Below, in pieces: positions 1 to 64,000 of a DNA stretch of 64,000 nucleotides. The stretch's first letter is position 1; each line of letters opens with the position of its first letter. Source of the DNA: Chitinophaga pinensis (lineage in GTDB: Bacteria > Bacteroidota > Bacteroidia > Chitinophagales > Chitinophagaceae); contig CALQSB010000003.1 of assembly GCA_943333125.1 (NCBI GenBank), positions 1 through 64,000 of the forward strand, given 5' to 3'. A model generated the notes under the pieces. It had not been told where the DNA came from. It saw only the letters and a list, made by a program, of their open reading frames with translations, and searched no databases. Position numbers and translations under genes: made by a program.

Positions 1-7
1 AATAATA

Positions 8-967
8 ATGGAAATTTCACAGGCTAATAAAAAAGATCTTCCGGAAATGATCGCATTGCTTAAGCAAAGCTTGGGCGAAGGGTTAATTCCAAAATCTGAA
101 GAATATTTTATTTGGAAGCATGAAAAAAATCCTTTTGGAAAATCTAAAATATTATTGGCCAGAGAAGATGGTAAGATTGTAGGGTTAAGGGCATTTATGC
201 ATTGGAAATGGGCTACTTCATCTGAAAGCATTTCTGCAGTAAGGGCAGTAGATACAGCCACTGATCCTGCTTATCAGGGAAAAGGAATTTTCAAAAAACT
301 CACATTGCAGGCAGTAGATGAGTGTAAACAGGAGGGCATTGACCTTGTTTTTAATACGCCCAACAACATTAGCATACAGGGGTATTTAAAAATGGGTTGG
401 TACACTGCAGGTAAAATGCCCATTTATGTAGGGCCAGGCAGCTTGGCGCCAAGATTGTTTTCTGATAAAATCCTCGAAAAAGTATATTCCAATTTTAATA
501 CGAAAGATGCTTTTTCTAAATTTCCCGAAAACTGGAGTTTGCCTAATGCAGCATCTGAATTTCATACTCCAATTTCTACAGCCTATCTCAAATGGAGATA
601 TAATGATTGCCCCATTGTAAATTATGGTGCCATTATTGAAAAAGGTAAATTCGGAATAGTCTTCAGGTTAAAAAAAATAAACAGATTTATCGAATTAAGA
701 ATTTGTGAAATTTGGACGGAGCAGGAGAATATGGATGTACCTGCTTTTAAAGCACTTAAAAAAATTGTGCGATTTAGCAGACCTGCATTAGTAACCTGTT
801 CGGAATCTCCTTTGTTTAACACTCAAAAAAAGAGGATGCCAGGTTTATTTGGACCATTTAAAAGGGGCCCCGTTACAACATTAAAACCACTTGCAAAGGA
901 TAAACTTAATAACTTTGATCAGTTTTGTCATTGGAAACCTTCTATGGGTACAATGGAACTATTTTAA
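8..967 (+). CDS. GNAT-family N-acetyltransferase in polysaccharide locus
   Basis: A 319-residue soluble protein. The first half looks like a GNAT acyl-CoA transferase: the stretch RAVDTATDPAYQGKGIFKKL at about residues 79-98 carries the QGKGIF pyrophosphate-binding loop of motif A, and a later NTPNNISIQGYLKMGW resembles motif B. The second half is family-specific and I do not recognise it. The gene begins 7 bases into the window and is followed after 3 bases by a membrane protein, so it belongs to the same transcription unit as the glycan genes downstream. I infer acylation of a sugar or sugar nucleotide; the substrate is not visible. Family confidence is good, function is weak. Confidence 0.75.
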   Translation: MEISQANKKDLPEMIALLKQSLGEGLIPKSEEYFIWKHEKNPFGKSKILLAREDGKIVGLRAFMHWKWATSSESISAVRAVDTATDPAYQGKGIFKKLTLQAVDECKQEGIDLVFNTPNNISIQGYLKMGWYTAGKMPIYVGPGSLAPRLFSDKILEKVYSNFNTKDAFSKFPENWSLPNAASEFHTPISTAYLKWRYNDCPIVNYGAIIEKGKFGIVFRLKKINRFIELRICEIWTEQENMDVPAFKALKKIVRFSRPALVTCSESPLFNTQKKRMPGLFGPFKRGPVTTLKPLAKDKLNNFDQFCHWKPSMGTMELF

Positions 968-970
968 TGT

Positions 971-2113
971 ATGGATATAATTTTTATAATAGCATTCATT
1001 TTATTGATCAACACCTATTTGGTCAAGTCTTTATTTAATAGGTTTAATATTCCTTCAGAAAGATATTTGTGGACTTTATTCATAGTTCATTTTATTTTAA
1101 CGTCCATGTATTTTTTATATATTTCTAATGCCAGAAGTGATTCTTATGGATACTATGATAAATCTTTAGCTGGCACAAGTTGGATTGACTTCTTTGTAAG
1201 TGGAACTTCATTTATTTATTTTTTGGCCTACCCTTTTGTGAAATTACTCTCGTTGTCTTTTATTTCTGTAATGTTGCTTTTTTCTTATTTTGGATATTTG
1301 GCAGTCCTATTATTCTACATCGCTGCTATTGAAAATGTAAAACTCAATCCTGTTTGGAATAATTTAAGTGCAATAGAATTAATTTTTTTGTTACCAAATA
1401 TTCATTTCTGGACTTCTTCATTAGGTAAAGGTTCTGTAATTACACTTGGGTTAGGACTTTTTATTTTTGGACTAAGCAGGTTTAACCAAAGAATCCTCAT
1501 GATTATTATTGGATTATTTATCACTTATATGATAAGGCCTCATGTCTTTTTTACATTAGTTGTGAGCACAATGATTGGCGTTTTTATTACCAATTCAGGA
1601 ATTAAGCCACTCTTTAAATGGACGATTTTTTTTATCGCAATATTCCTGTTTTTTTATTTAAGTGAAGATGTACTTAAATTCACAAATGCAGAAAGCTTAG
1701 ATGTTTTTTCATCTAATAATATTGGACATAGGGCCGTTGAGTTATCTAAAGCTAATTCTGGAGTAGATATTAGTAATTATAATTTGGCTTTAAAATTATT
1801 TACTTTTTGGTTTAGGCCTTTGTTTGTTGATGCAAATGGAGTATTTGGTATTTTGGTGTCTTTTGAAAATTTATTTTATCTTTATTTGTTTGGGTATGTA
1901 ATTAAAAATATTTTTTTTACCTGGTCCAAACTTAATGGATGGTTTAGGATTTCAATGCTCATTTTCATTTTGGGTTCTATAATTCTTGCCCAAATAACCG
2001 GAAATCTAGGTCTTGCTATTCGGCAGAAAGCTCAGTTAATGCCTTTCTTTTTTATCGTATATTGTAAACTGTTATCTAATAATCAAACGAGCAATAATTT
2101 AAAAATTAGTTAA
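971..2113 (+). CDS. Polytopic membrane protein, Wzy/EpsG-like polymerase candidate
   Basis: A 380-residue, very hydrophobic protein with about ten predicted membrane segments and a larger polar loop near residues 230-270. Such proteins sit in exopolysaccharide loci as O-antigen/capsule polymerases (Wzy, EpsG), which are too divergent for reliable motif recognition. The segment HFWTSSLGKGSVITLGLGLF and a later RPHVFFTL are reminiscent of that group. It lies 3 bases after the acetyltransferase and 22 bases before a NodB-type deacetylase, which supports a role in glycan assembly at the inner membrane. Polymerase function is inferred from topology and context only; a flippase or acyltransferase is possible. 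Confidence 0.55.
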   Translation: MDIIFIIAFILLINTYLVKSLFNRFNIPSERYLWTLFIVHFILTSMYFLYISNARSDSYGYYDKSLAGTSWIDFFVSGTSFIYFLAYPFVKLLSLSFISVMLLFSYFGYLAVLLFYIAAIENVKLNPVWNNLSAIELIFLLPNIHFWTSSLGKGSVITLGLGLFIFGLSRFNQRILMIIIGLFITYMIRPHVFFTLVVSTMIGVFITNSGIKPLFKWTIFFIAIFLFFYLSEDVLKFTNAESLDVFSSNNIGHRAVELSKANSGVDISNYNLALKLFTFWFRPLFVDANGVFGILVSFENLFYLYLFGYVIKNIFFTWSKLNGWFRISMLIFILGSIILAQITGNLGLAIRQKAQLMPFFFIVYCKLLSNNQTSNNLKIS

Positions 2114-2135
2114 TGCTTAATTATTAAATTGTAAC

Positions 2136-3122
2136 ATGAAAGAAAAAGGAATATTTACAATTTCACTTGATTTTGAACTTCACTGGGGGTGTTTTCAAAA
2201 TATGAAAACGATTAACGCTCCTGAAGAACAATATTTTATAAACACAAGAAACGCTATTCCACAAATGCTCAATTTGTTTGCAGCAAGCGAAATCCATGTA
2301 ACATGGGCTGCAGTTGGAATGCTATATTGCAATAACATCAGCGACTGGGAAAAAAACAAACCTTCACTGATTCCAACATTCCAAAATAAAAACGCCTCAG
2401 CGTATGAGTGGATAAATGATCATGGTTTTAGGGGAGATCAGGATCCTTTTCATTTCGCACCGGGATTAATTGATTTAATAAAAGCCACTCCTTTTCAGGA
2501 AATAGCTACTCATACTTACGCACATTATTTTTGTTTAGAAAAAGGTCAAACTAAAGAACAATTCAGAGAAGACATCAGAACAGCATGCCGCCTGGCAAAA
2601 GAGAAGGATATCGAACTTAAATCTTTAGTGTTTCCCCGAAATCAGTTTAATGAAGAATATCTTTCAATTTGCAATGAATTTGGAATAACTTCTGTAAGAA
2701 CAAATCCTGATATTTGGTATTGGTCATACGCAGATAACGCCGGTGGAATAATGAAAAGATTTTTCAGAGCCGGTGATGCCTACCTTAAATTTCAATCTAT
2801 AAAAACACAATATCTTAAAGACATTAAAACAGATAGTCTTCCGCTTCACTTACCGGCAACAAGATTATATAGAGCTTGGAGACCTGGTAAATCAATTGAA
2901 AATAAATTGAAGATGAGAAGAATACGTAATGAAATGACAAACGCAGCAAAAAAAGGCGCTTATTATCACATCTGGTGGCATCCTCATAATTTTGGAAATA
3001 ATCCTCAAGAATGTTTAGCCGAATTAAAAGTCATATTGAATCATTATTCTGATTTACATAACAAATATGGATTTCAAAATATGACCATGGCCGAACTTAC
3101 AAATCACTTGCTTCATCAGTAA
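2136..3122 (+). CDS. Polysaccharide deacetylase family (NodB-like)
   Basis: A 328-residue protein with the NodB homology-domain signatures. SLDFE near the start supplies the metal-binding/catalytic acidic residues (D12, E14), H126-T-Y-A-H130 is the zinc-binding HxxxH motif, FPRNQFN corresponds to the RxxPY-type motif, and a late HPHNFG resembles the C-terminal His motif. No signal peptide is visible, so it probably acts in the cytosol or at the inner membrane face, removing an N- or O-acetyl group from a sugar during glycan assembly. It lies between a putative polymerase and a GT4 glycosyltransferase in one operon with short spacers. The exact substrate cannot be read from the sequence. Confidence 0.8.
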   Translation: MKEKGIFTISLDFELHWGCFQNMKTINAPEEQYFINTRNAIPQMLNLFAASEIHVTWAAVGMLYCNNISDWEKNKPSLIPTFQNKNASAYEWINDHGFRGDQDPFHFAPGLIDLIKATPFQEIATHTYAHYFCLEKGQTKEQFREDIRTACRLAKEKDIELKSLVFPRNQFNEEYLSICNEFGITSVRTNPDIWYWSYADNAGGIMKRFFRAGDAYLKFQSIKTQYLKDIKTDSLPLHLPATRLYRAWRPGKSIENKLKMRRIRNEMTNAAKKGAYYHIWWHPHNFGNNPQECLAELKVILNHYSDLHNKYGFQNMTMAELTNHLLHQ

Positions 3123-3148
3123 AATTTAATTAAAAAAATCTTGATTGA

Positions 3149-4309
3149 ATGCCCAAATTAGTACGCATAACCACTGTGCCTATTTCCATGATGCTCTTAT
3201 TAAAAGGTCAGATGAAGTTTATGAAGGAAAATGGTTTTGAAGTTACAATGATAAGTAGTGATGGTATCGAAATTCCGCAACTCATACAACAGGAAGGCTG
3301 CCCTCATTTGGTTATAAGGCTGACTAGAAAAATCACGCCATTCACTGATTTGATAAGTTTAATTAAATTGACATTCCTTCTAAGAAAATTGAAGCCCGAT
3401 ATTGTTCATACACATACCCCTAAGGCAGGTCTGATTGGGATGTGGGCAGCAAGATTTTCCGGAGTTCCAGTAAGGCTTCACACTATTGCTGGACTTCCCT
3501 GGATAGAAAAAAAAGGAATGCTGAAAAAAGTTTTGATAACTATTGAAAAGTTAACTGCATTGACAGCAACAGCAATTTTCCCCAACTCATTTGTTCAAAG
3601 AGATTACTTATATAGTCACGGAATTGCCCGAGGAAAAATGAAGGTAATCGGAAGTGGATCAAGCAATGGAATTAACAGCAAGTTTTTTTCTTCAAACGAT
3701 AGCATAAAAATAGAATCTGAAAGACTGAGAAAAGAAGCAAATGTGCCTAATGAAGGATGGGTTTGGATTTTTGTTGGAAGAATTGTGAAAGATAAAGGTA
3801 TAGCTGAACTTGTTGATGCTTTTGAAAAGATTTACGACCAGTTTCCAAATGATCGTTTGTTTTTGGTGGGAGAGGAAGAAGCCCAACTGGATCCGTTAGA
3901 ACCTCTGTGTAGAAATAAGATTTATCAACATCCTGCAATTATTTCCTGGGGTTTTCAAAAAGATATTAGACCATTTTTGGCCGCTTCGAAAATATTGGTA
4001 TTTCCTAGTTATAGAGAGGGGTTCCCCAATGTTCCGCTTCAAGCTGGCTCAATGGGATGCATGCTTATATTGTCGGACATAAATGGATGCAACGAAATTG
4101 TAAAAAATGGAGTAGATGGAATGCTCGTTCCGCCTAAAAATTCAGCAGCATTAACAAATGCCATGTTATCAGCGAGAAAAAATCCAAACCAAACAAATGA
4201 ATTTGCATCATTAATAAAAGAAAAAATTTCTCAAAATTATAGTCAGCAGGTACTTTGGCAACTTATCCTGAAAGAATATCAACATCAGTTAAAATCAGCA
4301 TTTAATTAA
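3149..4309 (+). CDS. Glycosyltransferase family 4
   Basis: A 386-residue GT-B glycosyltransferase. The N-terminal half has HTHTPKAGLIGMWAARFSG, typical of bacterial GT4 capsule/O-antigen transferases, and the C-terminal half has the nucleotide-sugar-binding stretch VGRIVKDKGIAELVDAF and REGFPNVPLQAGSMG. The latter is the EX7E motif with Gln at the second Glu position, a variant I recall from Bacteroidota GT4 proteins, so I do not treat it as inactivation. It would transfer a sugar from a nucleotide donor onto a lipid-linked acceptor at the cytosolic face. It precedes the duplicated leader and the phosphoglycosyl transferase gene. Donor and acceptor are unknown. Confidence 0.85.
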   Translation: MPKLVRITTVPISMMLLLKGQMKFMKENGFEVTMISSDGIEIPQLIQQEGCPHLVIRLTRKITPFTDLISLIKLTFLLRKLKPDIVHTHTPKAGLIGMWAARFSGVPVRLHTIAGLPWIEKKGMLKKVLITIEKLTALTATAIFPNSFVQRDYLYSHGIARGKMKVIGSGSSNGINSKFFSSNDSIKIESERLRKEANVPNEGWVWIFVGRIVKDKGIAELVDAFEKIYDQFPNDRLFLVGEEEAQLDPLEPLCRNKIYQHPAIISWGFQKDIRPFLAASKILVFPSYREGFPNVPLQAGSMGCMLILSDINGCNEIVKNGVDGMLVPPKNSAALTNAMLSARKNPNQTNEFASLIKEKISQNYSQQVLWQLILKEYQHQLKSAFN

Positions 4310-4311
4310 CC

Positions 4312-4508
4312 ATGAAATAGTCATAATAGTTAGCCGCTTACCAACCGGTAATGGCTATTAAGGGTATAACATGTGACAATAATGTAAAATAAACACACAC
4401 ATGAATTAGCCATAATATAAATCTAAAATCAACCAAGAATAGCTTGGCCCGAAACCTCGGGGATTACTAAGGCTATAACATGTGACTAAAAACAATAAAC
4501 ATTCAGAC
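4312..4508 (+). repeat. Tandem imperfect duplication of a hairpin leader
   Basis: Two related units (4312-4400 and 4401-4508) lie head to tail between the GT4 and sugar-transferase genes. Each starts ATGAA.TAG.CATAATA, contains a hairpin, then the identical 13-mer TATAACATGTGAC (4365-4377 and 4474-4486), then ATAAACA and a C-terminated spacer; the next ATGAA after unit 2 is the start of the sugar transferase. Hairpin 1 (4331-4357) is TAGCC/GGCTA plus TTACC/GGTAA around loop AACC. Hairpin 2 is CCCGA/TCGGG around the same AACC loop (4448-4461), inside ATAGC/GCTAT (4439-4443/4472-4476). Different stems with the same loop suggest a selected RNA structure. Regulatory function is inferred. Confidence 0.6.
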
Positions 4509-5120
4509 ATGAAATATTTATATCCTGTAATCCTTAAAAGAGCAATCGATATGCTGATTTCTTCAATTGCCATAATAATATTGTCCCCCATTTTTTTATT
4601 AGTTATTCTAATATTATTATTCTATGGACACCGAAAATTATTTTTCATTCAAACTAGAGTAGGACATAATGAACGGTTGTTCAAATTAATTAAATTAAAA
4701 AGCATGACTGATGAAACAGATAGTGATGGCGTATTATTATCAGATGAAAAAAGACTAACTAAAGCAGGAAAGATTATTAGAAAAACATCATTGGATGAAT
4801 TACCGCAATTATTAAATGTACTGAAAGGAGATATGAGTATTGTTGGTCCGAGACCTTTGTTGGTTGAATATCTGAGTTATTACTCAATAGAACAGAAAAA
4901 ACGTCATTTAGTGAAACCAGGAATTACCGGTTGGGCTCAGGTGAATGGAAGAAATACAATCAGTTGGGAAAAAAAATTCAAACTTGATGTATGGTATGTG
5001 GAACACATTTCTTTTTTGCTCGACCTAAAAATTATATTTTTAACTTTCTTGAAAATAATCAAATCAGAAGGCATAAGCCAGGATGGCGAAGCAACAATGG
5101 AATTATTTAGAGGTAATTAA
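4509..5120 (+). CDS. Bacterial sugar transferase (PglC-like phosphoglycosyl transferase)
   Basis: About 203 residues from the ATG at 4509; a GTG at 4482 would add nine residues but lies inside the leader repeat, and the family normally starts just before KRAIDM. One N-terminal membrane helix/re-entrant segment precedes the conserved cytosolic domain with SLDELPQLLNVLKGDMS, VGPRPLLVEY and KPGITGWAQVNGRN. These define monotopic phosphoglycosyl transferases, which move a phosphosugar from a UDP-sugar to undecaprenyl phosphate, the first membrane step of glycan assembly. The size is the short PglC type, without the WbaP N-terminal helices. With the dehydratase and aminotransferase that follow, a UDP-diNAcBac-type donor is plausible but unproven. 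Confidence 0.88.
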   Translation: MKYLYPVILKRAIDMLISSIAIIILSPIFLLVILILLFYGHRKLFFIQTRVGHNERLFKLIKLKSMTDETDSDGVLLSDEKRLTKAGKIIRKTSLDELPQLLNVLKGDMSIVGPRPLLVEYLSYYSIEQKKRHLVKPGITGWAQVNGRNTISWEKKFKLDVWYVEHISFLLDLKIIFLTFLKIIKSEGISQDGEATMELFRGN

Positions 5121-5583
5121 GACAATAAAATTTTCCCTCAATTAATATTACACCTGTATCAAAATTTATTTTTTGGTTGGCAATGATGCCAGTGAGTTTA
5201 ATTAGCTGAATATTAGAAACCAAATTATTATTTGGATAAAGAGATAATAGCTAAAAATATTCCCATAAAAATATAAACAGTATAAAAAATCGAAATCCTG
5301 GTTGTTTCCAATGAATATCGAGTATAATGTGTAAAATATTGATATTGAGTAAATAAATGTTTTTTTATTTAATATAACTCATGCATTTTTAAAATGAATC
5401 TCCAAATCTCATTGCTAAGAGCATATAAAATCCTATCTTTTCCACCCCATTTATTTTTAGAGTTAATCATTTATTAATTCGGAATTATTTAACTCTAAGG
5501 AAAAGTTTTATTAATTTAGCGGAAATTTTGTACATAAACCCAATGATTTTTTAATTTATAGTAAATATTTTAATATTTATTTA
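5121..5583 (+). other. Long AT-rich spacer before the aminotransferase gene
   Basis: 463 bases with no convincing gene. It contains an inverted repeat, AGAGTTAA at 5459-5466 and TTAACTCT at 5489-5496, with a smaller TAATTC/GAATTA palindrome inside. This could be a terminator remnant or an operator for the following gene. No exact TAnnTTTG box was found. Nothing else stands out. Confidence 0.4.
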
Positions 5584-6711
5584 GTGAGCAAAGTATGGTT
5601 ATCATCGCCACATATGGGCGAAAAAGAACAAGAATATGTGTTGGAAGCATTCAGAACCAATTGGGTAGCTCCATTGGGCCCTAATGTAGATGCTTTTGAA
5701 AAACAATTGTCAGATTTATTGTCTGTGAATGAAGCAGTTTCTTTGAGTTCTGGTTCGGCTGCCTTGCATTTGGCATTAATTGTTTTGGGCATCAAAACTG
5801 GAGATGTAGTATTGTGTCAAAGTTTCACATTTGCAGCTTCAGCGTTCCCGATAAATTATTGCAATGCAATACCTGTTTTTGTTGACAGTGAAAAGGATAC
5901 CTGGAATATGGATCCGGAATTGATGGAAGAAGCCATTACTGATCAAATAAAAAAGGGGAAAAAGCCTGCTGCTATTATCGTTGTTCATTTGTATGGAATG
6001 CCTGCAAAGATGAACCAGATTATTTCAATTGCAGAAAAATATAATATTCCTGTGATTGAAGATGCAGCAGAAGCATTAGGAAGTACATACGAAAATAAGG
6101 CCTGTGGAAGTTTTGGTAAGATTGGAATTTTAAGTTTTAATGGAAACAAAATAATAACCACAAGCGGTGGTGGGGCATTAGTAAGTAATGATAAAGATAT
6201 CGCTGCGAAAGTCAGACATATTTCAGCACAAGCAAAAGAACCCGCTCCTTATTACCTTCATAAGGAAACTGGGTTCAACTACAGGTTGAGTAATATATGT
6301 GCAGGAATTGGAAGAGGTCAGATGGAAGTATTGACTCAGCGCGTAGAAAGAAGAAGACAAATATTTGATTTATATAAAAAAGAGCTTAAGCAGATTGATG
6401 GAATTAATTTCATTGAAGAATCGGCAAACAGCTTTTCAAATCGGTGGTTAACAACAGTTATTTTTGATGAAAATCATTTTAAACCAGGAACCAACGAACA
6501 AGTCAGACAGCTTTTGGAAAAACACAACATAGAATCTCGCCCACTTTGGAAACCTTTACACCAGCAACCTGTTTTTGCTGAGAACAAATCTTATTGCAAT
6601 GGAGTTTCAGATCAACTTTTTGCAACAGGCCTTTGTCTCCCCAGCGGATCCAATTTGACTGATGAAGTTGTAACAAAAGTTATTGACGAAATTAAAAGTT
6701 TTGTAAAATGA
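5584..6711 (+). CDS. DegT/DnrJ/EryC1/StrS aminotransferase (PglE-like)
   Basis: A 375-residue PLP-dependent sugar aminotransferase. The GTG at 5584 is chosen because the encoded MSKVWLSSPHMGEKEQEYV start is characteristic of the family. D160 in IEDAAEALGS should contact the PLP pyridine nitrogen and K189 in NGNKIITTSGGG is the PLP-binding lysine. The reaction would be glutamate-dependent amination of a UDP-4-keto-6-deoxy-sugar. Its stop overlaps the start of the 4,6-dehydratase gene by 4 bases (ATGA), so the two are translationally coupled and probably act in sequence to make a 4-amino-4,6-dideoxy-HexNAc nucleotide. Substrate identity is inferred from pairing, not from specificity residues. 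Confidence 0.9.
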   Translation: MSKVWLSSPHMGEKEQEYVLEAFRTNWVAPLGPNVDAFEKQLSDLLSVNEAVSLSSGSAALHLALIVLGIKTGDVVLCQSFTFAASAFPINYCNAIPVFVDSEKDTWNMDPELMEEAITDQIKKGKKPAAIIVVHLYGMPAKMNQIISIAEKYNIPVIEDAAEALGSTYENKACGSFGKIGILSFNGNKIITTSGGGALVSNDKDIAAKVRHISAQAKEPAPYYLHKETGFNYRLSNICAGIGRGQMEVLTQRVERRRQIFDLYKKELKQIDGINFIEESANSFSNRWLTTVIFDENHFKPGTNEQVRQLLEKHNIESRPLWKPLHQQPVFAENKSYCNGVSDQLFATGLCLPSGSNLTDEVVTKVIDEIKSFVK

Positions 6712-8624
6712 AAAAGTTAAATAAAAACTCAATTCGGCCTTCTCAATTTGTATTAATTGGAGATCAGCTCTTGATTACCGTAGGTTTGCTTTCAGCCCTT
6801 TTTGCAAATTACAGATTGCTTTCTATTAATGTATTTCCAGTTCACACTATTTTTTATCGTTTAGCTATTCATATAAGTTTGGCGGTAGCGGCTTGGGTTG
6901 TGTTTGGTATTTATAGAAAAGTTATTCGTTTTTTTAGCAGTAAAGATTATCTAAACCTCATTTTTATTCTACTATTAGTGCATTTTTTCAGCGCTATTTC
7001 AGGAATTCTTTTTCCAAATAAACATCAGCTAAAACCAGAAATCTTTTTAATCAGTTTTTTTATAACATCAATATATATTATTGGCAGCCGATTTATTATT
7101 AGCTACCTATACTATTATTATAATCGTTCTAAAAAAGCAACAGATCAGAAAAAATTATTGATCTATGGCGCTGGCGAGTTAGGTGTTTTTTTGAAAAAAT
7201 CTATTCAGACACAATACCAGGATGAGTATAAGCTTGTTGGATTTTTGGACGATGATAAAAAGAAAATTGGCCGATTCATTGGTGGAGTAAAAGTATATGA
7301 TGCTTCAAAAGACATCAAATCAGAGGTGTTGAAAAATTCGGTTACTGATATTATCATTGCTAATAAAACAATCACTTCTTCAAGAAAAGCAAAATTTCTT
7401 GAAGACACTTTGCCTTTTAACGTAAAAATAAAAGAGATTTCTTCTATACAGTCTCTCTTCAATTCCAACTTCAATCTCGATAAACTGTCTTCTATTGACA
7501 TTAATGATTTAATGAACAGAAAGCCTATTGAGTTATATGATGAACATGTTGTTGAAAGTATCAAAGAGAAAGTGATTTTGGTTACGGGAGCTGCAGGTTC
7601 AATAGGCAGTGAAATTGTAAGAAAATTATCAGAACATGATGCATCTATGATCGTTTGCGTAGATTTTTCTGAAAGTGCATTATACGATTTAGAACAGGAG
7701 TTAAAACGCAAACATCCTAAATTACACTATCGCTTTATCCTTACTGATATTCGTAATGAGCAGCTGATGGAAAATATTTTTGAAGAATATCAGCCTAATT
7801 TTATTTATCATGCTGCAGCTTATAAGCATGTTCCTTTGATGGAACAGTTTCCTTGGGAAGCGGTTCAGACTAATGTTTTTGGCACATGGAGTATAGTAAG
7901 AATGGCCATAAGACACCATGCAGAAAAATTCGTATTCATTTCTTCGGATAAGGCGGTAAATCCAACCAGCGTAATGGGCGCCACTAAAAGACTGGCAGAA
8001 ATTATTGTTCAGGCATTTGCTTCAACAAAAAATTCAACTTGTTTTGTGGTTACCAGATTTGGAAACGTTCTTGGTTCCAACGGCTCTGTGGTTCCTTTGT
8101 TTAAAAAACAAATTCAGGCGGGTGGGCCTGTAACGGTAACACATCCCGAAATGATTCGTTACTTCATGACTATTGCAGAAGCTTGTCAGTTGGTTTTAGA
8201 AGCTTCCGTTATGGCAGAAGGAGGAGAAGTTTTCGTTTTTGATATGGGAGAACCGGTAAAAATCGTAGATTTGGCAAAAAATATGATTCGTCTGGCTGGA
8301 TACACACCAGATGTTGATATTAAAATTCAGTTCATTGGAGAAAGGCCTGGAGAAAAATTATACGAAGAAGTTTTTTCTAAAAATGAAAAAATGAAAGAAA
8401 CTCATCATGAGAAAATCATGATCAGTAAAGAAAATATGGTTCATTTCATTGAAGCAGAAAATATAATTGAAAAATTAAAATCACTGGAAGGCTATTATGA
8501 CCCTGAATTATTCAGAGTAGTAATTAAAGATTTATTACCAGAATTTAAATCTGTAGCGGGTAATAGCAAGGTGGTTAATTTTACAGCAGGAAATAAAATA
8601 AATCAATACAAATACCAAAATTAA
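6708..8624 (+). CDS. Membrane UDP-sugar 4,6-dehydratase (PglF/CapD/WbpM type)
   Basis: A 638-residue protein with four N-terminal membrane helices (about residues 15-135), a CoA-binding-like Rossmann segment (IYGAGELG, 152-159) and a C-terminal extended SDR domain. The NAD loop is TGAAGSIG (293-300). The active site has SSDKA (412-416) and MGATK (423-427), where Met replaces the usual Tyr, as in PglF/WbpM 4,6-dehydratases. It should convert UDP-GlcNAc to the 4-keto-6-deoxy intermediate that the upstream aminotransferase uses. The 4-base overlap with that gene supports the pathway. Length and domain order are normal for the family; it closes the polysaccharide operon. Confidence 0.9.
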   Translation: MKKLNKNSIRPSQFVLIGDQLLITVGLLSALFANYRLLSINVFPVHTIFYRLAIHISLAVAAWVVFGIYRKVIRFFSSKDYLNLIFILLLVHFFSAISGILFPNKHQLKPEIFLISFFITSIYIIGSRFIISYLYYYYNRSKKATDQKKLLIYGAGELGVFLKKSIQTQYQDEYKLVGFLDDDKKKIGRFIGGVKVYDASKDIKSEVLKNSVTDIIIANKTITSSRKAKFLEDTLPFNVKIKEISSIQSLFNSNFNLDKLSSIDINDLMNRKPIELYDEHVVESIKEKVILVTGAAGSIGSEIVRKLSEHDASMIVCVDFSESALYDLEQELKRKHPKLHYRFILTDIRNEQLMENIFEEYQPNFIYHAAAYKHVPLMEQFPWEAVQTNVFGTWSIVRMAIRHHAEKFVFISSDKAVNPTSVMGATKRLAEIIVQAFASTKNSTCFVVTRFGNVLGSNGSVVPLFKKQIQAGGPVTVTHPEMIRYFMTIAEACQLVLEASVMAEGGEVFVFDMGEPVKIVDLAKNMIRLAGYTPDVDIKIQFIGERPGEKLYEEVFSKNEKMKETHHEKIMISKENMVHFIEAENIIEKLKSLEGYYDPELFRVVIKDLLPEFKSVAGNSKVVNFTAGNKINQYKYQN

Positions 8625-8649
8625 TATCAAGTTGACTAAATTAAATTTT

Positions 8650-9789
8650 ATGAGAAGTCAGAAGTATCTGATCGTTTTAATGTTGTTTTTATCTGAAGGT
8701 GTTGTTGCACAAAATGCAAGATTTTCTCAGATGGGATCTGCACCAATTCAATTCAATCCGGCCCTTACAGGGCGCTTTGATGGCAAGGTAAGGCTGAGCG
8801 GCTTATACAGCTCACAGGAAACGATAAATGCTCATATGCAGCATGAAAACATTAGTATTGATGCCAAATTTGGTAAATACAAAAGCAGTGGAGATGAAGA
8901 AACTGCCGTTAGTGATGTCGTTTCTGCAAAATCCAAGCCTTTGAAAGAAGGTAAAGATGAAGTGTTTAAAAAGTCTAGGGTTTACGGTTATTGGGGCGTA
9001 GGTTTCAATTACTATCATTATGGAGATAAAAAAAGTCCGCTGGATGCTGCTTTCTATTCCGCATCCCTTGCTCGTCATTTTTATAACAAAAGCAACAAGA
9101 TTTTTGGTTTCGGCGTACAGGCTACTTATGCTGAAAGTAAGTTGGATGAAATTAAAGGAACTGAGTATGACAGAGAGATTTCTGGTGGTGGATTCAGGTA
9201 TCCTTTTCCTGGTGGTCCTACTGGACGTCAGGGCACAAAAAATTATGTAGATTTCAACGGGGGCGCTTATTATGGAATGGTAACCGATGCCGTTATGTTT
9301 GAATTGGGCGGTTCAATGCATCATCTTTTTTATCCTAAAAACGACCCGTCCGGAAAAGATAATGAAACTGAATTGCGTCATACCGTTACTGCTCACTCTA
9401 TTTTACGTTTAAGATTGAACAACAGATGGGGTATTGTACAGAAAAACATGTACTGGCAGGAAGGCTTGTACTACAGAAGCAGAAAGCTAAATGGAGACAG
9501 TGCTGAAATTGTGGCTTTCTGGTCGGGACTTGAGTTTTATAAAATCAACCCTTTGAGTAAGTATAATGTCAACTTTGGATTTTATACAAGATCGTTCAGA
9601 ACGATGATGCCTTACCTGAATATCAATTTAGGTAAAATGGCAAACATCAGGTACTCTTATGAGTTACCGTTCAATTCTAAAAAGTTTACTGCCTATACTG
9701 CAAAACGCAGTGAAGTAGCACTGATCCTAACATACAAGCGTTACACAAGTCCGGGAACAAGATTCTATAAGAAATTAAACTTCTGGTAA
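8650..9789 (+). CDS. PorP/SprF family type IX secretion-associated membrane protein
   Basis: About 379 residues from the ATG at 8650; a TTG at 8632 is less likely because the signal peptide begins right at this ATG and ends near VVAQ. The mature start, ARFSQMGSAPIQFNPALTGRF, is the hallmark of PorP/SprF proteins: outer-membrane beta-barrels associated with T9SS and gliding motility. The rest alternates aromatic and polar residues as expected for a barrel. An OmpA/PD40 protein follows after 94 bases, the usual partner arrangement in Bacteroidota. An insertion with SGDEETAVSDV around residues 80-110 is less typical. This is probably one of several paralogues in the genome. Confidence 0.88.
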   Translation: MRSQKYLIVLMLFLSEGVVAQNARFSQMGSAPIQFNPALTGRFDGKVRLSGLYSSQETINAHMQHENISIDAKFGKYKSSGDEETAVSDVVSAKSKPLKEGKDEVFKKSRVYGYWGVGFNYYHYGDKKSPLDAAFYSASLARHFYNKSNKIFGFGVQATYAESKLDEIKGTEYDREISGGGFRYPFPGGPTGRQGTKNYVDFNGGAYYGMVTDAVMFELGGSMHHLFYPKNDPSGKDNETELRHTVTAHSILRLRLNNRWGIVQKNMYWQEGLYYRSRKLNGDSAEIVAFWSGLEFYKINPLSKYNVNFGFYTRSFRTMMPYLNINLGKMANIRYSYELPFNSKKFTAYTAKRSEVALILTYKRYTSPGTRFYKKLNFW

Positions 9790-9883
9790 TCATCAGAAAA
9801 AATATAAAGTCACTTATTAATCTTCTGGACCAAACAAGTGAGTCATTAATTTAGATTAAAGTAAAAAAACAAAAGAAATACAA

Positions 9884-11527
9884 ATGAAAAAAATATTGAT
9901 CCTGGCATTTGTGTCAATCTGTTCTTTAAGCGGATTTGCTCAACCTGTTTTTGAAAATCTTGGAGCGAAAGTAAATTCTATTTATTCCGAAATAAGACCA
10001 ACAATTTCAGCAGACGGCAAGTATCTGTATTTTGTTGTGGAAGGAAATCCAAAGAATACGGCGTATAAAACTGATAAACTGGCACAGGATATCTGGTATT
10101 CTGAATTGGATGAATCTGGAAACTGGGGCCAGGCCCTGCAATCACCTGCACCAATAAACACAAACAAAGACAACGCCATTTTCTGGGTATCTCCTGATGG
10201 AAATAGAATATTAATAAGAGGATCTTTCGACAATGGTAAATATATCGGAAGAGGGTTCTCTTTAAGTAATAAAGTTGAAGGCGGATGGTCCAATCCTGAA
10301 AGATTAAAGATCTCCGGTATCAATCAAATGGCTATTGATAAATACACAGGTGCTTCTATGGCCAACGATGGCAAAACATTATTCCTTTATTTTTCGGAAG
10401 AGAAAAACAGTTTCTTAAATGATATCTATGTAAGTACTTTAAATCCTGATACGGAAGTATGGTCAAAGCCTGCCAAAATGGGAAACGATATCAATATGGA
10501 TGACTATGACGAAATCAGTCCTTTCCTTTCTTCTGACATGACTACTCTATATTTTTCGAGTAACCGTCCGGGTGGTAAAGGTGATTACGATATCTGGGTA
10601 ACGAAAAGACTTGATGACACCTGGTCTAACTGGAGCGTACCTGTTAATATGGGCGACTCAATAAATACAAAAGGCTGGGACGCTTATTTGTCTGTTGATG
10701 CTAAAGGAGAATATGCTTATTTATCAACTTCTTCGAAAACACTTGGCGGTACTGATTTGGTTAGAACTAAACTCAGTGAATCACAAAGACCTAAAAATGC
10801 TGTGTTGATTTATGGGAAAGTTTACAATGCAATCACCAAGGAACCAATGGATGCTAAATTGTTTTATGATTTAATTCCAGGTGAATCAAGTGAAGGAAAT
10901 GCTATTTCCAATCCTGACGGTAATTATAAAGTAACATTGCCTTATGGAAAAAAATACAGCATCAGAGCTTCTGCTGATAAATATTTCTCCTTAATAGATA
11001 CTTTGGATTTCACAGAATATGGCATTTACAAAGAAATTCACAGAGACCTATATTTAAACCCTGTGGTTACAGACGGTAAAGTTATTCTGGATTCAAATGG
11101 TAATGTTGTAAGAACTGAAATAGACGGCTCTGGCGATTCAACAGACAGTTTAGGCAACAGTTTGCTAAACAACCTTGCAGAAGGACAAATATTATCAACC
11201 AACAATATTTTGTTTGATTTCGGAAAGTCTATTTTACGTGCAGAGGCATTTGCTGAACTTGATAAAGTGGCAAGAATGATGAAGGCTAATCCTAACATGA
11301 AGATTGAACTTTCTGCTCATACAGATGCTATTGGTGGTTACAGTGAGAATTTGAAACTATCTGATGACAGAGCCAACTCTTCAAAACAATATCTGATTTC
11401 AAAAGGTATTAAAGGGGAAAGAATAATTTCCAAAGGTTATGGTGAAACAACTCCTGTGGCTTCCAATCAAACTGACGGAGGTCGCCAGCTGAACAGAAGA
11501 GTAGAATTCAGAATCTTGAAAAAATAA
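9884..11527 (+). CDS. OmpA-family protein with PD40 propeller (PorE-like)
   Basis: A 547-residue secreted protein. A signal peptide (about 1-19, ending GFAQ) is followed by WD40-like PD40 propeller repeats over about residues 35-300 (for example PTISADGKYLYF and SPFLSSDMTTLYFSSNRPGG), a carboxypeptidase-regulatory-like beta sandwich (about 305-390), and a C-terminal OmpA peptidoglycan-binding domain (about 440-547) with SAHTDAIG and NRRVEF. This layout matches T9SS proteins that tie a PorP/SprF-type barrel to peptidoglycan. It sits directly behind such a gene, so the two probably form an envelope complex. No lipobox cysteine is evident at the signal cleavage site. Confidence 0.87.
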   Translation: MKKILILAFVSICSLSGFAQPVFENLGAKVNSIYSEIRPTISADGKYLYFVVEGNPKNTAYKTDKLAQDIWYSELDESGNWGQALQSPAPINTNKDNAIFWVSPDGNRILIRGSFDNGKYIGRGFSLSNKVEGGWSNPERLKISGINQMAIDKYTGASMANDGKTLFLYFSEEKNSFLNDIYVSTLNPDTEVWSKPAKMGNDINMDDYDEISPFLSSDMTTLYFSSNRPGGKGDYDIWVTKRLDDTWSNWSVPVNMGDSINTKGWDAYLSVDAKGEYAYLSTSSKTLGGTDLVRTKLSESQRPKNAVLIYGKVYNAITKEPMDAKLFYDLIPGESSEGNAISNPDGNYKVTLPYGKKYSIRASADKYFSLIDTLDFTEYGIYKEIHRDLYLNPVVTDGKVILDSNGNVVRTEIDGSGDSTDSLGNSLLNNLAEGQILSTNNILFDFGKSILRAEAFAELDKVARMMKANPNMKIELSAHTDAIGGYSENLKLSDDRANSSKQYLISKGIKGERIISKGYGETTPVASNQTDGGRQLNRRVEFRILKK

Positions 11528-11546
11528 TTTAAAAAGTAATTTATCT

Positions 11547-11582
11547 AAACCGGCATCATTAAAATTGATTGCCGGTTTTTTA
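11547..11582. terminator. Bidirectional intrinsic terminator
   Basis: AACCGGCA and TGCCGGTT form an 8-bp stem with a roughly 14-base loop, followed by T6 on the plus strand and preceded by an A-run on the minus side. It separates the OmpA gene from the convergent histidine kinase gene, whose stop codon falls within the T-run. Confidence 0.85.
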
Positions 11583-12626
11583 TTTTCCTGCAGGTAATTC
11601 AAACACAAATGTTGTTCCTACATCTATTTTGCTTCTTACGTGTATGCTTTGATGATGTGCTTCAATGATATGTTTGCAAATGGCCAATCCTAAACCACTT
11701 CCACCTACTTTTCTGCTTCTGGCCAGATCTGTTCTGTAAAATCGTTCAAAGATTCTTAAGCGATGTTCTTCTGCAATACCGGAACCATCATCACTTATTT
11801 CTATCAGAATATTATTGCCTTCCACTTTGTAAAAGCCAGCCAAAACTGTTCCTTTGTTTTTGCCGTATTTTATAGCATTATCCACAAGGTTCACCAGTAC
11901 TTGTCTGATTTTTTCTTTATCAGCAAAAACGATAAGAGGAATTTCACAACCTTTTTTAACTGAACAATTAATCTCTTTCTGAGCGGCCTTTAATAATAAA
12001 GACTCAAATACATCTTTAATAAGATCCTGAATCATGAAGTGTTGAAAATAAAGCTGCAATTCTCCACTCTCTAATTTAGAGATTTCATCTAAATCATCAA
12101 CAAGATTAACGAGTCTTTCGATATTTCTGGAAGTGTTTAGTAAAAACTTTGTATTGACTTCTGGATTTGACAAGGCACCGTTTAAAAGCGTTTCAACATA
12201 ACCCTGAATAGAAAAAATAGGCGTCTTCAGCTCATGACTTAAATTTTGTAAAAATTCTTTTCTGAAGATTTCATTCTGTTGTAATATTTCGATTTCCTTT
12301 TTACGTTGTTCAGCCCAGTTTTCTACATCCAGTCTAACGTTCTCAATATTTTTTTTAGGCAAAATATTTTTATAATAAAACTCTTCTTTTTTGGATGCTT
12401 TTGTTTGTGAAATTAATTTGTAAATAAGTTTTATCTGTCTTTGAATGAATGTTCTTAGAATGAAAGAGATTAAACTATAACTACTAATAAATAAAATGAA
12501 AAATCCTAGAACAATGATCTTCCAGTTGATTGCCAAAATAAATAATAAGAGGGAGAAGGGTAAAGACAGAATTAGTGCTCCGGATAAAGCCAGCTGATTA
12601 GGAGAAAGATTGTTTTTTGAGATCAT
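11580..12626 (-). CDS. Sensor histidine kinase (PhoR-like)
   Basis: A 348-residue membrane kinase. Two helices (about 12-32 and 36-58) with almost no extracellular loop precede a short linker, then HisKA with phospho-acceptor H131 in FLQNLSHELKTP, and HATPase_c with VDNAIKYG (N box), ISDDGSGI (G1) and GGSGLGLAI (G2). There is no PAS or periplasmic sensing domain, so it may sense the membrane itself or depend on a partner. It lies 61 bases behind a PhoB-type response regulator on the same strand and probably phosphorylates it. PhoR assignment rests on architecture; the stimulus, phosphate or otherwise, is not visible. Confidence 0.88.
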   Translation of the reverse strand: MISKNNLSPNQLALSGALILSLPFSLLLFILAINWKIIVLGFFILFISSYSLISFILRTFIQRQIKLIYKLISQTKASKKEEFYYKNILPKKNIENVRLDVENWAEQRKKEIEILQQNEIFRKEFLQNLSHELKTPIFSIQGYVETLLNGALSNPEVNTKFLLNTSRNIERLVNLVDDLDEISKLESGELQLYFQHFMIQDLIKDVFESLLLKAAQKEINCSVKKGCEIPLIVFADKEKIRQVLVNLVDNAIKYGKNKGTVLAGFYKVEGNNILIEISDDGSGIAEEHRLRIFERFYRTDLARSRKVGGSGLGLAICKHIIEAHHQSIHVRSKIDVGTTFVFELPAGK

Positions 12627-12687
12627 TTTTATTTGGGATAATAATCCACCAAAGTTAATCTATCGACTATGAAAAATGAAAGCAATA

Positions 12688-13362
12688 TCAGAATTCAAAT
12701 TTATATCCAACACCTTTGACTGTTTTTATACAATCGAGATTAAGTTTTTGTCTGATTTTTCTGATATGCACATCTATTGTACGGTCTCCTACAATAACCT
12801 CGGTGCCCCAGATTTGATTCAAAATTTCATTCCGTAAAAAAACTTTTCCGGGTTTCGACGCAAGTAAAGAAAGTAATTCGAATTCTTTGCGGGCAAGAGT
12901 AATTTCTTCGTCCTTGTGAACAACACTATATTTTTCTCTGTTAATTTTCAGGTCTCCTAAATTCAAATTGCCATCATCTTCTTTAACGTGCCTTCTGAAT
13001 AAAGCATTTACTTTACTGATGAGTACTTTTGGTCGTATCGGTTTTGTCAGATAATCATCAGCACCAGATTCTAATCCTTTTACTTCTGTAGAATCGTCGC
13101 TCATAGCCGTAAGAAAAATGATCAACGTATTATTGAAAGCAGGCAGCATTCTCAGGTAATGACAAACTTCTATGCCGTTTTTTCCGGGCATCATGATATC
13201 GAGAATAATAAGATCTGGAATGATTGCTTTTGCTTTCTCTATAGCCTGAACTCCATTTTTTGCAGTAGAAACTTCATATCCTTCTGCCTCAAGATTAAAC
13301 TGAAGTATTTCTAAAATATCCGGTTCGTCATCTGCGATTAAAATCTTTTTTAAGTTGCTCAT
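12688..13362 (-). CDS. Response regulator, OmpR/PhoB family
   Basis: A 224-residue two-domain regulator. The receiver domain has acidic pocket D11/D12, phospho-acceptor D55 in LIILDIMMPG, and the conserved lysine in DYLTKPI. The C-terminal winged helix ends with DVHIRKIRQKL and VKGVGYKFE, typical of OmpR/PhoB DNA-binding domains. It is transcribed ahead of the histidine kinase as a bicistronic unit from a strong-looking promoter whose predicted start lies about 9 bases before the ATG. It should bind DNA as a dimer after phosphorylation. The divergent neighbour is the secreted caspase-like gene, a possible target, but no repeated operator was recognised. Confidence 0.9.
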   Translation of the reverse strand: MSNLKKILIADDEPDILEILQFNLEAEGYEVSTAKNGVQAIEKAKAIIPDLIILDIMMPGKNGIEVCHYLRMLPAFNNTLIIFLTAMSDDSTEVKGLESGADDYLTKPIRPKVLISKVNALFRRHVKEDDGNLNLGDLKINREKYSVVHKDEEITLARKEFELLSLLASKPGKVFLRNEILNQIWGTEVIVGDRTIDVHIRKIRQKLNLDCIKTVKGVGYKFEF

Positions 13363-13375
13363 AATTGAAGTTTAG

Positions 13376-13404
13376 CAAAAGTAATGTATCAGTATCACCC
13401 CCAA
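13376..13404 (-). promoter_or_regulatory. Bacteroidota sigma-A promoter of the two-component operon
   Basis: On the minus strand TTG (13404-13402) is followed by 18 bases and TACTTTTG (13383-13376), matching the TTG-N17-20-TAnnTTTG promoter of Bacteroidota. The start codon at 13362 leaves only about a 9-base leader. Confidence 0.7.
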
Positions 13405-13514
13405 TTAGCAAGTGTTAAGTTATTGTATTATTAAATTGTTAAGACAATTTTGTGTGAAATCCATATTTTAGATATATTTTTAAATCCGGGTTAAATCATA
13501 GGCTTAAATTGCAT

Positions 13515-13522
13515 CATCTTTG
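13515..13522 (+). promoter_or_regulatory. Probable -7 box for the caspase-like gene
   Basis: CATCTTTG followed by C matches seven of eight positions of TAnnTTTG and lies 13 bases before the ATG at 13536. Its presence argues against the upstream TTG start codon at 13509. No -33 TTG was found at the right spacing. Confidence 0.4.
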
Positions 13523-13535
13523 CAAGTCATTCTAT

Positions 13536-15752
13536 ATGAAATTTTATATTGCTTTCTTTTTAATGTTTCTTTTGTCTGCCACTTCAAAAGCCTTGACTGA
13601 TACCGTAATGGTGCCCGTGTACCGACAATATTTCCATGATAAAGTTAATAATGAACAAAAATTATGCGACAGGGCAGATGGTAAGCTCGACAATATGATG
13701 CGCGTAGGCAGCAACGAAGAAGTTAATTTAAGAGTTACCGATGTACTCTTCAGGAAAATTGATGAGCTTCAGGACTGGGTTGAAAGCAATAAAAATATCA
13801 GCAGAAATAATGATAAAATTCGGTTTTTAGGATACATCGAAAATGAACTGCGACTGTTCAGACTGGCATGGAGAAAAAAAGAAATTAGCCCAAGTGAATT
13901 TCCCGCATTAATTGACAACTTTACTGCAATTTTAAAAGCTCAGGAAAATGAATCCAGCATAGTTCCTTTTATCACAGACATGCCCTTGAGTATTGCAAAA
14001 ATAAACACGTCTGTTTTTACTGATAACATCGGCTATAAAGAGGCACAGAAAATAGTGTATTTCAAATACTGTCATCTTCATCCCGATATTATTCTTACAA
14101 CCATCAGGCCATTTATTAATGAACCCTTTGCCGATAGTTTGATAGGTATTGCCTGTACGTATAACCCTGCGCAATTATATACCTATGCGCAATCTTTAAA
14201 TACACCAGAAGGAAAGCTGATTCACAAAAGTAATAATGAGCTGGTAAAAATTGTGGCTAAATTAAGTCAGACGCCCAATGCATTGATGTATTTTCCTTTT
14301 CTGGATGATATCCGGTCAGGAAAAAAATCTGTTCAATTTATTCAAAAATTCGTTGGTGATGGCGAAAATGGCTATGACAGTGTGGGGTATTATAAACTAC
14401 TCGTGAAAACCGAAACTGAATATTTCAGAAGAATGACATCTCCCGCAAAAGACACGCCAATCGCTATGTTTGGGGCAAATGGGTTAAGAGAAGTTTTAAA
14501 AGACAGAGCTATTCGACATTTTATTACGCCAATTAATAATCTTCATAATGAAAACAATCTCAACATCAGGATGAAAGCTATTGATTCGCTTTCTCCCGTT
14601 GAAATTTATTACATGATTGTTATGGGTGAAAATGATATTTATACTTCCAGCTATAAGCATAGTTTTAATAGAATGTTGCAAAGAATGGGAACTAAACCAA
14701 GATGTGATTCTTTATTATTGACTGTAAAGTTTGATTTTTTTAAGAAGTTTATAAAAATGACTGCCAACTATAACCGGCTGGATACTTTCCTGAAAAACAT
14801 GCCGGCTCAAAGTTCAGAAACATTAATGAAAGCTTTTGTTGCAAACCTCGATAAATCGGGTAGTTTGGAAGATGCTACCGATGTTGCCGATTCTTACAGC
14901 AGTATTAATAATCCTAAACTCAGAAATTCAATATTAGAATATGTGGATGAAAATGAGTCGGAGAATATTAATGATAATAACGAAAGAGGTGCGATTATTT
15001 ACAATTTGCTGAAAAATATTTTCCTTTCTTCAGACAGCACCAATCATATTGATCTCACCGAAATTGCCAACATTCCATCAATCTATGAAATTGATAAAAC
15101 TGAATTACAAGACGACAGTGGCAGAATTATTCAGCAAGTATTTTTTTACGGAGACAATGATGGGAAATTATATTTCACTCCATTTTTAAATTCTTTTTCA
15201 TCAAAAGAATGGAAAATAACCAAAAAGCCAGAATGGGTAGAAATAAAATCACTTAAAGGAAATATTTGGATTTTTGCCAATCTGCCCTTAGACTATGATG
15301 CCAATCTTGATGACAGTGCTCAGGTTCACTTGAATAGTTATCTTGAAGAGAATGAGCTATATCCAAACATTGTAGTACACAGAGGTCACAGTTACTGGTT
15401 ACCCGGAACCATCAGCAGGATGCCCTTGAATGCAAAAATTGTATTGCTGGGATCTTGTGGCGGATACAAAAATCTCAATAAGATATTGGAGATTGCGCCG
15501 GATGCTCATATTATCTCTACAAAGGAAATTGGAGCAGGGGATATTAATAAACCCATCTTAACCTACATGAATCAGATCTTAATAAACGACAATAAAATTG
15601 TTTGGAAAGATATGTGGCAAAGTCTTTCCAATCTTTTTACGCAGGATAAAAACAAAACAGTAAAGGAAAGCTGGGAAAGTTATATACCTCCTTACAAAAA
15701 CCTTGGTGCTATTTTTATTAAGGCTTATAATAAAAGAATAGATTCGATGTAA
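13536..15752 (+). CDS. Secreted protein with caspase-like (clan CD) C-terminal signature
   Basis: A 738-residue protein from the ATG at 13536, with a signal peptide ending near TSKA (about residue 19). Most of it matches nothing I know. Near the end, IVVHRGHSYW (H615, H618) and KIVLLGSCGG (C641) form two hydrophobic strands ending in His and Cys. This is the order and spacing type of clan CD peptidases (caspase, gingipain C25, CHAT), in which GH and xxC follow consecutive beta strands. The roughly 590 residues before it may be a prodomain or substrate-binding region. No T9SS sorting domain is visible at the C-terminus. It lies 25 bases before an MsbA-like exporter. Peptidase activity is inference; the GH/C pair is seen. 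Confidence 0.55.
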   Translation: MKFYIAFFLMFLLSATSKALTDTVMVPVYRQYFHDKVNNEQKLCDRADGKLDNMMRVGSNEEVNLRVTDVLFRKIDELQDWVESNKNISRNNDKIRFLGYIENELRLFRLAWRKKEISPSEFPALIDNFTAILKAQENESSIVPFITDMPLSIAKINTSVFTDNIGYKEAQKIVYFKYCHLHPDIILTTIRPFINEPFADSLIGIACTYNPAQLYTYAQSLNTPEGKLIHKSNNELVKIVAKLSQTPNALMYFPFLDDIRSGKKSVQFIQKFVGDGENGYDSVGYYKLLVKTETEYFRRMTSPAKDTPIAMFGANGLREVLKDRAIRHFITPINNLHNENNLNIRMKAIDSLSPVEIYYMIVMGENDIYTSSYKHSFNRMLQRMGTKPRCDSLLLTVKFDFFKKFIKMTANYNRLDTFLKNMPAQSSETLMKAFVANLDKSGSLEDATDVADSYSSINNPKLRNSILEYVDENESENINDNNERGAIIYNLLKNIFLSSDSTNHIDLTEIANIPSIYEIDKTELQDDSGRIIQQVFFYGDNDGKLYFTPFLNSFSSKEWKITKKPEWVEIKSLKGNIWIFANLPLDYDANLDDSAQVHLNSYLEENELYPNIVVHRGHSYWLPGTISRMPLNAKIVLLGSCGGYKNLNKILEIAPDAHIISTKEIGAGDINKPILTYMNQILINDNKIVWKDMWQSLSNLFTQDKNKTVKESWESYIPPYKNLGAIFIKAYNKRIDSM

Positions 15753-15777
15753 GGTCTTTGTCAACCCTCAACATAAA

Positions 15778-17601
15778 ATGGAAAGTAATCCTAAGAAAAA
15801 AAATATTTTTAATATACCCATACTCAGCAGAGTATTTTCCTTTACCAAACCTTACAGATCCAAGGTAATACTCTCAATAGTATTATCAATTTTCCTGGCA
15901 GTAATTGCTCCTTTGCGCCCATTGCTGATTAAATTGACCATTAATAATGGGGTAAACGACAACAGTGCAGCGTTTTTTTTTAAAGGCCCCGGCGGCTTTA
16001 TTATTGAGATTACCATCATTCAGATTTTGTTGTTGTTTATAGAAACTACTTGTCGTTATTTTTTTACTTTTTCAACGGCGTCATTAGGCCAAAGCGTAGT
16101 AAAAGATATAAGAGATAAAACATTTGCTAAAATATTGCAATTGAATCTTTCTCAATTTGATAAAACCCCCATTGGAACATTAACCACCAGAACGATCAAT
16201 GATATAGAGTCGGTAAATGATATTTTTAGCGATGGATTTATTCCTATTCTTGGAGATTTGCTGGCTATTGTCTCCATTCTTATTTATATGTTTTTTACAG
16301 ACTGGCAAATAACGCTTGTTTGTTTGACGCCATTTCCTATTTTAATTATTGCAACATATTTTTTTAAGGAGTCTGTTAAGAAGTCATTTTTGAGAGTAAG
16401 AAATGCGGTAGCTCAATTAAATACTTTTGTACAGGAACATATATCTGGCATGTTAGTGATACAGGCATTTGCTGCGGAAAAAAATGAACAGGCTCAATTC
16501 AGGGAGATCAATAATGAACACCGGAATTCAAACATCAAAGCTATTTTCGCTTATTCTGTTTTTTTTCCAGTGGTAGAACTCGTTTCTGCATTAAGTATAG
16601 GGCTTTTGGTATGGTGGGCCGCAAGGAAATCGATATTTCTGCCGGCATCGTCTTCTGAACATATTGCAGGAACGATTACCTCTTTTATTTTATGTTTGAA
16701 TTTGCTATTCAGGCCACTTAGGGTTATTGCTGATAAATTTAATGTTTTACAAATGGGAATGATTGCCAGCGAAAGAGTTTTTAATGTATTGGACAATCAG
16801 GAATTTACCCCTATATCTCACAGTGAGTCTCTTCCCTTTTCAAAAGATCATCATGTACTTAAAGGCGAAATTGAGTTTAAAAATGTTTGGTTTTCTTATC
16901 ATGATGACAATTATGTTTTAAAAGATCTTTCATTTAAGTTATCTGCCGGAAAAACAATTGCCATAGTTGGTAATACAGGAAGTGGCAAAACTACAATCAT
17001 CAGCTTAATCAACCGTTTGTATAATTTAAATAAAGGCAGCATAGAGATTGATCACAATAACATCGAAAATCTGAATCTGGATTTTTTAAGAAGTCAGATT
17101 GCGGTTGTATTACAGGATGTTTTTTTATTCAGCGGAACGGTATTCGAAAACATTTCAATGCGCAACCCTAAAATTAAAAAGCAGGATGTTATAGAGGCTT
17201 CTAAAATGATTGGACTGCATGATTTTATTATGCAGTTGCCCGGAGGATACGACTTTAATGTAATGGAACGAGGATCTACATTATCAATGGGTCAGCGACA
17301 GTTGCTTTCATTTGCAAGAGCTATTTTATATAATCCGGCTATTCTGATTCTTGATGAAGCTACATCATCTATTGATTCGGAAAGCGAAACTTTAATACAA
17401 AATGCTATCGAAAAAATGGTTTCGGGCAGAACCTCAATAGTGATAGCACATCGGTTGAGCACCATAAGAAAAGCAGATGCAATAATAGTATTGGAAAGAG
17501 GAGAAATAAAAGAAATGGGAACGCATGACGAGTTACTAAAACAAAATGGACATTACCGTCAATTGTATCAGACGCAGTTTAATGGGAGTAATATTATGTA
17601 G
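15778..17601 (+). CDS. ABC exporter, MsbA-like half-transporter
   Basis: A 607-residue fused permease-ATPase. Six membrane helices in residues about 25-320 (type I exporter) are followed by the nucleotide-binding domain: Walker A GNTGSGKTT, Q-loop VVLQDVFLFSG, signature LSMGQRQLL, Walker B LILDEATSSID and the H-loop in IAHRLST. The signature has M where LSGGQ has G, a common variant. Such homodimers export lipids, LPS precursors or peptides. The gene follows the secreted caspase-like gene by 25 bases and may share its transcript, but a dedicated link is not proven. Substrate cannot be inferred beyond the MsbA/lipid A exporter resemblance. Confidence 0.88.
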   Translation: MESNPKKKNIFNIPILSRVFSFTKPYRSKVILSIVLSIFLAVIAPLRPLLIKLTINNGVNDNSAAFFFKGPGGFIIEITIIQILLLFIETTCRYFFTFSTASLGQSVVKDIRDKTFAKILQLNLSQFDKTPIGTLTTRTINDIESVNDIFSDGFIPILGDLLAIVSILIYMFFTDWQITLVCLTPFPILIIATYFFKESVKKSFLRVRNAVAQLNTFVQEHISGMLVIQAFAAEKNEQAQFREINNEHRNSNIKAIFAYSVFFPVVELVSALSIGLLVWWAARKSIFLPASSSEHIAGTITSFILCLNLLFRPLRVIADKFNVLQMGMIASERVFNVLDNQEFTPISHSESLPFSKDHHVLKGEIEFKNVWFSYHDDNYVLKDLSFKLSAGKTIAIVGNTGSGKTTIISLINRLYNLNKGSIEIDHNNIENLNLDFLRSQIAVVLQDVFLFSGTVFENISMRNPKIKKQDVIEASKMIGLHDFIMQLPGGYDFNVMERGSTLSMGQRQLLSFARAILYNPAILILDEATSSIDSESETLIQNAIEKMVSGRTSIVIAHRLSTIRKADAIIVLERGEIKEMGTHDELLKQNGHYRQLYQTQFNGSNIM

Positions 17602-17690
17602 GAAATAGATTTTCTGAAAAATTGAAATATATCGGCCGTTTATTAGGTTCAAATATTTTGTATTTTTTTTAATAATCAGAAATATGAACT

Positions 17691-17698
17691 TAACTTTG
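17691..17698 (+). promoter_or_regulatory. Possible -7 box upstream of SGNH/MBOAT pair
   Basis: TAACTTTG matches TAnnTTTG exactly and lies in the 184-base spacer after the exporter, 87 bases before the ATG at 17786. No well-placed -33 element was seen. Confidence 0.3.
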
Positions 17699-17785
17699 AA
17701 AACTGATTACATGCATAAGAATCCCATTTTATTTAGATTCTTCATTAATTAGTTATTCTCAAAAAAAATAATATTGAGTTATTCA

Positions 17786-18730
17786 ATGAAAAAAATATTA
17801 ATTTTTATTGCTTGTTTTTTTCTGCTTATTTTCCTGCTCGACAGGTCAATCAATTTTGTATTTGAGAAATATATCTTTAGTAAAACTTTCTCAGGTGAAA
17901 GCGGGGGTAATACCAATTATTTATTTAAGAAAAAAAAGGATGTTAAGTTTATCATTCTTGGTTCTTCTCGTGCAAAAAACATGATCAATCCTGCTTTTAT
18001 TACAGCTTTCAATACCGAAGGGTATAATGCAGGAATAAACGGTGTCGGGGGAATCTTGTATATGAATGCATTGGTGGATCTTATTCTGCATAACAATACA
18101 AAGCCAGATTATATTGTTTTGCAAACAGACGAACGTGACTACCGTTATAAGAAAGTAAATTCCTATAATGCTCAGATTACACCCCTGTACCCTTATTTGA
18201 ATGACTCAAAAGTCTTACAGCAATATGCAGCATCATTAGGTTATCAGGAAAAACTCAAATTGCAATTCAAACTTTACAGATACAATGGAAAGTTTTACAA
18301 CATAATTACCAATTATCTGAAAAAAGACAAAAACAAAGAGAAAGATGGATATACTCCTTTAAAAGGAACGATGAATAAAGAGATTGATATTGATACCGTT
18401 GAAATCGAAACAAGATTAGATCCTTTAAAACTGGCGGCATTAGATAATATTATTAATGTTTGTAAGGAAAATAAAATAAAATTATTCATTGTCTTTCCGC
18501 CCAGTTATCAAAATGGATTATATAAAGAGAAAAACCTTAATAATTTAATCAACGTCATTTCCTCACGACATGATGTTGATGTTATTAATATGGCCAATGT
18601 GAATAATTTAAAAGATTTACAGGAAAATATTAACTGGAAAGATGACGCACATTTAAATTATATCGGCTCAGATAAGTTTAGTCAATATCTGAATGATAGT
18701 ATAAAAATAAAACTTAGCACTATTCATTAA
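17786..18730 (+). CDS. Membrane-anchored SGNH-hydrolase-like protein (DltD/AlgJ-type partner of MBOAT)
   Basis: About 314 residues from ATG 17786; a TTG four codons earlier is less likely. One N-terminal membrane helix (residues 2-22) anchors a periplasmic domain. ILGSSR (S60-S61, with S61 at the GDS-serine position) and DDAH (D286, H289) near the C-terminus give the Ser and Asp-x-x-His of the SGNH fold; GINGVGG may be an intermediate block. Such proteins pair with MBOAT acyltransferases to finish O-acylation of exported polysaccharides. The MBOAT gene follows after 42 bases, which strongly supports this. The protein probably handles the acyl transfer on the periplasmic side; the glycan is unknown. 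Confidence 0.75.
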   Translation: MKKILIFIACFFLLIFLLDRSINFVFEKYIFSKTFSGESGGNTNYLFKKKKDVKFIILGSSRAKNMINPAFITAFNTEGYNAGINGVGGILYMNALVDLILHNNTKPDYIVLQTDERDYRYKKVNSYNAQITPLYPYLNDSKVLQQYAASLGYQEKLKLQFKLYRYNGKFYNIITNYLKKDKNKEKDGYTPLKGTMNKEIDIDTVEIETRLDPLKLAALDNIINVCKENKIKLFIVFPPSYQNGLYKEKNLNNLINVISSRHDVDVINMANVNNLKDLQENINWKDDAHLNYIGSDKFSQYLNDSIKIKLSTIH

Positions 18731-18772
18731 TAATGTAACCCAATCTGCAGTCTTTTTTAACAGTAAAACTTT

Positions 18773-20179
18773 ATGTTATTTAATTCAATTGTATTTCTGA
18801 TTTTCTTCACAGTGACTTTTTTTCTGTTTTATTTTCTAAATGGAACAGGGAGAAAAATTTTACTTTTTGTAGCAAGCAGTATTTTCTATATGTGGTTCAT
18901 ACCGGTTTATGTATTGATCCTTTATTTAACCATACTCATAGATTATTTTTCAGCAATTGGAATAGAAAACAGCACATCATCTAAAGCAAAAAAAAGACAT
19001 TTGCTTACCGGGATAATCAATACTTGTCTGGTACTTTTTGTTTTTAAATACTATAATTTCTTCATCGATAATTATAATTTTCTTGGTTCTGGTCATTTAA
19101 AACATTGGGAAGTGATATTACCTATAGGTTTATCTTTTCACGTATTTCAAAGTTTGAGCTATGTGATTGAAGTTTACAGAGGTAATATCAAAGCGGAAAG
19201 GAATTTGCTGGTATATTCAAATTTTGTGATGATGTTCCCGCAATTGGTTGCAGGTCCGATAGAAAGAGCCAGCAATCTTTTGCCTCAACTAAAAAAATGT
19301 GATCATAAAATTCAGTATTCCGATTTTATGATTGGATTTTCAAGATTCATCTGGGGGTTGTTTAAAAAAGTTGTAGTTGCGGATACGGCGTCTATATATG
19401 TTGATGCGGTTTATAATAATTACACACATCATTCAGGTCCAACGTTAATCCTTGCAACCCTTCTTTTTGCTGTTCAGATTTATTGCGATTTTTCGGGATA
19501 TTCCGACATGGCTATCGGAGTTGCCAGAATGATGGGATTTCGCTTCAAAGAGAATTTTGCATTACCGTATTTTTCAAAAAGCGTTACGGAATTCTGGAGA
19601 AGATGGCATATGTCTTTATCCAGCTGGCTAAGAGATTATTTATACATTTCGTTTGGTGGCAGCCGTAAGGGCAAATTCAGAACGTACATTAATTTAATGC
19701 TCACCATGTTGATCGGTGGTTTATGGCATGGGGCTTCCTGGAATTTTGTAATCTGGGGAGGATTAAATGGATTGTATCTGTCGGTTGAAAAAGCATTGGG
19801 TGTAGTGGTTACCAACCCAAGAAATATTCTAATTAAACTGGCAAAAAGCTCCCTAGTTTTTATTCTTATTTGTTTCACCTGGGTTTTTTTTAGAGCTGCA
19901 ACATTTTCACAGGCAAATGTCATTATTCATAAAATGATTCTCGATCATCAATGGTCGCATTTTAATCCATTAAATACCAATATGCTGGCTTCGGTTTTTG
20001 CATCTATAGGAATTATGTTGGTGACGGAATATGCTGTTTTAAGAAAAAAATCATTCGATTCGATTTACTCATTAAAGCGCGGCGGTTTGTGGCTGGCAGC
20101 ATCCTCTGTATTGTTTTTCCTTTATATTATTTTGTTTGGTAACTCAGAAGGTGGACAATTCATATATTTTCAGTTTTAG
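18773..20179 (+). CDS. MBOAT O-acyltransferase (AlgI/DltB-like)
   Basis: A 468-residue polytopic protein of the membrane-bound O-acyltransferase family. Hallmarks are VAGPIERA, FWRRWHMSLSSWLRDYLYIS and GGLWHGASWNF, with H319 the expected catalytic histidine. About ten helices surround this core. MBOATs of this group move acyl groups from a cytosolic donor across the membrane for addition to extracellular glycans, together with an SGNH partner, here the gene just upstream. The family length of 450-500 residues is matched. No acyl carrier or ligase accompanies this pair directly; a related and fuller cassette lies about 2.8 kb downstream beyond the ATP synthase genes. Confidence 0.92.
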   Translation: MLFNSIVFLIFFTVTFFLFYFLNGTGRKILLFVASSIFYMWFIPVYVLILYLTILIDYFSAIGIENSTSSKAKKRHLLTGIINTCLVLFVFKYYNFFIDNYNFLGSGHLKHWEVILPIGLSFHVFQSLSYVIEVYRGNIKAERNLLVYSNFVMMFPQLVAGPIERASNLLPQLKKCDHKIQYSDFMIGFSRFIWGLFKKVVVADTASIYVDAVYNNYTHHSGPTLILATLLFAVQIYCDFSGYSDMAIGVARMMGFRFKENFALPYFSKSVTEFWRRWHMSLSSWLRDYLYISFGGSRKGKFRTYINLMLTMLIGGLWHGASWNFVIWGGLNGLYLSVEKALGVVVTNPRNILIKLAKSSLVFILICFTWVFFRAATFSQANVIIHKMILDHQWSHFNPLNTNMLASVFASIGIMLVTEYAVLRKKSFDSIYSLKRGGLWLAASSVLFFLYIILFGNSEGGQFIYFQF

Positions 20180-20313
20180 TGCAGTCTGATGGAAATGTTA
20201 CAAAAATCATTTTCTTAACTACCATTTAAATGGAGGAATGACTGAAAACAGTTTTTTGCCATCAAAAAACCGAGAAATACCCCGTATTATTTTAGTATTA
20301 ACCCTTATGACCT

Positions 20314-20321
20314 TATCTTTG
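20314..20321 (+). promoter_or_regulatory. -7 box of the ATP synthase promoter
   Basis: TATCTTTG followed by CG is a perfect Bacteroidota -7 element, 20 bases before the atpB ATG at 20342. A T-rich TTTTAG lies at the -33 distance instead of a clear TTG. Confidence 0.65.
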
Positions 20322-20341
20322 CGCCAAAATCAAGGAAAAAT

Positions 20342-21472
20342 ATGGTAGCGAAGCTCCTAAAATATATGTTGGTAGCCATTTTTGGGCTTTTTTCGTTGTT
20401 ATTTTCATATTCAGTTATGGCTCAGGAACCAACGCCTGAAACATCATCCGAAAACCTTGCTCCAAAAGAAGGGAAATTAGACCCTGCTAAAATTATCATG
20501 GATCATATTAAGGATAACCATGAATTTCATTTTTTTACTATAGAAAATAAAGAAAATCCACACGAATCTTTCCATGCCACCATTCCTTTGCCTGTGTTGG
20601 TATATTCAAAAGAACATGGAGTTGCGTTTTTCTCTTCTGCAAAATTTGGTCATGAAGGAGAAGAAGTGGTAGAGGGTTTGTACAAATACAATGAACTTAA
20701 AGAAATTGTAGCCACAGACGGAAGTACAGTGTATGATTTTTCTTTGACAAAGAATGTGGTTCAAATGATATTGGCGCTTACGTTGCTGGTAGTTTTAATG
20801 ACAGGGATTGCTAAAAAATACAAAAACGGATATGGTGTTACTTCTGCACCAAAAGGCTGGCAGAATGCAATAGAGCCTATCATTACTTTTGTAAGAGATG
20901 ATGTAGCTAAACCAAACTTGGGTAAAAAATGGAATAAATATCTTCCTTATTTGCTTACTGTGTTTTTCTTCATACTGATACTCAATATTTTTGGTTTGAT
21001 ACCTGGTTCGGCAAATGTTACAGGCAATACCGCTTTCACTGCTGTAATGGGACTTATTTCTGCGGTTGTAATTTTAGCGAGTACTAACGGTCATTTCTGG
21101 AAGCATATTTTATGGCCTCCCGGAGTTCCTTTTTTAGTAAAATTGATTTTGATTCCGGTTGAGTTAGCAGGTGTTTTAATTATTAAACCTGCAGCGTTAA
21201 TTATACGTCTTTTCGCCAACATGGTGGCAGGGCATATTATCATTTTGAGTTTTATTTCGCTCATATTTATTTTCGGTGAGATGAGTAAAGTGGCAGGTTG
21301 GGGATTTTCTCCGGTGTCTATTTTGTTTACCGTATTTATCTATGTTATAGAAATTCTGGTTGCTTTTATCCAGGCCTTCATTTTTACAAATCTGACAGCA
21401 GTATTTATCGGTCAGGCTTTTGAAGGCGAACATGAGCATCATGATGGCGATGCACATCATGCAACAGCGTAA
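20342..21472 (+). CDS. atpB: F0F1 ATP synthase subunit a
   Basis: A 376-residue subunit a of the membrane F0 sector, which forms the proton half-channels. It has a signal peptide (about 1-27, ending VMAQ) and a periplasmic N-terminal extension of about 115 residues, as is usual in Bacteroidota and longer than in E. coli. The conserved helix RLFANMVAGHIIIL contains the essential arginine, here R289. LIPGSANVTGNTAFTAVMGL is another family block. The C-terminus is His-rich (EHEHHDGDAHHATA). It is first in an atpB-E-F-H run with a good promoter 20 bases upstream. Identification is secure. Confidence 0.96.
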   Translation: MVAKLLKYMLVAIFGLFSLLFSYSVMAQEPTPETSSENLAPKEGKLDPAKIIMDHIKDNHEFHFFTIENKENPHESFHATIPLPVLVYSKEHGVAFFSSAKFGHEGEEVVEGLYKYNELKEIVATDGSTVYDFSLTKNVVQMILALTLLVVLMTGIAKKYKNGYGVTSAPKGWQNAIEPIITFVRDDVAKPNLGKKWNKYLPYLLTVFFFILILNIFGLIPGSANVTGNTAFTAVMGLISAVVILASTNGHFWKHILWPPGVPFLVKLILIPVELAGVLIIKPAALIIRLFANMVAGHIIILSFISLIFIFGEMSKVAGWGFSPVSILFTVFIYVIEILVAFIQAFIFTNLTAVFIGQAFEGEHEHHDGDAHHATA

Positions 21473-21490
21473 TTTATTATTCACTCATAA

Positions 21491-21751
<261 letters not shown>

Positions 21752-21762
21752 TCGCCCAACTC

Positions 21763-21808
21763 ATTACTGCATCTGAAGCACAGGGCGGAGGATGCAGTAA
21801 TATTTTTT
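21763..21808 (+). terminator. Terminator-like attenuator between atpE and atpF
   Basis: ATTACTGCATC (21763-21773) and GATGCAGTAAT (21791-21801) form a perfect 11-bp stem with a 17-base loop, followed by ATTTTTT. The element lies inside the operon just after the subunit c gene. Partial termination or 3'-end stabilisation would give the extra c-subunit mRNA the rotor needs. Function is inferred. Confidence 0.7.
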
Positions 21809-21839
21809 CTGGAATTGATCATTATAACAACATAATATT

Positions 21840-22334
21840 ATGGATTTACTATTACCACATTTAGGTTTATTCGTTTGGACGCTACTCGCGTTTTTAATTG
21901 TGTTTTTGATTCTTAAAAAGTCTGCATGGCCAATGATCCTAAAAGGATTGAATGAACGTGAAGCAAATATTGCCGACTCCATCGCAACGGCCGAAAGAGT
22001 AAAAAAAGAAATGGCTCAGTTGAAAAGCGAAAATGAAGTACTCCTTCAAAGCGCTAGAGAAGAAAGATCAGCCATGCTTAAAGATGCAAAGGACATTAAA
22101 GACAGATTGATTAACGATGCAAAGGAAGAAGCCAAAGCGCAGGCTGCCAAAATAATTACAGAAGCAAACGCTTCAATTCAACATCAAAAAATGGCCGCTT
22201 TAACGGATATTAAAAACCAGGTTGGAAAAATGGTGGTGGAAGTAAGTGAAAAAATATTGAGAAGAGAGCTTTCCGATAAAACCCAACAGGAGTCTTACAT
22301 CAGCAAATTGGCAGAAGAAATTAAATTGAATTAA
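21840..22334 (+). CDS. atpF: F0F1 ATP synthase subunit b
   Basis: A 164-residue peripheral-stalk subunit: one N-terminal membrane helix (about residues 8-27, GLFVWTLLAFLIVFLILKK) followed by a long charged amphipathic helix with coiled-coil character (ERVKKEMAQLKSENEVLLQ and onward) to the C-terminus. It dimerises to hold the F1 head through the delta subunit encoded next (20-base spacer). Length is normal. It lies 88 bases after atpE, separated by the terminator-like hairpin, so its expression may be lower than that of subunit c. Confidence 0.95.
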   Translation: MDLLLPHLGLFVWTLLAFLIVFLILKKSAWPMILKGLNEREANIADSIATAERVKKEMAQLKSENEVLLQSAREERSAMLKDAKDIKDRLINDAKEEAKAQAAKIITEANASIQHQKMAALTDIKNQVGKMVVEVSEKILRRELSDKTQQESYISKLAEEIKLN

Positions 22335-22353
22335 GTAAAAGAATATCAGCGTT

Positions 22354-22917
22354 ATGAGTAACCCAAGATTAGCCGGAAGATATGCAAAAAGTTTACTTGA
22401 TTTGTCTATCGAACAAAATCAACTGGACGTGGTTTTTCAGGACATTAAAATGCTGGAGGCAATATGCCGGTCTAATCCCGATTTTGTGGCCATGCTTAAA
22501 AGTCCGGTAATAAAAGCAGATAAAAAAGAAAAAATAATTGAAGCGGTAATTTATAATAAAGTGTGTGCAATCACAGTGTCTTTTTTTAAATTGCTTGTTA
22601 ATAAAGCCCGGGAATATAGTTTGCCTGAAATTTTAAATGCATTTATTGAGCAATATAATTCGCTCAATAATATTCATACCATAAAGTTAACCACAGCTGT
22701 CCCCGTTAGTGATTCTTTAAAAGAGGCTATTGTAAATAAAATCAAATCGGGTACGCCTTATCAAAAAATAGAATTAGAAACTGCGGTAAAAGATGACCTC
22801 ATTGGTGGGTTTACTTTAGAAATGGGAGGAACCTTAATTGACACCAGTATTTTAAAAGAACTTAATGATGTGAAGAAGCAGTTTAAAAATAACGAGTATA
22901 TACATAGCATTAGATAA
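22354..22917 (+). CDS. atpH: F0F1 ATP synthase subunit delta
   Basis: A 187-residue delta (OSCP) subunit that joins the b-dimer stalk to the F1 alpha subunits. The start NPRLAGRYAKSLLDLSIEQ and the C-terminal DDLIGGFTLEMGGTLIDTSI are the classic blocks. It is the last ATP synthase gene here: the usual atpA (alpha) and atpG (gamma) do not follow, and the next gene, after 40 bases, is an unrelated membrane-anchored protein. A hairpin directly behind the stop may end the transcript. Confidence 0.95.
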   Translation: MSNPRLAGRYAKSLLDLSIEQNQLDVVFQDIKMLEAICRSNPDFVAMLKSPVIKADKKEKIIEAVIYNKVCAITVSFFKLLVNKAREYSLPEILNAFIEQYNSLNNIHTIKLTTAVPVSDSLKEAIVNKIKSGTPYQKIELETAVKDDLIGGFTLEMGGTLIDTSILKELNDVKKQFKNNEYIHSIR

Positions 22918-22943
22918 TTTGGAAAAATAAATTAATTTCCAAA
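22918..22943 (+). terminator. Hairpin after atpH
   Basis: TTTGGAAA and TTTCCAAA form an 8-bp stem with a 10-base loop starting one base after the atpH stop. A T-run is missing on the plus strand, so termination is uncertain, but it marks the end of the truncated atp cluster. Confidence 0.4.
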
Positions 22944-22957
22944 AACATTCAATTCAA

Positions 22958-23884
22958 ATGAAGCGCTTCCTGCAAAATACTTTAATTTTCTTTTTATTTT
23001 TCTTTACGCTTTTTTATATTTTGCAATACATACAGGAAATTCCCAAGAGAAAAAAACTCGCCCAAAAAACAGAAAAAAATTATATAAAGTGGACAGGATT
23101 TAAGAAGGCGTCTCCCAATACGGTGTTCCTGGGGTCTAGTAAAATGTACTGTTCTATAAATCCCTCCGTTTTTGATTCCATCACTTCATTACATAGTTAT
23201 AACCTAGCTACAGCTTCGCAATCATTGATAGAATCTTATTATTTTTTGGATTATGCGATTACCCAACATGCTGAAATTAAATATGCGGTGGTTGGCTTGT
23301 CTCAATCTGCTTTTAATGAAATTGATTATTATCATGCTCTTGCTAATGCTGAATATCTTGACAAAAAACACAAATGGAATTTCATTGTCAACGGATTGGG
23401 TTTGAAGGGAATCTGTTTTCAACTAATACCGTTTTTAAAATATCAAGGATATATAGACCTAATGGGTAACAAGAAAAATAATGAGAAAAGCAGTTGGGAA
23501 AATGGATATTATAGAGATTCGAAAATTATTGATTCCTTAAAATTCGACAATAACTTAACTAATTCAAACATTGATACTCTAATAAACCCGGAAAGGATTA
23601 AATACATGTCCAAAATTGTTGAATTATGTAAAGAAAAAAATATTGTCTTGGTATTCACAAGAACCCCTCTATATCCAAAGCTTCATCATTCAATGGACTT
23701 TGAAATTGCATTTATTGATTCATTGTGTAAGGGATATCAAACTCCTTTTTTTCATGATTATCCAATATCTTCGTACAACAAAGCCGACTTCTCCAATCAA
23801 GTACATAATAATATTACGGGTGCAGTGAAGACTTCGACTTTTCTGGCTAATTGGTTTTTAAAAAACATTGTAAACCGAAGTTAA
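22958..23884 (+). CDS. Membrane-anchored SGNH-like protein of the acylation cassette
   Basis: A 308-residue protein with an N-terminal membrane helix (residues 6-24) and a periplasmic domain. VFLGSSKMYCSINPS (S60/S61) matches the serine block of DltD/SGNH partners of MBOAT enzymes, like the protein at 17786. Near the C-terminus the expected D-x-x-H reads N-Q-V-H, with an Asp a few residues earlier; the triad may thus be altered or use the other Asp. It opens a run of genes (adenylation enzyme, VOC, GNAT, carrier protein, MBOAT) all on the plus strand. I infer a role in the final acyl transfer to a surface glycan. Confidence 0.6.
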   Translation: MKRFLQNTLIFFLFFFTLFYILQYIQEIPKRKKLAQKTEKNYIKWTGFKKASPNTVFLGSSKMYCSINPSVFDSITSLHSYNLATASQSLIESYYFLDYAITQHAEIKYAVVGLSQSAFNEIDYYHALANAEYLDKKHKWNFIVNGLGLKGICFQLIPFLKYQGYIDLMGNKKNNEKSSWENGYYRDSKIIDSLKFDNNLTNSNIDTLINPERIKYMSKIVELCKEKNIVLVFTRTPLYPKLHHSMDFEIAFIDSLCKGYQTPFFHDYPISSYNKADFSNQVHNNITGAVKTSTFLANWFLKNIVNRS

Positions 23885-23979
23885 AAAATTCAAACAACGC
23901 CATTGAAAAACAAAAGCAGTATTTCAATTTTTGAAATTTGTTTATTCTCATGGTTTGAAGAATTGAATTATTAAATCAA

Positions 23980-25485
23980 ATGAGTATGTTTAATGATTTT
24001 GTTATTGGTAAATTTCTTAGCGCAGTAAATAACTATCCCGATAAAAATGCATTTTGCATTGCCGGCAAATTCTACAGCTACAATGATTTTGCTCAGCATA
24101 TTTCAAAGATTCGTCAAAAAATTCAAACCATCAAAGGGACTTCCGAAATAATTGGCTTGATTGCAAATGATGATATTGAAACGTATGCGTCAATTTTTGC
24201 AATTTGGTTTGAAGGTTTTGCTTATGTTCCTCTTCATCCAAAGCAACCAATGGAAAGAAATCTGCAGATTATTAACCAGGCAGATATCACATGGGTTATC
24301 AACTCTCAAAACAACAATCCATTTGAAGGATTAGATGTTGTTTTTGTTGGAGATTTAATTTTCACTGAACTATTATTAAAACCTAATCTTGTGGATGAGG
24401 ATAAACTTGCTTACATCCTTTTCACTTCAGGAAGTACGGGAATGCCCAAAGGTGTTCAGATAAACAGAAAAAATGTTGGCGCATTTATGAAGTCATTCTG
24501 GGAAACGGGTTTTCAGGTTAATGAAAGCGACAAATGTTTACAATGTTTCGACCTCACTTTTGATGTATCTGTTCAGGCATTTCTTACTCCACTAACAAAG
24601 GGCGCCTGTACATATACTATCCCACATGAGCAAATAAAATACAGTTATATCTATGGATTACTTGAAGATCATCATTTGACTTTTTGTGTTATGGCCCCGT
24701 CGATGATTAGATTCCTTCGTCCATATTTTGATGAAATACATTCAGAAAGTGTAAAATATTGTATCCTTACTGCAGAAGCTTCCCCTTTAGAATTAGCTAT
24801 GGAATGGTCTGCCTGTATTCCTAATGCTGAAGTCTTTAATTTTTACGGACCCACAGAAGCTACTATTTATTGCACTTATCATAAATTAAAAAATGACGGC
24901 AAAAATAAAGAACTCAATGGCATGCTTTCTATTGGTAAACCAATGAATGGAGTCAACGCAATTATTGTTGATGAAAATAGTAATGTTCTTTCAGTAAATC
25001 AAAAAGGGGAAATGTGTATCAGTGGTGATCAAATTACACCTGGATACTGGAAGAATCCTCAAAAAAATTCGGAATCTTTTTTTACCAAAGATTATCAAGG
25101 AAAGACAACCCGTTATTATAAAACAGGAGATCTGTGTTATTTCGATGAAGATGGAGATATCATGCTCTCCGGACGTTTGGATTATCAGGTTAAAATTCAA
25201 GGATACAGAATTGAGCTCGGAGAAATAGAATATCACGCTCGCGAATACATGAATGGAAACAATGCAGTTGCTATTGCTTTTGAAAATAAGACCGGTAATA
25301 ATGAAATTGCTCTTTTTGTTGAAAGTGAATCCTGTAACATAAATCTTCTTCTGGATTATTTGAAAACAAAATTACCTCCTTATATGGTTCCGGTAAAAAC
25401 AATAGTAATTGAAATATTCCCATTAAATGCCAATGGAAAAATGGATAGGTTAGTTTTAAAAAATTCAATTGTCAAATCGTCTTAA
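23980..25485 (+). CDS. Amino-acid adenylation enzyme (DltA-like AMP-binding)
   Basis: A 501-residue stand-alone adenylation domain of the ANL superfamily. Core motifs are visible in order: A3 LFTSGSTGMPKGV (147-159), A4 FDVSV with D195 at the position that binds the substrate alpha-amino group, A5 NFYGPTEAT, A7 KTGDLCYFDEDGD, A8 GRLDYQVKIQGYRIELGEIE and A10 NANGKMDR. The A4 Asp and the DltA-like size argue for amino-acid rather than fatty-acid activation. It would make an aminoacyl-AMP and load the carrier protein encoded three genes on. The family is clear; the amino acid and the carrier assignment are inferred. Confidence 0.85.
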   Translation: MSMFNDFVIGKFLSAVNNYPDKNAFCIAGKFYSYNDFAQHISKIRQKIQTIKGTSEIIGLIANDDIETYASIFAIWFEGFAYVPLHPKQPMERNLQIINQADITWVINSQNNNPFEGLDVVFVGDLIFTELLLKPNLVDEDKLAYILFTSGSTGMPKGVQINRKNVGAFMKSFWETGFQVNESDKCLQCFDLTFDVSVQAFLTPLTKGACTYTIPHEQIKYSYIYGLLEDHHLTFCVMAPSMIRFLRPYFDEIHSESVKYCILTAEASPLELAMEWSACIPNAEVFNFYGPTEATIYCTYHKLKNDGKNKELNGMLSIGKPMNGVNAIIVDENSNVLSVNQKGEMCISGDQITPGYWKNPQKNSESFFTKDYQGKTTRYYKTGDLCYFDEDGDIMLSGRLDYQVKIQGYRIELGEIEYHAREYMNGNNAVAIAFENKTGNNEIALFVESESCNINLLLDYLKTKLPPYMVPVKTIVIEIFPLNANGKMDRLVLKNSIVKSS

Positions 25486-25557
25486 TTATAACGGGGAAGT
25501 AAATAGAGCGTGAAAATAAATGATTTGAAATGAGGCCCAACTTTAAAATTTAAATAA

Positions 25558-25968
25558 ATGAATTCAAATCTTAAATTTCATCATGTAGGAATTGCCACAA
25601 AAAGTATTGACAAGTCTACAAAAATGTATGCTCAACTCGGATATATAGCCTCAGAAACAGTAGTTGAAATCTCTCAAAATGTAAAAATTTGTTTCTTAAC
25701 AAAAGAGGATAGCCCAATTCTGGAATTAGTAGAACCCTTGAATGCAGAGTCTCCAGTAACCAGAATGGTAACACAGTCCGGTACTACACCTTATCATACC
25801 TGCTATGAAGTGAAAGATATAAATGCAGCCGTAGAAGAACTGGAAGATATGAATTTCAGGCCTCTTTTCGAGCCAATGCAATCAGATGCCATGATGAATG
25901 GATTAATTTGTTATCTTTTCGCAGATGGAATAGGGTTGATTGAATTATATGAACCTGCGATAAAATAA
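25558..25968 (+). CDS. VOC-superfamily protein (glyoxalase/epimerase-like)
   Basis: A 136-residue protein of the vicinal oxygen chelate fold, starting LKFHHVGIATKSIDKSTKMY and ending GIGLIELYEPA, with a mid-protein PYHTCYEVKDI. Candidate metal ligands are His5/His6, a Glu in ILELVEP, the His in PYHTCYEV and the Glu in LIELYEP, arranged as in methylmalonyl-CoA epimerase relatives. It lies between the adenylation enzyme and the GNAT gene and touches the latter (stop directly followed by ATG). In this cassette it might epimerise or modify the acyl donor, but nothing in the sequence fixes the substrate. Confidence 0.75.
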   Translation: MNSNLKFHHVGIATKSIDKSTKMYAQLGYIASETVVEISQNVKICFLTKEDSPILELVEPLNAESPVTRMVTQSGTTPYHTCYEVKDINAAVEELEDMNFRPLFEPMQSDAMMNGLICYLFADGIGLIELYEPAIK

Positions 25969-26625
25969 ATGAAAGAATTTATGAGCAAATATCTATTCAG
26001 ACCAGCTAATTTAAACGATGTTGATTTTTTAGTTAACACGATAATTGAAGCCGAAAAATCGGGTAGTAATATATTAAGTTACTCCAGAGTGTTTAATTTG
26101 AAAGAAGAAGAGCTCGTGTCTATTTTTAAAGAGATGTTTTTAGAAGAAATTGATGGTTGCGAATTTTCTGTTTCAAATTATATTGTAGCCGAATTAGAAA
26201 ATAAAGTTGTTGCCGCTATTGGCGCCTGGGTAGAAGATATTGAAAATCCTTCTTCAAAAATTAAAAGCAATTTATTGGGGTATTATTTACCTAAAGAGTC
26301 AATATTATTTGCTTCACAGGCATCAAAGGTTACCTCTGAACTTATAATAATCCATCCCCCGGGAGCATTATCTCTGGTTATGGTTTATGTTTCTCCAGAT
26401 CATAGAGGGAATAACCTGATTGATTTATTAACAAAAGAACATATTAAGAAGAATCAAGGAATTACAGATTTGGCTGTACAAGTAATGGCCAATAATATAC
26501 CAGCAATTAGGGCGTACAATAAAATTGGATTTGAAACCGCACAAATCGTAAAATCAGAAGATGAAAAAATATTGAATTTTTTACCTGGCAACGAAAAATT
26601 ATTAATGAAAAAAAAATTAAATTAA
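25969..26625 (+). CDS. GNAT N-acetyltransferase of the acylation cassette
   Basis: A 218-residue acetyltransferase. The ATG used here follows the VOC stop directly; an alternative ATG at 25981 precedes SKYLFRPANLNDVDF, the usual GNAT start. Motif A is in MVYVSPDHRGNNLIDLLTKE, where HRGNNL is the acyl-CoA loop, and motif B in NNIPAIRAYNKIGFE. It sits 5 bases before the acyl carrier protein gene. I infer that it could N-acylate the amino acid that the upstream enzyme activates, before transfer to a glycan; acetylation of the sugar acceptor is another option. Family is firm, role speculative. Confidence 0.8.
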   Translation: MKEFMSKYLFRPANLNDVDFLVNTIIEAEKSGSNILSYSRVFNLKEEELVSIFKEMFLEEIDGCEFSVSNYIVAELENKVVAAIGAWVEDIENPSSKIKSNLLGYYLPKESILFASQASKVTSELIIIHPPGALSLVMVYVSPDHRGNNLIDLLTKEHIKKNQGITDLAVQVMANNIPAIRAYNKIGFETAQIVKSEDEKILNFLPGNEKLLMKKKLN

Positions 26626-26630
26626 AATTT

Positions 26631-26876
26631 ATGGAAGAAAATCAAATTATTGAAAGACTAGAAAAAATTTTCAGTTCAGTTTTTGGCAAAGAATCAATTG
26701 TGTTAACACGAACTACTAGCGCCGGAGATATCGCTGAATGGAATTCATTAAATCATATGATCCTCATTTCCGAAGTAGAGACTGCTTTTAATCTTAAATT
26801 TAAATTAAAAGAGCTGAACAAAATGCAAAATGTGGGTGATTTAATTGATCTTATTATTTCAAAGTCTATCGTTTAA
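26631..26876 (+). CDS. Acyl carrier protein (DltC-like)
   Basis: An 81-residue acidic helical protein with the phosphopantetheine site EWNSLNHM (S39). Asn precedes the Ser instead of the usual Asp. The rest, ILISEVETAFNLKFKLKELN, matches the helix III region of stand-alone carrier proteins linked to Dlt-like systems. It should carry the acyl or aminoacyl group from the adenylation enzyme to the MBOAT, whose gene starts 14 bases downstream. A 4'-phosphopantetheinyl transferase is not encoded nearby. Identity as a carrier protein is secure; the bound group is unknown. Confidence 0.88.
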   Translation: MEENQIIERLEKIFSSVFGKESIVLTRTTSAGDIAEWNSLNHMILISEVETAFNLKFKLKELNKMQNVGDLIDLIISKSIV

Positions 26877-26890
26877 AATAATCATTTCAA

Positions 26891-28348
26891 ATGGAATTTA
26901 ATAGCATATTATTTGTACTTTTTTTTAGTACTTTCTTTTTTCTATATTGGTTTATATTTAATAAAAACCTTAAGAAACAGAATTTATTAATTCTGGCAGG
27001 GAGCTATTTCTTTTATGCTTGCTCAGACTGGAGACTATTATCTTTATTAATTATCAGTTCATTTATTAATTATCAACTTGGTAAAAAAATTGCTGCAACT
27101 GATGATGAAAAACAAAAAGGATTACTTACCACTTTAGGTGTCACATTTGGTGTAGGACTTTTATTTTATTTTAAGTACTTGAATTTCTTTATAGATTCTT
27201 TTTCTAAGTTGATTGATAGTTTCGGGATTCACACTTCCACACATTCACTTAATATTATTCTTCCATTAGGACTTAGCTTTTATACTTTCAAAACGATTAG
27301 TTATTTATTGGATGTAAATTCGGAAAAAATAAAACCAACTAAAGACTGGGTCGTTTTTTTTAATTACGTTTCTTTTTTTCCAACAATGATTGCAGGCCCA
27401 ATAGATCGCGCCTCTTCATTTGCTCCTCAATTAGAAAAAGTAAGAGTGTTTAATTATGAAAACGCAACTACAGGTCTCCGACAAATTTTATGGGGGTTTT
27501 TTAAAAAATTAGTGATTGCTGATAATTGTGTTGAAATAACAAACAATTTATTTGATAATTATTTGAAATTGCCCGGTAGCTCCCTTGTGCTCGGTGCCTT
27601 TATTTATATAGTAGAAATCTATGCAGATTTTTCGGGCTATTCAGATATGGCTATTGGATTTTCACGCTTAATAGGTTTCAATGTCACCAAAAATTTTAAC
27701 TTCCCATTCTTTTCTCAAAACACAAGTGAATTCTGGAGAAGATGGCATATTTCATTAACCAGCTGGATGACAGAATATGTATACACTCCACTAACATTTG
27801 CTTTCAGATCCTGGGGTAAATCAGGATTATTATTAGCTATTGTAATCAATTTTGTATTGGTTGGATTGTGGCATGGTGCTTCCCTTAATTTTATTTTGTT
27901 TGGATTTTTACATGGCTGTTATTTTATTCCATTGGTTATTAATGGAACTGTAAACAAAAATCCTGCTAATACTACAGATAACTTCTTTTCTAATTTGAAA
28001 AGGTTTATAAACAGATCTGGTACATTTATCCTTGTCATGTTAACGGCTATGATATTGAGAGCAAATTCAATAACCGAAGCTTTTCATTACTATATAAAAA
28101 TATTTTCAAAATCACTTTTTTCAATCCCTGTCCTTCCTACCCAAAATCCAAAGTCAGACTTAGCTATTATATTTTTCATATTCATTATGTTCATCCTTGA
28201 ATGGTTTGGAAGACACACCGATTTCGCCTTGGAAAAATTGGGGTTAAAATGGCCTAAAATAATCAGATGGGGAATTTATATGATTTTTGTATTGGTCATT
28301 TTTATTTTTATGGCAAAACCACAGCAATTTGTGTATGCTCAGTTTTAA
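26891..28348 (+). CDS. MBOAT O-acyltransferase (DltB/AlgI-like), second copy
   Basis: A 485-residue polytopic acyltransferase closing the cassette. Family blocks are IAGPIDRASSF, EFWRRWHISLTSWMTEYVYTPL and VGLWHGASLNF, with H328 the expected catalytic histidine. It is clearly related to the MBOAT at 18773 but differs in its loops and C-terminus. By analogy with DltB it would accept the group carried by the upstream ACP and pass it across the membrane to the SGNH partner or directly to a glycan. It ends 11 bases from the stop of the convergent pyruvyl transferase gene, which bounds the cassette. Confidence 0.92.
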   Translation: MEFNSILFVLFFSTFFFLYWFIFNKNLKKQNLLILAGSYFFYACSDWRLLSLLIISSFINYQLGKKIAATDDEKQKGLLTTLGVTFGVGLLFYFKYLNFFIDSFSKLIDSFGIHTSTHSLNIILPLGLSFYTFKTISYLLDVNSEKIKPTKDWVVFFNYVSFFPTMIAGPIDRASSFAPQLEKVRVFNYENATTGLRQILWGFFKKLVIADNCVEITNNLFDNYLKLPGSSLVLGAFIYIVEIYADFSGYSDMAIGFSRLIGFNVTKNFNFPFFSQNTSEFWRRWHISLTSWMTEYVYTPLTFAFRSWGKSGLLLAIVINFVLVGLWHGASLNFILFGFLHGCYFIPLVINGTVNKNPANTTDNFFSNLKRFINRSGTFILVMLTAMILRANSITEAFHYYIKIFSKSLFSIPVLPTQNPKSDLAIIFFIFIMFILEWFGRHTDFALEKLGLKWPKIIRWGIYMIFVLVIFIFMAKPQQFVYAQF

Positions 28349-28359
28349 ATGATTTAGTT

Positions 28360-29622
28360 TTACTTAAAGTCATTCATCCAAGTTGCATTTCTATATGATA
28401 ATTTCTTGCAAGGTTCGAATATAGATTTGAAATAATTTTCGAAATCATACTTTTTTTCAACCAACACATTATCAATTTCCAATAATAATTTATCTGTCCA
28501 TCCTTCTGTTTGTGATTTGATAATAGGTATTGGATATTTAAATCCTTCTAAGAGTTCTGCTAGTCTGAAATCATTTCCTTCAATTGGAATGATGATAGTA
28601 TGTGAAACTAGTGATAACATGTTTGTATGAACCCGAGCACTAATAATACAATCACATTCTGCTAATTTCATTGCATATTCTTTGTAATTACGATGTCCAC
28701 TCATATTGGGTACATTGAATTTTTTAGCAAACATATCAATGATTTCTATATCTCCATAAGGCTCATTCGTACAAAAAACCACTTCTTTACCCAAAGCCCG
28801 AAGGTGCGACACAATTCGGGAAATTTCTTTTTCAGAAATCTTTACCCTGTCTGAAATATTGAAACCTACCTTGTTTTTATTTTTATGTAAATTAATCGTA
28901 GTGTCAAGAATGGTGTTTATTGCCGAATCGGGAGCCACTTCGATTATTGCTTCAGGTACTCCGTAATTAATTAAATTTTTCCTAGTTGTTTCACCACGGA
29001 TAATAATTTTTTCCATCTTGCTGTAAACATGTGCACAGATAGACTGAAATAATGCGGTATTTAGATTTACAGATTGATTAACTGCAGCAGTTTTGATGCC
29101 TAATTTCTGAGCTACTCTTATTTCTATTAATTGTCTTAGAAAAACATTGCCGCTATTAATATTGTTGTTGCCATTGCCATCATTTACTTCTCCTGCGCCA
29201 CTATACACATGCCAGTCAGAGGCTTTTAAGATTTTTGCTCTTTCCACATATGCATTCGTGTAAACAAACATTGAATTGTACCAACTTTTGAGGGGTTTTA
29301 ATAACGCTTTCCATTTATCAATTTTGAATTCAGTTTCATTGGCATATAACACTACTTCTCCCTTCTTTGCTTTAAAGGTCACCTCGTTTTCTTTGTTTAT
29401 TTTATTGATGATATCATCTGTCCACTTTTCAAATAATTTTAAAGGGTTATCATTTTTTAATAGCGTTTCAGCTTGATAACCATAAAGTCCAAAAGGCCGA
29501 CCATTGACGTTTATACTGCAGTCATTTACTTTATCGTGAAATAATTTGATGATCTCATGAGACAAAGCCTCATTTCCAATATTCGTTGTTTTGAGTTTTG
29601 TAACAAGGAAAATTTTTTTCAT
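28360..29622 (-). CDS. Polysaccharide pyruvyl transferase family protein
   Basis: A 420-residue protein of the CsaB/WcaK-type family. It begins KKIFLVTKLKTTNIGNEALS, where the N-terminal NxGNEA motif is typical, has a central GAGEVNDGNGN and GETTRKNLI, and a C-terminal CDCIISARVHTNMLSL followed by PIEGNDFRLAELLE. These enzymes add ketal-linked pyruvate from PEP to sugars of surface polysaccharides. It is on the opposite strand to both flanking genes. Residues about 70-120 form a longer charged insertion. The acceptor glycan is unknown; some family members are colanic acid-type WcaK proteins of unclear activity. Confidence 0.75.
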   Translation of the reverse strand: MKKIFLVTKLKTTNIGNEALSHEIIKLFHDKVNDCSINVNGRPFGLYGYQAETLLKNDNPLKLFEKWTDDIINKINKENEVTFKAKKGEVVLYANETEFKIDKWKALLKPLKSWYNSMFVYTNAYVERAKILKASDWHVYSGAGEVNDGNGNNNINSGNVFLRQLIEIRVAQKLGIKTAAVNQSVNLNTALFQSICAHVYSKMEKIIIRGETTRKNLINYGVPEAIIEVAPDSAINTILDTTINLHKNKNKVGFNISDRVKISEKEISRIVSHLRALGKEVVFCTNEPYGDIEIIDMFAKKFNVPNMSGHRNYKEYAMKLAECDCIISARVHTNMLSLVSHTIIIPIEGNDFRLAELLEGFKYPIPIIKSQTEGWTDKLLLEIDNVLVEKKYDFENYFKSIFEPCKKLSYRNATWMNDFK

Positions 29623-29983
29623 ATTTATGATTAGTAAATTTTAAATGTATTCGTTTAGCTAATTCGAAAGCAAAAATAATTAATTGTGATGATAAATAAT
29701 TGATTAAACATAAAGAGTATCAAGTTTTCGGCAATCAATAAATTTTACCAAAAAAAGTTTAGTTATTTAAATCGTCAATTCAGACTTTTAATAAAAATCA
29801 TAAAACAATCGATTAATTTAATGAAAAAATAAAAAGAGATAAAGATCAATTAAGTAATTATTTTTTATAGGACAGTAGAGTAGTGCTGCTTTTATTATAT
29901 TTGCAAAGAATTTCTCAATTATTGTATAAATTCATTATTTTAAACAACGCCTAATTCTCTAATATTTTCTTTAAAAAAAAATT
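29623..29983. other. Divergent promoter region between pyruvyl transferase and GT2
   Basis: 361 AT-rich bases without a gene. On the minus side a TACATTTA box (29649-29642) near the pyruvyl transferase start is a weak -7 match. On the plus side a perfect -7 box is listed separately. Nothing else is recognised. Confidence 0.4.
29896..29903 (+). promoter_or_regulatory. -7 box for the GT2 gene
   Basis: TATATTTG followed by C matches TAnnTTTG fully. It lies about 80 bases before the ATG at 29984, leaving a leader of roughly 75 bases. No clear -33 TTG. Confidence 0.5.
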
Positions 29984-30895
29984 ATGGAATCAAAAAATTA
30001 CTTCTCGGCTTTCATAATGACATACAAAAGAAATTCAACTCTTTTGGAAACCATAAAGTTATTGTTTGATCAAACTTTACCACCTGAAAAAATATTAATT
30101 GTTGATAATGATCCTAATCAAGGCGCAAAAATAGTTTTAGATTCATTTCCCAATCAAAATATAGAATATTATTCTGTTGGCTATAATTCAGGTCCTGCAG
30201 GAGCTTCAGCTATTGGATTAAGCTTACTCGCCAAACAAGGATATAAGTGGATTGCCTGGATAGATGACGATGATCCTCCTCAATATAAAGATGTATTTCA
30301 AATTTTGTTGGAAACAGGAAATACAAGTCCGGATTGTGGTTGTGTTGGAATGGTTGGTCAATATTTTGACCGAAAAAAAGGAATTATCGTTAGGGTAAAT
30401 GATGCTGAAATTAAAGGAAAAGGTGCACTAGAGGTTGACATAATTGCAGGAGGCATGATGAAAATTATTAACTCAAAAGTAGTAATTGAGAAGAATATAT
30501 TACCAGACCCCTCACTTTTTTTTAGTTTCGAAGATCTTGATTTTGATTTGAATCTTCAAAATAATGGATACAAGCTCCTAGTTAATAAAGAACTTTACTA
30601 TAATGCCAGATTGAAGCATAATAATATTGGAATTAAAAAGCAAAGGGGATTGAAAAAAGATATAAATGTTTTGTGGAGAGAATATTACTCTTTAAGAAAT
30701 CTGTTTATAATTCAAACAAAAAATAAATTATATCGGGCGAATTTTTTCACATTTTTTAGAATGCTGTATAAAATTATTTCAGGCTTTAAATATGGACTTT
30801 CATATGGATTGAAAAATTCAAAACACCTTAGCCTGGCTTTTTTTCACTTTATAATTAATAAAAGAGGATTAATTGATAATCTAAGACGGGTTTAA
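29984..30895 (+). CDS. Glycosyltransferase family 2
   Basis: A 303-residue GT-A transferase. It opens FSAFIMTYKRNSTLLETIK, followed by VDNDPNQG and the metal/nucleotide-binding WIDDDDPPQ (D94-D97, DxD type). SFEDLDFDLNLQNNGYKLL supplies the ED motif of the catalytic base. The form resembles rhamnosyl/galactofuranosyl transferases of O-antigen and galactan pathways. It stands alone with its own promoter, next to a pyruvyl transferase on the other strand, and is followed by a hairpin and the convergent rny gene. Donor sugar and acceptor cannot be read from the sequence. Confidence 0.86.
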   Translation: MESKNYFSAFIMTYKRNSTLLETIKLLFDQTLPPEKILIVDNDPNQGAKIVLDSFPNQNIEYYSVGYNSGPAGASAIGLSLLAKQGYKWIAWIDDDDPPQYKDVFQILLETGNTSPDCGCVGMVGQYFDRKKGIIVRVNDAEIKGKGALEVDIIAGGMMKIINSKVVIEKNILPDPSLFFSFEDLDFDLNLQNNGYKLLVNKELYYNARLKHNNIGIKKQRGLKKDINVLWREYYSLRNLFIIQTKNKLYRANFFTFFRMLYKIISGFKYGLSYGLKNSKHLSLAFFHFIINKRGLIDNLRRV

Positions 30896-31040
30896 TTTAT
30901 TAGCTAAGTTTATCATACTTGTTCAAACATCCTTGGTTTATAAAAAGCGAATTAGATATTAGGCCAATATACGCACTGAAAAATATAGATAAATCCTCAA
31001 GTGTAAACTTTAAGCTATAATCTGTCAATCTTTTCTAAAA

Positions 31041-31071
31041 TAAGACAGGTTGTTATAACCTGTTGAACTTA
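31041..31071. terminator. Hairpin between convergent GT2 and rny genes
   Basis: ACAGGTT (31045-31051) and AACCTGT (31057-31063) pair around loop GTTAT, and flanking TAAG/CTTA can extend the stem. It lies between two convergent genes. A T-run is weak, so activity as a terminator is likely but not certain. Confidence 0.5.
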
Positions 31072-31102
31072 TTAAGCCTTCCAAACCTTTTGAACTGCAT
31101 TT

Positions 31103-32665
31103 TTATCTCGCTATGTTCACTGTTCTTTTTTCTCTGATAACAGTAACTTTAATCTGTCCGGGGAAAGTCATTTCTGTTTGAATTTTCTGAGCAATTTCAA
31201 AGCTTAATTTTTCGCTGTCGCCATCAGTTACTTTATCTGCTTCAACGATTACTCTTAGCTCACGGCCGGCCTGAATAGCGTATGCTTTTTCAACACCCTG
31301 ATAAGCCATAGCAAGATTTTCGAGATCCTTAATACGCTGGATATATTGTTGCATGATCTCCCTTCTTGCTCCTGGTCTGGCGCCGCTTATTGCATCGCAA
31401 GCCTGAATAATCGGAGAGATAACAAATTTCATTTCCATTTCATCATGGTGAGCTCCGATAGCATTTACTACCGCAGGATTTTCGCCATATTTTTCTGCTA
31501 GTTTAGCACCCAATAAAGCGTGGCTCAATTCAGTTTCTTCATCCGGAACCTTTCCAATATCATGCAGCAATCCTGCACGTTTGGCCAATTTAGGATTCAT
31601 ACCTAATTCAGAAGCCATGATAGAACAAAGATTTGCAGTTTCACGACTATGCATTAAAAGATTCTGTCCATAAGAAGAACGGAAACGCATTCTTCCTACC
31701 ATTCTGATTAATTCTTTATGTAAACCATGAATACCTAGTTCCATGGCAGTTCTTTCACCAATTTCAAGAACCTGATCTTCTAATTGTTTTTTGGTTTTTT
31801 CCACTACTTCTTCAATACGCGCCGGATGAATTCTTCCATCAGCCACAAGACGCTGAAGTGAAAGACGTGCAATTTCTCTTCTTAATGGATCAAATGAAGA
31901 AAGTACAATGGCTTCAGGAGTGTCATCTACTATCAAATCAACGCCTGTAGCAGCTTCAATCGCTCTGATATTTCTGCCCTCACGACCGATAATAGAACCT
32001 TTAATCTCATCGCTTTCCAGATTGAAAACGGTAATTGAATTTTCAATAGCCTGCTCAGCAGCAGTACGTTGTATAGTTTGGATAACGATTTTACGGGCTT
32101 CTTTGTTTGCCTTTTGTTTCGCGTCTTCTATAATTTCCTGTTGTAAAACCAGAGCTTTGGTGTAGGCTTCCTGTTTTAAACTTTCAATCAATTGAGCTTT
32201 GGCATCTTCTGCAGACAATCCGGCTACTTTTTCCAAACGACGAATATGTTCTTCCTGATGTTTTTCAAGCTCAGTTCTTTTTAGGGTCACCACCTCAATC
32301 TGACGATTCAGATTTTCTTTAATGACTTCGTTTTCTTTGGCTTGCTTATCCAGATTAGCATCTTTTTGACTGATGCTTTGTTCCTTTTGTTTGATGCGAT
32401 TTTCTGATTCATTAAGCTTTTGGGTACGTACAATTACATCTTTTTCATGATCAACCTTCATTTGCACAAACTTCTCCTTTGCTTCTAAAATCTTCTCTTT
32501 TTTTAGCGTTTCTGCCTGAGATTTACCATCTGCAATGATTTTTTCTGCGTCAATTCTAGCGTCGTCTACTAATTTCTTGGTGTTTTTAGTAAAAATTAAT
32601 TTACCCAGGATGGTGCCCACAAACACACCACCTATTATGATGGGAAGAAGTATATTCAGTTCCAT
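31103..32665 (-). CDS. rny: Ribonuclease Y
   Basis: A 520-residue membrane-anchored endoribonuclease that starts mRNA decay. An N-terminal helix (residues 4-22) is followed by a long coiled coil (about 30-200), a KH domain with [20 protein letters not shown], and an HD domain with [10 protein letters not shown] and LLHDIGKV giving the metal-binding His-Asp pair. Length and order match RNase Y exactly. It is downstream of zapA on the same strand after 155 bases that hold a possible promoter and a leader hairpin. Identification is secure. Confidence 0.96.
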
Positions 32666-32711
32666 TAAAATTTGTTGTTTTTATCTGATTCACAATATTG
32701 TATATGATCTC

Positions 32712-32750
32712 TTCCCGATTTGCCGGGAAAGACGTCGAAACGCGAAGATA
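32712..32750 (-). promoter_or_regulatory. Possible rny promoter with leader hairpin
   Basis: On the minus strand TATCTTCG (32750-32743) matches the -7 box at seven of eight positions. About 14 bases later TTCCCG and CGGGAA (32729-32712) form a GC-rich 6-bp hairpin in the predicted leader, some 47 bases before the rny ATG. It could be a mRNA stabiliser or an autoregulatory cleavage site; this is inference. Confidence 0.4.
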
Positions 32751-32820
32751 TTAATTTTTATTCGAGTTTTTTGCTTGAATGGAGAAGTTTTTTGGAGGGC
32801 TTTTGAATACAAAAAGCAAA

Positions 32821-33108
32821 TTATAATGCCTTGTCAAGCTGAGATTCCATTTTTGTGAGGCTTTCGGTAATTTGCTCAATTAAAACTGAGGAGTTTTCGC
32901 CAGAGGAGTTTTGGGTGGCATACCAGATAATTACCATTGAAACATAATCCTGCATGTCTTTTCCAGAAAAGTTAGTTTTGAACTCAATTATTTTATCATT
33001 AATAAGCTTAACCGTTTTTCTTACCACTTCCTCATCAGAAGGACTGGTTTTAATGCGGTAAGTTCTGTCTGCGATTAAAATATTTACGGGAATAAGTTCT
33101 TCAGTCAT
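32821..33108 (-). CDS. zapA: Cell division protein ZapA
   Basis: A 95-residue protein with the ZapA pattern: N-terminal VNILIADRTYRIKTSPSDEE, then ETTVKLIND-like helix VRKTVKLINDKIIEFK and a C-terminal helical dimer region around DYVSMVIIWYATQNS. ZapA cross-links FtsZ filaments at the division ring. It is the third gene of a pheT / coiled-coil / zapA unit on the minus strand, with a 10-base spacer to the coiled-coil gene. That arrangement supports the assignment, since the family is short and diverse. rny follows downstream. Confidence 0.85.
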   Translation of the reverse strand: MTEELIPVNILIADRTYRIKTSPSDEEVVRKTVKLINDKIIEFKTNFSGKDMQDYVSMVIIWYATQNSSGENSSVLIEQITESLTKMESQLDKAL

Positions 33109-33118
33109 GATAATGGTT

Positions 33119-33406
33119 TTATTCGCTCAATAAAGCGATGCATTTGTCAATTTCTTTAATGTATTTTGAAATCGTTTGTTCAAAAGCTTTTTTATCAGTA
33201 TTGTTCAGTTCGCCGGCAGCCGACTTTAAAATATACTGCTGCTCTTCGAGGGCTTTTATTTTCCTTTCATTTGCCTCTTGCTGTTGCTTAAACGTATTTA
33301 TCTGTTCCTGTTGCTGAATAGTTTGCTTTTGAAGAGAAGCATGCTTTTTCAGTAATTCCTGAAGCTTTGAGTGAATTCTGTTTAAATGTGTTTCTATTTG
33401 TTCCAA
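33119..33406 (-). CDS. Small coiled-coil protein between pheT and zapA
   Basis: A 95-residue, Gln/Lys/Glu-rich protein that is almost wholly helical. Heptad-like leucines and QQQEQINTFKQQQE suggest a coiled-coil dimer over about residues 5-60, followed by a second helix with YIKEIDKCIALLSE. No enzyme motif is present. It lies 6 bases after pheT and 10 before zapA, so it is co-translated with the division protein. By size and shape it recalls ZapB or a FtsZ-ring accessory factor, but there is no recognisable sequence identity; I infer a division-linked role only from its place. Confidence 0.7.
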   Translation of the reverse strand: MEQIETHLNRIHSKLQELLKKHASLQKQTIQQQEQINTFKQQQEANERKIKALEEQQYILKSAAGELNNTDKKAFEQTISKYIKEIDKCIALLSE

Positions 33407-33412
33407 TGATTA

Positions 33413-35836
33413 TTATTTTCTGATTTCTGCCTGCAAAGTGGTTTCGTATCCGGAAATAATCTTGTTCATAAATCCGTCTATTTCTTTGTCGGTTAAAGTT
33501 TTGTTTTCATCAAGGAACGTAAAACTGATCGCCATTGATTTTTTTCCGGCACCCAGCTTCTCACTTTCAAATATATCGAAAAGCTGAACAGAAGTCAATT
33601 GTTCAATTTTATTTGTTAAAGCTATTTGCTCTATTTGAGAATAGGAAACATTTTTATCCACCAAAATGGCCAGATCTCTGTTTACAACCGGAAATTTTGA
33701 TAACTCTTTATATTGAATGGGCTTTATTTTTTGATCGAAAAACAAATCGATATCAATATCTGCAAAAAGTACAGGCTGTTTAATGTCAAATTTCTTGAGC
33801 ATTTTTTGTGAGACTTCTCCTAAATGAGCATATAAAAACTTACCCATCATGATGGAACTGCCCATCTCCAATTCTTCATTAACTATTGGCTCGAAGGCTA
33901 GTTTTTTAATTCCGTTTAGTTTAAAAATATTTTCAACAGCCCCTTTGAGGTAAAAAAAATCTACTTTTTTAGAAGGATTTTTCCAGCCCGCCTCTTCTGA
34001 ATTTCCTGAAATATAAAGTGCAAGCCTATTGCTTTCTTTGTATTTGCCTTCGCTGGAAATGGAATATGTTTTTCCAAATTCAAAAAGAAGAAGATGGTTA
34101 TTTTTACGATTTAAGTTGTGGGCTATAACTTCTAAACCGCTTTGTATCATTTTGGGTCTGAGGATATTTAATTCACTGCTCAAACTGTTGATCATTTTAA
34201 CAGCGTTGCCCAACTCGGCTTCATTATAATAAGCACTATTGGTAATGCTGTTTGTAAAGATTTCGTAAAACCCAAGTCCGGTGAGATAATTTGATATCTT
34301 TTCCCTTAGCGCATATTTCTTTGCTGATTTTTCGATAGAAGGCACGATAGAAATGGCAGAAGGAATTTCAACATTATCAAGTCCGTCAATACGCATGATT
34401 TCTTCAACGATATCCGCCTGTATACTGATATCGGATTTGCTGAATGGAACAGAAAGCGTAACGGCATGTTCAGTTTCTTTTGTAATCAGAAATCCGAGTG
34501 CGGTTAAAATAGATTTCACGTCCTTATGTTCGTATGCTTTTCCGCTTAATTTTTTAAGATATTCAAAACTGAATTCTATAACTGTGTTTGGTTGAGGATT
34601 TGGAAAAATATCAATGATATCACTTGAAATATTTCCTCCGGTAATTTCTTTAATCAACAACGCTGCTCTTTTTAATACAGTTACCGTGTTGCTGATATCC
34701 ACTCCTTTTTCAAATCTCGTGGATGCATCTGTTCTTAAGTCGTGCCGAATTGCCGTTTTTCTTACATAACCCTTATCAAAACAGGCGCTTTCGAGAAATA
34801 TATTTTTTGTTTCTTTGGATACACCGCTTTTTAAACCACCATAAACACCAGCAATACACATGGGTTCATTCTCATTACAAATCATCAAATCTGCCGCAGT
34901 CATTTTTCTGTCTTTTTCATCCAGTGTTTTAAAAACAGATCCCTCTTTTGCAAATGAAACAATGACTTTTTTTCCGACAATTTGATCTGCGTCAAAAGCG
35001 TGAAGCGGCTGGCCTGTTTCATGCAGAATAAAATTGGTGACATCTACAATATTATTAACAGTCTTCAGGCCAATACTTTTTAATTTTTGTTTGAGCCAGT
35101 CCGGACTTTCTGAAACCGTTACATCTGAAATACTGATTCCACTATAACGCTTACATGCCACATCGTTTTCGATTGTAACTATAATGTTGGAAGTCTGATT
35201 GTCGGAGTTGAAATTTGTTTGATAGGGTAGTATAACTTCAATGTTTTCATGCTGATGATAAGAAAGATAAGCACATACATCTCTGGCAACACCCAAGTGG
35301 CTCATCGCATCCATTCTATTGGGCGTAAGTCCTATTTCATAAATTATATCCGAATGAGGTTTGTAAATTTCAGCTGCGGTAGTTCCTGCTAAAGTTGATT
35401 GGGGTAAAACAATGATTCCTGAATGATCAGCACTAAGTCCAATTTCATCTTCTGCACAAATCATTCCTTGGCTTTCTGAACCTCTGATTTTTGCTTTTTT
35501 GATAGTAAACGGTTCGCCTGAAGCAGGATACAAGGTACAGCCGATGGTTGCAACGATAACTTTTTGGCCTGTGGCAACGTTTGAAGCACCGCAAACAATG
35601 TTCAATAGTTCGGGCTGACCAACATTTACGGTAGTGAGTTTTAATTTATCGGCTTCGGGATGTTTTTCGCAACTCATTATTTCTCCAACTACGAGGCCAT
35701 TCAAACCTCCCTTAATTTCTTCGAAACTTTCCATGCTTTCAACCTCAAGTCCAATAGAAGTTAAAATGCCCGATAAAACTGCAGGATCTAATTTCTGAGG
35801 CAGGTATTCACTCAGCCAGTTATATGATATTGTCAT
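33413..35836 (-). CDS. pheT: Phenylalanine-tRNA ligase beta subunit
   Basis: An 807-residue beta subunit of the alpha2-beta2 synthetase. Domains in order: N-terminal B1 segment with ISYNWLSEYLP, a tRNA-binding EMAP-like domain (about 40-150), B3/4 editing domain with VDVTNFILHETGQPLHAFDAD (split here as NFILHETGQPLHAFDA), B5 domain, the catalytic-like core around residues 480-690 and a C-terminal ferredoxin-fold anticodon-binding domain with KFPVVNRDLAILV. Length is normal. pheS is not adjacent. It heads an operon with the coiled-coil gene and zapA, under a perfect -7 box 22 bases upstream. Confidence 0.96.
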   Translation of the reverse strand: MTISYNWLSEYLPQKLDPAVLSGILTSIGLEVESMESFEEIKGGLNGLVVGEIMSCEKHPEADKLKLTTVNVGQPELLNIVCGASNVATGQKVIVATIGCTLYPASGEPFTIKKAKIRGSESQGMICAEDEIGLSADHSGIIVLPQSTLAGTTAAEIYKPHSDIIYEIGLTPNRMDAMSHLGVARDVCAYLSYHQHENIEVILPYQTNFNSDNQTSNIIVTIENDVACKRYSGISISDVTVSESPDWLKQKLKSIGLKTVNNIVDVTNFILHETGQPLHAFDADQIVGKKVIVSFAKEGSVFKTLDEKDRKMTAADLMICNENEPMCIAGVYGGLKSGVSKETKNIFLESACFDKGYVRKTAIRHDLRTDASTRFEKGVDISNTVTVLKRAALLIKEITGGNISSDIIDIFPNPQPNTVIEFSFEYLKKLSGKAYEHKDVKSILTALGFLITKETEHAVTLSVPFSKSDISIQADIVEEIMRIDGLDNVEIPSAISIVPSIEKSAKKYALREKISNYLTGLGFYEIFTNSITNSAYYNEAELGNAVKMINSLSSELNILRPKMIQSGLEVIAHNLNRKNNHLLLFEFGKTYSISSEGKYKESNRLALYISGNSEEAGWKNPSKKVDFFYLKGAVENIFKLNGIKKLAFEPIVNEELEMGSSIMMGKFLYAHLGEVSQKMLKKFDIKQPVLFADIDIDLFFDQKIKPIQYKELSKFPVVNRDLAILVDKNVSYSQIEQIALTNKIEQLTSVQLFDIFESEKLGAGKKSMAISFTFLDENKTLTDKEIDGFMNKIISGYETTLQAEIRK

Positions 35837-35857
35837 TTAATATTATTATTTTCCTGG

Positions 35858-35865
35858 CAAAGATA
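35858..35865 (-). promoter_or_regulatory. -7 box of the pheT operon
   Basis: On the minus strand TATCTTTG followed by CC is a perfect TAnnTTTG element; the pheT ATG at 35836 gives a leader of about 18 bases. A 70-codon reading frame overlapping this site is therefore unlikely to be a gene. Confidence 0.6.
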
Positions 35866-36062
35866 GTTTTTTAGGACTTAGAAGGTATCGTTCTAGAGCA
35901 TCAATTAAATAAAAACTCAAATTGTATTTTTTTTCAAACGAACAAGAATATTTTAATAAATTTAAGTGTAAAAAAAGATTTGAACATGCCTTCGAATTGT
36001 GAATAATTTTCTTCATTTTAGCATTCTGTTCTTCATTTTTGTGAATAGTACTGTTCATAAAC

Positions 36063-36103
36063 CGTGGATAAGCTAAATTTACATGTGGATTGCCTGTGGA
36101 AAA
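36063..36103 (+). promoter_or_regulatory. Cluster of three DnaA-box-like sites upstream of dnaB
   Basis: In the 390-base pheT-dnaB spacer (35837-36226) lie CGTGGATAA (36063-36071), TGTGGATTG (36084-36092) and TGTGGAAAA (36095-36103), all in the same orientation and each close to the DnaA consensus TGTGGATAA. Starts are 21 and 11 bases apart, i.e. on one helix face. An AT-rich stretch follows. This could be DnaA control of dnaB or part of an origin; the rest of the spacer shows nothing else. Confidence 0.5.
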
Positions 36104-36226
36104 CCAATTTTAATAAGGGGGTAGAAAAGATTTTTATTTTATCATCACTTATTTGAATTTACCTTAGACAAGTTTCGGATTGCAAAAATGATTTTATTCA
36201 ATAACTCAATAAAAAGCTTCATATAA

Positions 36227-37786
36227 ATGGAATTAACAAATCTTAATAAGGATAGAAAAATAAGAAGGAAACCTGCAGTTGATATGAACACGATGGTTTT
36301 TGGAAAAATACCTCCTCAGGCAAAAGAACTGGAAGAAGCTATTCTTGGTGCGATTATGCTTGAAAAAAGCGCATTTGATGTGGCCATAGAAATTTTAAAA
36401 CCTGAATGTTTTTACCAGGAATCCCATCAGCGTATTTTCAGGGCTATGCAAGCACTTTCTAACCAGAGTAAAGCAATTGACTTACTAACGGTAGTGGAGG
36501 AGCTAAGAACTAGAGAAGATCTTGAATTTGTTGGCGGCCCTTATTATGTAACCAAATTAACCAATGCCGTTGTTTCTTCAGCAAATATTGAATACCATGC
36601 CCGTATTGTAGTTCAGAAATTTATTCAACGCGAATTGATCCGCATCAGCAGTGAAATAATCGGAGAGGCTTATGAGGACAGCACGGATGTTTTTGATATG
36701 CTTGATTCTGCAGAAGGAAAACTTTTTGAAATAACGAATAATCATTTAAGAAGGAACTTCGATAGTATTGATACCGTCATCATGAGTACTATAAAAAAGA
36801 TTGATGACATGAGAAGCCGTCAGGACGACATTACGGGTGTGCCTACAGGTTTTCCTTCTCTTGACAGAATAACCTATGGTTGGCAAAGCACAGATTTGAT
36901 TATACTCGCGGCCAGACCTTCTGTTGGTAAAACAGCATTTGCACTTAACCTTGCCCGTAGTGCGGCCCTTCATCCTACCAAACCTACTGCAGTTGGATTC
37001 TTTAGTCTGGAGATGAGTAGCTCGCAATTGGTAACACGTATTCTCAGTGCAGAAAGTGAGATATGGCTCGAGAAAATTTCAAGGGGAAAACTTGAAGACC
37101 ATGAAATGAAACAACTTTATAAAAAAGGAATTGAACGTTTGAGTAAAGCACCTATTTATATCGATGATTCTGCGGCCCTTAACATTTTTGAATTGAGAGC
37201 CAAATGCCGTCGATTGAAAAATAAATATAATGTTGGTTTGATTATTATTGATTATCTCCAGTTGATGAGTGGCAGTGCCGACAGAAACAGTAACCGTGAA
37301 CAGGAAATCAGTAAAATTTCCAGAGATCTAAAAAGTTTGGCCAAAGAATTACAAGTTCCTATAATAGCATTATCTCAGTTAAGCAGGGAAGTAGAAAAAA
37401 GAAAAGAAGGAAATAAAATGCCTCAGTTAAGTGATTTAAGAGAATCTGGAGCCATTGAGCAGGATGCTGATATGGTGATGTTTCTTTACAGGCCCGAATA
37501 TTATGAAATTACTGCAAATGAATTTGGAGATAACAACAAGGGTGAAACGCACGTTAAAATAGCCAAGCATCGTAATGGTAGTTTGGAAACCATCAAACTC
37601 AGAGCCTTACTGCATATTCAAAAATTTGTTGAAGATGAAGAAGGCAGTAATGAGTTTGCTGCTCAAGGGCAGGGTCCTCAGGGCCAGGGTAATTGGCGCC
37701 CCATTTCCGAAGCCGGAAATAATGATGCCAGAATGTTCATTCAAAAAGGATCTAAAATGAATGATGAACAATATGATGATGAGTAA
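36227..37786 (+). CDS. dnaB: Replicative DNA helicase DnaB
   Basis: A 519-residue hexameric helicase. The N-terminal domain starts PPQAKELEEAILGAIML, followed by a linker helix and the RecA-like ATPase with Walker A ARPSVGKTAF, Walker B LIIIDYLQLMSG and the loop DLRESGAIEQDADMV. The tail is enriched in Gly/Gln (AAQGQGPQGQGNWRPI), common in Bacteroidota DnaB. No intein is present. It stands alone on the plus strand behind a spacer with DnaA-box-like sites and 42 bases ahead of rsmE. Identification is secure. Confidence 0.96.
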   Translation: MELTNLNKDRKIRRKPAVDMNTMVFGKIPPQAKELEEAILGAIMLEKSAFDVAIEILKPECFYQESHQRIFRAMQALSNQSKAIDLLTVVEELRTREDLEFVGGPYYVTKLTNAVVSSANIEYHARIVVQKFIQRELIRISSEIIGEAYEDSTDVFDMLDSAEGKLFEITNNHLRRNFDSIDTVIMSTIKKIDDMRSRQDDITGVPTGFPSLDRITYGWQSTDLIILAARPSVGKTAFALNLARSAALHPTKPTAVGFFSLEMSSSQLVTRILSAESEIWLEKISRGKLEDHEMKQLYKKGIERLSKAPIYIDDSAALNIFELRAKCRRLKNKYNVGLIIIDYLQLMSGSADRNSNREQEISKISRDLKSLAKELQVPIIALSQLSREVEKRKEGNKMPQLSDLRESGAIEQDADMVMFLYRPEYYEITANEFGDNNKGETHVKIAKHRNGSLETIKLRALLHIQKFVEDEEGSNEFAAQGQGPQGQGNWRPISEAGNNDARMFIQKGSKMNDEQYDDE

Positions 37787-37828
37787 AGCCCATTCTAATT
37801 AAAATATTTTCCTTCAATGAATTGATTT

Positions 37829-38530
37829 ATGTCGTTACCGCTGTTTTATTTTGAAACTATAAATGAGTCTGATTCAACTTTTATGTTGAATGAAGATGCT
37901 TCAAAACATATCATTCAGGTGCTTCGTATGAAAAAAGGGGAGCAGCTACAGCTCACCGATGGAAAAGGAATTTTATTGACTGCTGAAATCATTGATGAAC
38001 ATAAAAAAAACTGTACGGTAAATAAAATCAATCTCGAAAAAATATCCTCTCCTGAAAATAATATAACCATTGCCATTTCTCTGATTAAAAATACCAGCAG
38101 ATTTGAATGGTTTCTTGAAAAAGCAACAGAAATTGGGATTACTGAAATAATACCGCTTAAGTGCAACCGAACAGAAAAACAACATTTTCGTTACGACAGA
38201 ATGAAAGGTATTTTAATCAGTGCAATGCTCCAATCTCATCAGGCTTGGTTGCCTGCTTTACATGAGCCAAGTTCTTTTGATAAAGTTGTTTCAGATGATA
38301 ATAATCAATCAAAATTTATTGCACACTGCATAGACAATGGCCATAAAATTGAATTGAACTCTTGCAAAAAATCATCATCATCAATTATCCTGATTGGCCC
38401 AGAAGGCGATTTTGACGCAACTGAAATTGAGCTGGCCCTGAAAAATAATTTTATTCCTGTTTCTTTGGGAGACAATAGACTACGCACCGAAACTGCCGGC
38501 ATTGTGGCGGTTACGATTCTGAATAACTAA
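37829..38530 (+). CDS. rsmE: 16S rRNA (uracil1498-N3)-methyltransferase
   Basis: A 233-residue SPOUT methyltransferase. The N-terminal PUA-like part has HIIQVLRMKKGEQL, and the C-terminal knot shows ILIGPEGDFDATEIELA and SLGDNRLRTETAGIVA, the SAM-binding trefoil motifs typical of RsmE. It methylates U1498 of 16S rRNA in the assembled small subunit. It follows dnaB by 42 bases and its last 4 bases overlap the stop of the convergent terC-like gene. Length is normal. Confidence 0.93.
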   Translation: MSLPLFYFETINESDSTFMLNEDASKHIIQVLRMKKGEQLQLTDGKGILLTAEIIDEHKKNCTVNKINLEKISSPENNITIAISLIKNTSRFEWFLEKATEIGITEIIPLKCNRTEKQHFRYDRMKGILISAMLQSHQAWLPALHEPSSFDKVVSDDNNQSKFIAHCIDNGHKIELNSCKKSSSSIILIGPEGDFDATEIELALKNNFIPVSLGDNRLRTETAGIVAVTILNN

Positions 38531-39318
38531 TCAATATTAATATTTTCTTTCTCATTTATTTGGGGCTCATGCATTTCAACAACATTGGGGTTCTTTTTTC
38601 TCATTATTATATTCAACACTTCCACCAAAAAAGAGAAGGCCATTCCGAAATAGATATAATACTTTAAATGTAAAGCTTCGGCTTTCTCGGAATCCCATCC
38701 TTCAATCACAAGACTCAATCCAATCAAAACCAAAAAAGATAAGGCCAGCATTTTTAATGTAGGATGCTTGTGAATAAAGGAGGATATTTTAGGGCTGAAC
38801 AAAAACATGATAATCATGGCAATCACAACAGCGGCAATCATGATTTCCAGATGATCTGCTGTACCACCAGCAGTGATGATGCTGTCGAATGAAAATACTG
38901 CATCAATAAGCATAATTTGAGATACTGCCATTGAAAAGGAGAGCGCCGGTTTTTTTGTGCCATTTGCATTGGGGTCTTCACCTTCCAGCTTGGCATGTAT
39001 TTCCATCACAGACTTATAAATCAAAAACAATCCTCCTGCAAGCATAACCAAACTAGCTAAATCAAAGCCTTTATTCATCATCGTGAAAATTGCATTTCCT
39101 TTTTGTGATAAAAGCCAGCTTAAGCCCATTAAAAGTATAGAGCGGGAGATCATTCCGGTGACCATCCATAATCTCCGAGCTTTTATTTCTTCTTTTGTAG
39201 TTTGTAATCTGTTGATGATGATGCTAACGAAAATCACATTATCAATTCCTAATACTATTTCGAGTACTACAAGAACAAAAAAACTGATAATACTTTCTGA
39301 GGTCAATAAATGTTCCAT
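38527..39318 (-). CDS. TerC-family integral membrane protein
   Basis: A 263-residue membrane protein with seven to eight helices. LEIVLGIDNVIFVSIIINRL near the N-terminus and MLIDAVFSFDSIITAGG in the middle carry the paired acidic residues (GIDN and FSFDS) typical of TerC/YkoY proteins, linked to metal export, for example manganese loading of secreted enzymes, or tellurite resistance. The tail is polar. It is 8 bases after pyrD on the same strand, so it may share its transcript, and it overlaps rsmE by 4 bases at the 3' end. No manganese riboswitch was recognised upstream. The metal is inferred from the family. Confidence 0.88.
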   Translation of the reverse strand: MEHLLTSESIISFFVLVVLEIVLGIDNVIFVSIIINRLQTTKEEIKARRLWMVTGMISRSILLMGLSWLLSQKGNAIFTMMNKGFDLASLVMLAGGLFLIYKSVMEIHAKLEGEDPNANGTKKPALSFSMAVSQIMLIDAVFSFDSIITAGGTADHLEIMIAAVVIAMIIMFLFSPKISSFIHKHPTLKMLALSFLVLIGLSLVIEGWDSEKAEALHLKYYIYFGMAFSFLVEVLNIIMRKKNPNVVEMHEPQINEKENINID

Positions 39319-39326
39319 TTTTATAT

Positions 39327-40349
39327 TTAATTTTTTAACGCGCTGATAATGTTTTTTACAATAATGGGTCCTTCATAAATAAAGCCCGTCCAAACCTGAA
39401 CCAACGAAGCACCTGAATTTATTTTGTCATTTGCATGCTGGGCTGTAAAGATACCACCACTGCCTATCATAAATAATTTTCCTTCTGTTTGTTTATGAAT
39501 ATATTTTAGCATAGCGGTGCTTTTGTCGATTATTGGTAACCCACTCAAACCGCCCATGCCAATTTTTTCAATTTCAATTTTAGAAGATTTTAAATTATTT
39601 CTGTCAATGGTCGTGTTAGATACAATTAATCCATCCAATTGTATTTCTCTCCATAAATCAATGATATCATTTAACTGATCAATAGAAAGATCGGGAGCTA
39701 TTTTTAATAAGATGGATTTTTTCTTTGGATTTATTTTTTGAAGCGCTTTAAAAATCTGTTTCAAACTGTCTTTTTCCTGTAAGGCACGAAGGCCAGGAGT
39801 ATTAGGGCTGCTTACATTCACAACAAAATAATCTACATAATCATAAAGTACTTTAAAACAACTTTCATAATCTTTCCAGGCGTCTTCATTTGGTGTAGAT
39901 TTATTTTTGCCAATATTGCCACCTATGATAAGTTTGCTTTTTGGATTATTTTTTCTCCAGCTTGATAATCTTTTGCTGATGATATCAGCTCCTTCATTAT
40001 TAAAACCCATTCTGTTGATGAGGGCTTTGTCTTGAGGCAATCTGAAAAGTCTTGGTTTCTGATTGCCTTCCTGATATTTTGGAGTAACGGTTCCAATTTC
40101 TACAAACCCAAAACCTAAAGTTTCCAACTCGGTAAGATATTTTGCGTTTTTATCAAAGCCTGCACCAAGTCCAACCATATTTGTGAATTCAATTCCCATT
40201 GCTTTCACAGGATGTTCTGCTTTATAAATATTGTGTATTATCCATTTGATAAAACTGATTTTACAAAAAGCCTTCAAGACATTCATTGAAAAGTAATGAA
40301 CCTTTTCAGCATCGAAGAGAAATAATATGTTCCGGAGTAGGTTGTACAT
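39327..40349 (-). CDS. pyrD: Dihydroorotate dehydrogenase (quinone), class 2
   Basis: A 340-residue FMN enzyme of pyrimidine synthesis. The N-terminal extension (about 1-45, LLRNILFLFDAEKVHYFSM) is the membrane-associating helix pair of class 2 enzymes that use quinone. GLGAGFDKNAKYL, VEIGTVTPKYQEGN, NVSSPNTPGLRALQ (with the catalytic Ser) and IGSGGIFTAQHANDKI are conserved blocks. A -7 box directly upstream suggests an almost leaderless message. terC follows after 8 bases. The dihydroorotase of the preceding pathway step is encoded about 10 kb away at 50309. Confidence 0.95.
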   Translation of the reverse strand: MYNLLRNILFLFDAEKVHYFSMNVLKAFCKISFIKWIIHNIYKAEHPVKAMGIEFTNMVGLGAGFDKNAKYLTELETLGFGFVEIGTVTPKYQEGNQKPRLFRLPQDKALINRMGFNNEGADIISKRLSSWRKNNPKSKLIIGGNIGKNKSTPNEDAWKDYESCFKVLYDYVDYFVVNVSSPNTPGLRALQEKDSLKQIFKALQKINPKKKSILLKIAPDLSIDQLNDIIDLWREIQLDGLIVSNTTIDRNNLKSSKIEIEKIGMGGLSGLPIIDKSTAMLKYIHKQTEGKLFMIGSGGIFTAQHANDKINSGASLVQVWTGFIYEGPIIVKNIISALKN

Positions 40350-40356
40350 AATTTGG

Positions 40357-40364
40357 CAAAATTA
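40357..40364 (-). promoter_or_regulatory. -7 box of pyrD
   Basis: Minus strand TAATTTTG, exact TAnnTTTG, ends 7 bases before the A of the pyrD ATG, predicting a 5' leader of only about 4 bases. Confidence 0.5.
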
Positions 40365-40379
40365 AATGAGTTGGAGGAA

Positions 40380-40545
40380 AAAAGTCCCCTTAATCCCCCA
40401 AAGTGGGAAATTGATTGTGACAAAGGTCTCTGACCGAGTTGAGAGAACCATTAAAGCACTAAACCTTTAAACCCTGCCTACCCGCAGGCAGGCAGCGAAG
40501 CGATTTAAACCTCATACAACAATCATTCGTTAATTCGTGGCTATC
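40380..40545. repeat. Intergenic repeat mosaic (pyrD-thiolase spacer)
   Basis: The spacer contains a CCCCTTAATCCCCCAAAGTG element (40387-40406 region), the hairpin CCTGCC/GGCAGG (40473-40492, loop TACCCGCA) and TTAATTCGTGGCTA (about 40530-40543). Related pieces recur in the spacers at 44.3 kb and 48.6-49.0 kb, so these are small dispersed repeats rather than gene remnants. Confidence 0.55.
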
Positions 40546-40559
40546 CTCCCAAAACACAT

Positions 40560-40567
40560 TACATTTG
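40560..40567 (+). promoter_or_regulatory. -7 box of the thiolase gene
   Basis: TACATTTG is an exact TAnnTTTG match, 16 bases before the ATG at 40584. Confidence 0.5.
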
Positions 40568-40583
40568 ATTCCTAAAATTTCAA

Positions 40584-41762
40584 ATGCAGGAAGCATACAT
40601 CATAGCAGGATTTCGCACAGCAGTAACTAAAAGTAAAAAAGGCGGTTTTAGATTTACACGACCCGATGATTTGGCCATTGAATTAATCAAAGGGTTGATG
40701 TCATCTGTTCCAGCTTTGGATCCAAAATTAATTGACGATGTTATTGTAGGTAATGCCGTTCCAGAGGCAGAGCAAGGTTTACAGTTTGGTCGAATCATTG
40801 CGGCAAGGGCCATAGGCATCGATATAGCAGGCATTACTATTAACCGTTATTGTGCCAGTGGTTTGGAAAGTATTGCCATGGCTACAGCAAAAATCCGGTC
40901 TGGAATGGCTGATTGTATTATCGCCGGTGGTACCGAAAGTATGAGCCTGGTGCCTACGGCAGGATGGAAAACCGTTCCTGCTTATTCTATTGCATCAGAA
41001 GAGCCAGACTATTATTTAAACATGGGTTTAACCGCAGAAGCTGTTGCCAAAGAATTTAAAGTAAGCAGAGAAGATCAGGATGAATTCAGTTATCAAAGCC
41101 ATATCAAAGCAGCCAGTGCCATTAAAGAAGGGTATTTCAAATCTGGAATATTACCAATAAGCATAAATGAAATTTATATCGACGAGAAATTAAAGAAACA
41201 GCAGCGTAGTTTTATTGTAGATACTGATGATGGAGTAAGAACGGACACCAGTATAGAAAGTTTATCAAAATTAAAACCGGCATTTGCGGCAGGAGGTTCT
41301 GTAACTGCAGGCAATTCATCACAAACCAGTGATGGCGCTTCTTTTGTGATAGTGATGAGTGAAAAATTAATTAATCAACTGGGATTAAAACCAATAGGAA
41401 GATTGGTTGGTGCTGCAGTTGCTGGTGTTCATCCCAGAATTATGGGTATCGGCCCCATAGCTGCTATACCAAAACTGTTAAAGCAAACCGGTATTTCATT
41501 ATCATCTATTGATTTGATAGAATTAAATGAAGCTTTTGCCTCTCAATCCCTAGCGGTAATCCGAGAACTTAATTTAAATACTTCTATTGTAAATATTAAC
41601 GGAGGCGCTATTGCATTAGGCCATCCTTTGGGCTGTACCGGCGCTAAACTTACTGTTCAAATTCTTAATGACATGAAAAGGCTAAATAAAAAATTTGGTT
41701 TGATATCAGCTTGTGTTGGCGGTGGCCAGGGAATTGCCGGAATAATTGAAAATATTAGTTAG
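40584..41762 (+). CDS. Thiolase (acetyl-CoA C-acyltransferase)
   Basis: A 392-residue thiolase. The acyl-accepting cysteine is C90 in [12 protein letters not shown]; the C-terminal blocks [29 protein letters not shown] (His) and [12 protein letters not shown] (second Cys) complete the active site. It either cleaves 3-ketoacyl-CoA in beta-oxidation (FadA) or condenses acetyl-CoA (AtoB); sequence motifs seen here cannot separate the two, but the Asn/Arg-rich start is nearer to FadA-type. It is monocistronic, with its own promoter box and no fad partner genes beside it. Active-site residues are intact. Confidence 0.9.
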
Positions 41763-41821
41763 CGCTATTTTATCTTTCTGCAAGAAATTGTTAAATCAGA
41801 AGTTATGAATTATCGAATTCA

Positions 41822-41829
41822 TATTTTTG
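41822..41829 (+). promoter_or_regulatory. -7 box of the TonB-receptor gene
   Basis: TATTTTTG followed by C matches TAnnTTTG and lies 49 bases before the ATG at 41879, leaving a leader of about 45 bases. Confidence 0.45.
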
Positions 41830-41878
41830 CAACCAAGTTACAATTATATGCGGCCTAACTAAAAAAACTTAGTAACTC

Positions 41879-44272
41879 ATGAAAAGATTTTTACTATTCT
41901 TCTATTTGATTTTCATTTCTTTTATAAGCAATCAATCATTAGCATTATCATTACCATTGAAAGGGATTTTTACTGGCTTTGTGAAAGACAGTAAAACCGG
42001 AGATCCTATCGAAGGAGTTTCAATTTATATTACGGATTTACGAACCGGTTCCAGCACTAATTCAAAAGGGGAGTATATTATCGATAATTTAAGAGATGGA
42101 AAACATTTAATTGAAATCTCTCATTTAGGTTATTCAACCATTGCAATCAATGTTGACATTCAGGGAGAAACCCACAAAGATTTTTATCTTATCGAATCTA
42201 TTGTAGAAAATAATGCAGTTATTGTTACCGGCGTCAGCAAAGCCACTCAATTAAAGAAAATTCCATTTCAGGTTTCAGTGATGCGTAAACAGGATTTATT
42301 ACAAAGCTCTTCAATGAATATCATTGAAAGTATTACGAAAAAAGCTGGAGTTTCATCTTTATCAACTGGTCCTGCGATTTCAAAACCATTGATAAGAGGT
42401 TTGGGTTACAACAGAGTATTAACGATTAATGATGGAGTTCGTCAGGAAGGACAGCAATGGGGCGATGAGCATGGGATAGAAATAGATGATGAAAGTGTAA
42501 GTAAAATTGAAATTCTGAAAGGTCCGGCATCACTGGTTTATGGGAGTGATGCGATGGCCGGTGTAATTAATATTATTTCAAATGTTCCAGCGCCAGCCAA
42601 TACCATTAAATTAAATCTGGGTTCCAATTATCAAACCAATAATCAGCTTCGGTCTTTTAATGGAAATATTTCAGGCAATAAAAATGGATTCAACTGGAAT
42701 GCATACGGAACTTATAAAGCTGCTGCAGATTATAAAAATAAATATGACGGTTATGTATTCAATTCTAAATTCAATGAACACAATTTAGGTGGTTATGCAG
42801 GCTTCAACAGAAGCTGGGGGTATAGTCATTTATTGTTCAGTAATTTTGATTTAACTGCAGGAATGGTTGAAGGAGATAGAGACAGTTTGGGAAATTTCGT
42901 AAAAACAGTTGCAGGTGGAAATCAGATCGATGCGACTTCTGCTGATTTTAAAAGTGTAAATCCATTAATTCCTTATCAGCATATCCGTCATTTTAAAGTA
43001 GCCACAGACAATAATATCAAATTGGGGAATAATAATTTGTCGCTCAATATAGCCTGGCAGCAAAACAGAAGAGAAGAATTTGGCAATCCTGAAAATATCA
43101 AAGAACGGTCCTTGTTTTTTGATATGAAAACAACAACCTATGCAGCGCAATATCATTTCAAAGAAAAAAATAAATGGAAAAACTCAGTGGGCATTAATGG
43201 CATGGATCAGATCAATAAAAATTTGGGTGTTGAACAATTGATACCCGATTATCATTTGTTTGATTACGGGTTGTTTGTTTTTTCTCAGAAAGAATTTAAA
43301 AAGATTGATTTCAGCGGAGGCCTTAGATTTGATTCAAGAAGCCTTGATACAAAAAGTTTACAGCAGGGTAATATTCAAAAAGGAGCGCCCCTTAAAAAAC
43401 AGTATGCTAATTTTTCGGGAAGTGCTGGCTTTGCATATGAAGCCAATCAGAATCTTAATATAAAATTTAATGTAGCCAGGGCATTTAGGGCGCCAAGTGT
43501 ACCCGAGCTTGCTTCTAATGGTGCGCATGAAGGAACGGTTAGATATGAGTACGGAAATAGAAATCTGACCAGCGAAATCAGTACTCAGATTGATGCCGCA
43601 ATAGAAGTAAGCAGTAAACATTTTTCGTTTAACGTTGCCGGTTACTTAAATCATTTCAGCAATTTTATTTATTATCAAAAACTGCAAAATACTTTAGGTA
43701 CAGATTCGCTTGTTGAAGTAGATGGAAATTATTTAACAGCATTTCAGTTCAATCAGCATAAAGCTAATCTAGCAGGTGTAGAAATTACTTTAGATATCCA
43801 TCCACATCCATTGGATTGGCTGCATATCGAAAATAGTTTTTCTTTTGTAAGAGGAACTTTTGAGTCAGCTATAGAGGGCTCGAAAAACCTTCCTTTTATT
43901 CCTGCTCCAAAATTGCTAACCGAATTCAGAGCAGATTTTAAAAAACTGAATAATACCATTAGGAACTTTTATGCGAAGTATGAGATTGAAAATACATTCG
44001 CTCAAAACAATGCTTTTACAGCATATAATACAGAAACAATATCTCAGGGATATACTTTAATGAATGCTGGTGTTGGTGCAGAAATTTTCAACAAAAAAAA
44101 TAAACAATCTTTTGGAATTTATCTTTCGGCACTGAATATTGGAGATGTGGCTTATCAGAGTCACCTCAGCAGATTAAAATACGCAGCAACAAATTTATCT
44201 ACAGGAAGAACAGGCGTTTTTAATGTGGGCAGAAACTTCGGAATCAAGATAAATGTGCCATTGATTTTTTAG
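41879..44272 (+). CDS. TonB-dependent outer-membrane receptor with CarboxypepD domain
   Basis: A 797-residue receptor. A signal peptide (about 1-22) is followed by a CarboxypepD_reg-like sandwich (about 28-110, FTGFVKDSKTGDPIEGVSI), a plug domain (about 120-235, with LIRGLGYNRVLTINDGVRQE and ILKGPASLVYGSDAMAGVIN) and a 22-strand barrel ending in a terminal aromatic strand (GIKINVPLIF). The plug stretch RQEGQQWGDEHGIEID resembles receptors for metals or small chelates rather than SusC glycan transporters, and no SusD gene is adjacent. It has its own promoter and no operon partner. Ligand is inferred weakly. Confidence 0.88.
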   Translation: MKRFLLFFYLIFISFISNQSLALSLPLKGIFTGFVKDSKTGDPIEGVSIYITDLRTGSSTNSKGEYIIDNLRDGKHLIEISHLGYSTIAINVDIQGETHKDFYLIESIVENNAVIVTGVSKATQLKKIPFQVSVMRKQDLLQSSSMNIIESITKKAGVSSLSTGPAISKPLIRGLGYNRVLTINDGVRQEGQQWGDEHGIEIDDESVSKIEILKGPASLVYGSDAMAGVINIISNVPAPANTIKLNLGSNYQTNNQLRSFNGNISGNKNGFNWNAYGTYKAAADYKNKYDGYVFNSKFNEHNLGGYAGFNRSWGYSHLLFSNFDLTAGMVEGDRDSLGNFVKTVAGGNQIDATSADFKSVNPLIPYQHIRHFKVATDNNIKLGNNNLSLNIAWQQNRREEFGNPENIKERSLFFDMKTTTYAAQYHFKEKNKWKNSVGINGMDQINKNLGVEQLIPDYHLFDYGLFVFSQKEFKKIDFSGGLRFDSRSLDTKSLQQGNIQKGAPLKKQYANFSGSAGFAYEANQNLNIKFNVARAFRAPSVPELASNGAHEGTVRYEYGNRNLTSEISTQIDAAIEVSSKHFSFNVAGYLNHFSNFIYYQKLQNTLGTDSLVEVDGNYLTAFQFNQHKANLAGVEITLDIHPHPLDWLHIENSFSFVRGTFESAIEGSKNLPFIPAPKLLTEFRADFKKLNNTIRNFYAKYEIENTFAQNNAFTAYNTETISQGYTLMNAGVGAEIFNKKNKQSFGIYLSALNIGDVAYQSHLSRLKYAATNLSTGRTGVFNVGRNFGIKINVPLIF

Positions 44273-44303
44273 AAGGAGTGATAATGAATTTGCAAAGTTT
44301 TTT

Positions 44304-44421
44304 TAACACGAAGGCACAAATTAGTTTAAAATGTTCAATGGGTTCGATAGGTTTGAGATGTTTAATTGGTTCAAATTGTCAACAAACAAGAAACGCCAAA
44401 CAACTTCCCCCTTTGGAGGCT
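44304..44421. repeat. Repeat mosaic with a 9-bp degenerate tandem array
   Basis: Behind the receptor gene, AACACGAAGGCACAAATTA (about 44305-44322) is a CTTCGTG-family element in reverse. It is followed by six 9-bp units of GGTTCAATN type (44332-44385: TGTTCAATG, GGTTCGATA, GGTTTGAGA, TGTTTAATT, GGTTCAAAT, TGTCAACAA) and CTTCCCCCTTTGGAGGC (about 44404-44420). A 73-codon reading frame across this stretch is not credible as a gene. Confidence 0.6.
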
Positions 44422-44428
44422 ACCATTT

Positions 44429-44854
44429 CTATTCAAACTTCTTTGGTTTGTGCTTTTCAAAAGCTTCATCATAGCTTACAAAAAAACGCATATAAATAAC
44501 CCTGCTTAATCGCATCATCCAGGGTTGAGAAAGAATAAGTACAACAGTGTTTGTTATTAACCAGTAAAAAATTCGGTTGTCTTCTGTAGAGACACCTATT
44601 AATACCCACCAGGCCACAAAAGTAGTAACTGATATAGCTACCGCCAGAGCATAACTGACATATCCGGTACCATACCAAAACCCGGGTTCCATATCATATT
44701 TCTGATCACAGACAGGACAATTGTCATACATATCAAATATATGCTTCAAAGAAAATTTTCTGTAAGGGTTACTATCTTTAAACATTTTTCCACTTCTGCA
44801 TCTGGGACAAGACATCTTGAAAATACTGAGATAATAATTGGGTTTGTCTGACAT
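44429..44854 (-). CDS. DUF983 family membrane protein
   Basis: A 141-residue protein with an N-terminal zinc-ribbon pattern, CPRC (about residues 15-18) and CPVC (about 45-48), followed by GFWYGTGYVSYALAVAIS and a second membrane helix, the layout of DUF983. Its function is not established; in other bacteria DUF983 genes sit near cytochrome oxidase or division genes, which is not the case here. It is on the minus strand, ends in repeat-derived DNA, and has a -7 box only 4 bases before its ATG. Family assignment is good, function unknown. Confidence 0.8.
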   Translation of the reverse strand: MSDKPNYYLSIFKMSCPRCRSGKMFKDSNPYRKFSLKHIFDMYDNCPVCDQKYDMEPGFWYGTGYVSYALAVAISVTTFVAWWVLIGVSTEDNRIFYWLITNTVVLILSQPWMMRLSRVIYMRFFVSYDEAFEKHKPKKFE

Positions 44855-44858
44855 TATT

Positions 44859-44866
44859 CAAATTTA
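44859..44866 (-). promoter_or_regulatory. -7 box of the DUF983 gene
   Basis: Minus strand TAAATTTG is an exact -7 match, 4 bases before the ATG at 44854, which predicts a leaderless transcript. The site is in the 66-base gap behind the ABC transporter gene. Confidence 0.45.
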
Positions 44867-44920
44867 TACGTTAATTGAATTTTCATTTGTAATTTTATGC
44901 CAACTAGATTTGCGCTTTGG

Positions 44921-46747
44921 TTAGAAGATGTCTTTGATTCCCGGTATTTTTTTTCTTTCTCCAATCTGTTGTCTCCACATTGCATAATACAACCCTTTTT
45001 CGTCAACCAACTGCTGATGATTACCAGTTTCAACCACTTCTCCTTTTTCCAGTACATAAATCCTGTCTGCGTGCATGATCGTGCTTAACCGATGGGCAAT
45101 TAAAATGGTAATCTGATCTTTTGCTTTTGAAATGTCAATAATAGTATTGGTAATTTCTTCTTCTGTTAATGAATCCAATGCTGATGTGGCTTCATCAAAA
45201 ATTAAAATTTTTGGCATACGTAATAATGCTCTTGCGATAGATATTCTTTGTTTTTCTCCACCACTTAATTTCAAACCGCCTTCTCCTATCATCGTATCAA
45301 GGCCTTTTTCTGCTCTTTCCAGTAAATTACTACATGCCGCTTTTTTTAATGCATCATTAATATCAACTTCTGTTGCAGTTGGGTTCACAAACAATAAATT
45401 TTCTTTTATAGATCCGCTGAACAAATTTGTATCCTGTGTTACAAATCCAATCTGATTTCTCAGATCATCAAAATGTATTTCCGTTTCATCCAAGCCGTTG
45501 TAAAAAATATTTCCTTGTTCGGGGCGATATAGTCCTACCAGTAATTTCATTAGTGTAGACTTCCCGCTGCCACTGGGCCCAACAAAAGCAATAGTTTCGC
45601 CAATATTTGCATCAAAACTAATTCCGTCTATAGCTTTATGAATAGCGGATTTATGTTTGAAGGTTACTTTCTTGAAAGATAATTTTTCTACAGCACCTAA
45701 TTTCTTAGGATTTGTAGGTTCCTTCTCTGGAGCTTTTTTCATCAGCAAATCGAAATTGTTTAATGAAGCTTCTGCTTCACGATAAGACAATAAGATGTTT
45801 CCGATTTCCTGTAAAGGTCCAAATACAAAGAAAGAAAATATCTGCATGGTTACCAGTTGTCCGGCATCCATCTCATGACGAAAAATTAACCACATCAGAA
45901 TAAATAAAATAAACTGACGTAAAGTATTCACCATTGTTCCCTGGATAAAGCTGATACTTCTGATACTTTTAACTTTTTTTAATTCCAGCCCAAGAATTTT
46001 ATACGTGTTCTTATTCAAACGACTTACTTCCTGATTGGTAAGACCCAGGCTTTTCACCAGTTCAATATTTCTCAGAGATTCGGTTGTTGATCCGGCAAGT
46101 GCAGTGGTTTCACCAACGATTATTTTTTGAATCAGTTTTATTTTTTTACTGAGTTTGTTTGTGATGAAAGTAAGTACACCAATTCCAACAAGATAGGCAA
46201 TAGGAATCCTCCAGTTGATAAATATGGCCGCATACACAAACACAAAAACGACGCCGATAATAATTCCAAAAAGTATATTGATGAAATTAATCATGAACTT
46301 TTCTACATCGGCTCTTACTTTAGTGAGTACAGATAACGTTTCACCACTTCGTTGATCTTCAAATTCCTGATAGGGAAGTTTTAAAGCCTGTTGTAAACCA
46401 TCTGTGAAAACTTTGGCACCGAATTTCTGAATCACAAGATTCAAAAAATAATCCTGAAATGCTTTTGCGATTCTGCTTACCATGGCCACAGAAATAGAAA
46501 ATAGGAGAATATAAAAAACACCTAATTGCAAATAGGGTTTACTGTCGCGTAAGATGTTTTCATAACTCCAGAAAAATTGGCTGTGGCTAAATTGATCAGG
46601 CTTTGCTTTAAAATCTCCGGCCAGATTTACAAGTTTTCCCAAAAGAATTGGGTCAATAAGTGAGAAACTAATATTGACGGCAGCCAATAACAACGTCAGT
46701 ACAACCAGCCATTTGAGCGGTTTGAGATAGTGCAGTAAAATTTTCAT
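44921..46747 (-). CDS. ABC exporter, fused permease-ATPase
   Basis: About 608 residues from the ATG at 46747. An ATG at 46822 would add 25 residues unlike the family, and a -7-like TAAATTTA lies between the two, so the internal start is preferred. Six helices (about 10-310) are followed by the ATPase: Walker A GPSGSGKST, Q-loop VTQDTNLFSG, signature LSGGEKQRISIARA, Walker B ILIFDEATSALDS and H-loop IAHRLST. This is a type I exporter half-transporter, paralogous to the one at 15778. The C-terminal tail ends RKKIPGIKDIF. Substrate unknown; drugs, lipids or peptides are possible. Confidence 0.88.
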   Translation of the reverse strand: MKILLHYLKPLKWLVVLTLLLAAVNISFSLIDPILLGKLVNLAGDFKAKPDQFSHSQFFWSYENILRDSKPYLQLGVFYILLFSISVAMVSRIAKAFQDYFLNLVIQKFGAKVFTDGLQQALKLPYQEFEDQRSGETLSVLTKVRADVEKFMINFINILFGIIIGVVFVFVYAAIFINWRIPIAYLVGIGVLTFITNKLSKKIKLIQKIIVGETTALAGSTTESLRNIELVKSLGLTNQEVSRLNKNTYKILGLELKKVKSIRSISFIQGTMVNTLRQFILFILMWLIFRHEMDAGQLVTMQIFSFFVFGPLQEIGNILLSYREAEASLNNFDLLMKKAPEKEPTNPKKLGAVEKLSFKKVTFKHKSAIHKAIDGISFDANIGETIAFVGPSGSGKSTLMKLLVGLYRPEQGNIFYNGLDETEIHFDDLRNQIGFVTQDTNLFSGSIKENLLFVNPTATEVDINDALKKAACSNLLERAEKGLDTMIGEGGLKLSGGEKQRISIARALLRMPKILIFDEATSALDSLTEEEITNTIIDISKAKDQITILIAHRLSTIMHADRIYVLEKGEVVETGNHQQLVDEKGLYYAMWRQQIGERKKIPGIKDIF

Positions 46748-46939
46748 CCAGGGATTTTTATAATCAATAAAGGTGCAATTTCGGTTAAATTTATTGAACT
46801 GCAGTTGATTGGTTTTAATCATCGTAATCTCTAACTGAAATCAACTTATTTCTTATCTCTTTAGATGAGGAAATGAATGAAATTAAGAAGATAAAAGCCT
46901 TAATCCGACTTATTTTATTGTTTCATTTGGTATAGTTGT

Positions 46940-48484
46940 CTAAGTTCCCCAATTTTCGCGGTCCAGACTTCTGAAATGAATAGCTTCAGCAAGATGTGCT
47001 GTTTTTATTTGTTCAGAATACTCCAGATCAGCGATTGTTCTGCTGACTTTTATGATTCTGTCATAAGCACGTGCTGATAAATTTAATTTTTCCATAGCTG
47101 ATTTTATTATTTTTTTTGAAGCTTCATCAATGATGCAAATTTCTTTAAGCATTTTACTGCTCATTTGTGCATTTGCATAAACAGAATCAGAATGAAGGTA
47201 CCTTTTTGCCTGAATGTCTCTTGCTGCAATTACCCGTTGACGTATGGTTTCGCTTTTTTCATACTCATGCTTGTTGGAAAGTTCATCAAAAGCAACAGGA
47301 GTAACTTCTACATGTAAATCAATTCTGTCGAGTAATGGACCTGAAACTTTGTTAAGATATTTCTGAACCATACCTGGAGGGCATGAACAATCTTTTTCGG
47401 GATGATTGAAATAACCGCAAGGGCAGGGGTTCATACTGGCAATCAGCATAAAACTTGCCGGAAATTCAAGCGCAATACGAGCTCTTGAAATAGTAACTTT
47501 TCTTTCTTCCATAGGCTGTCTCATTACTTCAAGTACGGTTCTTTTAAACTCGGGTAATTCATCCAAAAACAACACGCCATTATGTGCCAGAGATATTTCA
47601 CCGGGTTGAGGATTACCTCCACCGCCTACAAGTGCCGCGTCTGAAATAGAATGATGAGGACTTCTGAAAGGTCTTTTACTTACGATGGTGGAATGTTCAG
47701 GCATCTTTCCGGCAACGCTATGAATCTTGGTGGTTTCTAAAGCTTCGTTTAGGCTTAATGGTGGCAAAATAGTAGGAAGCCTTTTTGCCAGCATGGTTTT
47801 ACCTGCTCCCGGCGGACCAATAAGAATGGCATTATGTCCACCGGCAGCAGCTATTTCTAATGCCCTTTTAATATTTTGCTGCCCTTTTACATCAGAAAAA
47901 TCGATATCGTCATTACCCTGCGCGTAAAGAAATTCTTCTGAAATATTTACAACTGTAGGCTCAATTATTTTTTTTCCTTTTAAAAAATCAACGACATCAT
48001 TCATGTGGGCAACACCATAAACTTTTAGTCCTTCAACCATCGCAGCCTCCCTGGCATTGGTTTGAGGAACAATGAACCCTTCGAAATTTTCTTTTTTTGC
48101 CTGTATCGCAATCGGTAAAGCTCCTCTTATAGATTTAATTTCACCATCCAGACTCAACTCACCCATAATGATAAACCTTGATAATTTTTCTGCATCATCA
48201 ATTTGACCCGTTGCTGCCAAAGTGCCAATGGCAATGGGTAAATCAAAAGCTGTTCCCGTTTTTTTAATATCAGCAGGAGCAAGGTTAACCAGCAACTTTG
48301 TTCTGGGCATATAATAACCATTGCTTTTTATGGCACTCTCTACTCTTTGCAGGCTTTCTTTAATCGCATTGTCTGGGAGGCCAACAATAAAATAATTTTT
48401 ACCTTGATTATTTACATCTAATTCCACGGTAATGGTTATGGCTTCCACACCATATACGGCGCTGCCAAATGTTTTTACAAGCAT
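46940..48484 (-). CDS. comM: YifB/ComM-family Mg-chelatase-like AAA+ ATPase
   Basis: A 514-residue protein of the ComM family, a hexameric helicase that helps branch migration in natural transformation. The N-terminal ChlI-like domain starts VKTFGSAVYGVEAITITVE and has NLAPADIKKTGTAFDLPIA. The AAA+ module has Walker A IGPPGAGKTMLAKRLP, Walker B GVLFLDELPEF and the zinc-like NPCPCGYFNHPEKDCSC. The C-terminal Mg-chelatase part ends with ARAYDRIIKVSRTIADLE. Length is normal. It lies alone between the ABC exporter and a repeat-rich spacer. Transformation competence of this organism is not shown here. Confidence 0.92.
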   Translation of the reverse strand: MLVKTFGSAVYGVEAITITVELDVNNQGKNYFIVGLPDNAIKESLQRVESAIKSNGYYMPRTKLLVNLAPADIKKTGTAFDLPIAIGTLAATGQIDDAEKLSRFIIMGELSLDGEIKSIRGALPIAIQAKKENFEGFIVPQTNAREAAMVEGLKVYGVAHMNDVVDFLKGKKIIEPTVVNISEEFLYAQGNDDIDFSDVKGQQNIKRALEIAAAGGHNAILIGPPGAGKTMLAKRLPTILPPLSLNEALETTKIHSVAGKMPEHSTIVSKRPFRSPHHSISDAALVGGGGNPQPGEISLAHNGVLFLDELPEFKRTVLEVMRQPMEERKVTISRARIALEFPASFMLIASMNPCPCGYFNHPEKDCSCPPGMVQKYLNKVSGPLLDRIDLHVEVTPVAFDELSNKHEYEKSETIRQRVIAARDIQAKRYLHSDSVYANAQMSSKMLKEICIIDEASKKIIKSAMEKLNLSARAYDRIIKVSRTIADLEYSEQIKTAHLAEAIHFRSLDRENWGT

Positions 48485-48559
48485 TAACGAATTTCAAAAG
48501 AATTGAAAAAATAACCATGAGTAAAACAACATTGATGAAAGAGATATTTCTTGAGAAAT

Positions 48560-48980
48560 GAGGGGTTAATTCAGAATTACAAATTCAAAATGTAAAATTC
48601 AAAAGTAAAAATTCAAAAAAACTTCGTGAAACTTAGTGCCTTGGTGTATTTGTGGCTGAGAAAAATGTAAAATGTAAAATGACTTGTTCCGAAACCTCGG
48701 GATTGAATGTAAAATAGCCTGCCCCGATTCTTCGGGGTAAAAGTGGGATTTGGGATATGAAATAAGCATTGAATCAAGAATAAATAATTCGTGAATTCGT
48801 GGTTAAAAAATAAGTAATAAGAAAGTAAAAATAAGTAATAAGGAAATGACCTTACGATGATACAGCGTGAAAAATAAAAAATTAATTAGTCAAACTTCCT
48901 GTCTTCGTGCCTTTGTGGCGGTAGTTTAAAATATTCGCAACAATCCAGCAAAACTTAATACTCCTCACCCTTTGGGGGAA
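48560..48980. repeat. Repeat-rich spacer between comM and the MutS-like gene
   Basis: This 496-base spacer (48485-48980) has no gene. It is a patchwork of small repeats: AAATTCAAAATGTAAAATTC runs, CTTCGTGAAACTTAGTGCC (48625 region), hairpins CCGA/TCGG (48689-48700, loop AACC, like the leader at 4448) and CCCCGA/TCGGGG (48722-48737, loop TTCT), TTCGTGAATTCGTGGTTA (48789 region) and CTTCGTGCCTTTGTGGC (48902 region), then ACCCTTTGGGGGAATTAAAG reaching into the next gene. Confidence 0.6.
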
Positions 48981-50306
48981 TTAAAGGGGGCCGCTCCTCT
49001 CCAGCATCTCCACCACGCCTTCTTTTTTCAAAATTAAATAACCGAGCCTGTCGTTACTAATGCCATTTTTCAGCTGATAACTAAAACTAAATTCTTCATT
49101 AATCATTTGTGTTTCGAAATAATTGAAACTGATATTTGTATGTTTCTTTAGGCTTTCACCAATTTCATATAAATGAGTAGATAAGATGAAAATAGATTCA
49201 GGAATTTTTATCAATCCTTCAATTACAATACTGCTGCATTTCATCGCGTCTTCCACATTAGTACCTTTGAATAATTCATCAATTAATATCAGCCAACGTC
49301 TGCCATCATTAATTTTAGTTATCGTTGATTTAATGCGTTGTACTTCATTATAAAAATAACTTTCTCCTTTTGAAAGATTATCCATGATGTTGATATTGCT
49401 GAGTACTCCATCAAATAAACTCAACTTCATTTCTATCGCAGGAACACCCATACCCAGATGAGCAAGATATACCGCAATTCCTACAGATTTAATGAAAGTG
49501 CTTTTCCCAGCCATATTTGCTCCGGTAAGAAACATGAAGTTTTTTTCCTTGTCTAAGGTTAAATCATAAGGAACGGGGCTGTTCAATAAAATATGAAATA
49601 ATCCTTTGGCATTAATGTAAGGTTGATTTGAACTTTGTATTTCAGGAAAAACCAGCTGGTGATTTGCTATCGCCATGGCCATTCCATACCAGGCATCAAT
49701 TTGTGCATGAATTTCTAAAAGTTGCTTTATTTGGTGTTTGAAACGATAAAGAAAAAAATATCCCGAATTCAAAATCTCTTTACTCGAGAAATCTTTGATT
49801 GATTTTTTATTGATGATAATTTTACATTCTTCTTTTTGCAGAATCTGATTTATTTCTTTAAGTAACGATTGTAATGGCAAAGGTGTTTTTTCTTTTTCCA
49901 GTAATCTTGAAACAGAAACTAACCCATTTATTAAATCATAAAAATGGGAAACAGAAAACTTAATAAGCGAGAAATCATGACTATGAAGCAGTCTGTATAT
50001 CTTGGTTTGATAGGAGGAAGCGTCTTCAGGAATGGTATCAATATTACTATCGTAAAATTTCTCCACCATCAATATGGTACCATTTGAAATTTGATTTGGC
50101 CATTGATCTGCAATTTTTAATATGCATTGTAAGGTTTGTTGAATGCCTTGTATGTCTTCAACATTGCTAAATGGTTTGTAAAGAGTTTGTTTTAATTTTT
50201 CTTTGCCTTTAGATGTTTGTGCGAAGTTGATTTTGTCAAACAATGAATAAGTATCATCGTTGCCGAAAATATTTAAATCATGTAAGGTGGTGTAATCAAT
50301 TTCCAT
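48981..50306 (-). CDS. MutS-like ATPase (mismatch-repair domain protein)
   Basis: A 441-residue protein with the MutS core and ATPase but without the N-terminal mismatch-recognition and connector domains of full MutS. The lever/clamp-like helical part covers about 1-240; the ATPase has Walker A TGANMAGKSTFIKS, LGMGVPA and Walker B RRWLILIDELFKGTN. Such short MutS homologues are common in Bacteroidota and their role is unclear (recombination or repair). The stop codon and the last codons (GPL) lie in a small intergenic repeat, so the natural C-terminus may have been changed. It is 2 bases after pyrC on the same strand. Confidence 0.85.
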   Translation of the reverse strand: MEIDYTTLHDLNIFGNDDTYSLFDKINFAQTSKGKEKLKQTLYKPFSNVEDIQGIQQTLQCILKIADQWPNQISNGTILMVEKFYDSNIDTIPEDASSYQTKIYRLLHSHDFSLIKFSVSHFYDLINGLVSVSRLLEKEKTPLPLQSLLKEINQILQKEECKIIINKKSIKDFSSKEILNSGYFFLYRFKHQIKQLLEIHAQIDAWYGMAMAIANHQLVFPEIQSSNQPYINAKGLFHILLNSPVPYDLTLDKEKNFMFLTGANMAGKSTFIKSVGIAVYLAHLGMGVPAIEMKLSLFDGVLSNINIMDNLSKGESYFYNEVQRIKSTITKINDGRRWLILIDELFKGTNVEDAMKCSSIVIEGLIKIPESIFILSTHLYEIGESLKKHTNISFNYFETQMINEEFSFSYQLKNGISNDRLGYLILKKEGVVEMLERSGPL

Positions 50307-50308
50307 GT

Positions 50309-51652
50309 TTAGTTTCTATTGAAGTGTAGTCGCTTTCCTTTTTGATCTGAAATAATCTTTCCATCTCCAAAAACACAATTTCCATTAACCCAGGTATTTA
50401 AAATCGTGGCAGAAAAACTAAATTTGTTTAAAGGGCTCCATCCACATTTGTATAAAATGTTTTCCTGAGATACGGTATAAGGTTTATTAAGGTCAACCAT
50501 AACCAAATCAGCATAATATCCTTCTCTGATGTATCCTCTGTCTTTTATCTGAAAACAATCGGCAACAGCATGGCTCATTTTTTCGGCCACACGTTCCAGT
50601 GAAATGTCTCCCTGTTTGGCGTGATGAAGCATCATTTGTAAAGAATGTTGCACCAATGGCAACCCGGAATGTGCCGATTCGTATGGAGGTTCTTTTTCGC
50701 TTAACAAATGTGGGGCATGATCAGTAGCAATGATATCCAAACGATTATCAAGTAAGGCTTTCCATAATGCAGCTTTATTATGAGGCGCCTTAATTGCAGG
50801 GTTACATTTAATTTTATAGCCTTGTTCAGCATAATCATCAGCAGTAAAATGTAAGTGATGCACACAAACTTCTGCTGTGATTCTTTTTTCTTTCAATGGC
50901 ATCATATTGCCGAATAAAATCAATTCTTTTTCTGTACTGATATGTAGTATGTGTAATCTCGTGTTGTATTTCTGAGCCATTTTTACGGCTCTTAATGAAG
51001 ATTCATAGCAGGCATTTTCATCCCGGATAAAAGGATGGTCGCCAGCTGAAAGATTCGCCTTGATTGCTTTGATATGATGATAATTATTTCTGATAATGGT
51101 TTCATCTTCACAATGAGTGGCGATAAGCATTTCACTTTCACTGAATAGTTTTTCAAGCGTATTGAAATTATCTACAAGCATATTTCCAGTACTGCTTCCC
51201 ATGAAAATTTTAATGCCACATATATCTTCCTTTCTTTTATTTATTTTTAAAACTTCTTCGGCATTTTCGTTACTCACGCCCATGAAGAAAGAATAATTAG
51301 CAGAAGAATTTCGTGAAGCAATAGCGTATTTTTCTTCAAGTAAATTTATCGACAATGCATTAGGAATCGTATTGGGCATTTCCATAAAACTGGTAACTCC
51401 TCCGGCTACCGCAGCTTTGCTTTCTGTTTCAATATTTCCTTTATGTGTCAACCCGGGCTCTCTAAAATGAACCTGATCATCTATAACTCCCGGAAATAAA
51501 TATTTGTCTTGCCCATCTATTTCAATAACGGAACCTTTTACAGAAATATTATTGTCGATTCTTTCAATCCGGTCGCCTTCCACTAAAACATCCGTGACTT
51601 TAATTTCTCCTTCATTTACAACCGATATGTTCTTAAACAGGTATTTTTGCAT
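50309..51652 (-). CDS. pyrC: Dihydroorotase
   Basis: A 447-residue amidohydrolase of pyrimidine synthesis that closes carbamoyl aspartate to dihydroorotate. Blocks: FPGVIDDQVHFREPGLTHKG, VTSFMEMPNT, IKIFMGSSTGN, THCEDE, LHILHIST, and the catalytic Asp in IATDHAPHL. The usual HxH of metal site one reads Q60-x-H62 here; I recall this substitution in Bacteroidota dihydroorotases, so the enzyme is probably active. It is upstream of the MutS-like gene (2-base gap) and divergent from the RemB-like gene with only 33 bases between starts. Hydantoinase-like activity is a lesser option. Confidence 0.9.
   Translation of the reverse strand: MQKYLFKNISVVNEGEIKVTDVLVEGDRIERIDNNISVKGSVIEIDGQDKYLFPGVIDDQVHFREPGLTHKGNIETESKAAVAGGVTSFMEMPNTIPNALSINLLEEKYAIASRNSSANYSFFMGVSNENAEEVLKINKRKEDICGIKIFMGSSTGNMLVDNFNTLEKLFSESEMLIATHCEDETIIRNNYHHIKAIKANLSAGDHPFIRDENACYESSLRAVKMAQKYNTRLHILHISTEKELILFGNMMPLKEKRITAEVCVHHLHFTADDYAEQGYKIKCNPAIKAPHNKAALWKALLDNRLDIIATDHAPHLLSEKEPPYESAHSGLPLVQHSLQMMLHHAKQGDISLERVAEKMSHAVADCFQIKDRGYIREGYYADLVMVDLNKPYTVSQENILYKCGWSPLNKFSFSATILNTWVNGNCVFGDGKIISDQKGKRLHFNRN
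51642..51649 (+). promoter_or_regulatory. -7 box of the RemB-like gene
   Basis: TATTTTTG followed by C matches TAnnTTTG and lies 36 bases before the ATG at 51686. It abuts the start of pyrC (51652, minus strand), so both divergent promoters are squeezed into or beyond the 33-base gap. Confidence 0.45.
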
Positions 51653-51685
51653 AATTTCAAATTATTGATTAATTAACCAAATCTG

Positions 51686-53362
51686 ATGCAAATTATTAAA
51701 AACGCATTCAAAATTCTGTTTTTTGTTTTACCTCTGAATAGTATCGGCCAAAGCACTTATTTGCCAGAGGGTTCTAAGGAATATCATTTTATCGACAGGA
51801 TGGAAATCTTGAATCAGCATAATACGAATCTGAATTACCCCACTATCAAGCCCTATTACAGAAAATACATACTTCAGGAAGTTTCATTATTTGATTCTAT
51901 AAACAATCGCTCCTCATTATCTGAATCAGACAAATACAATTTATTAAGCCTTTACATCAATAATGTGGAATGGTACACAGGCAATCATGATTCATTTCTG
52001 AGTAAAAAGCCGTTATTGAAAACATTGTATGTTGATAAGGCGAATTTCTATGAAGTAAACACTAAGGATTTTTTTCTGGCTATTAATCCAATCTTAAATT
52101 TAAGAATAGGAAAAGAACAGGATAACGATAACAGCATCTATCTGAACTCCAGAGGAATTACGCTGCGCGGGCGCATTGCCAACAAAATTGGTTTTTCATC
52201 TACAATAATTGACAACCAGGAAAGGGGTCCGATTTTTTTTCAACAAGAAGTGGCAGATTTAAGAGCAGTTCCAGGAGTTGGGTTTTATAAAGCGTTTAAA
52301 AGTAATGTAAATGCTCAGGATTATTTTGATGGCAGAGGCTATTTTACTTTCAATGCAACAAAATATATCGACTTTCAATTTGGCTATGACAAAAACTTTA
52401 TTGGAAATGGCTACAGAAGTTTATTTCTGAGCGATTGGGGGAGTAGTTACTTGTTTGCCAAAATAAATGCCCGAATCTGGAAATTCAATTATCAGAACTT
52501 GTTTATGGAGCTTATGCCTAAGTACAGAGATATTGGTAATAATTTGCTGAGAAAAAAATATGCCGCCATGCATCATCTAAGCATTAATGTTACCAAATCA
52601 CTTAATATAGGATTGTTTGAAGGTGTTATGTTTGGAAGATCAGATCATTTTGAATTTCAATACCTCAATCCAATAATATTTTACCGTCATATAGAAGGAA
52701 CAATTGGTAGCCCTGATAATGCAGTTGCCGGAATTGATTTTAAAGTTAATGTGAAAAAAAGAGCTCAGTTTTACGGACAATTTTTACTGGATGAATTTAT
52801 ACTATCAAAACTTAAAAATGATCCAACCAATTGGGTCAATAAATTTGGCATACAACTCGGGGCTAAATATGTTGATGCTTTTGGTATAAAAAATCTTGAT
52901 TTACAGGTTGAAATGAACCGGGTGCGACCATTTACCTATTCTCATTTTGATACAATCAACAATTACTCCCATTACAATCAGCCGCTTGCTCATCCATTAG
53001 GGGCAAATTTTCAGGAGTGGACCGGGATAATAAGATATCAGCCTTTTCCTAAATGGAATTTCTATGCCAGAAGTATTTATTATTATAAAGGGATGGATAC
53101 GGCCAATGCTAATTTTGGAGGCAATATTTTCAAAAGTTATTTAACCAGACTTTCAGATAATGGCTATGAAATTGGAAGTGGTGATAAAGCAACTTGTTTG
53201 AATACGGTTCTGAATGTTTCTTATGAGTTCAGGCAGAATTTATTTTTTGAGCTTGGACTACAAAACCGAAATTATAAATTAGCATCCGGTTATAAAAATA
53301 ACAGTACTTCATTCAGTGCAGGAATCAGGTTGAATATTTGCAAGCGAGAATATGATTTTTAG
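51686..53362 (+). CDS. Outer-membrane beta-barrel, RemB/Wzi-like
   Basis: A 558-residue secreted protein with a signal peptide (about 1-21, ending SIGQ). After a short N-terminal part it shows regular amphipathic strands: NLRIGKEQ, GFSSTIIDNQERGPIFF, FQFGYDKNFIGNGYRSLFLSD and WGSSYLFAKINARIWKFNYQ. This is the pattern of Wzi-type capsule-attachment barrels and of the gliding-motility protein RemB of Flavobacterium. A role in attaching or organising surface polysaccharide, or in gliding, fits the T9SS and glycan genes elsewhere in the window. It is monocistronic. Identification is by resemblance recalled, moderately sure. Confidence 0.65.
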   Translation: MQIIKNAFKILFFVLPLNSIGQSTYLPEGSKEYHFIDRMEILNQHNTNLNYPTIKPYYRKYILQEVSLFDSINNRSSLSESDKYNLLSLYINNVEWYTGNHDSFLSKKPLLKTLYVDKANFYEVNTKDFFLAINPILNLRIGKEQDNDNSIYLNSRGITLRGRIANKIGFSSTIIDNQERGPIFFQQEVADLRAVPGVGFYKAFKSNVNAQDYFDGRGYFTFNATKYIDFQFGYDKNFIGNGYRSLFLSDWGSSYLFAKINARIWKFNYQNLFMELMPKYRDIGNNLLRKKYAAMHHLSINVTKSLNIGLFEGVMFGRSDHFEFQYLNPIIFYRHIEGTIGSPDNAVAGIDFKVNVKKRAQFYGQFLLDEFILSKLKNDPTNWVNKFGIQLGAKYVDAFGIKNLDLQVEMNRVRPFTYSHFDTINNYSHYNQPLAHPLGANFQEWTGIIRYQPFPKWNFYARSIYYYKGMDTANANFGGNIFKSYLTRLSDNGYEIGSGDKATCLNTVLNVSYEFRQNLFFELGLQNRNYKLASGYKNNSTSFSAGIRLNICKREYDF

Positions 53363-53364
53363 AT

Positions 53365-53442
53365 GGATAGAGCTAGATACTACTTCTCAGCAATGTCTCC
53401 TTAAAGGGACGTTGCGTTGGACAGGCTGGATAGAGCTGGATA
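53365..53442. terminator. Hairpin flanked by direct repeats (RemB-porT gap)
   Basis: GCAATGTC/GACGTTGC (53390-53415) forms a near-perfect 26-base palindrome between two convergent genes and may end both transcripts. It is flanked by direct copies of GGATAGAGCT(A/G)GATA at 53365-53379 and 53428-53442, each followed by CTACT. No T-run is obvious. Confidence 0.45.
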
Positions 53443-53448
53443 TAGCTG

Positions 53449-54189
53449 CTACTCAACTATAAAAGATAATGTTATCGTTCTTGATTTAATCTGATCAATA
53501 ACATTAGAAAATTTAAGATTATCGTCTGGAACATGAAGATTTTTGAAGCCCCATCCCAGTTTGATTTCCGGGGAAAATACAAATACAGGAAAATAAAAAT
53601 GAAAGCCTATACCGGCTTCTAATCCATAATCCAGCTTATCCAGCTTGATTTGTTTTTCAGTATTTTTTTCACCTGCATTTGCAGCAAAATCGTATTCAAT
53701 TTTACCGCCACCAAGCATGTACACTTTAAAGTTATTGATTCGGTCGCTACTGAATTTTAACTGAAAAGGTAATGACATTGTTATCCCCTGAACTTTTCTC
53801 GTAGTAATACTGTCTTCTTTGGCGAGCCTGTCTGGAAATTTTAAATGATATTGAAAAGCCTTTTCTGTAAAAACAAGATTAAGCGGATAGGTGCTTAAAT
53901 CAAAGTGGTCGGACATTCTCATGTTTACCAGCCATGCAAGATTGATCCCTGTGCTTTGCAAACTTTCCACTACCAATACACTGTCGTTATTAGTTGGATT
54001 AAAAAATCTTGGAGTAAATGAAAAATGATAAAAAGCCCTGTTGGTTCCAAGGTTAATTCCAAAGTGAAATTTCTTGTCATCATGATCAGTAAGATTCAAT
54101 ATTCTTTCCATCTGTGAAAAAGAAATTGAAGGAAGCATGAAAATGCAAGCCACAACTATAATTATTTTATTCCGCAATAGATACTGCAT
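53449..54189 (-). CDS. porT: Type IX secretion protein PorT
   Basis: A 246-residue outer-membrane beta-barrel with a signal peptide (about 1-25, ending SFSQ). The sequence KFHFGINLGTNRAFYHFSFTP, a central YPLNLVFTEKAFQYHL and VFSPEIKLGWGFKNL match the PorT/SprT group. PorT is needed for T9SS export. As in other Bacteroidota it lies directly behind ubiE; the two reading frames overlap by 28 bases, which suggests translational coupling. It supports T9SS in this organism along with the PorP-like protein and the sorted metalloprotease. An alternative is a general OMP_b-brl_2 protein, less likely given the neighbour. Confidence 0.82.
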   Translation of the reverse strand: MQYLLRNKIIIVVACIFMLPSISFSQMERILNLTDHDDKKFHFGINLGTNRAFYHFSFTPRFFNPTNNDSVLVVESLQSTGINLAWLVNMRMSDHFDLSTYPLNLVFTEKAFQYHLKFPDRLAKEDSITTRKVQGITMSLPFQLKFSSDRINNFKVYMLGGGKIEYDFAANAGEKNTEKQIKLDKLDYGLEAGIGFHFYFPVFVFSPEIKLGWGFKNLHVPDDNLKFSNVIDQIKSRTITLSFIVE

Positions 54190-54905
54190 ATACCGAGGCT
54201 AAGTGATTTACTGTATGTTTTTTGATATCCCAGTTTATCCAGGACATCGGTAAAGTTTTTTCCTTCCGGAAATTTTTTTATGGATTCGTCTAAATATTGA
54301 TAAGCATTTCGGTTCTTTGAAAATAGTTTACCCACATTAGGGGTTACTATTTTCATATAAAACTGATAAATCAATTTTACGAGTGGAAATTTGGGTTTAC
54401 TGAATTCCAGTATCATCAATTTACCACCGGGTTTTAGCACTCTTTTTATTTCATTTAATCCTTTTTCCAGATTTTGAAAATTACGTACTCCAAACGATAC
54501 GGTTACTGCGTCAAACGTATTGTCTCCGAATTTTATTGCTTCACTATCGCCATTTAACAACTCAATTTTTGAGCTCAGACCGGCCTTATTAACTTTTTCT
54601 CTTCCTACTTCAAGCATTCCATTGCTGATATCAATTCCGATAATTTTGTCAGGATTCAAAAGTACCGAAGCCATTATAGCCACATCCGCAGTTCCTGTAG
54701 CCACATCCAGTATTTTGATGGGATTTATTTCTTTAAGCTGGTTAATTCCTTTTTTACGCCAGCCCTTGTCGATTCCTGCACTCAAAAATCGGTTTAAAAA
54801 ATCATAACGTCCTGCAATATCATCAAACATGCCGGCAACCTGATCTTTCTTGCTTAATGTCGAATCCTTATAAGGAACAATCTTGTCGTGTGCAAATTCT
54901 GTCAT
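54162..54905 (-). CDS. ubiE: Demethylmenaquinone methyltransferase
   Basis: A 247-residue SAM-dependent methyltransferase (UbiE/MenG). Blocks: MFDDIAGRYDFLNRFLSAGID, ILDVATGTADVAI (SAM loop), VSFGVRNFQNLEKGLNEIKRVLKPGGKL and FYMKIVTPNVGKLFS. It performs the last methylation of menaquinone synthesis; Bacteroidota use menaquinone. It is followed by porT with a 28-base overlap. A perfect -7 box lies 8 bases before the start codon, predicting a leader of about 5 bases. The divergent neighbour is engB. Confidence 0.94.
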   Translation of the reverse strand: MTEFAHDKIVPYKDSTLSKKDQVAGMFDDIAGRYDFLNRFLSAGIDKGWRKKGINQLKEINPIKILDVATGTADVAIMASVLLNPDKIIGIDISNGMLEVGREKVNKAGLSSKIELLNGDSEAIKFGDNTFDAVTVSFGVRNFQNLEKGLNEIKRVLKPGGKLMILEFSKPKFPLVKLIYQFYMKIVTPNVGKLFSKNRNAYQYLDESIKKFPEGKNFTDVLDKLGYQKTYSKSLSLGICSIYCGIK

Positions 54906-54913
54906 TGTTGCTG

Positions 54914-54921
54914 CAAATATA
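54914..54921 (-). promoter_or_regulatory. -7 box of ubiE-porT
   Basis: Minus strand TATATTTG followed by C is an exact -7 match, 8 bases before the ATG at 54905. Confidence 0.55.
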
Positions 54922-54972
54922 CATTGTTTGTCTATTTAGTTAAGTCTCTATCGCGTTTGAATATATAATGAG

Positions 54973-54980
54973 TATTTTTG
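54973..54980 (+). promoter_or_regulatory. -7 box of engB
   Basis: TATTTTTG matches TAnnTTTG and lies 17 bases before the ATG at 54998. A TTTG at 54956-54959 is 13 bases upstream, shorter than the ideal spacing. Confidence 0.45.
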
Positions 54981-54997
54981 TTTAACAATTAATTTAA

Positions 54998-55636
54998 ATG
55001 CAGATAAATAAGGCGGTATATATCATTAGTAGTCCGGATTTCGAAAAATGTCCTTTGCCAGATAAGCCGGAGTATGCGTTTATCGGCCGAAGCAATGTGG
55101 GCAAATCTTCTGTTATTAATATGTTATGCAATAATGATAAACTGGCTAAAACATCATCCTCGCCCGGAAAAACACAGCTCATCAATCATTTTGAAATCAC
55201 CTCTGTTAAAGTAGATTCAAGAAATAATTTGATATCTAAATGGTTTCTGGTTGATTTGCCCGGTTATGGCTTTGCAAAAGTGAGTCAAACCAGCAGAAGG
55301 AGATGGGAGCAGATGATTGAAAATTACCTTCGTAAACGGGAGAACCTTTCTATAGTTTTTGTATTGATAGATTCCAGGCATTCTCCACAGAAAATCGATC
55401 TTGAATTTTTAGAACAATTAAAAAAATGGCAAATACCCTTTTGTTTGATTTTTACAAAAAGTGATAAAGAAAATCAAAGAACAGTAAGTAAAAATGTAAA
55501 AGACTTTTTGGGGGCCATGAAAAAAACCTGGCAATTCCTTCCTCAGCATTTTGTAACAAGTGCTATAAAAAAACTGGGCAGAGAAAAAATTCTTAATCAC
55601 ATAGAAGAGGTTAACGAGCAATTGAGTAAGCCCTGA
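54998..55636 (+). CDS. engB: Ribosome-biogenesis GTPase EngB (YsxC/YihA)
   Basis: A 212-residue TRAFAC-class GTPase required for assembly of the large ribosomal subunit. G1 is GRSNVGKSSVI, G2/G3 region has SSSPGKTQLINHF and VDLPGYGFAKVSQ, G4 is FTKSDK and G5 is TSAIKKLG. The order and the YGFAKVS motif are diagnostic. It is divergent from ubiE and convergent with the YkuK-like gene, with 4 bases between the stops. Length is normal. Confidence 0.94.
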   Translation: MQINKAVYIISSPDFEKCPLPDKPEYAFIGRSNVGKSSVINMLCNNDKLAKTSSSPGKTQLINHFEITSVKVDSRNNLISKWFLVDLPGYGFAKVSQTSRRRWEQMIENYLRKRENLSIVFVLIDSRHSPQKIDLEFLEQLKKWQIPFCLIFTKSDKENQRTVSKNVKDFLGAMKKTWQFLPQHFVTSAIKKLGREKILNHIEEVNEQLSKP

Positions 55637-55640
55637 TCAA

Positions 55641-56114
55641 TCAATTAACAGCCTTATTAGCACAACAGCTGCTTGCAAAAGCTTCAGGCTTAGCTTTAAA
55701 GGCAAAACCCATTCCTAAAATATATCCCATCGCTTCTCTCAACGCTTCATTGCTTTTGAATTGAGGATTGGTATTGATGTCTGCATGCACTTCCATTTCA
55801 ACATCATAAGCGGTGAAAATGCTGCACAATTCATAGGCAATTTCTATGCTTTTGGCTACCTCTACAAGCATTCTTTCTTTTACACTGTATTTTTGAGTGG
55901 TCTTTTCATTATGAATAAACATGAAGCCACCGCTGCCTTCCCGAAGAAAAACAATTACTGTGGCAAACTCCGTTTCCAGGCCTTTTACCTGACTATCGGT
56001 ACCGATGCATACTTTTAATTTGTAACCCTGAGCTGTTTCTCTTTTTATGGCTTGTATTACAGCATCTTTAATGGGAAGTTGGATATTTTCGCCGTTAAAT
56101 TTTCTCCATAACAT
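55641..56114 (-). CDS. YkuK-like (DUF458) RNase H-fold protein
   Basis: About 157 residues from the ATG at 56114; an earlier ATG at 56207 would add a hydrophobic stretch that overlaps the terminator of the gene behind, and a -7-like TATATTTA lies between. The protein shows KVCIGTDSQVKG and EVHADINTNPQFKS, the acidic blocks of the YkuK family of RNase H-like proteins, plus VKERMLVEVAKSIEIAYEL. The C-terminus ends ASSCCANKAVN with paired cysteines. Function is not established; a nuclease-like role is inferred from the fold. It converges with engB. Confidence 0.72.
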   Translation of the reverse strand: MLWRKFNGENIQLPIKDAVIQAIKRETAQGYKLKVCIGTDSQVKGLETEFATVIVFLREGSGGFMFIHNEKTTQKYSVKERMLVEVAKSIEIAYELCSIFTAYDVEMEVHADINTNPQFKSNEALREAMGYILGMGFAFKAKPEAFASSCCANKAVN

Positions 56115-56208
56115 AATAATGGGGTTTACTAAATATACGGAATAAAAGAAAAGAAAAATACCCTGTTGAAATGTCGGAAATGAAATTTGTGCATTTGTGG
56201 AAAACAAA

Positions 56209-56239
56209 AAAGGGGCCAGCCCCTAACGCCAACCCCTTT
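56209..56239 (-). terminator. Intrinsic terminator of the metalloprotease operon
   Basis: Minus strand AAAGGGG (56239-56233) and CCCCTTT (56215-56209) can pair, with an inner GGGGCTGGCCCC helix as an alternative, followed by a T-run and TTGTTTT. It lies 19 bases after the stop of the metalloprotease gene. Confidence 0.7.
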
Positions 56240-56258
56240 ACTTACACATGAATCTACC

Positions 56259-57842
56259 TTACTGTCTTATAATTCTTTCTGATTGTTTGTTTGTGTTGCC
56301 AAATAATTGAATTACATAAAATCCTGCAGAAGCCTGACTGAAGTCTATGTTATTTATTCCTTTATTACCATTGCCTGAACTGATTATTCGGCCATTGGCA
56401 TCCATAATTTTATACTGATAATTTTCTGATGCATTTACTGTAATTTGATTCGTTACAAATGTGGACACACTGAATGGCATATCTGTTTTGTTGATTCCTC
56501 TAAGCGCAATTACGTTTGAATATGCAATCTGATCAAATTGAGATGTTGCTTTAAGTCTGTAATACCTGGTATGATCATCGTAAGGTATATAACTCATGTT
56601 TCTTGATGTTAATGAAACATTATTCAGCATATTAAAATGGGTTCCATCAGTTGAATATTCCACATTCAATGATTTTAAGGGTTCATCAGCAATGATGTTC
56701 CAGCTTAACTGATGTTTGTTTTTTTCTACGTGGCCACTTAAGGTTACATCATGAATGGGTAATGTAGATCTGAAACCGGTAATGGTGTAAGAGCCCAAAC
56801 TTCCGTAATTGCTTGCATAGCTGTTGCCGGTACCATCAAGTACAAAATAGTAGGTGCCCGTTTTTAATGAAGTATCTATTGTAATGCTCATTGTGGCAGT
56901 AGGATCATAAGTTTTTAATAATGTTTTACTCTGGTCGTACAACAATACTTTTATATCCAGATCTGAACCGGAGTTACTTATCCCCAGATTATAAGGAGTC
57001 GCGTCAATATGTATAGTTGAGTTTTGACTCAACACAAATTTGAAAACATCTTTATCACTTCCTGTTGATACAATTCCATTTACACTGAATGAATTATTTC
57101 CTGGAGTAAATGCAGTTGAATTTAACGAATCAGAATAATCATCAGTACGATAAGTAAAACCGTTAGTGGATGTAATGATGCTTAAATTATCTTGTGTATT
57201 CGCACATCCGTAAGGGGTAGGCCCGTCATTCCATCCGGTCATATTTCTTGAGTAGCTGTTTCCCATAATAGGAGCCCAGCCTGTTTCACCACTGCCAATA
57301 CCGGTATTATAAGTTTCGGTTAAGTTGCAATTGGTGTCATATTTCGACTGATGCGATAAACCTACAGTATGGCCACTTTCGTGACTGCAGCATTCGGCAA
57401 TGTATTTGGTATTATTGGGTCCTAATCTGTCGGAGAAAACAAATGCAGGGGTATCATCACCCCAGACAAATGAACCGATATAGGATATTCCGCCAACATT
57501 GGGTTTCCAGCTGCTGGTAGGAGTTATAATGATACGAATTCTTTGCGCTAAAGGCGCTGCTAAAAATTTTGTTGAATCTGTTGTAATGTTAACATTGAAA
57601 GGACGAAAATCTTCCGATACTCTGTTGAAGATCTCTGTAATTTGGGCATCTGTTAGGGCAGGTGCTGCACATGCAATTGGCATGCCACCATTCCATAAAC
57701 TTCCGGTGACCATGTGGCCATCAAAATCTAAAAAAATAGTTGCAGACGCTGATGTATAACTGCTGAGTTTGGGTATTGCAAAAACCGCAGTGTTGATGAG
57801 GCATAATAATGCCATCATTAAAGTTTTAGTAAAATTGTTCAT
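56259..57842 (-). CDS. Secreted zinc metalloprotease with T9SS sorting domain
   Basis: A 527-residue exported protein: signal peptide (1-22, ending AVFA), metalloprotease domain with CSHESGHTVGLSHQ giving the metzincin-type zinc site (H154, E155, H158, H164) and IMGNSYSRNMTGW as a possible Met-turn, a PPC-like beta domain (about 255-350, with DKDVFKFVLSQNSTIHI), a fibronectin-like stretch (about 365-445) and a C-terminal type A sorting domain (about 455-527, QYKIMDANGRIISSG to SAGFYVIQLFG). The last marks it as T9SS cargo for the cell surface or medium. A 147-residue secreted protein is encoded just upstream in the same operon. Substrate unknown. Confidence 0.9.
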   Translation of the reverse strand: MNNFTKTLMMALLCLINTAVFAIPKLSSYTSASATIFLDFDGHMVTGSLWNGGMPIACAAPALTDAQITEIFNRVSEDFRPFNVNITTDSTKFLAAPLAQRIRIIITPTSSWKPNVGGISYIGSFVWGDDTPAFVFSDRLGPNNTKYIAECCSHESGHTVGLSHQSKYDTNCNLTETYNTGIGSGETGWAPIMGNSYSRNMTGWNDGPTPYGCANTQDNLSIITSTNGFTYRTDDYSDSLNSTAFTPGNNSFSVNGIVSTGSDKDVFKFVLSQNSTIHIDATPYNLGISNSGSDLDIKVLLYDQSKTLLKTYDPTATMSITIDTSLKTGTYYFVLDGTGNSYASNYGSLGSYTITGFRSTLPIHDVTLSGHVEKNKHQLSWNIIADEPLKSLNVEYSTDGTHFNMLNNVSLTSRNMSYIPYDDHTRYYRLKATSQFDQIAYSNVIALRGINKTDMPFSVSTFVTNQITVNASENYQYKIMDANGRIISSGNGNKGINNIDFSQASAGFYVIQLFGNTNKQSERIIRQ

Positions 57843-57900
57843 GATTGTAAGGATTTGGATATTTGTTAGGGAAAAGTTATTAATATTATTTAGGGTAATA

Positions 57901-58344
57901 TTAATAACTACAATCTTGTAATATTTTGTCCAGATCTATTTTTTGTAATTGATAATTATCAGCCACATCATTTTTGATTTCAAAAACTTCCAAAGCATCT
58001 GTGTTGATAATACGACCAATATATTTTATACTGTTTTCGTTATTGGTAATTCTCGATAACTGAAACAATGTATTAGAATAAGTATCAGACTTTACAATCA
58101 TTGATTGCAAATCAGAATACTTTAATTCATTGCTCATGACTTTACCGGTAAAAACGAATTTCTCATTGAAACGAATAGAAACAGTTTGACCTGGTTTCGC
58201 AACCAATGTACTTTTTAAAGTGTTTTTTGAGATTTCGATTGATCCAGGAAACTCCCTGAAGATTGATTTTTGATTTTGTGCAAAAACAGAAAAAGAAGTG
58301 GCGGATAATAACAGTACGAGTACCGTTGAAGTAATGGTTTTCAT
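57901..58344 (-). CDS. Small secreted protein upstream of the metalloprotease
   Basis: About 147 residues from the ATG at 58344; the upstream extension to 58467 lacks a plausible start because the signal peptide begins here (KTITSTVLVLLLSATSFSVFAQ region, cleaved near residue 22). The mature part of about 125 residues has alternating beta-type segments (TVSIRFNEKFVFTGKVMS, YIGRIINTDALEVFEI) and ends DKILQDCSY. I do not recognise the family. The 58-base gap to the metalloprotease gene and common strand suggest co-expression; it might be an inhibitor, chaperone or substrate of that protease, but this is only inference from place and size. Confidence 0.65.
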   Translation of the reverse strand: MKTITSTVLVLLLSATSFSVFAQNQKSIFREFPGSIEISKNTLKSTLVAKPGQTVSIRFNEKFVFTGKVMSNELKYSDLQSMIVKSDTYSNTLFQLSRITNNENSIKYIGRIINTDALEVFEIKNDVADNYQLQKIDLDKILQDCSY

Positions 58345-58398
58345 GTTAAGGATATTTATTGGTTTAAAATATGGAATTCCAGAGTTAGGATGAAACTC

Positions 58399-58406
58399 CA
58401 AATCTA
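58399..58406 (-). promoter_or_regulatory. -7 box of the small protein-metalloprotease operon
   Basis: Minus strand TAGATTTG is an exact -7 match, about 54 bases before the ATG at 58344. This supports the internal start codon. Confidence 0.45.
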
Positions 58407-58627
58407 TAAACGCATATGGTGTGGTATTTATTATAATTTGTACTGACTTTTTTAAAAAATAAATCAATAAATTTTACAACTGTTTGATATACAATTGAAC
58501 AACGAAGTAAAATAATTATAAAAAAGATTAAAAAGGCTGGATGATTTTTGATTTAATTGGATGTTTAACGGATAAAATTAAGGGTCAGATACAACTCAGG
58601 CGGAGTAAAATATTCTTGTTAAAGGGG

Positions 58628-59026
58628 TTATTTAAAACGATTCATAATCTCTTTTCCAGGCACCATGCAGTCGTTTAGTTTTCCAAACCATTTGTAACGA
58701 TTAGCGGCAATAAAATCATAAACTACATTTCTGATCACCGCAGGTAAAATAATAAATACATAAAGCAACCTGGCAACTCCATTCAGCTTTTTAATTACTC
58801 TTAATGCAGCTGTTGATTTAAAATAAATTTTATCTTTTTCCAGTAAAATAAATGAGGAAACTGGTTTTTCGGAAAGGTGATTTTCGGCAATTATTTTTTT
58901 TCCGAATTCACTTTGTAATGAAGCGAATTTGAAAATGGATTTAGGATCCCGTTTTATCACAAACCGAACCGCATTATTACAAAGATTGCAAACACCATCA
59001 AATAATATTACGGGATGATTTTCCAT
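58628..59026 (-). CDS. DCC family protein (DUF393), thiol-disulfide oxidoreductase-like
   Basis: A 132-residue protein starting HPVILFDGVCNLCNNAVRFVI. The DGVCNLC segment (D10, C13, C16) gives the DCC family its name. These are small thioredoxin-fold-like proteins of uncertain function, probably redox-active through the CxxC pair. KFASLQSEFGKKI and the C-terminal YDFIAANRYKWFG are also typical. It is on the minus strand behind the PDH E2 gene, from which a strong terminator separates it, so it is expressed on its own. Confidence 0.85.
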   Translation of the reverse strand: MENHPVILFDGVCNLCNNAVRFVIKRDPKSIFKFASLQSEFGKKIIAENHLSEKPVSSFILLEKDKIYFKSTAALRVIKKLNGVARLLYVFIILPAVIRNVVYDFIAANRYKWFGKLNDCMVPGKEIMNRFK

Positions 59027-59050
59027 TATCCTTATAAAGATACCATATAA

Positions 59051-59083
59051 AAAAAATGACGGAAATTATTTCCGTCATTTTTT
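59051..59083. terminator. Strong bidirectional terminator
   Basis: AAATGACGGAAA and TTTCCGTCATTT form a perfect 12-bp stem around a TTA loop, with A-run on one side and T-run on the other. It lies between the E2 gene (ending at 59103, minus strand) and the DCC gene, and terminates E2 transcription. Confidence 0.88.
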
Positions 59084-59102
59084 AATAATTATGAAGATTT
59101 TG

Positions 59103-60341
59103 TTAAACAAGCATAGTCACCGGATTCTCAATATATCTTTTCAAAGTTTGAAGGAAAGAAGCTCCAACAGCACCATCCACGCTTCTGTGATCACAGCTCA
59201 GGGTTAATTTCATGATATTAGCCACTCCAAATCCATCTCCTTTTTTAATAACAACTTCTTTAATACGGCCAACAGCAAGAATACAACTATCTGGAGGGTT
59301 GATGATAGCGGTAAATTCTTCAATATCCATCATGCCAAGATTTGAAATGGTAAAAGTATTTCCACTGAATTCGGCAGGTTGTAATTTTTTATCTTTTGCT
59401 TTTGAATACAAGCTCTTAGTTTCTGCAGCAATTTGTGACAATGATTTCTGATCAGCAAATTTTACTACTGGTACAATCAATCCTTCGGGCATAGCTACTG
59501 CAGAGCCGATATGAATATGATGATTGCGACGGATAAAATCATTCATCCAGCTGCTGTTCACATCAGGATGCTGACGCAAAGCCGCTGCACAAGCTTTAAT
59601 AATCATATCATTGAAAGACACTTTAACCGGACTTACTTCATTGATTGCATTTCTTGCGGTTATGGCATTGTCCATGTTAATTTCCATAGTCAGATAGAAA
59701 TGCGGAGCGCCAAACATACTTTCACTCAATCGACGGGCAATGGTTTTGCGCATCTGTGTGAGTTCAATATCTGTATAAGACTCGGTAGTAGAAGCTACAA
59801 AACTAACCATAGGTGCCGCATCTTTTTTAGCAGCTGCAGGGGTATATTGATCTACATCTTTTTTAATTACCCGGCCTCCGTCACCACTACCCGAAAGCAT
59901 AGAAATATCGATGCCTTTTTCTGCCGCAACCTTTTTGGCGAGAGGTGAAGCTTTAATTCTTTCATCACTAACAACAACAGGAGCAGCCATTTTTTCTTCT
60001 GGAGCGACAGTTACAGCAGGTGCTGCAGAGTTTGCAGTACCTTGCTTTGTGGCAGCAGCATTATCTTTTGGTGTTTCGATAATCAGAGACTGGAAATCTT
60101 CCCCTTCTTTTCCAACAACGGCAAGAATACCATCAACTTTTACCGCGTTTCCTGCTTCCACCCCAATGTAAAGTAGCGTTCCATTCCAGTAGCTTTCAAG
60201 CTCCATAGTGGCCTTATCAGTTTCAACATCTGCAAGGGTGTCTCCTGGTTTGATTTTATCACCCACTTTTTTATTCCAAACTACAATTTTACCATCTGTC
60301 ATGGTATCACTTAAACGGGGCATTCTGATTACCTCTGCCAT
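59103..60341 (-). CDS. Pyruvate dehydrogenase complex E2, dihydrolipoyl acetyltransferase
   Basis: A 412-residue E2 component. One lipoyl domain (about 1-80) has DVETDKATMELES with lipoyl lysine K44; an Ala/Pro/Lys-rich linker leads to an E3-binding domain (about 127-165, ASPLAKKVAAEKGIDISML and GDGGRVIKKDV). The CAT domain (about 185-412) ends with SCDHRSVDGAVGASFL, where HRSVDG holds the catalytic His and Asp. VSFNDMIIKACAAALR and PPDSCILAVG are further markers. It acetylates CoA from pyruvate. E1 and E3 genes are not adjacent. PDH rather than 2-oxoglutarate specificity is inferred from sequence style. Confidence 0.9.
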   Translation of the reverse strand: MAEVIRMPRLSDTMTDGKIVVWNKKVGDKIKPGDTLADVETDKATMELESYWNGTLLYIGVEAGNAVKVDGILAVVGKEGEDFQSLIIETPKDNAAATKQGTANSAAPAVTVAPEEKMAAPVVVSDERIKASPLAKKVAAEKGIDISMLSGSGDGGRVIKKDVDQYTPAAAKKDAAPMVSFVASTTESYTDIELTQMRKTIARRLSESMFGAPHFYLTMEINMDNAITARNAINEVSPVKVSFNDMIIKACAAALRQHPDVNSSWMNDFIRRNHHIHIGSAVAMPEGLIVPVVKFADQKSLSQIAAETKSLYSKAKDKKLQPAEFSGNTFTISNLGMMDIEEFTAIINPPDSCILAVGRIKEVVIKKGDGFGVANIMKLTLSCDHRSVDGAVGASFLQTLKRYIENPVTMLV

Positions 60342-60447
60342 ATTTTTTCTTTTATTTTCTTTAAGGCTCGAAATTAATGTAAAAAGTGGAAAATTTAAGC
60401 CATTTTTATATTGACTTAGATTTATTCAAATATTTTTTCCCTTTCGT

Positions 60448-62247
60448 TTAATAATCAAGGTCTAATTTCAATTTTTCTTTTAAATCTTTAATCATGGGGT
60501 ATTGCTCGGTAAGTATCCGAAAATGCTCCTTGGCATTCATAGGTTTGGGGCCCGTTTCGATTACTTCTATTTTTTCTGAAATAATTAGCTGATATGCTAA
60601 ATTTTTGTTGTTGAAATAACCCTGTAAGTGATAAATCAGTCCCGCTCTTTCTGCTTCAATGAATTTATGTTGGATATTATTATCGGCGATGATTTCAAAA
60701 TTATTTTCGTCGATAATATTTAATATGGCTTGTTTAAAATTTGCTACAGTGGAATGATTTTTTTCCTTGATCAAATTATCAATATAAATGTCCCAGGCAT
60801 CATTGAGCAACTCCAGTGTAATTGGTTTTATCGTTATGGTTTTATTAGTTTGCTCTGCAATTTGTTCCTGAATTTTTCTTAATGAACCCAGTTTTACTTT
60901 TGGCGCTGATTTTTCTTTTAGCGGTTCTGAATATTCAGGCTCATTCTTTTTTTTGAGTGATGTTTTGGGTTCTTCAATTATTAAAATGGCACTGTCTTCT
61001 TTTTGGACGGAAGCGATTTTTTTTGTTGATGAAGGTTGAACATCATTTTGAGACACCCATTTTATTGCAGGCAATGATTTAAATGAAATGACTTTTGATT
61101 GGTCAGTTATTTTTTTTTTACTGATGGCATCATCACTGAGGGTAATTTGAATGGCTTGCTTCAGATAAGCAAGTTTGATAAGAGCCAGTTCAATATGCAA
61201 TTTTTTATTTCTAGCCTGTTTGTAGGTTAGCGAAGTTTCATTAATGATATTTAGTGCGGCAATCAACCATCCTGTTTCTGCAATTGCAGCATGTTGCAAA
61301 TATTTTGATTTAAAATCATCCGCTACTTCCAGCAATCTTGCGGCTTTCGCATCTTTACATACCAGAAGATTGCGCATAAATTCCGCGAATCCTTCCAATA
61401 CGGTGTCTCCTTCAAATCCTTTCTGATTGATTTCATCATACAATAACAAAGCGTCTGCCAATTGCTGTTGTTGCATATTGTCCATTAATCTGAAATAATA
61501 ATCTTCATCAAGAATATTCAGATGCTCCAGTGTATTGGAATACGTTATGTTGCCTCCAGTGAAACTTGCAATTTTATCCAGAATACTTAAAGCGTCTCTG
61601 AGGCAGCCTTCACTTTTCTGAGCGATTACATGAAGCGCAGCTTTCTCGGCGGTAATTTTTTCTTTTTTTGTTATTTCTTCAAGGTGTTCAACGGTATCTA
61701 GTGTAGTAATTCTTTTAAAATCAAAAATCTGACAACGACTTAAAATTGTAGGTAAGATTTTATGTTTTTCTGTAGTAGCCAAAATAAAAATGGCGTATGG
61801 CGGCGGCTCTTCCAGTGTTTTTAAAAATGCATTAAAGGCATTTGCAGACAGCATGTGAACCTCATCTATTATATACACCTTGTATCTGCCAGCTTGAGGT
61901 GCAAATCTAACCTGATCGGTTAGCTCTCTCATATCATCAACGCCATTATTGCTGGCGGCATCTAATTCATGGATGTTAAATGAAGTGCCGTTATCAAATG
62001 ATTGACAGCTGTTGCATTTATTACAGGCTTCACCATCTTTTGTTTTGCTTTCACAATTAATGGTCTTTGCTAAAATTCTTGCGCAGGTAGTTTTACCAAC
62101 TCCTCTTGGTCCGCAAAATAAAAAGGCATGAGCAAGCTGATTATTATTGATAGCATTTTTTAAAGTAGTGGTAATATGTGATTGCCCGATTACCGTGCTG
62201 AAGTTCTGAGGTCTGTATTTCCTGGCTGAAACAATAAATTTATCCAT
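60448..62247 (-). CDS. dnaX: DNA polymerase III subunits gamma/tau
   Basis: A 599-residue clamp-loader ATPase. It starts VSARKYRPQNFSTVIGQ, with Walker A FCGPRGVGKTT, a four-cysteine zinc module (CESKTKDGEACNKCNSC), Walker B region VYIIDEVHMLS and sensor SRCQIFDFKRI. The lid and domain III follow to about residue 370; the tail to 599 is a charged linker plus a C-terminal tau-like domain. I saw no obvious slippery A-run that would force a gamma form, although A-rich stretches occur. A small hairpin with a T-run lies directly before the start codon. Identification is secure. Confidence 0.95.
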   Translation of the reverse strand: MDKFIVSARKYRPQNFSTVIGQSHITTTLKNAINNNQLAHAFLFCGPRGVGKTTCARILAKTINCESKTKDGEACNKCNSCQSFDNGTSFNIHELDAASNNGVDDMRELTDQVRFAPQAGRYKVYIIDEVHMLSANAFNAFLKTLEEPPPYAIFILATTEKHKILPTILSRCQIFDFKRITTLDTVEHLEEITKKEKITAEKAALHVIAQKSEGCLRDALSILDKIASFTGGNITYSNTLEHLNILDEDYYFRLMDNMQQQQLADALLLYDEINQKGFEGDTVLEGFAEFMRNLLVCKDAKAARLLEVADDFKSKYLQHAAIAETGWLIAALNIINETSLTYKQARNKKLHIELALIKLAYLKQAIQITLSDDAISKKKITDQSKVISFKSLPAIKWVSQNDVQPSSTKKIASVQKEDSAILIIEEPKTSLKKKNEPEYSEPLKEKSAPKVKLGSLRKIQEQIAEQTNKTITIKPITLELLNDAWDIYIDNLIKEKNHSTVANFKQAILNIIDENNFEIIADNNIQHKFIEAERAGLIYHLQGYFNNKNLAYQLIISEKIEVIETGPKPMNAKEHFRILTEQYPMIKDLKEKLKLDLDY

Positions 62248-62264
62248 ATAAAAAAAGCCGAGGC
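62246..62264 (-). terminator. Short hairpin with T-run abutting the dnaX start
   Basis: Minus strand AAGC-CTCG-GCTT (62264-62253) followed by TTTTTT reaches the dnaX start codon at 62247. It could terminate the upstream acetyltransferase-like gene or modulate dnaX initiation. Confidence 0.4.
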
Positions 62265-62281
62265 TTGAAAATTTCGGGAAT

Positions 62282-62289
62282 CAAATTTA
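62282..62289 (-). promoter_or_regulatory. Possible -7 box of dnaX
   Basis: Minus strand TAAATTTG is an exact -7 match, 34 bases before the dnaX ATG. A transcript from here would run through the short hairpin at 62253-62264. Confidence 0.4.
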
Positions 62290-62305
62290 ATTCTTTAATC
62301 CTACA

Positions 62306-63475
62306 CTAAGATAAAATCGGATGTCTTTTAAATGGTTTTGTTTGATCAAACTGATATCTATAGGTAATCAGTTCCCGGGAGCTGAACACATCACCCAGAT
62401 TTTGGGCAATATTCAACATTTTTGGGTTGAAATCGCCAATCCATTGCATTTCATATTCGGTGTAAGGAACTTTGTCAGATTGTAACAATTTGGCAGATTC
62501 AGCAACTATAAAGGCATCAATTCCTTTGCCCTGAAATTCAGGAACAATCCCAAATACCAGGCCGGTGAATTTTTTATTGGGTTTGATTTTTTTTAACAAT
62601 AAAAAATAAAGTTTGTGCAGTAAACTGAATTTTCCATTTAAATATTTAAACCATTGATTCAAATCAGGAAGATTGATAAAAATGGCTATTGGTGTTTCTT
62701 TATAATAAGCAAACCACAAAATTCTTTCGTCCATTACCGGTTTCATCTTATTAAACATCAGCTTCACCTGTTCTTTCGATAATTGCTTTAGTCCGCCATG
62801 GCCTGCCCAGGCTTTATTATATACTTCCATAAAATCGAGGGCGTATTTATCCAGGTTGTTTTTTTTGAGGTGTTGAGCCGAAAAGCTGGAATCTGCAGCA
62901 ATCAAATCATGTCGTTCCCAAATTCTTTGTTGCAGTGGATTTTTGGGTCTCATGCCCATGCAAATCTGTTTATAAAAACATTTGAATCCGTATGTTTCAA
63001 AAAGTATCTTGTAATAAGGAGGGTTGTAATTCATGCAATATAACGGTTCCGAATAGCCTTCTGTTACTAAACCCCACCAGCGATCTCTTTCGCCAAAATT
63101 AATCGGGCCATCCATTACTTCCATTCCTTCATTAATCAACCAGTGTTTTGCATTGTTAAAAAGCAAGTCTGCGGCGTCCTGATTATTGATGCATTCAAAA
63201 AATCCCATACCTCCGGCAGGAGCTTCGTCATCTTTATTTTTATATTTACTGTTAACGAATGCTGCAATTCTTCCAATTAATTCACCTTCATCATTTTTTA
63301 AAATCCATCTTTGTGTTTTTCCAAAACGGTAAGCTTTGTTTTTTTTCTCATCAAAAACATCATTGATGTCCTTATCCAAAGGTCTGATCCAGTTGGAATC
63401 ATTTTTATAAATAATCAGCGCTGTGTTTAGAAAATCTTTTTGATCCTTTTTATCAATAACAGGAAGTATTTGCAT
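62306..63475 (-). CDS. Acetyltransferase-like protein (GNAT fold, YghO-like)
   Basis: A 389-residue protein. WILKNDEGELIGRIAAFVNSKY and GGMGFFECINNQDAADLLFNNAKHWLI in the N-terminal half, and GLVFGIVPEFQGKGIDAFIVAESA in the C-terminal half, look like two GNAT-type lobes; the second has FQGKGID, the acyl-CoA loop. GPINFGERDRWWGLVTEGYSEP is a conserved family block whose role is not known. It resembles the large uncharacterised GNAT proteins (YghO-like) found in many bacteria. It lies between dnaX and a sterol-desaturase-type gene on the minus strand; that neighbour hints at lipid modification, but nothing more can be said. Confidence 0.7.
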   Translation of the reverse strand: MQILPVIDKKDQKDFLNTALIIYKNDSNWIRPLDKDINDVFDEKKNKAYRFGKTQRWILKNDEGELIGRIAAFVNSKYKNKDDEAPAGGMGFFECINNQDAADLLFNNAKHWLINEGMEVMDGPINFGERDRWWGLVTEGYSEPLYCMNYNPPYYKILFETYGFKCFYKQICMGMRPKNPLQQRIWERHDLIAADSSFSAQHLKKNNLDKYALDFMEVYNKAWAGHGGLKQLSKEQVKLMFNKMKPVMDERILWFAYYKETPIAIFINLPDLNQWFKYLNGKFSLLHKLYFLLLKKIKPNKKFTGLVFGIVPEFQGKGIDAFIVAESAKLLQSDKVPYTEYEMQWIGDFNPKMLNIAQNLGDVFSSRELITYRYQFDQTKPFKRHPILS

Positions 63476-63509
63476 GCAATAAATTTAATGGATAATCAGC
63501 AATATAGTT

Positions 63510-64000
63510 TCAGATCAATTCTTTTCTCAATTCATCAGCGGTTTTGCTGCTGCCATCATGGCTCCATCCAGGCGGCATAAATAAATATTTAAGTTTAGTT
63601 GAAAAGGAAACATTTTTTTTCAGGTCTTTTCCAATTGCCTGCCACTCATGAAAAATCAGTTTGAATGGATTATTCGTTTTTGCTATTGGTTTTGTAAGAC
63701 CATATTTCACAGGATCTTGTTCCAGTTCTTCCTGAAAACTGCCAAATAATTTATCCCAGATAATAAGGCACATGCCCATATTTTTATCGAGGTATCTGAT
63801 ATTACTTGCATGATGAACCCTGTGGTGAGAAGGACTTACAAAAAAGACTTCAAACCATCTGGGCATTTTTTTTATGTATTGAGTATGCACCAGTATTCCA
63901 TAAGTTTGAGTAAGTGAGTACATAAATATGATATCGAGTGGTTCGAATCCCATTAAGGCAATAGGTATAAAATAGATAAAGCGATAAGCAGGCTGAAATA
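63510..64000 (-). CDS. Sterol desaturase/fatty acid hydroxylase family protein (partial, 5' end outside window)
   Basis: The reading frame stays open to the window edge (residues FQPAYRFIYFIPIALMGFEP precede the first internal Met at 63953), so the N-terminus is missing. The visible roughly 163 residues include VSPSHHRVHHASN, the HxxHH-type iron ligands of the FA_hydroxylase superfamily, followed by RYLDKNMGMCLIIWDKLFGSFQEE, typical of the C-terminal part. The tail (PPGWSHDGSSKTADELRK) is soluble. These di-iron membrane enzymes hydroxylate or desaturate lipids, or cleave ether lipids. It is 34 bases from the acetyltransferase-like gene. Substrate unknown. Confidence 0.85.
   Translation of the reverse strand, partial: FQPAYRFIYFIPIALMGFEPLDIIFMYSLTQTYGILVHTQYIKKMPRWFEVFFVSPSHHRVHHASNIRYLDKNMGMCLIIWDKLFGSFQEELEQDPVKYGLTKPIAKTNNPFKLIFHEWQAIGKDLKKNVSFSTKLKYLFMPPGWSHDGSSKTADELRKELI

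Follow-up and report, generated by a model that had tools for sequence, protein, structure and literature searches.

A Dlt-like gene cassette with added GNAT and VOC genes in a Bacteroidota genome

The six-gene cassette and its nearest described relatives

Two classes of MBOAT-SGNH systems are separated in a 2025 paper, namely carrier-fed Dlt, with a separate DltX, and CoA-fed pairs that carry the motif on the MBOAT, FxYxxF serving both PatA and DltX as acyl shuttle (PMC12148441). A cassette of six genes in the window, i.e. the whole stretch of 64,000 nucleotides analysed here, has features of each. With Dlt (DltXABCD) it shares a stand-alone adenylation enzyme, a carrier, a DltB-related MBOAT and an SGNH-like partner, whereas it differs from Dlt in the shuttle motif on the MBOAT, an added GNAT (here also a VOC protein), scores below the DltA and DltB cut-offs and a Gram-negative-type host, and no DltX-like small ORF was found. 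With the PatA/PatB-type pairs, involved in the acetylation of peptidoglycan, alginate and cellulose, it shares the C-terminal FxYxxF of the MBOAT and the SGNH-like partner; these pairs are described in the same paper as acyl-CoA-fed and without a carrier (PMC12148441), whereas the cassette has genes for an adenylation enzyme and a carrier, the latter 14 nt from the MBOAT gene. As read from its genes, the cassette thus mixes both classes, in that it is carrier-fed and its MBOAT itself bears the shuttle motif. The features are as follows:

22958..23884, plus strand: SGNH-like protein (308 aa) with an N-terminal membrane anchor; proposed final transferase
23980..25485, plus strand: stand-alone amino-acid adenylation enzyme (ADE; 501 aa), AMP-binding, with D195
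25558..25968, plus strand: VOC protein (136 aa), Glyoxalase_4; candidate carrier-thioester epimerase
25969..26625, plus strand: GNAT (218 aa), Acetyltransf_1; proposed N-acyltransferase of the carrier-bound amino acid
26631..26876, plus strand: carrier protein (81 aa) with phosphopantetheine serine S39
26891..28348, plus strand: MBOAT (485 aa) with GLWHG (H328) and C-terminal FVYAQF

The six genes, originally predicted to lie on one strand in this order, were indeed all retrieved as plus-strand ORFs within 22958-28348, with intergenic gaps of 95, 72, 0, 5 and 14 nt in gene order, and the residues named in that prediction were recovered as well, D195 being invariant in 15 of 15 aligned rows, S39 in 14 of 14 aligned carriers and H328 lying inside GLWHG. 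A scan for promoters and terminators gave counts close to chance (62 versus 69.6 and 8 versus 6.8, respectively). The complete set is intact in a sister metagenome-assembled genome (L003). Between the window and this sister, nonsynonymous changes made up 0 of 5 changed codons in the VOC gene, 18 of 70 in the ADE gene, 10 of 48 in the MBOAT gene, 1 of 2 in the carrier gene, 22 of 52 in the SGNH-like gene and 13 of 23 in the GNAT gene. No description of the six-gene set was found in open-licence PubMed Central, searched mostly at the level of titles and abstracts, and the cassette is apparently an undescribed but recognisable cousin of the Gram-positive D-alanine wall decoration.

Families and motifs of the core proteins

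The ADE scored over the cut-off of Pfam AMP-binding (194.3 bits), slightly below that of the amino-acid adenylation model TIGR01733 (309.8 versus 317.4 bits) and below the equivalog cut-off of the DltA model TIGR01734 (255.1 versus 559.85 bits); among solved structures, it matched NRPS modules best. Judged from its sequence, it is an enzyme of the amino-acid type. The pocket positions, mapped by hand, read DVQVLAFIYK in the ADEs of the window and the sister and DLMLFGVIFK in five relatives. According to the code tables for such pockets, the former is slightly proline-like and the pocket of hexapeptide-linked ADEs slightly glycine-like; a call of the amino acid from this code was rejected, the signal being too weak and the positions hand-mapped. 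The carrier fell slightly below the Pfam PP-binding cut-off (17.5 versus 20.8 bits) and matched ACP models, all below their cut-offs. At cassette-type loci, 17 of 23 MBOATs have a carrier gene at most 150 nt upstream on the same strand.

The MBOAT scored over the Pfam MBOAT cut-off and below the equivalog cut-off of the DltB model TIGR04091 (169.2 versus 375 bits); the two solved relatives found were both DltB chains (8jem and 6bug). Its residues 480-485 (FVYAQF) form the acyl-shuttle motif FxYxxF at the C-terminus, which was present in strict form in 16 of 18 MBOATs and in all four complete MBOATs of further loci. No DltX-like ORF (20-99 aa, ATG, GTG or TTG start, FxYxxF) was present on either strand of positions 22801-28500.

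The SGNH label, the weakest part of the original prediction, stood in part. The protein has a GSS motif at residues 59-61 (S61), and its residues 177-307 align with a profile built from four SGNH-like proteins encoded next to MBOATs (hhalign probability 89.6%). Against the label, it has N280-x-x-H283, N280 taking the place of D or E in five other SGNH-like proteins compared (two read by eye), and it gave no Pfam family at E 0.01 (only a sub-threshold DUF1574), no hit to the DltD family of Pfam at E 1 and no PDB match. In the sixth SGNH-like protein compared (L025), no DxxH-type motif was seen. The AlphaFold model was unreliable (mean pLDDT 42.7), its alignment consisting of two near-identical rows. 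SGNH-like genes occurred near the GNAT gene in 3 of 7 and 5 of 19 genomes, counts that were not taken as evidence because the queries were partly chosen by eye, some from those same loci.

Linkage of the GNAT and VOC genes in relatives

The GNAT scored above the cut-off of Acetyltransf_1 (30.6 versus 20.7 bits). At the acetyl-CoA loop, usually RGxG, it has RGNN; two other aligned rows share RGNN, six of ten have RGxG and one has RRKG. Its family was retrieved at 1e-20 from seven of the 294 genomes in the window's family (weakest match 5.8e-85), and also from 19 of 80 in an Ignavibacteria-type family, by a profile built from ADE-linked proteins and hence biased towards linked homologues, a bias that the score gap limits and does not remove. 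The seven genomes all fall among the 11 genomes of the window's family with an ADE (hypergeometric 9e-12), and in all seven both an ADE and a carrier gene lie at most 500 nt from the GNAT gene. Linkage to ADE genes in relatives, set beforehand as a test of the original prediction, was borne out: an ADE gene lies at most 5 kb from the GNAT gene in all seven genomes of the window's family and in 17 of the 19 Ignavibacteria-type ones (24 of 26 overall), counts that retain the Ignavibacteria-type genomes without an ADE (L087 and L089) or a carrier (L085 and L098), in which the GNAT gene lies approximately 400 nt or less from a contig end. Furthermore, one protein of L022 (296 aa) joins the GNAT to the carrier and one of L091 (733 aa) joins it to the ADE, the Pfam domains of both fusions being over cut-off. 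Since the GNAT family recurs beside ADE and carrier genes and in these fusions, the core of the cassette is not a chance assembly, and the prediction of a Dlt-analogous route in a Bacteroidota (adenylation, carrier, MBOAT and SGNH-like protein), to which the GNAT truly belongs, is supported.

Several variants of the locus were retrieved. In L018, L019, L023 and L024, a GNAT of a second type is encoded between the ADE and carrier genes (Pfam was run on L018 only), with a separate hexapeptide acyltransferase beside it in all four. A formyltransferase is encoded between the ADE and the first carrier, besides the GNAT, in L172 and L173, and two genes upstream of the ADE in L005. In L171, ADE, GNAT and carrier genes lie inside a cluster of amino-sugar genes that also encodes two FdtA proteins and a NeuD/PglD-type acyltransferase; such a setting fits the known N-acetyl-L-alanyl-Qui3N glycans (PMC3210612). 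L017 and L020 carry ADE, GNAT and carrier without an MBOAT or LbH-type acyltransferase in the available stretch, which in each case ends at a contig end on one side; MBOAT matches elsewhere in their genomes number 13 and 6, respectively. L168, on a 3.6-kb contig, has ADE, carrier and MBOAT without a GNAT.

The VOC gene behaves differently from the GNAT gene. Its linkage to the ADE, carrier and MBOAT genes in relatives, set as a test as well, failed: a VOC gene lies at most 5 kb from the GNAT gene in one of the seven GNAT genomes of the window's family and in two of the 19 Ignavibacteria-type ones, where it also abuts FkbH, and of the eight ADE-positive genomes in the window's genus only two have it, namely the window and the sister. 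Membership of a conserved core was thus ruled out (3 of 26 GNAT genomes). The protein scored over the cut-off of Glyoxalase_4 and below that of the methylmalonyl-CoA epimerase model TIGR03081 (63.9 versus 114.95 bits), for which three ordinary methylmalonyl-CoA epimerases reached 124.8-149.1 bits. That it is the methylmalonyl-CoA epimerase of its genome was ruled out as well, a separate VOC protein (L027) passing this cut-off with 124.8 bits. In the tree, it lies outside the clade of ordinary epimerases (split 100/100) on a long branch of its own. It keeps H9, E56, H80 and E129, the H/E/H/E metal-ligand positions of the metal-dependent VOC epimerase/isomerase fold, and has an acidic E37, as in carrier- or FkbH-linked VOC proteins. 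A profile search at 1e-18 was too lax (291 of 390 genomes), because ordinary epimerases pass this threshold, and the score gap was used instead (182, then 105, then 92 bits and down); the five top matches, the window included, are the profile's own rows, so that L104 is the sole new match.

An epimerase acting on a carrier thioester is plausible, since FkbH and/or carrier genes adjoin five (L004, L045, L047, L084 and L104) of the seven related VOC loci that fall outside the epimerase clade, a non-random set drawn from VOC searches and GNAT-linked loci. Alternatively, the gene may be a passenger without a role in the cassette, encoding a detoxifying glyoxalase or a spare epimerase, which would be compatible with the main reading given below and has somewhat short of an even chance of being correct. 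Its restriction, within the genus, to the window and the sister speaks for a passenger, as do its two best solved matches, named Glyoxalase-I and lactoylglutathione lyase. However, its reading frame ends directly at the start of the GNAT gene (gap of 0 nt), the protein is identical in the sister despite five synonymous codon changes, the genome already holds L027 as an epimerase candidate, and the FkbH and carrier neighbours of related genes argue in the same direction.

Proposed route, rival readings and comparison with known systems

We consider it somewhat probable that the cassette performs a Dlt-like trans-envelope acylation whose donor is an N-capped amino acid. The chemical steps, the order of capping and inversion and the acceptor are what we infer from the genes, motifs, linkage and fusions presented here. 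The ADE would activate an amino acid and load it onto the pantetheine at S39 of the carrier, after which the GNAT would N-acylate the carrier-bound aminoacyl group, most simply by N-acetylation. In the window's lineage only, the VOC protein may then invert the alpha carbon of the thioester. The MBOAT, with H328, would shift the acyl group from the carrier to its own Tyr482 in FVYAQF, and the SGNH-like protein would accept it at S61 and hand it on to a surface-glycan hydroxyl. In favour of N-capping, amine-acylating enzymes recur at these loci (the GNAT, the second GNAT type and the formyltransferase). Against the route as a whole stand L017 and L020 with no MBOAT in the available stretch, L168 with no GNAT, the RGNN loop of the window GNAT, and the N280 in place of an acid and the poor model of the SGNH-like protein.

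Because GNATs using carriers are known (Sbz), the GNAT could instead take the aminoacyl-carrier as donor and act as terminal transferase to an amino sugar or another amine, the MBOAT and SGNH-like protein serving a second fate or another acyl group. SbzC and SbzI do use carrier-bound acyl donors (PMC6331615), L017 and L020 show ADE, GNAT and carrier with neither an MBOAT nor an LbH-type acyltransferase in the available stretch, and the GNAT-carrier fusion is compatible with either role. Nevertheless, we regard this as unlikely, as a transferase is often present already (the hexapeptide acyltransferase in all four loci of the second variant, and an MBOAT at most 5 kb from the GNAT gene in 5 of 7 and 7 of 19 GNAT genomes of the window's and the Ignavibacteria-type family, respectively) and as the co-occurring formyltransferase points to amine capping. 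A plain Dlt analogue, esterifying a free amino acid to the glycan while the GNAT acts elsewhere, for instance on a sugar amine in a PseH-like manner, would fit the Dlt-like gene order, the weak similarity of the GNAT to the PseH model (18.4 bits, cut-off 93.1) and the GNAT-less L168, but is quite improbable given the ADE linkage in 24 of 26 GNAT genomes and the two fusions of the GNAT, one with the carrier and one with the ADE.

Very improbable, finally, is a small secondary-metabolite cluster whose product is a free N-acyl amino acid or amide and whose MBOAT O-acylates a lipid or small molecule. Such a cluster would agree with the NRPS modules as best solved matches of the ADE and with an AMP-ligase at most 5 kb from the GNAT gene in 11 of 19 Ignavibacteria-type GNAT genomes; yet Pfam detected no condensation domain, as expected of an NRPS, among the six cassette proteins, the terminal FxYxxF of the MBOAT and the SGNH-like neighbours are typical of envelope acylation, and some relatives lie among glycan genes (L018, L019 and L016, by eye, and L171).

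The preferred reading, Dlt-like acylation with an N-capped donor, may tentatively be widened to a third kind of trans-envelope acylation, although we hold this wider form to be rather doubtful. A carrier-fed MBOAT with a built-in shuttle motif would export amino acids that had been N-capped (with acetyl, formyl or another group) and given their stereochemistry while on the carrier, by enzymes that can replace one another (two GNAT types, formyltransferase and VOC protein), the VOC protein being a stand-alone aminoacyl-thioester epimerase that replaces NRPS epimerisation domains. As carrier and fused motif are both present, the cassette loci offer a direct test of the donor choice of MBOATs. 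The ADE-GNAT-carrier module, found among amino-sugar genes in L171, is a candidate maker of the N-acetyl-aminoacyl groups of known glycans (PMC3210612). If the VOC protein acts on a carrier thioester, this would hint at a function for its VOC subfamily, in which the nearest solved members bear the names glyoxalase I and lactoylglutathione lyase.

Beyond Dlt and the PatA/PatB-type pairs, three described systems share parts of this machinery. In the addition of glycine to lipopolysaccharide by AlmEFG in Vibrio cholerae, the final acyltransferase is, to our knowledge, no MBOAT-SGNH pair and no GNAT is involved, the cassette differing in both respects; common to the two is the addition of an amino acid to a Gram-negative envelope by D-alanylation-like machinery. 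This likeness follows Hankins et al. (2012) as cited in PMC3783018. SbzB, SbzC and SbzG of SB-203208 likewise join an adenylation enzyme, a carrier and a GNAT, but there the GNAT uses a carrier-bound acyl donor in antibiotic assembly, and the excerpts mention no MBOAT or SGNH protein (PMC6331615). In Flavobacterium psychrophilum, the O-antigen R-group (wfp genes) is another acyl group on the glycan of a Bacteroidota; it is predicted to be assembled on its own dedicated carrier before transfer to an amino sugar, but it is a type II fatty-acid-like dihydroxyhexanoyl group, the excerpts of that source mentioning no amino-acid adenylation (PMC6519341).

Composition and genomic site of the cassette

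All six open reading frames of the original prediction were confirmed at the positions it had claimed:

22958-23884, + strand, SGNH-like protein
23980-25485, + strand, stand-alone amino-acid adenylation enzyme (ADE)
25558-25968, + strand, VOC protein
25969-26625, + strand, GNAT
26631-26876, + strand, phosphopantetheine-type carrier protein
26891-28348, + strand, MBOAT

Successive genes are separated by 95, 72, 0, 5 and 14 nt. Pfam families were assigned above cut-off to the ADE (AMP-binding), VOC protein (Glyoxalase_4), GNAT and MBOAT; the carrier scored slightly below its cut-off, and the SGNH-like protein matched no family in the Pfam search. The ADE scored highest, among the NCBIfam models listed, on the amino-acid adenylation model (309.8, slightly below the cut-off of 317.4).

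The window is one contig of a 2.85-Mb assembly. The cassette is directly preceded by atpB-E-F-H (20342-22917), and atpA, coding for the alpha subunit, lies apart from these on a different contig of the same genome. A complete six-gene set in identical order was retrieved from L003, a Chitinophagaceae MAG that is the closest named relative of the window and corresponds to assembly G746 (identical 4500-nt piece); the family of the window was named Chitinophagaceae from this relative. Among 20 genus genomes sampled, the cassette followed atpH only in the window and G746, atpA did so in four, and other genes or a contig end were found in the remainder, indicating that the site is variable. Glycosyltransferase, sugar-transferase, aminotransferase and polysaccharide-biosynthesis genes occur 14-20 kb upstream of the cassette, and a pyruvyl-transferase-like gene and a glycosyltransferase gene directly downstream. 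Between the two sister genomes (window and L003), protein change was faster for the GNAT (13 of 23 changed codons nonsynonymous) and the SGNH-like protein (22 of 52) than for the ADE, VOC protein and MBOAT.

Linkage of ADE, GNAT and carrier

The predicted linkage of all six genes held for the GNAT, ADE and carrier, and not for the VOC gene. GNAT profile matches were found in 7 of 294 genomes of the window's family, 3 of 395 phylum-wide and 19 of 80 of family f35, called Ignavibacteria-type as its member G735 (locus L081) shares gene set, lengths and scores with the Ignavibacteria contig L004. The ADE lay within 5 kb of the GNAT in 7/7 genomes of the window's family and 17/19 of f35, as did the carrier (7/7 and 17/19); for the MBOAT, this was 5/7 and 7/19. 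In the two genomes lacking the ADE and the two lacking the carrier, the GNAT was near a contig end. ADE relatives at 1e-90 occurred in 11 of 294 family genomes and 8 of 93 genus genomes, window counted. Seven of these eight genus genomes contained a GNAT in the same cluster and seven an MBOAT, the exceptions being L168 (ADE-carrier-MBOAT on a short contig, without GNAT) and L171 (without MBOAT). Fusions of GNAT and carrier (L022) and of ADE and GNAT (L091) were confirmed by Pfam domains. An extra AMP-ligase was present within 5 kb of the GNAT in 11 of the 19 Ignavibacteria-type genomes (L042, L083, L084, L088-L091, L094-L097), followed in L042 by genes resembling, by eye, LuxE and LuxC. L041 and L088 contained two consecutive SGNH-like/carrier/MBOAT triads with an opposite-strand GNAT gene between them.

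Several variant loci bear on GNAT function. L018, L019, L023 and L024 combine an ADE, a second GNAT type, a carrier and a hexapeptide acyltransferase (Pfam run on L018 proteins). L171 contains ADE-GNAT-carrier with a NeuD/PglD-type acyltransferase above cut-off, a DegT-family aminotransferase that matched no specific model at its cut-off, and two genes for FdtA, an enzyme of 3-amino-3,6-dideoxyhexose pathways. According to PMC3210612, Aeromonas glycans contain 3-(N-acetyl-L-alanyl)amido-3,6-dideoxyglucose. In L172 and L173, a formyltransferase and an extra carrier lie between ADE and GNAT, followed by a carrier, an MBOAT and a further protein in the SGNH place, without match for L172 in the NCBIfam search. 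In L005 (Aquimarina), an ADE-carrier pair is preceded, two genes upstream, by a formyltransferase gene. The theme common to these variants is a predicted carrier-loaded amino acid with a neighbouring amine-acylating enzyme. As such enzymes recur beside ADE and carrier, the GNAT would probably cap the carrier-bound amino acid. Alternatively, it might take a carrier-bound acyl group as donor, a use that is also known (PMC6331615).

Candidate role of the VOC protein

The VOC protein is not the ordinary methylmalonyl-CoA epimerase of the genome, as it scored 63.9 bits against a cut-off of 114.95, which is passed by L027 (124.8). Among solved structures, it comes closest to proteins named glyoxalase I and lactoylglutathione lyase. 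Related VOCs (27-31% identity) adjoin FkbH, confirmed by its model, in L004 (and L081), L045, L047 and L084, a carrier adjoining FkbH in L045 and L047. In L104, the one match not among the profile's own sequences, the VOC and carrier genes overlap, and the ORF after the carrier is FkbH-like (38 bits, below cut-off) and truncated at the end of the locus. The L044 and L046 VOCs, located among glycan genes without adjoining carrier, have K in place of the putative metal ligand E56 and no longer an acidic residue at position 37. Both features are retained in the window VOC and the five FkbH- or carrier-linked VOCs; in three ordinary epimerases, position 37 is V. A tree gave full support for the epimerase clade versus the rest, the window VOC having a long branch and unsure placement. 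The role of epimerase of a carrier-bound thioester would fit the VOC protein as a candidate. There is a sizeable chance, short of even, that it is a mere passenger, since its linkage to the cassette is restricted to two sister genomes.

The best solved relative, 3hdp, named Glyoxalase-I and from Clostridium acetobutylicum, has D aligned to E37, as in FkbH-/carrier-linked VOCs; despite its name, it might act on a carrier-bound thioester.

Putative export half and relation to Dlt and PatAB-type systems

DltB is the only sequence-detectable solved relative of the cassette MBOAT, whose last six residues are FVYAQF. Of 18 MBOATs examined at these loci, 16 have strict FxYxxF at the C-terminus, as have all four complete MBOATs of further genus loci; as the 18 include two carrier-less upstream ones (window and sister), the motif does not distinguish MBOATs fed by a carrier from those fed by CoA. 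Of 23 MBOATs, 17 have a carrier gene upstream of them, on the same strand and at a distance of no more than 150 nt. The other six are the two upstream ones, L022, whose GNAT-fused carrier is at a distance of 483 nt, L025 and L174, where SGNH-like genes intervene, and L084. The upstream pair of the window (17774-20179), a second SGNH-like protein and MBOAT without adjoining adenylation or carrier genes, has an MBOAT ending in FIYFQF, thus FxYxxF. The pair lends itself to comparison with the carrier-linked MBOAT.

The SGNH-like protein is the least certain member of the cassette. It carries N280 at a position occupied by D or E in most others, and its predicted structure model is unreliable. Profile comparison favours a relationship to four SGNH-like proteins adjoining other MBOATs, in which motif G, S and H are invariant; one of these (L016) matches the upstream SGNH-like protein of the window (5e-13).

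According to PMC12148441, acyl groups are shuttled in PatA by the FxYxxF tyrosine, which in Dlt is located on a separate DltX, and MBOAT-SGNH pathways other than Dlt lack a carrier protein. The cassette is not a member of Dlt, the teichoic acid D-alanylation system, since its ADE and MBOAT scored below the cut-offs for DltA and DltB, respectively, and a search of it for a DltX-like ORF gave no match, the motif at these loci being fused to the MBOAT. Similarly, it falls outside the PatAB-type, acyl-CoA-fed MBOAT-SGNH pairs, as a carrier is present. By its gene content, the cassette would work like both systems, carrier and fused motif occurring together at these loci.
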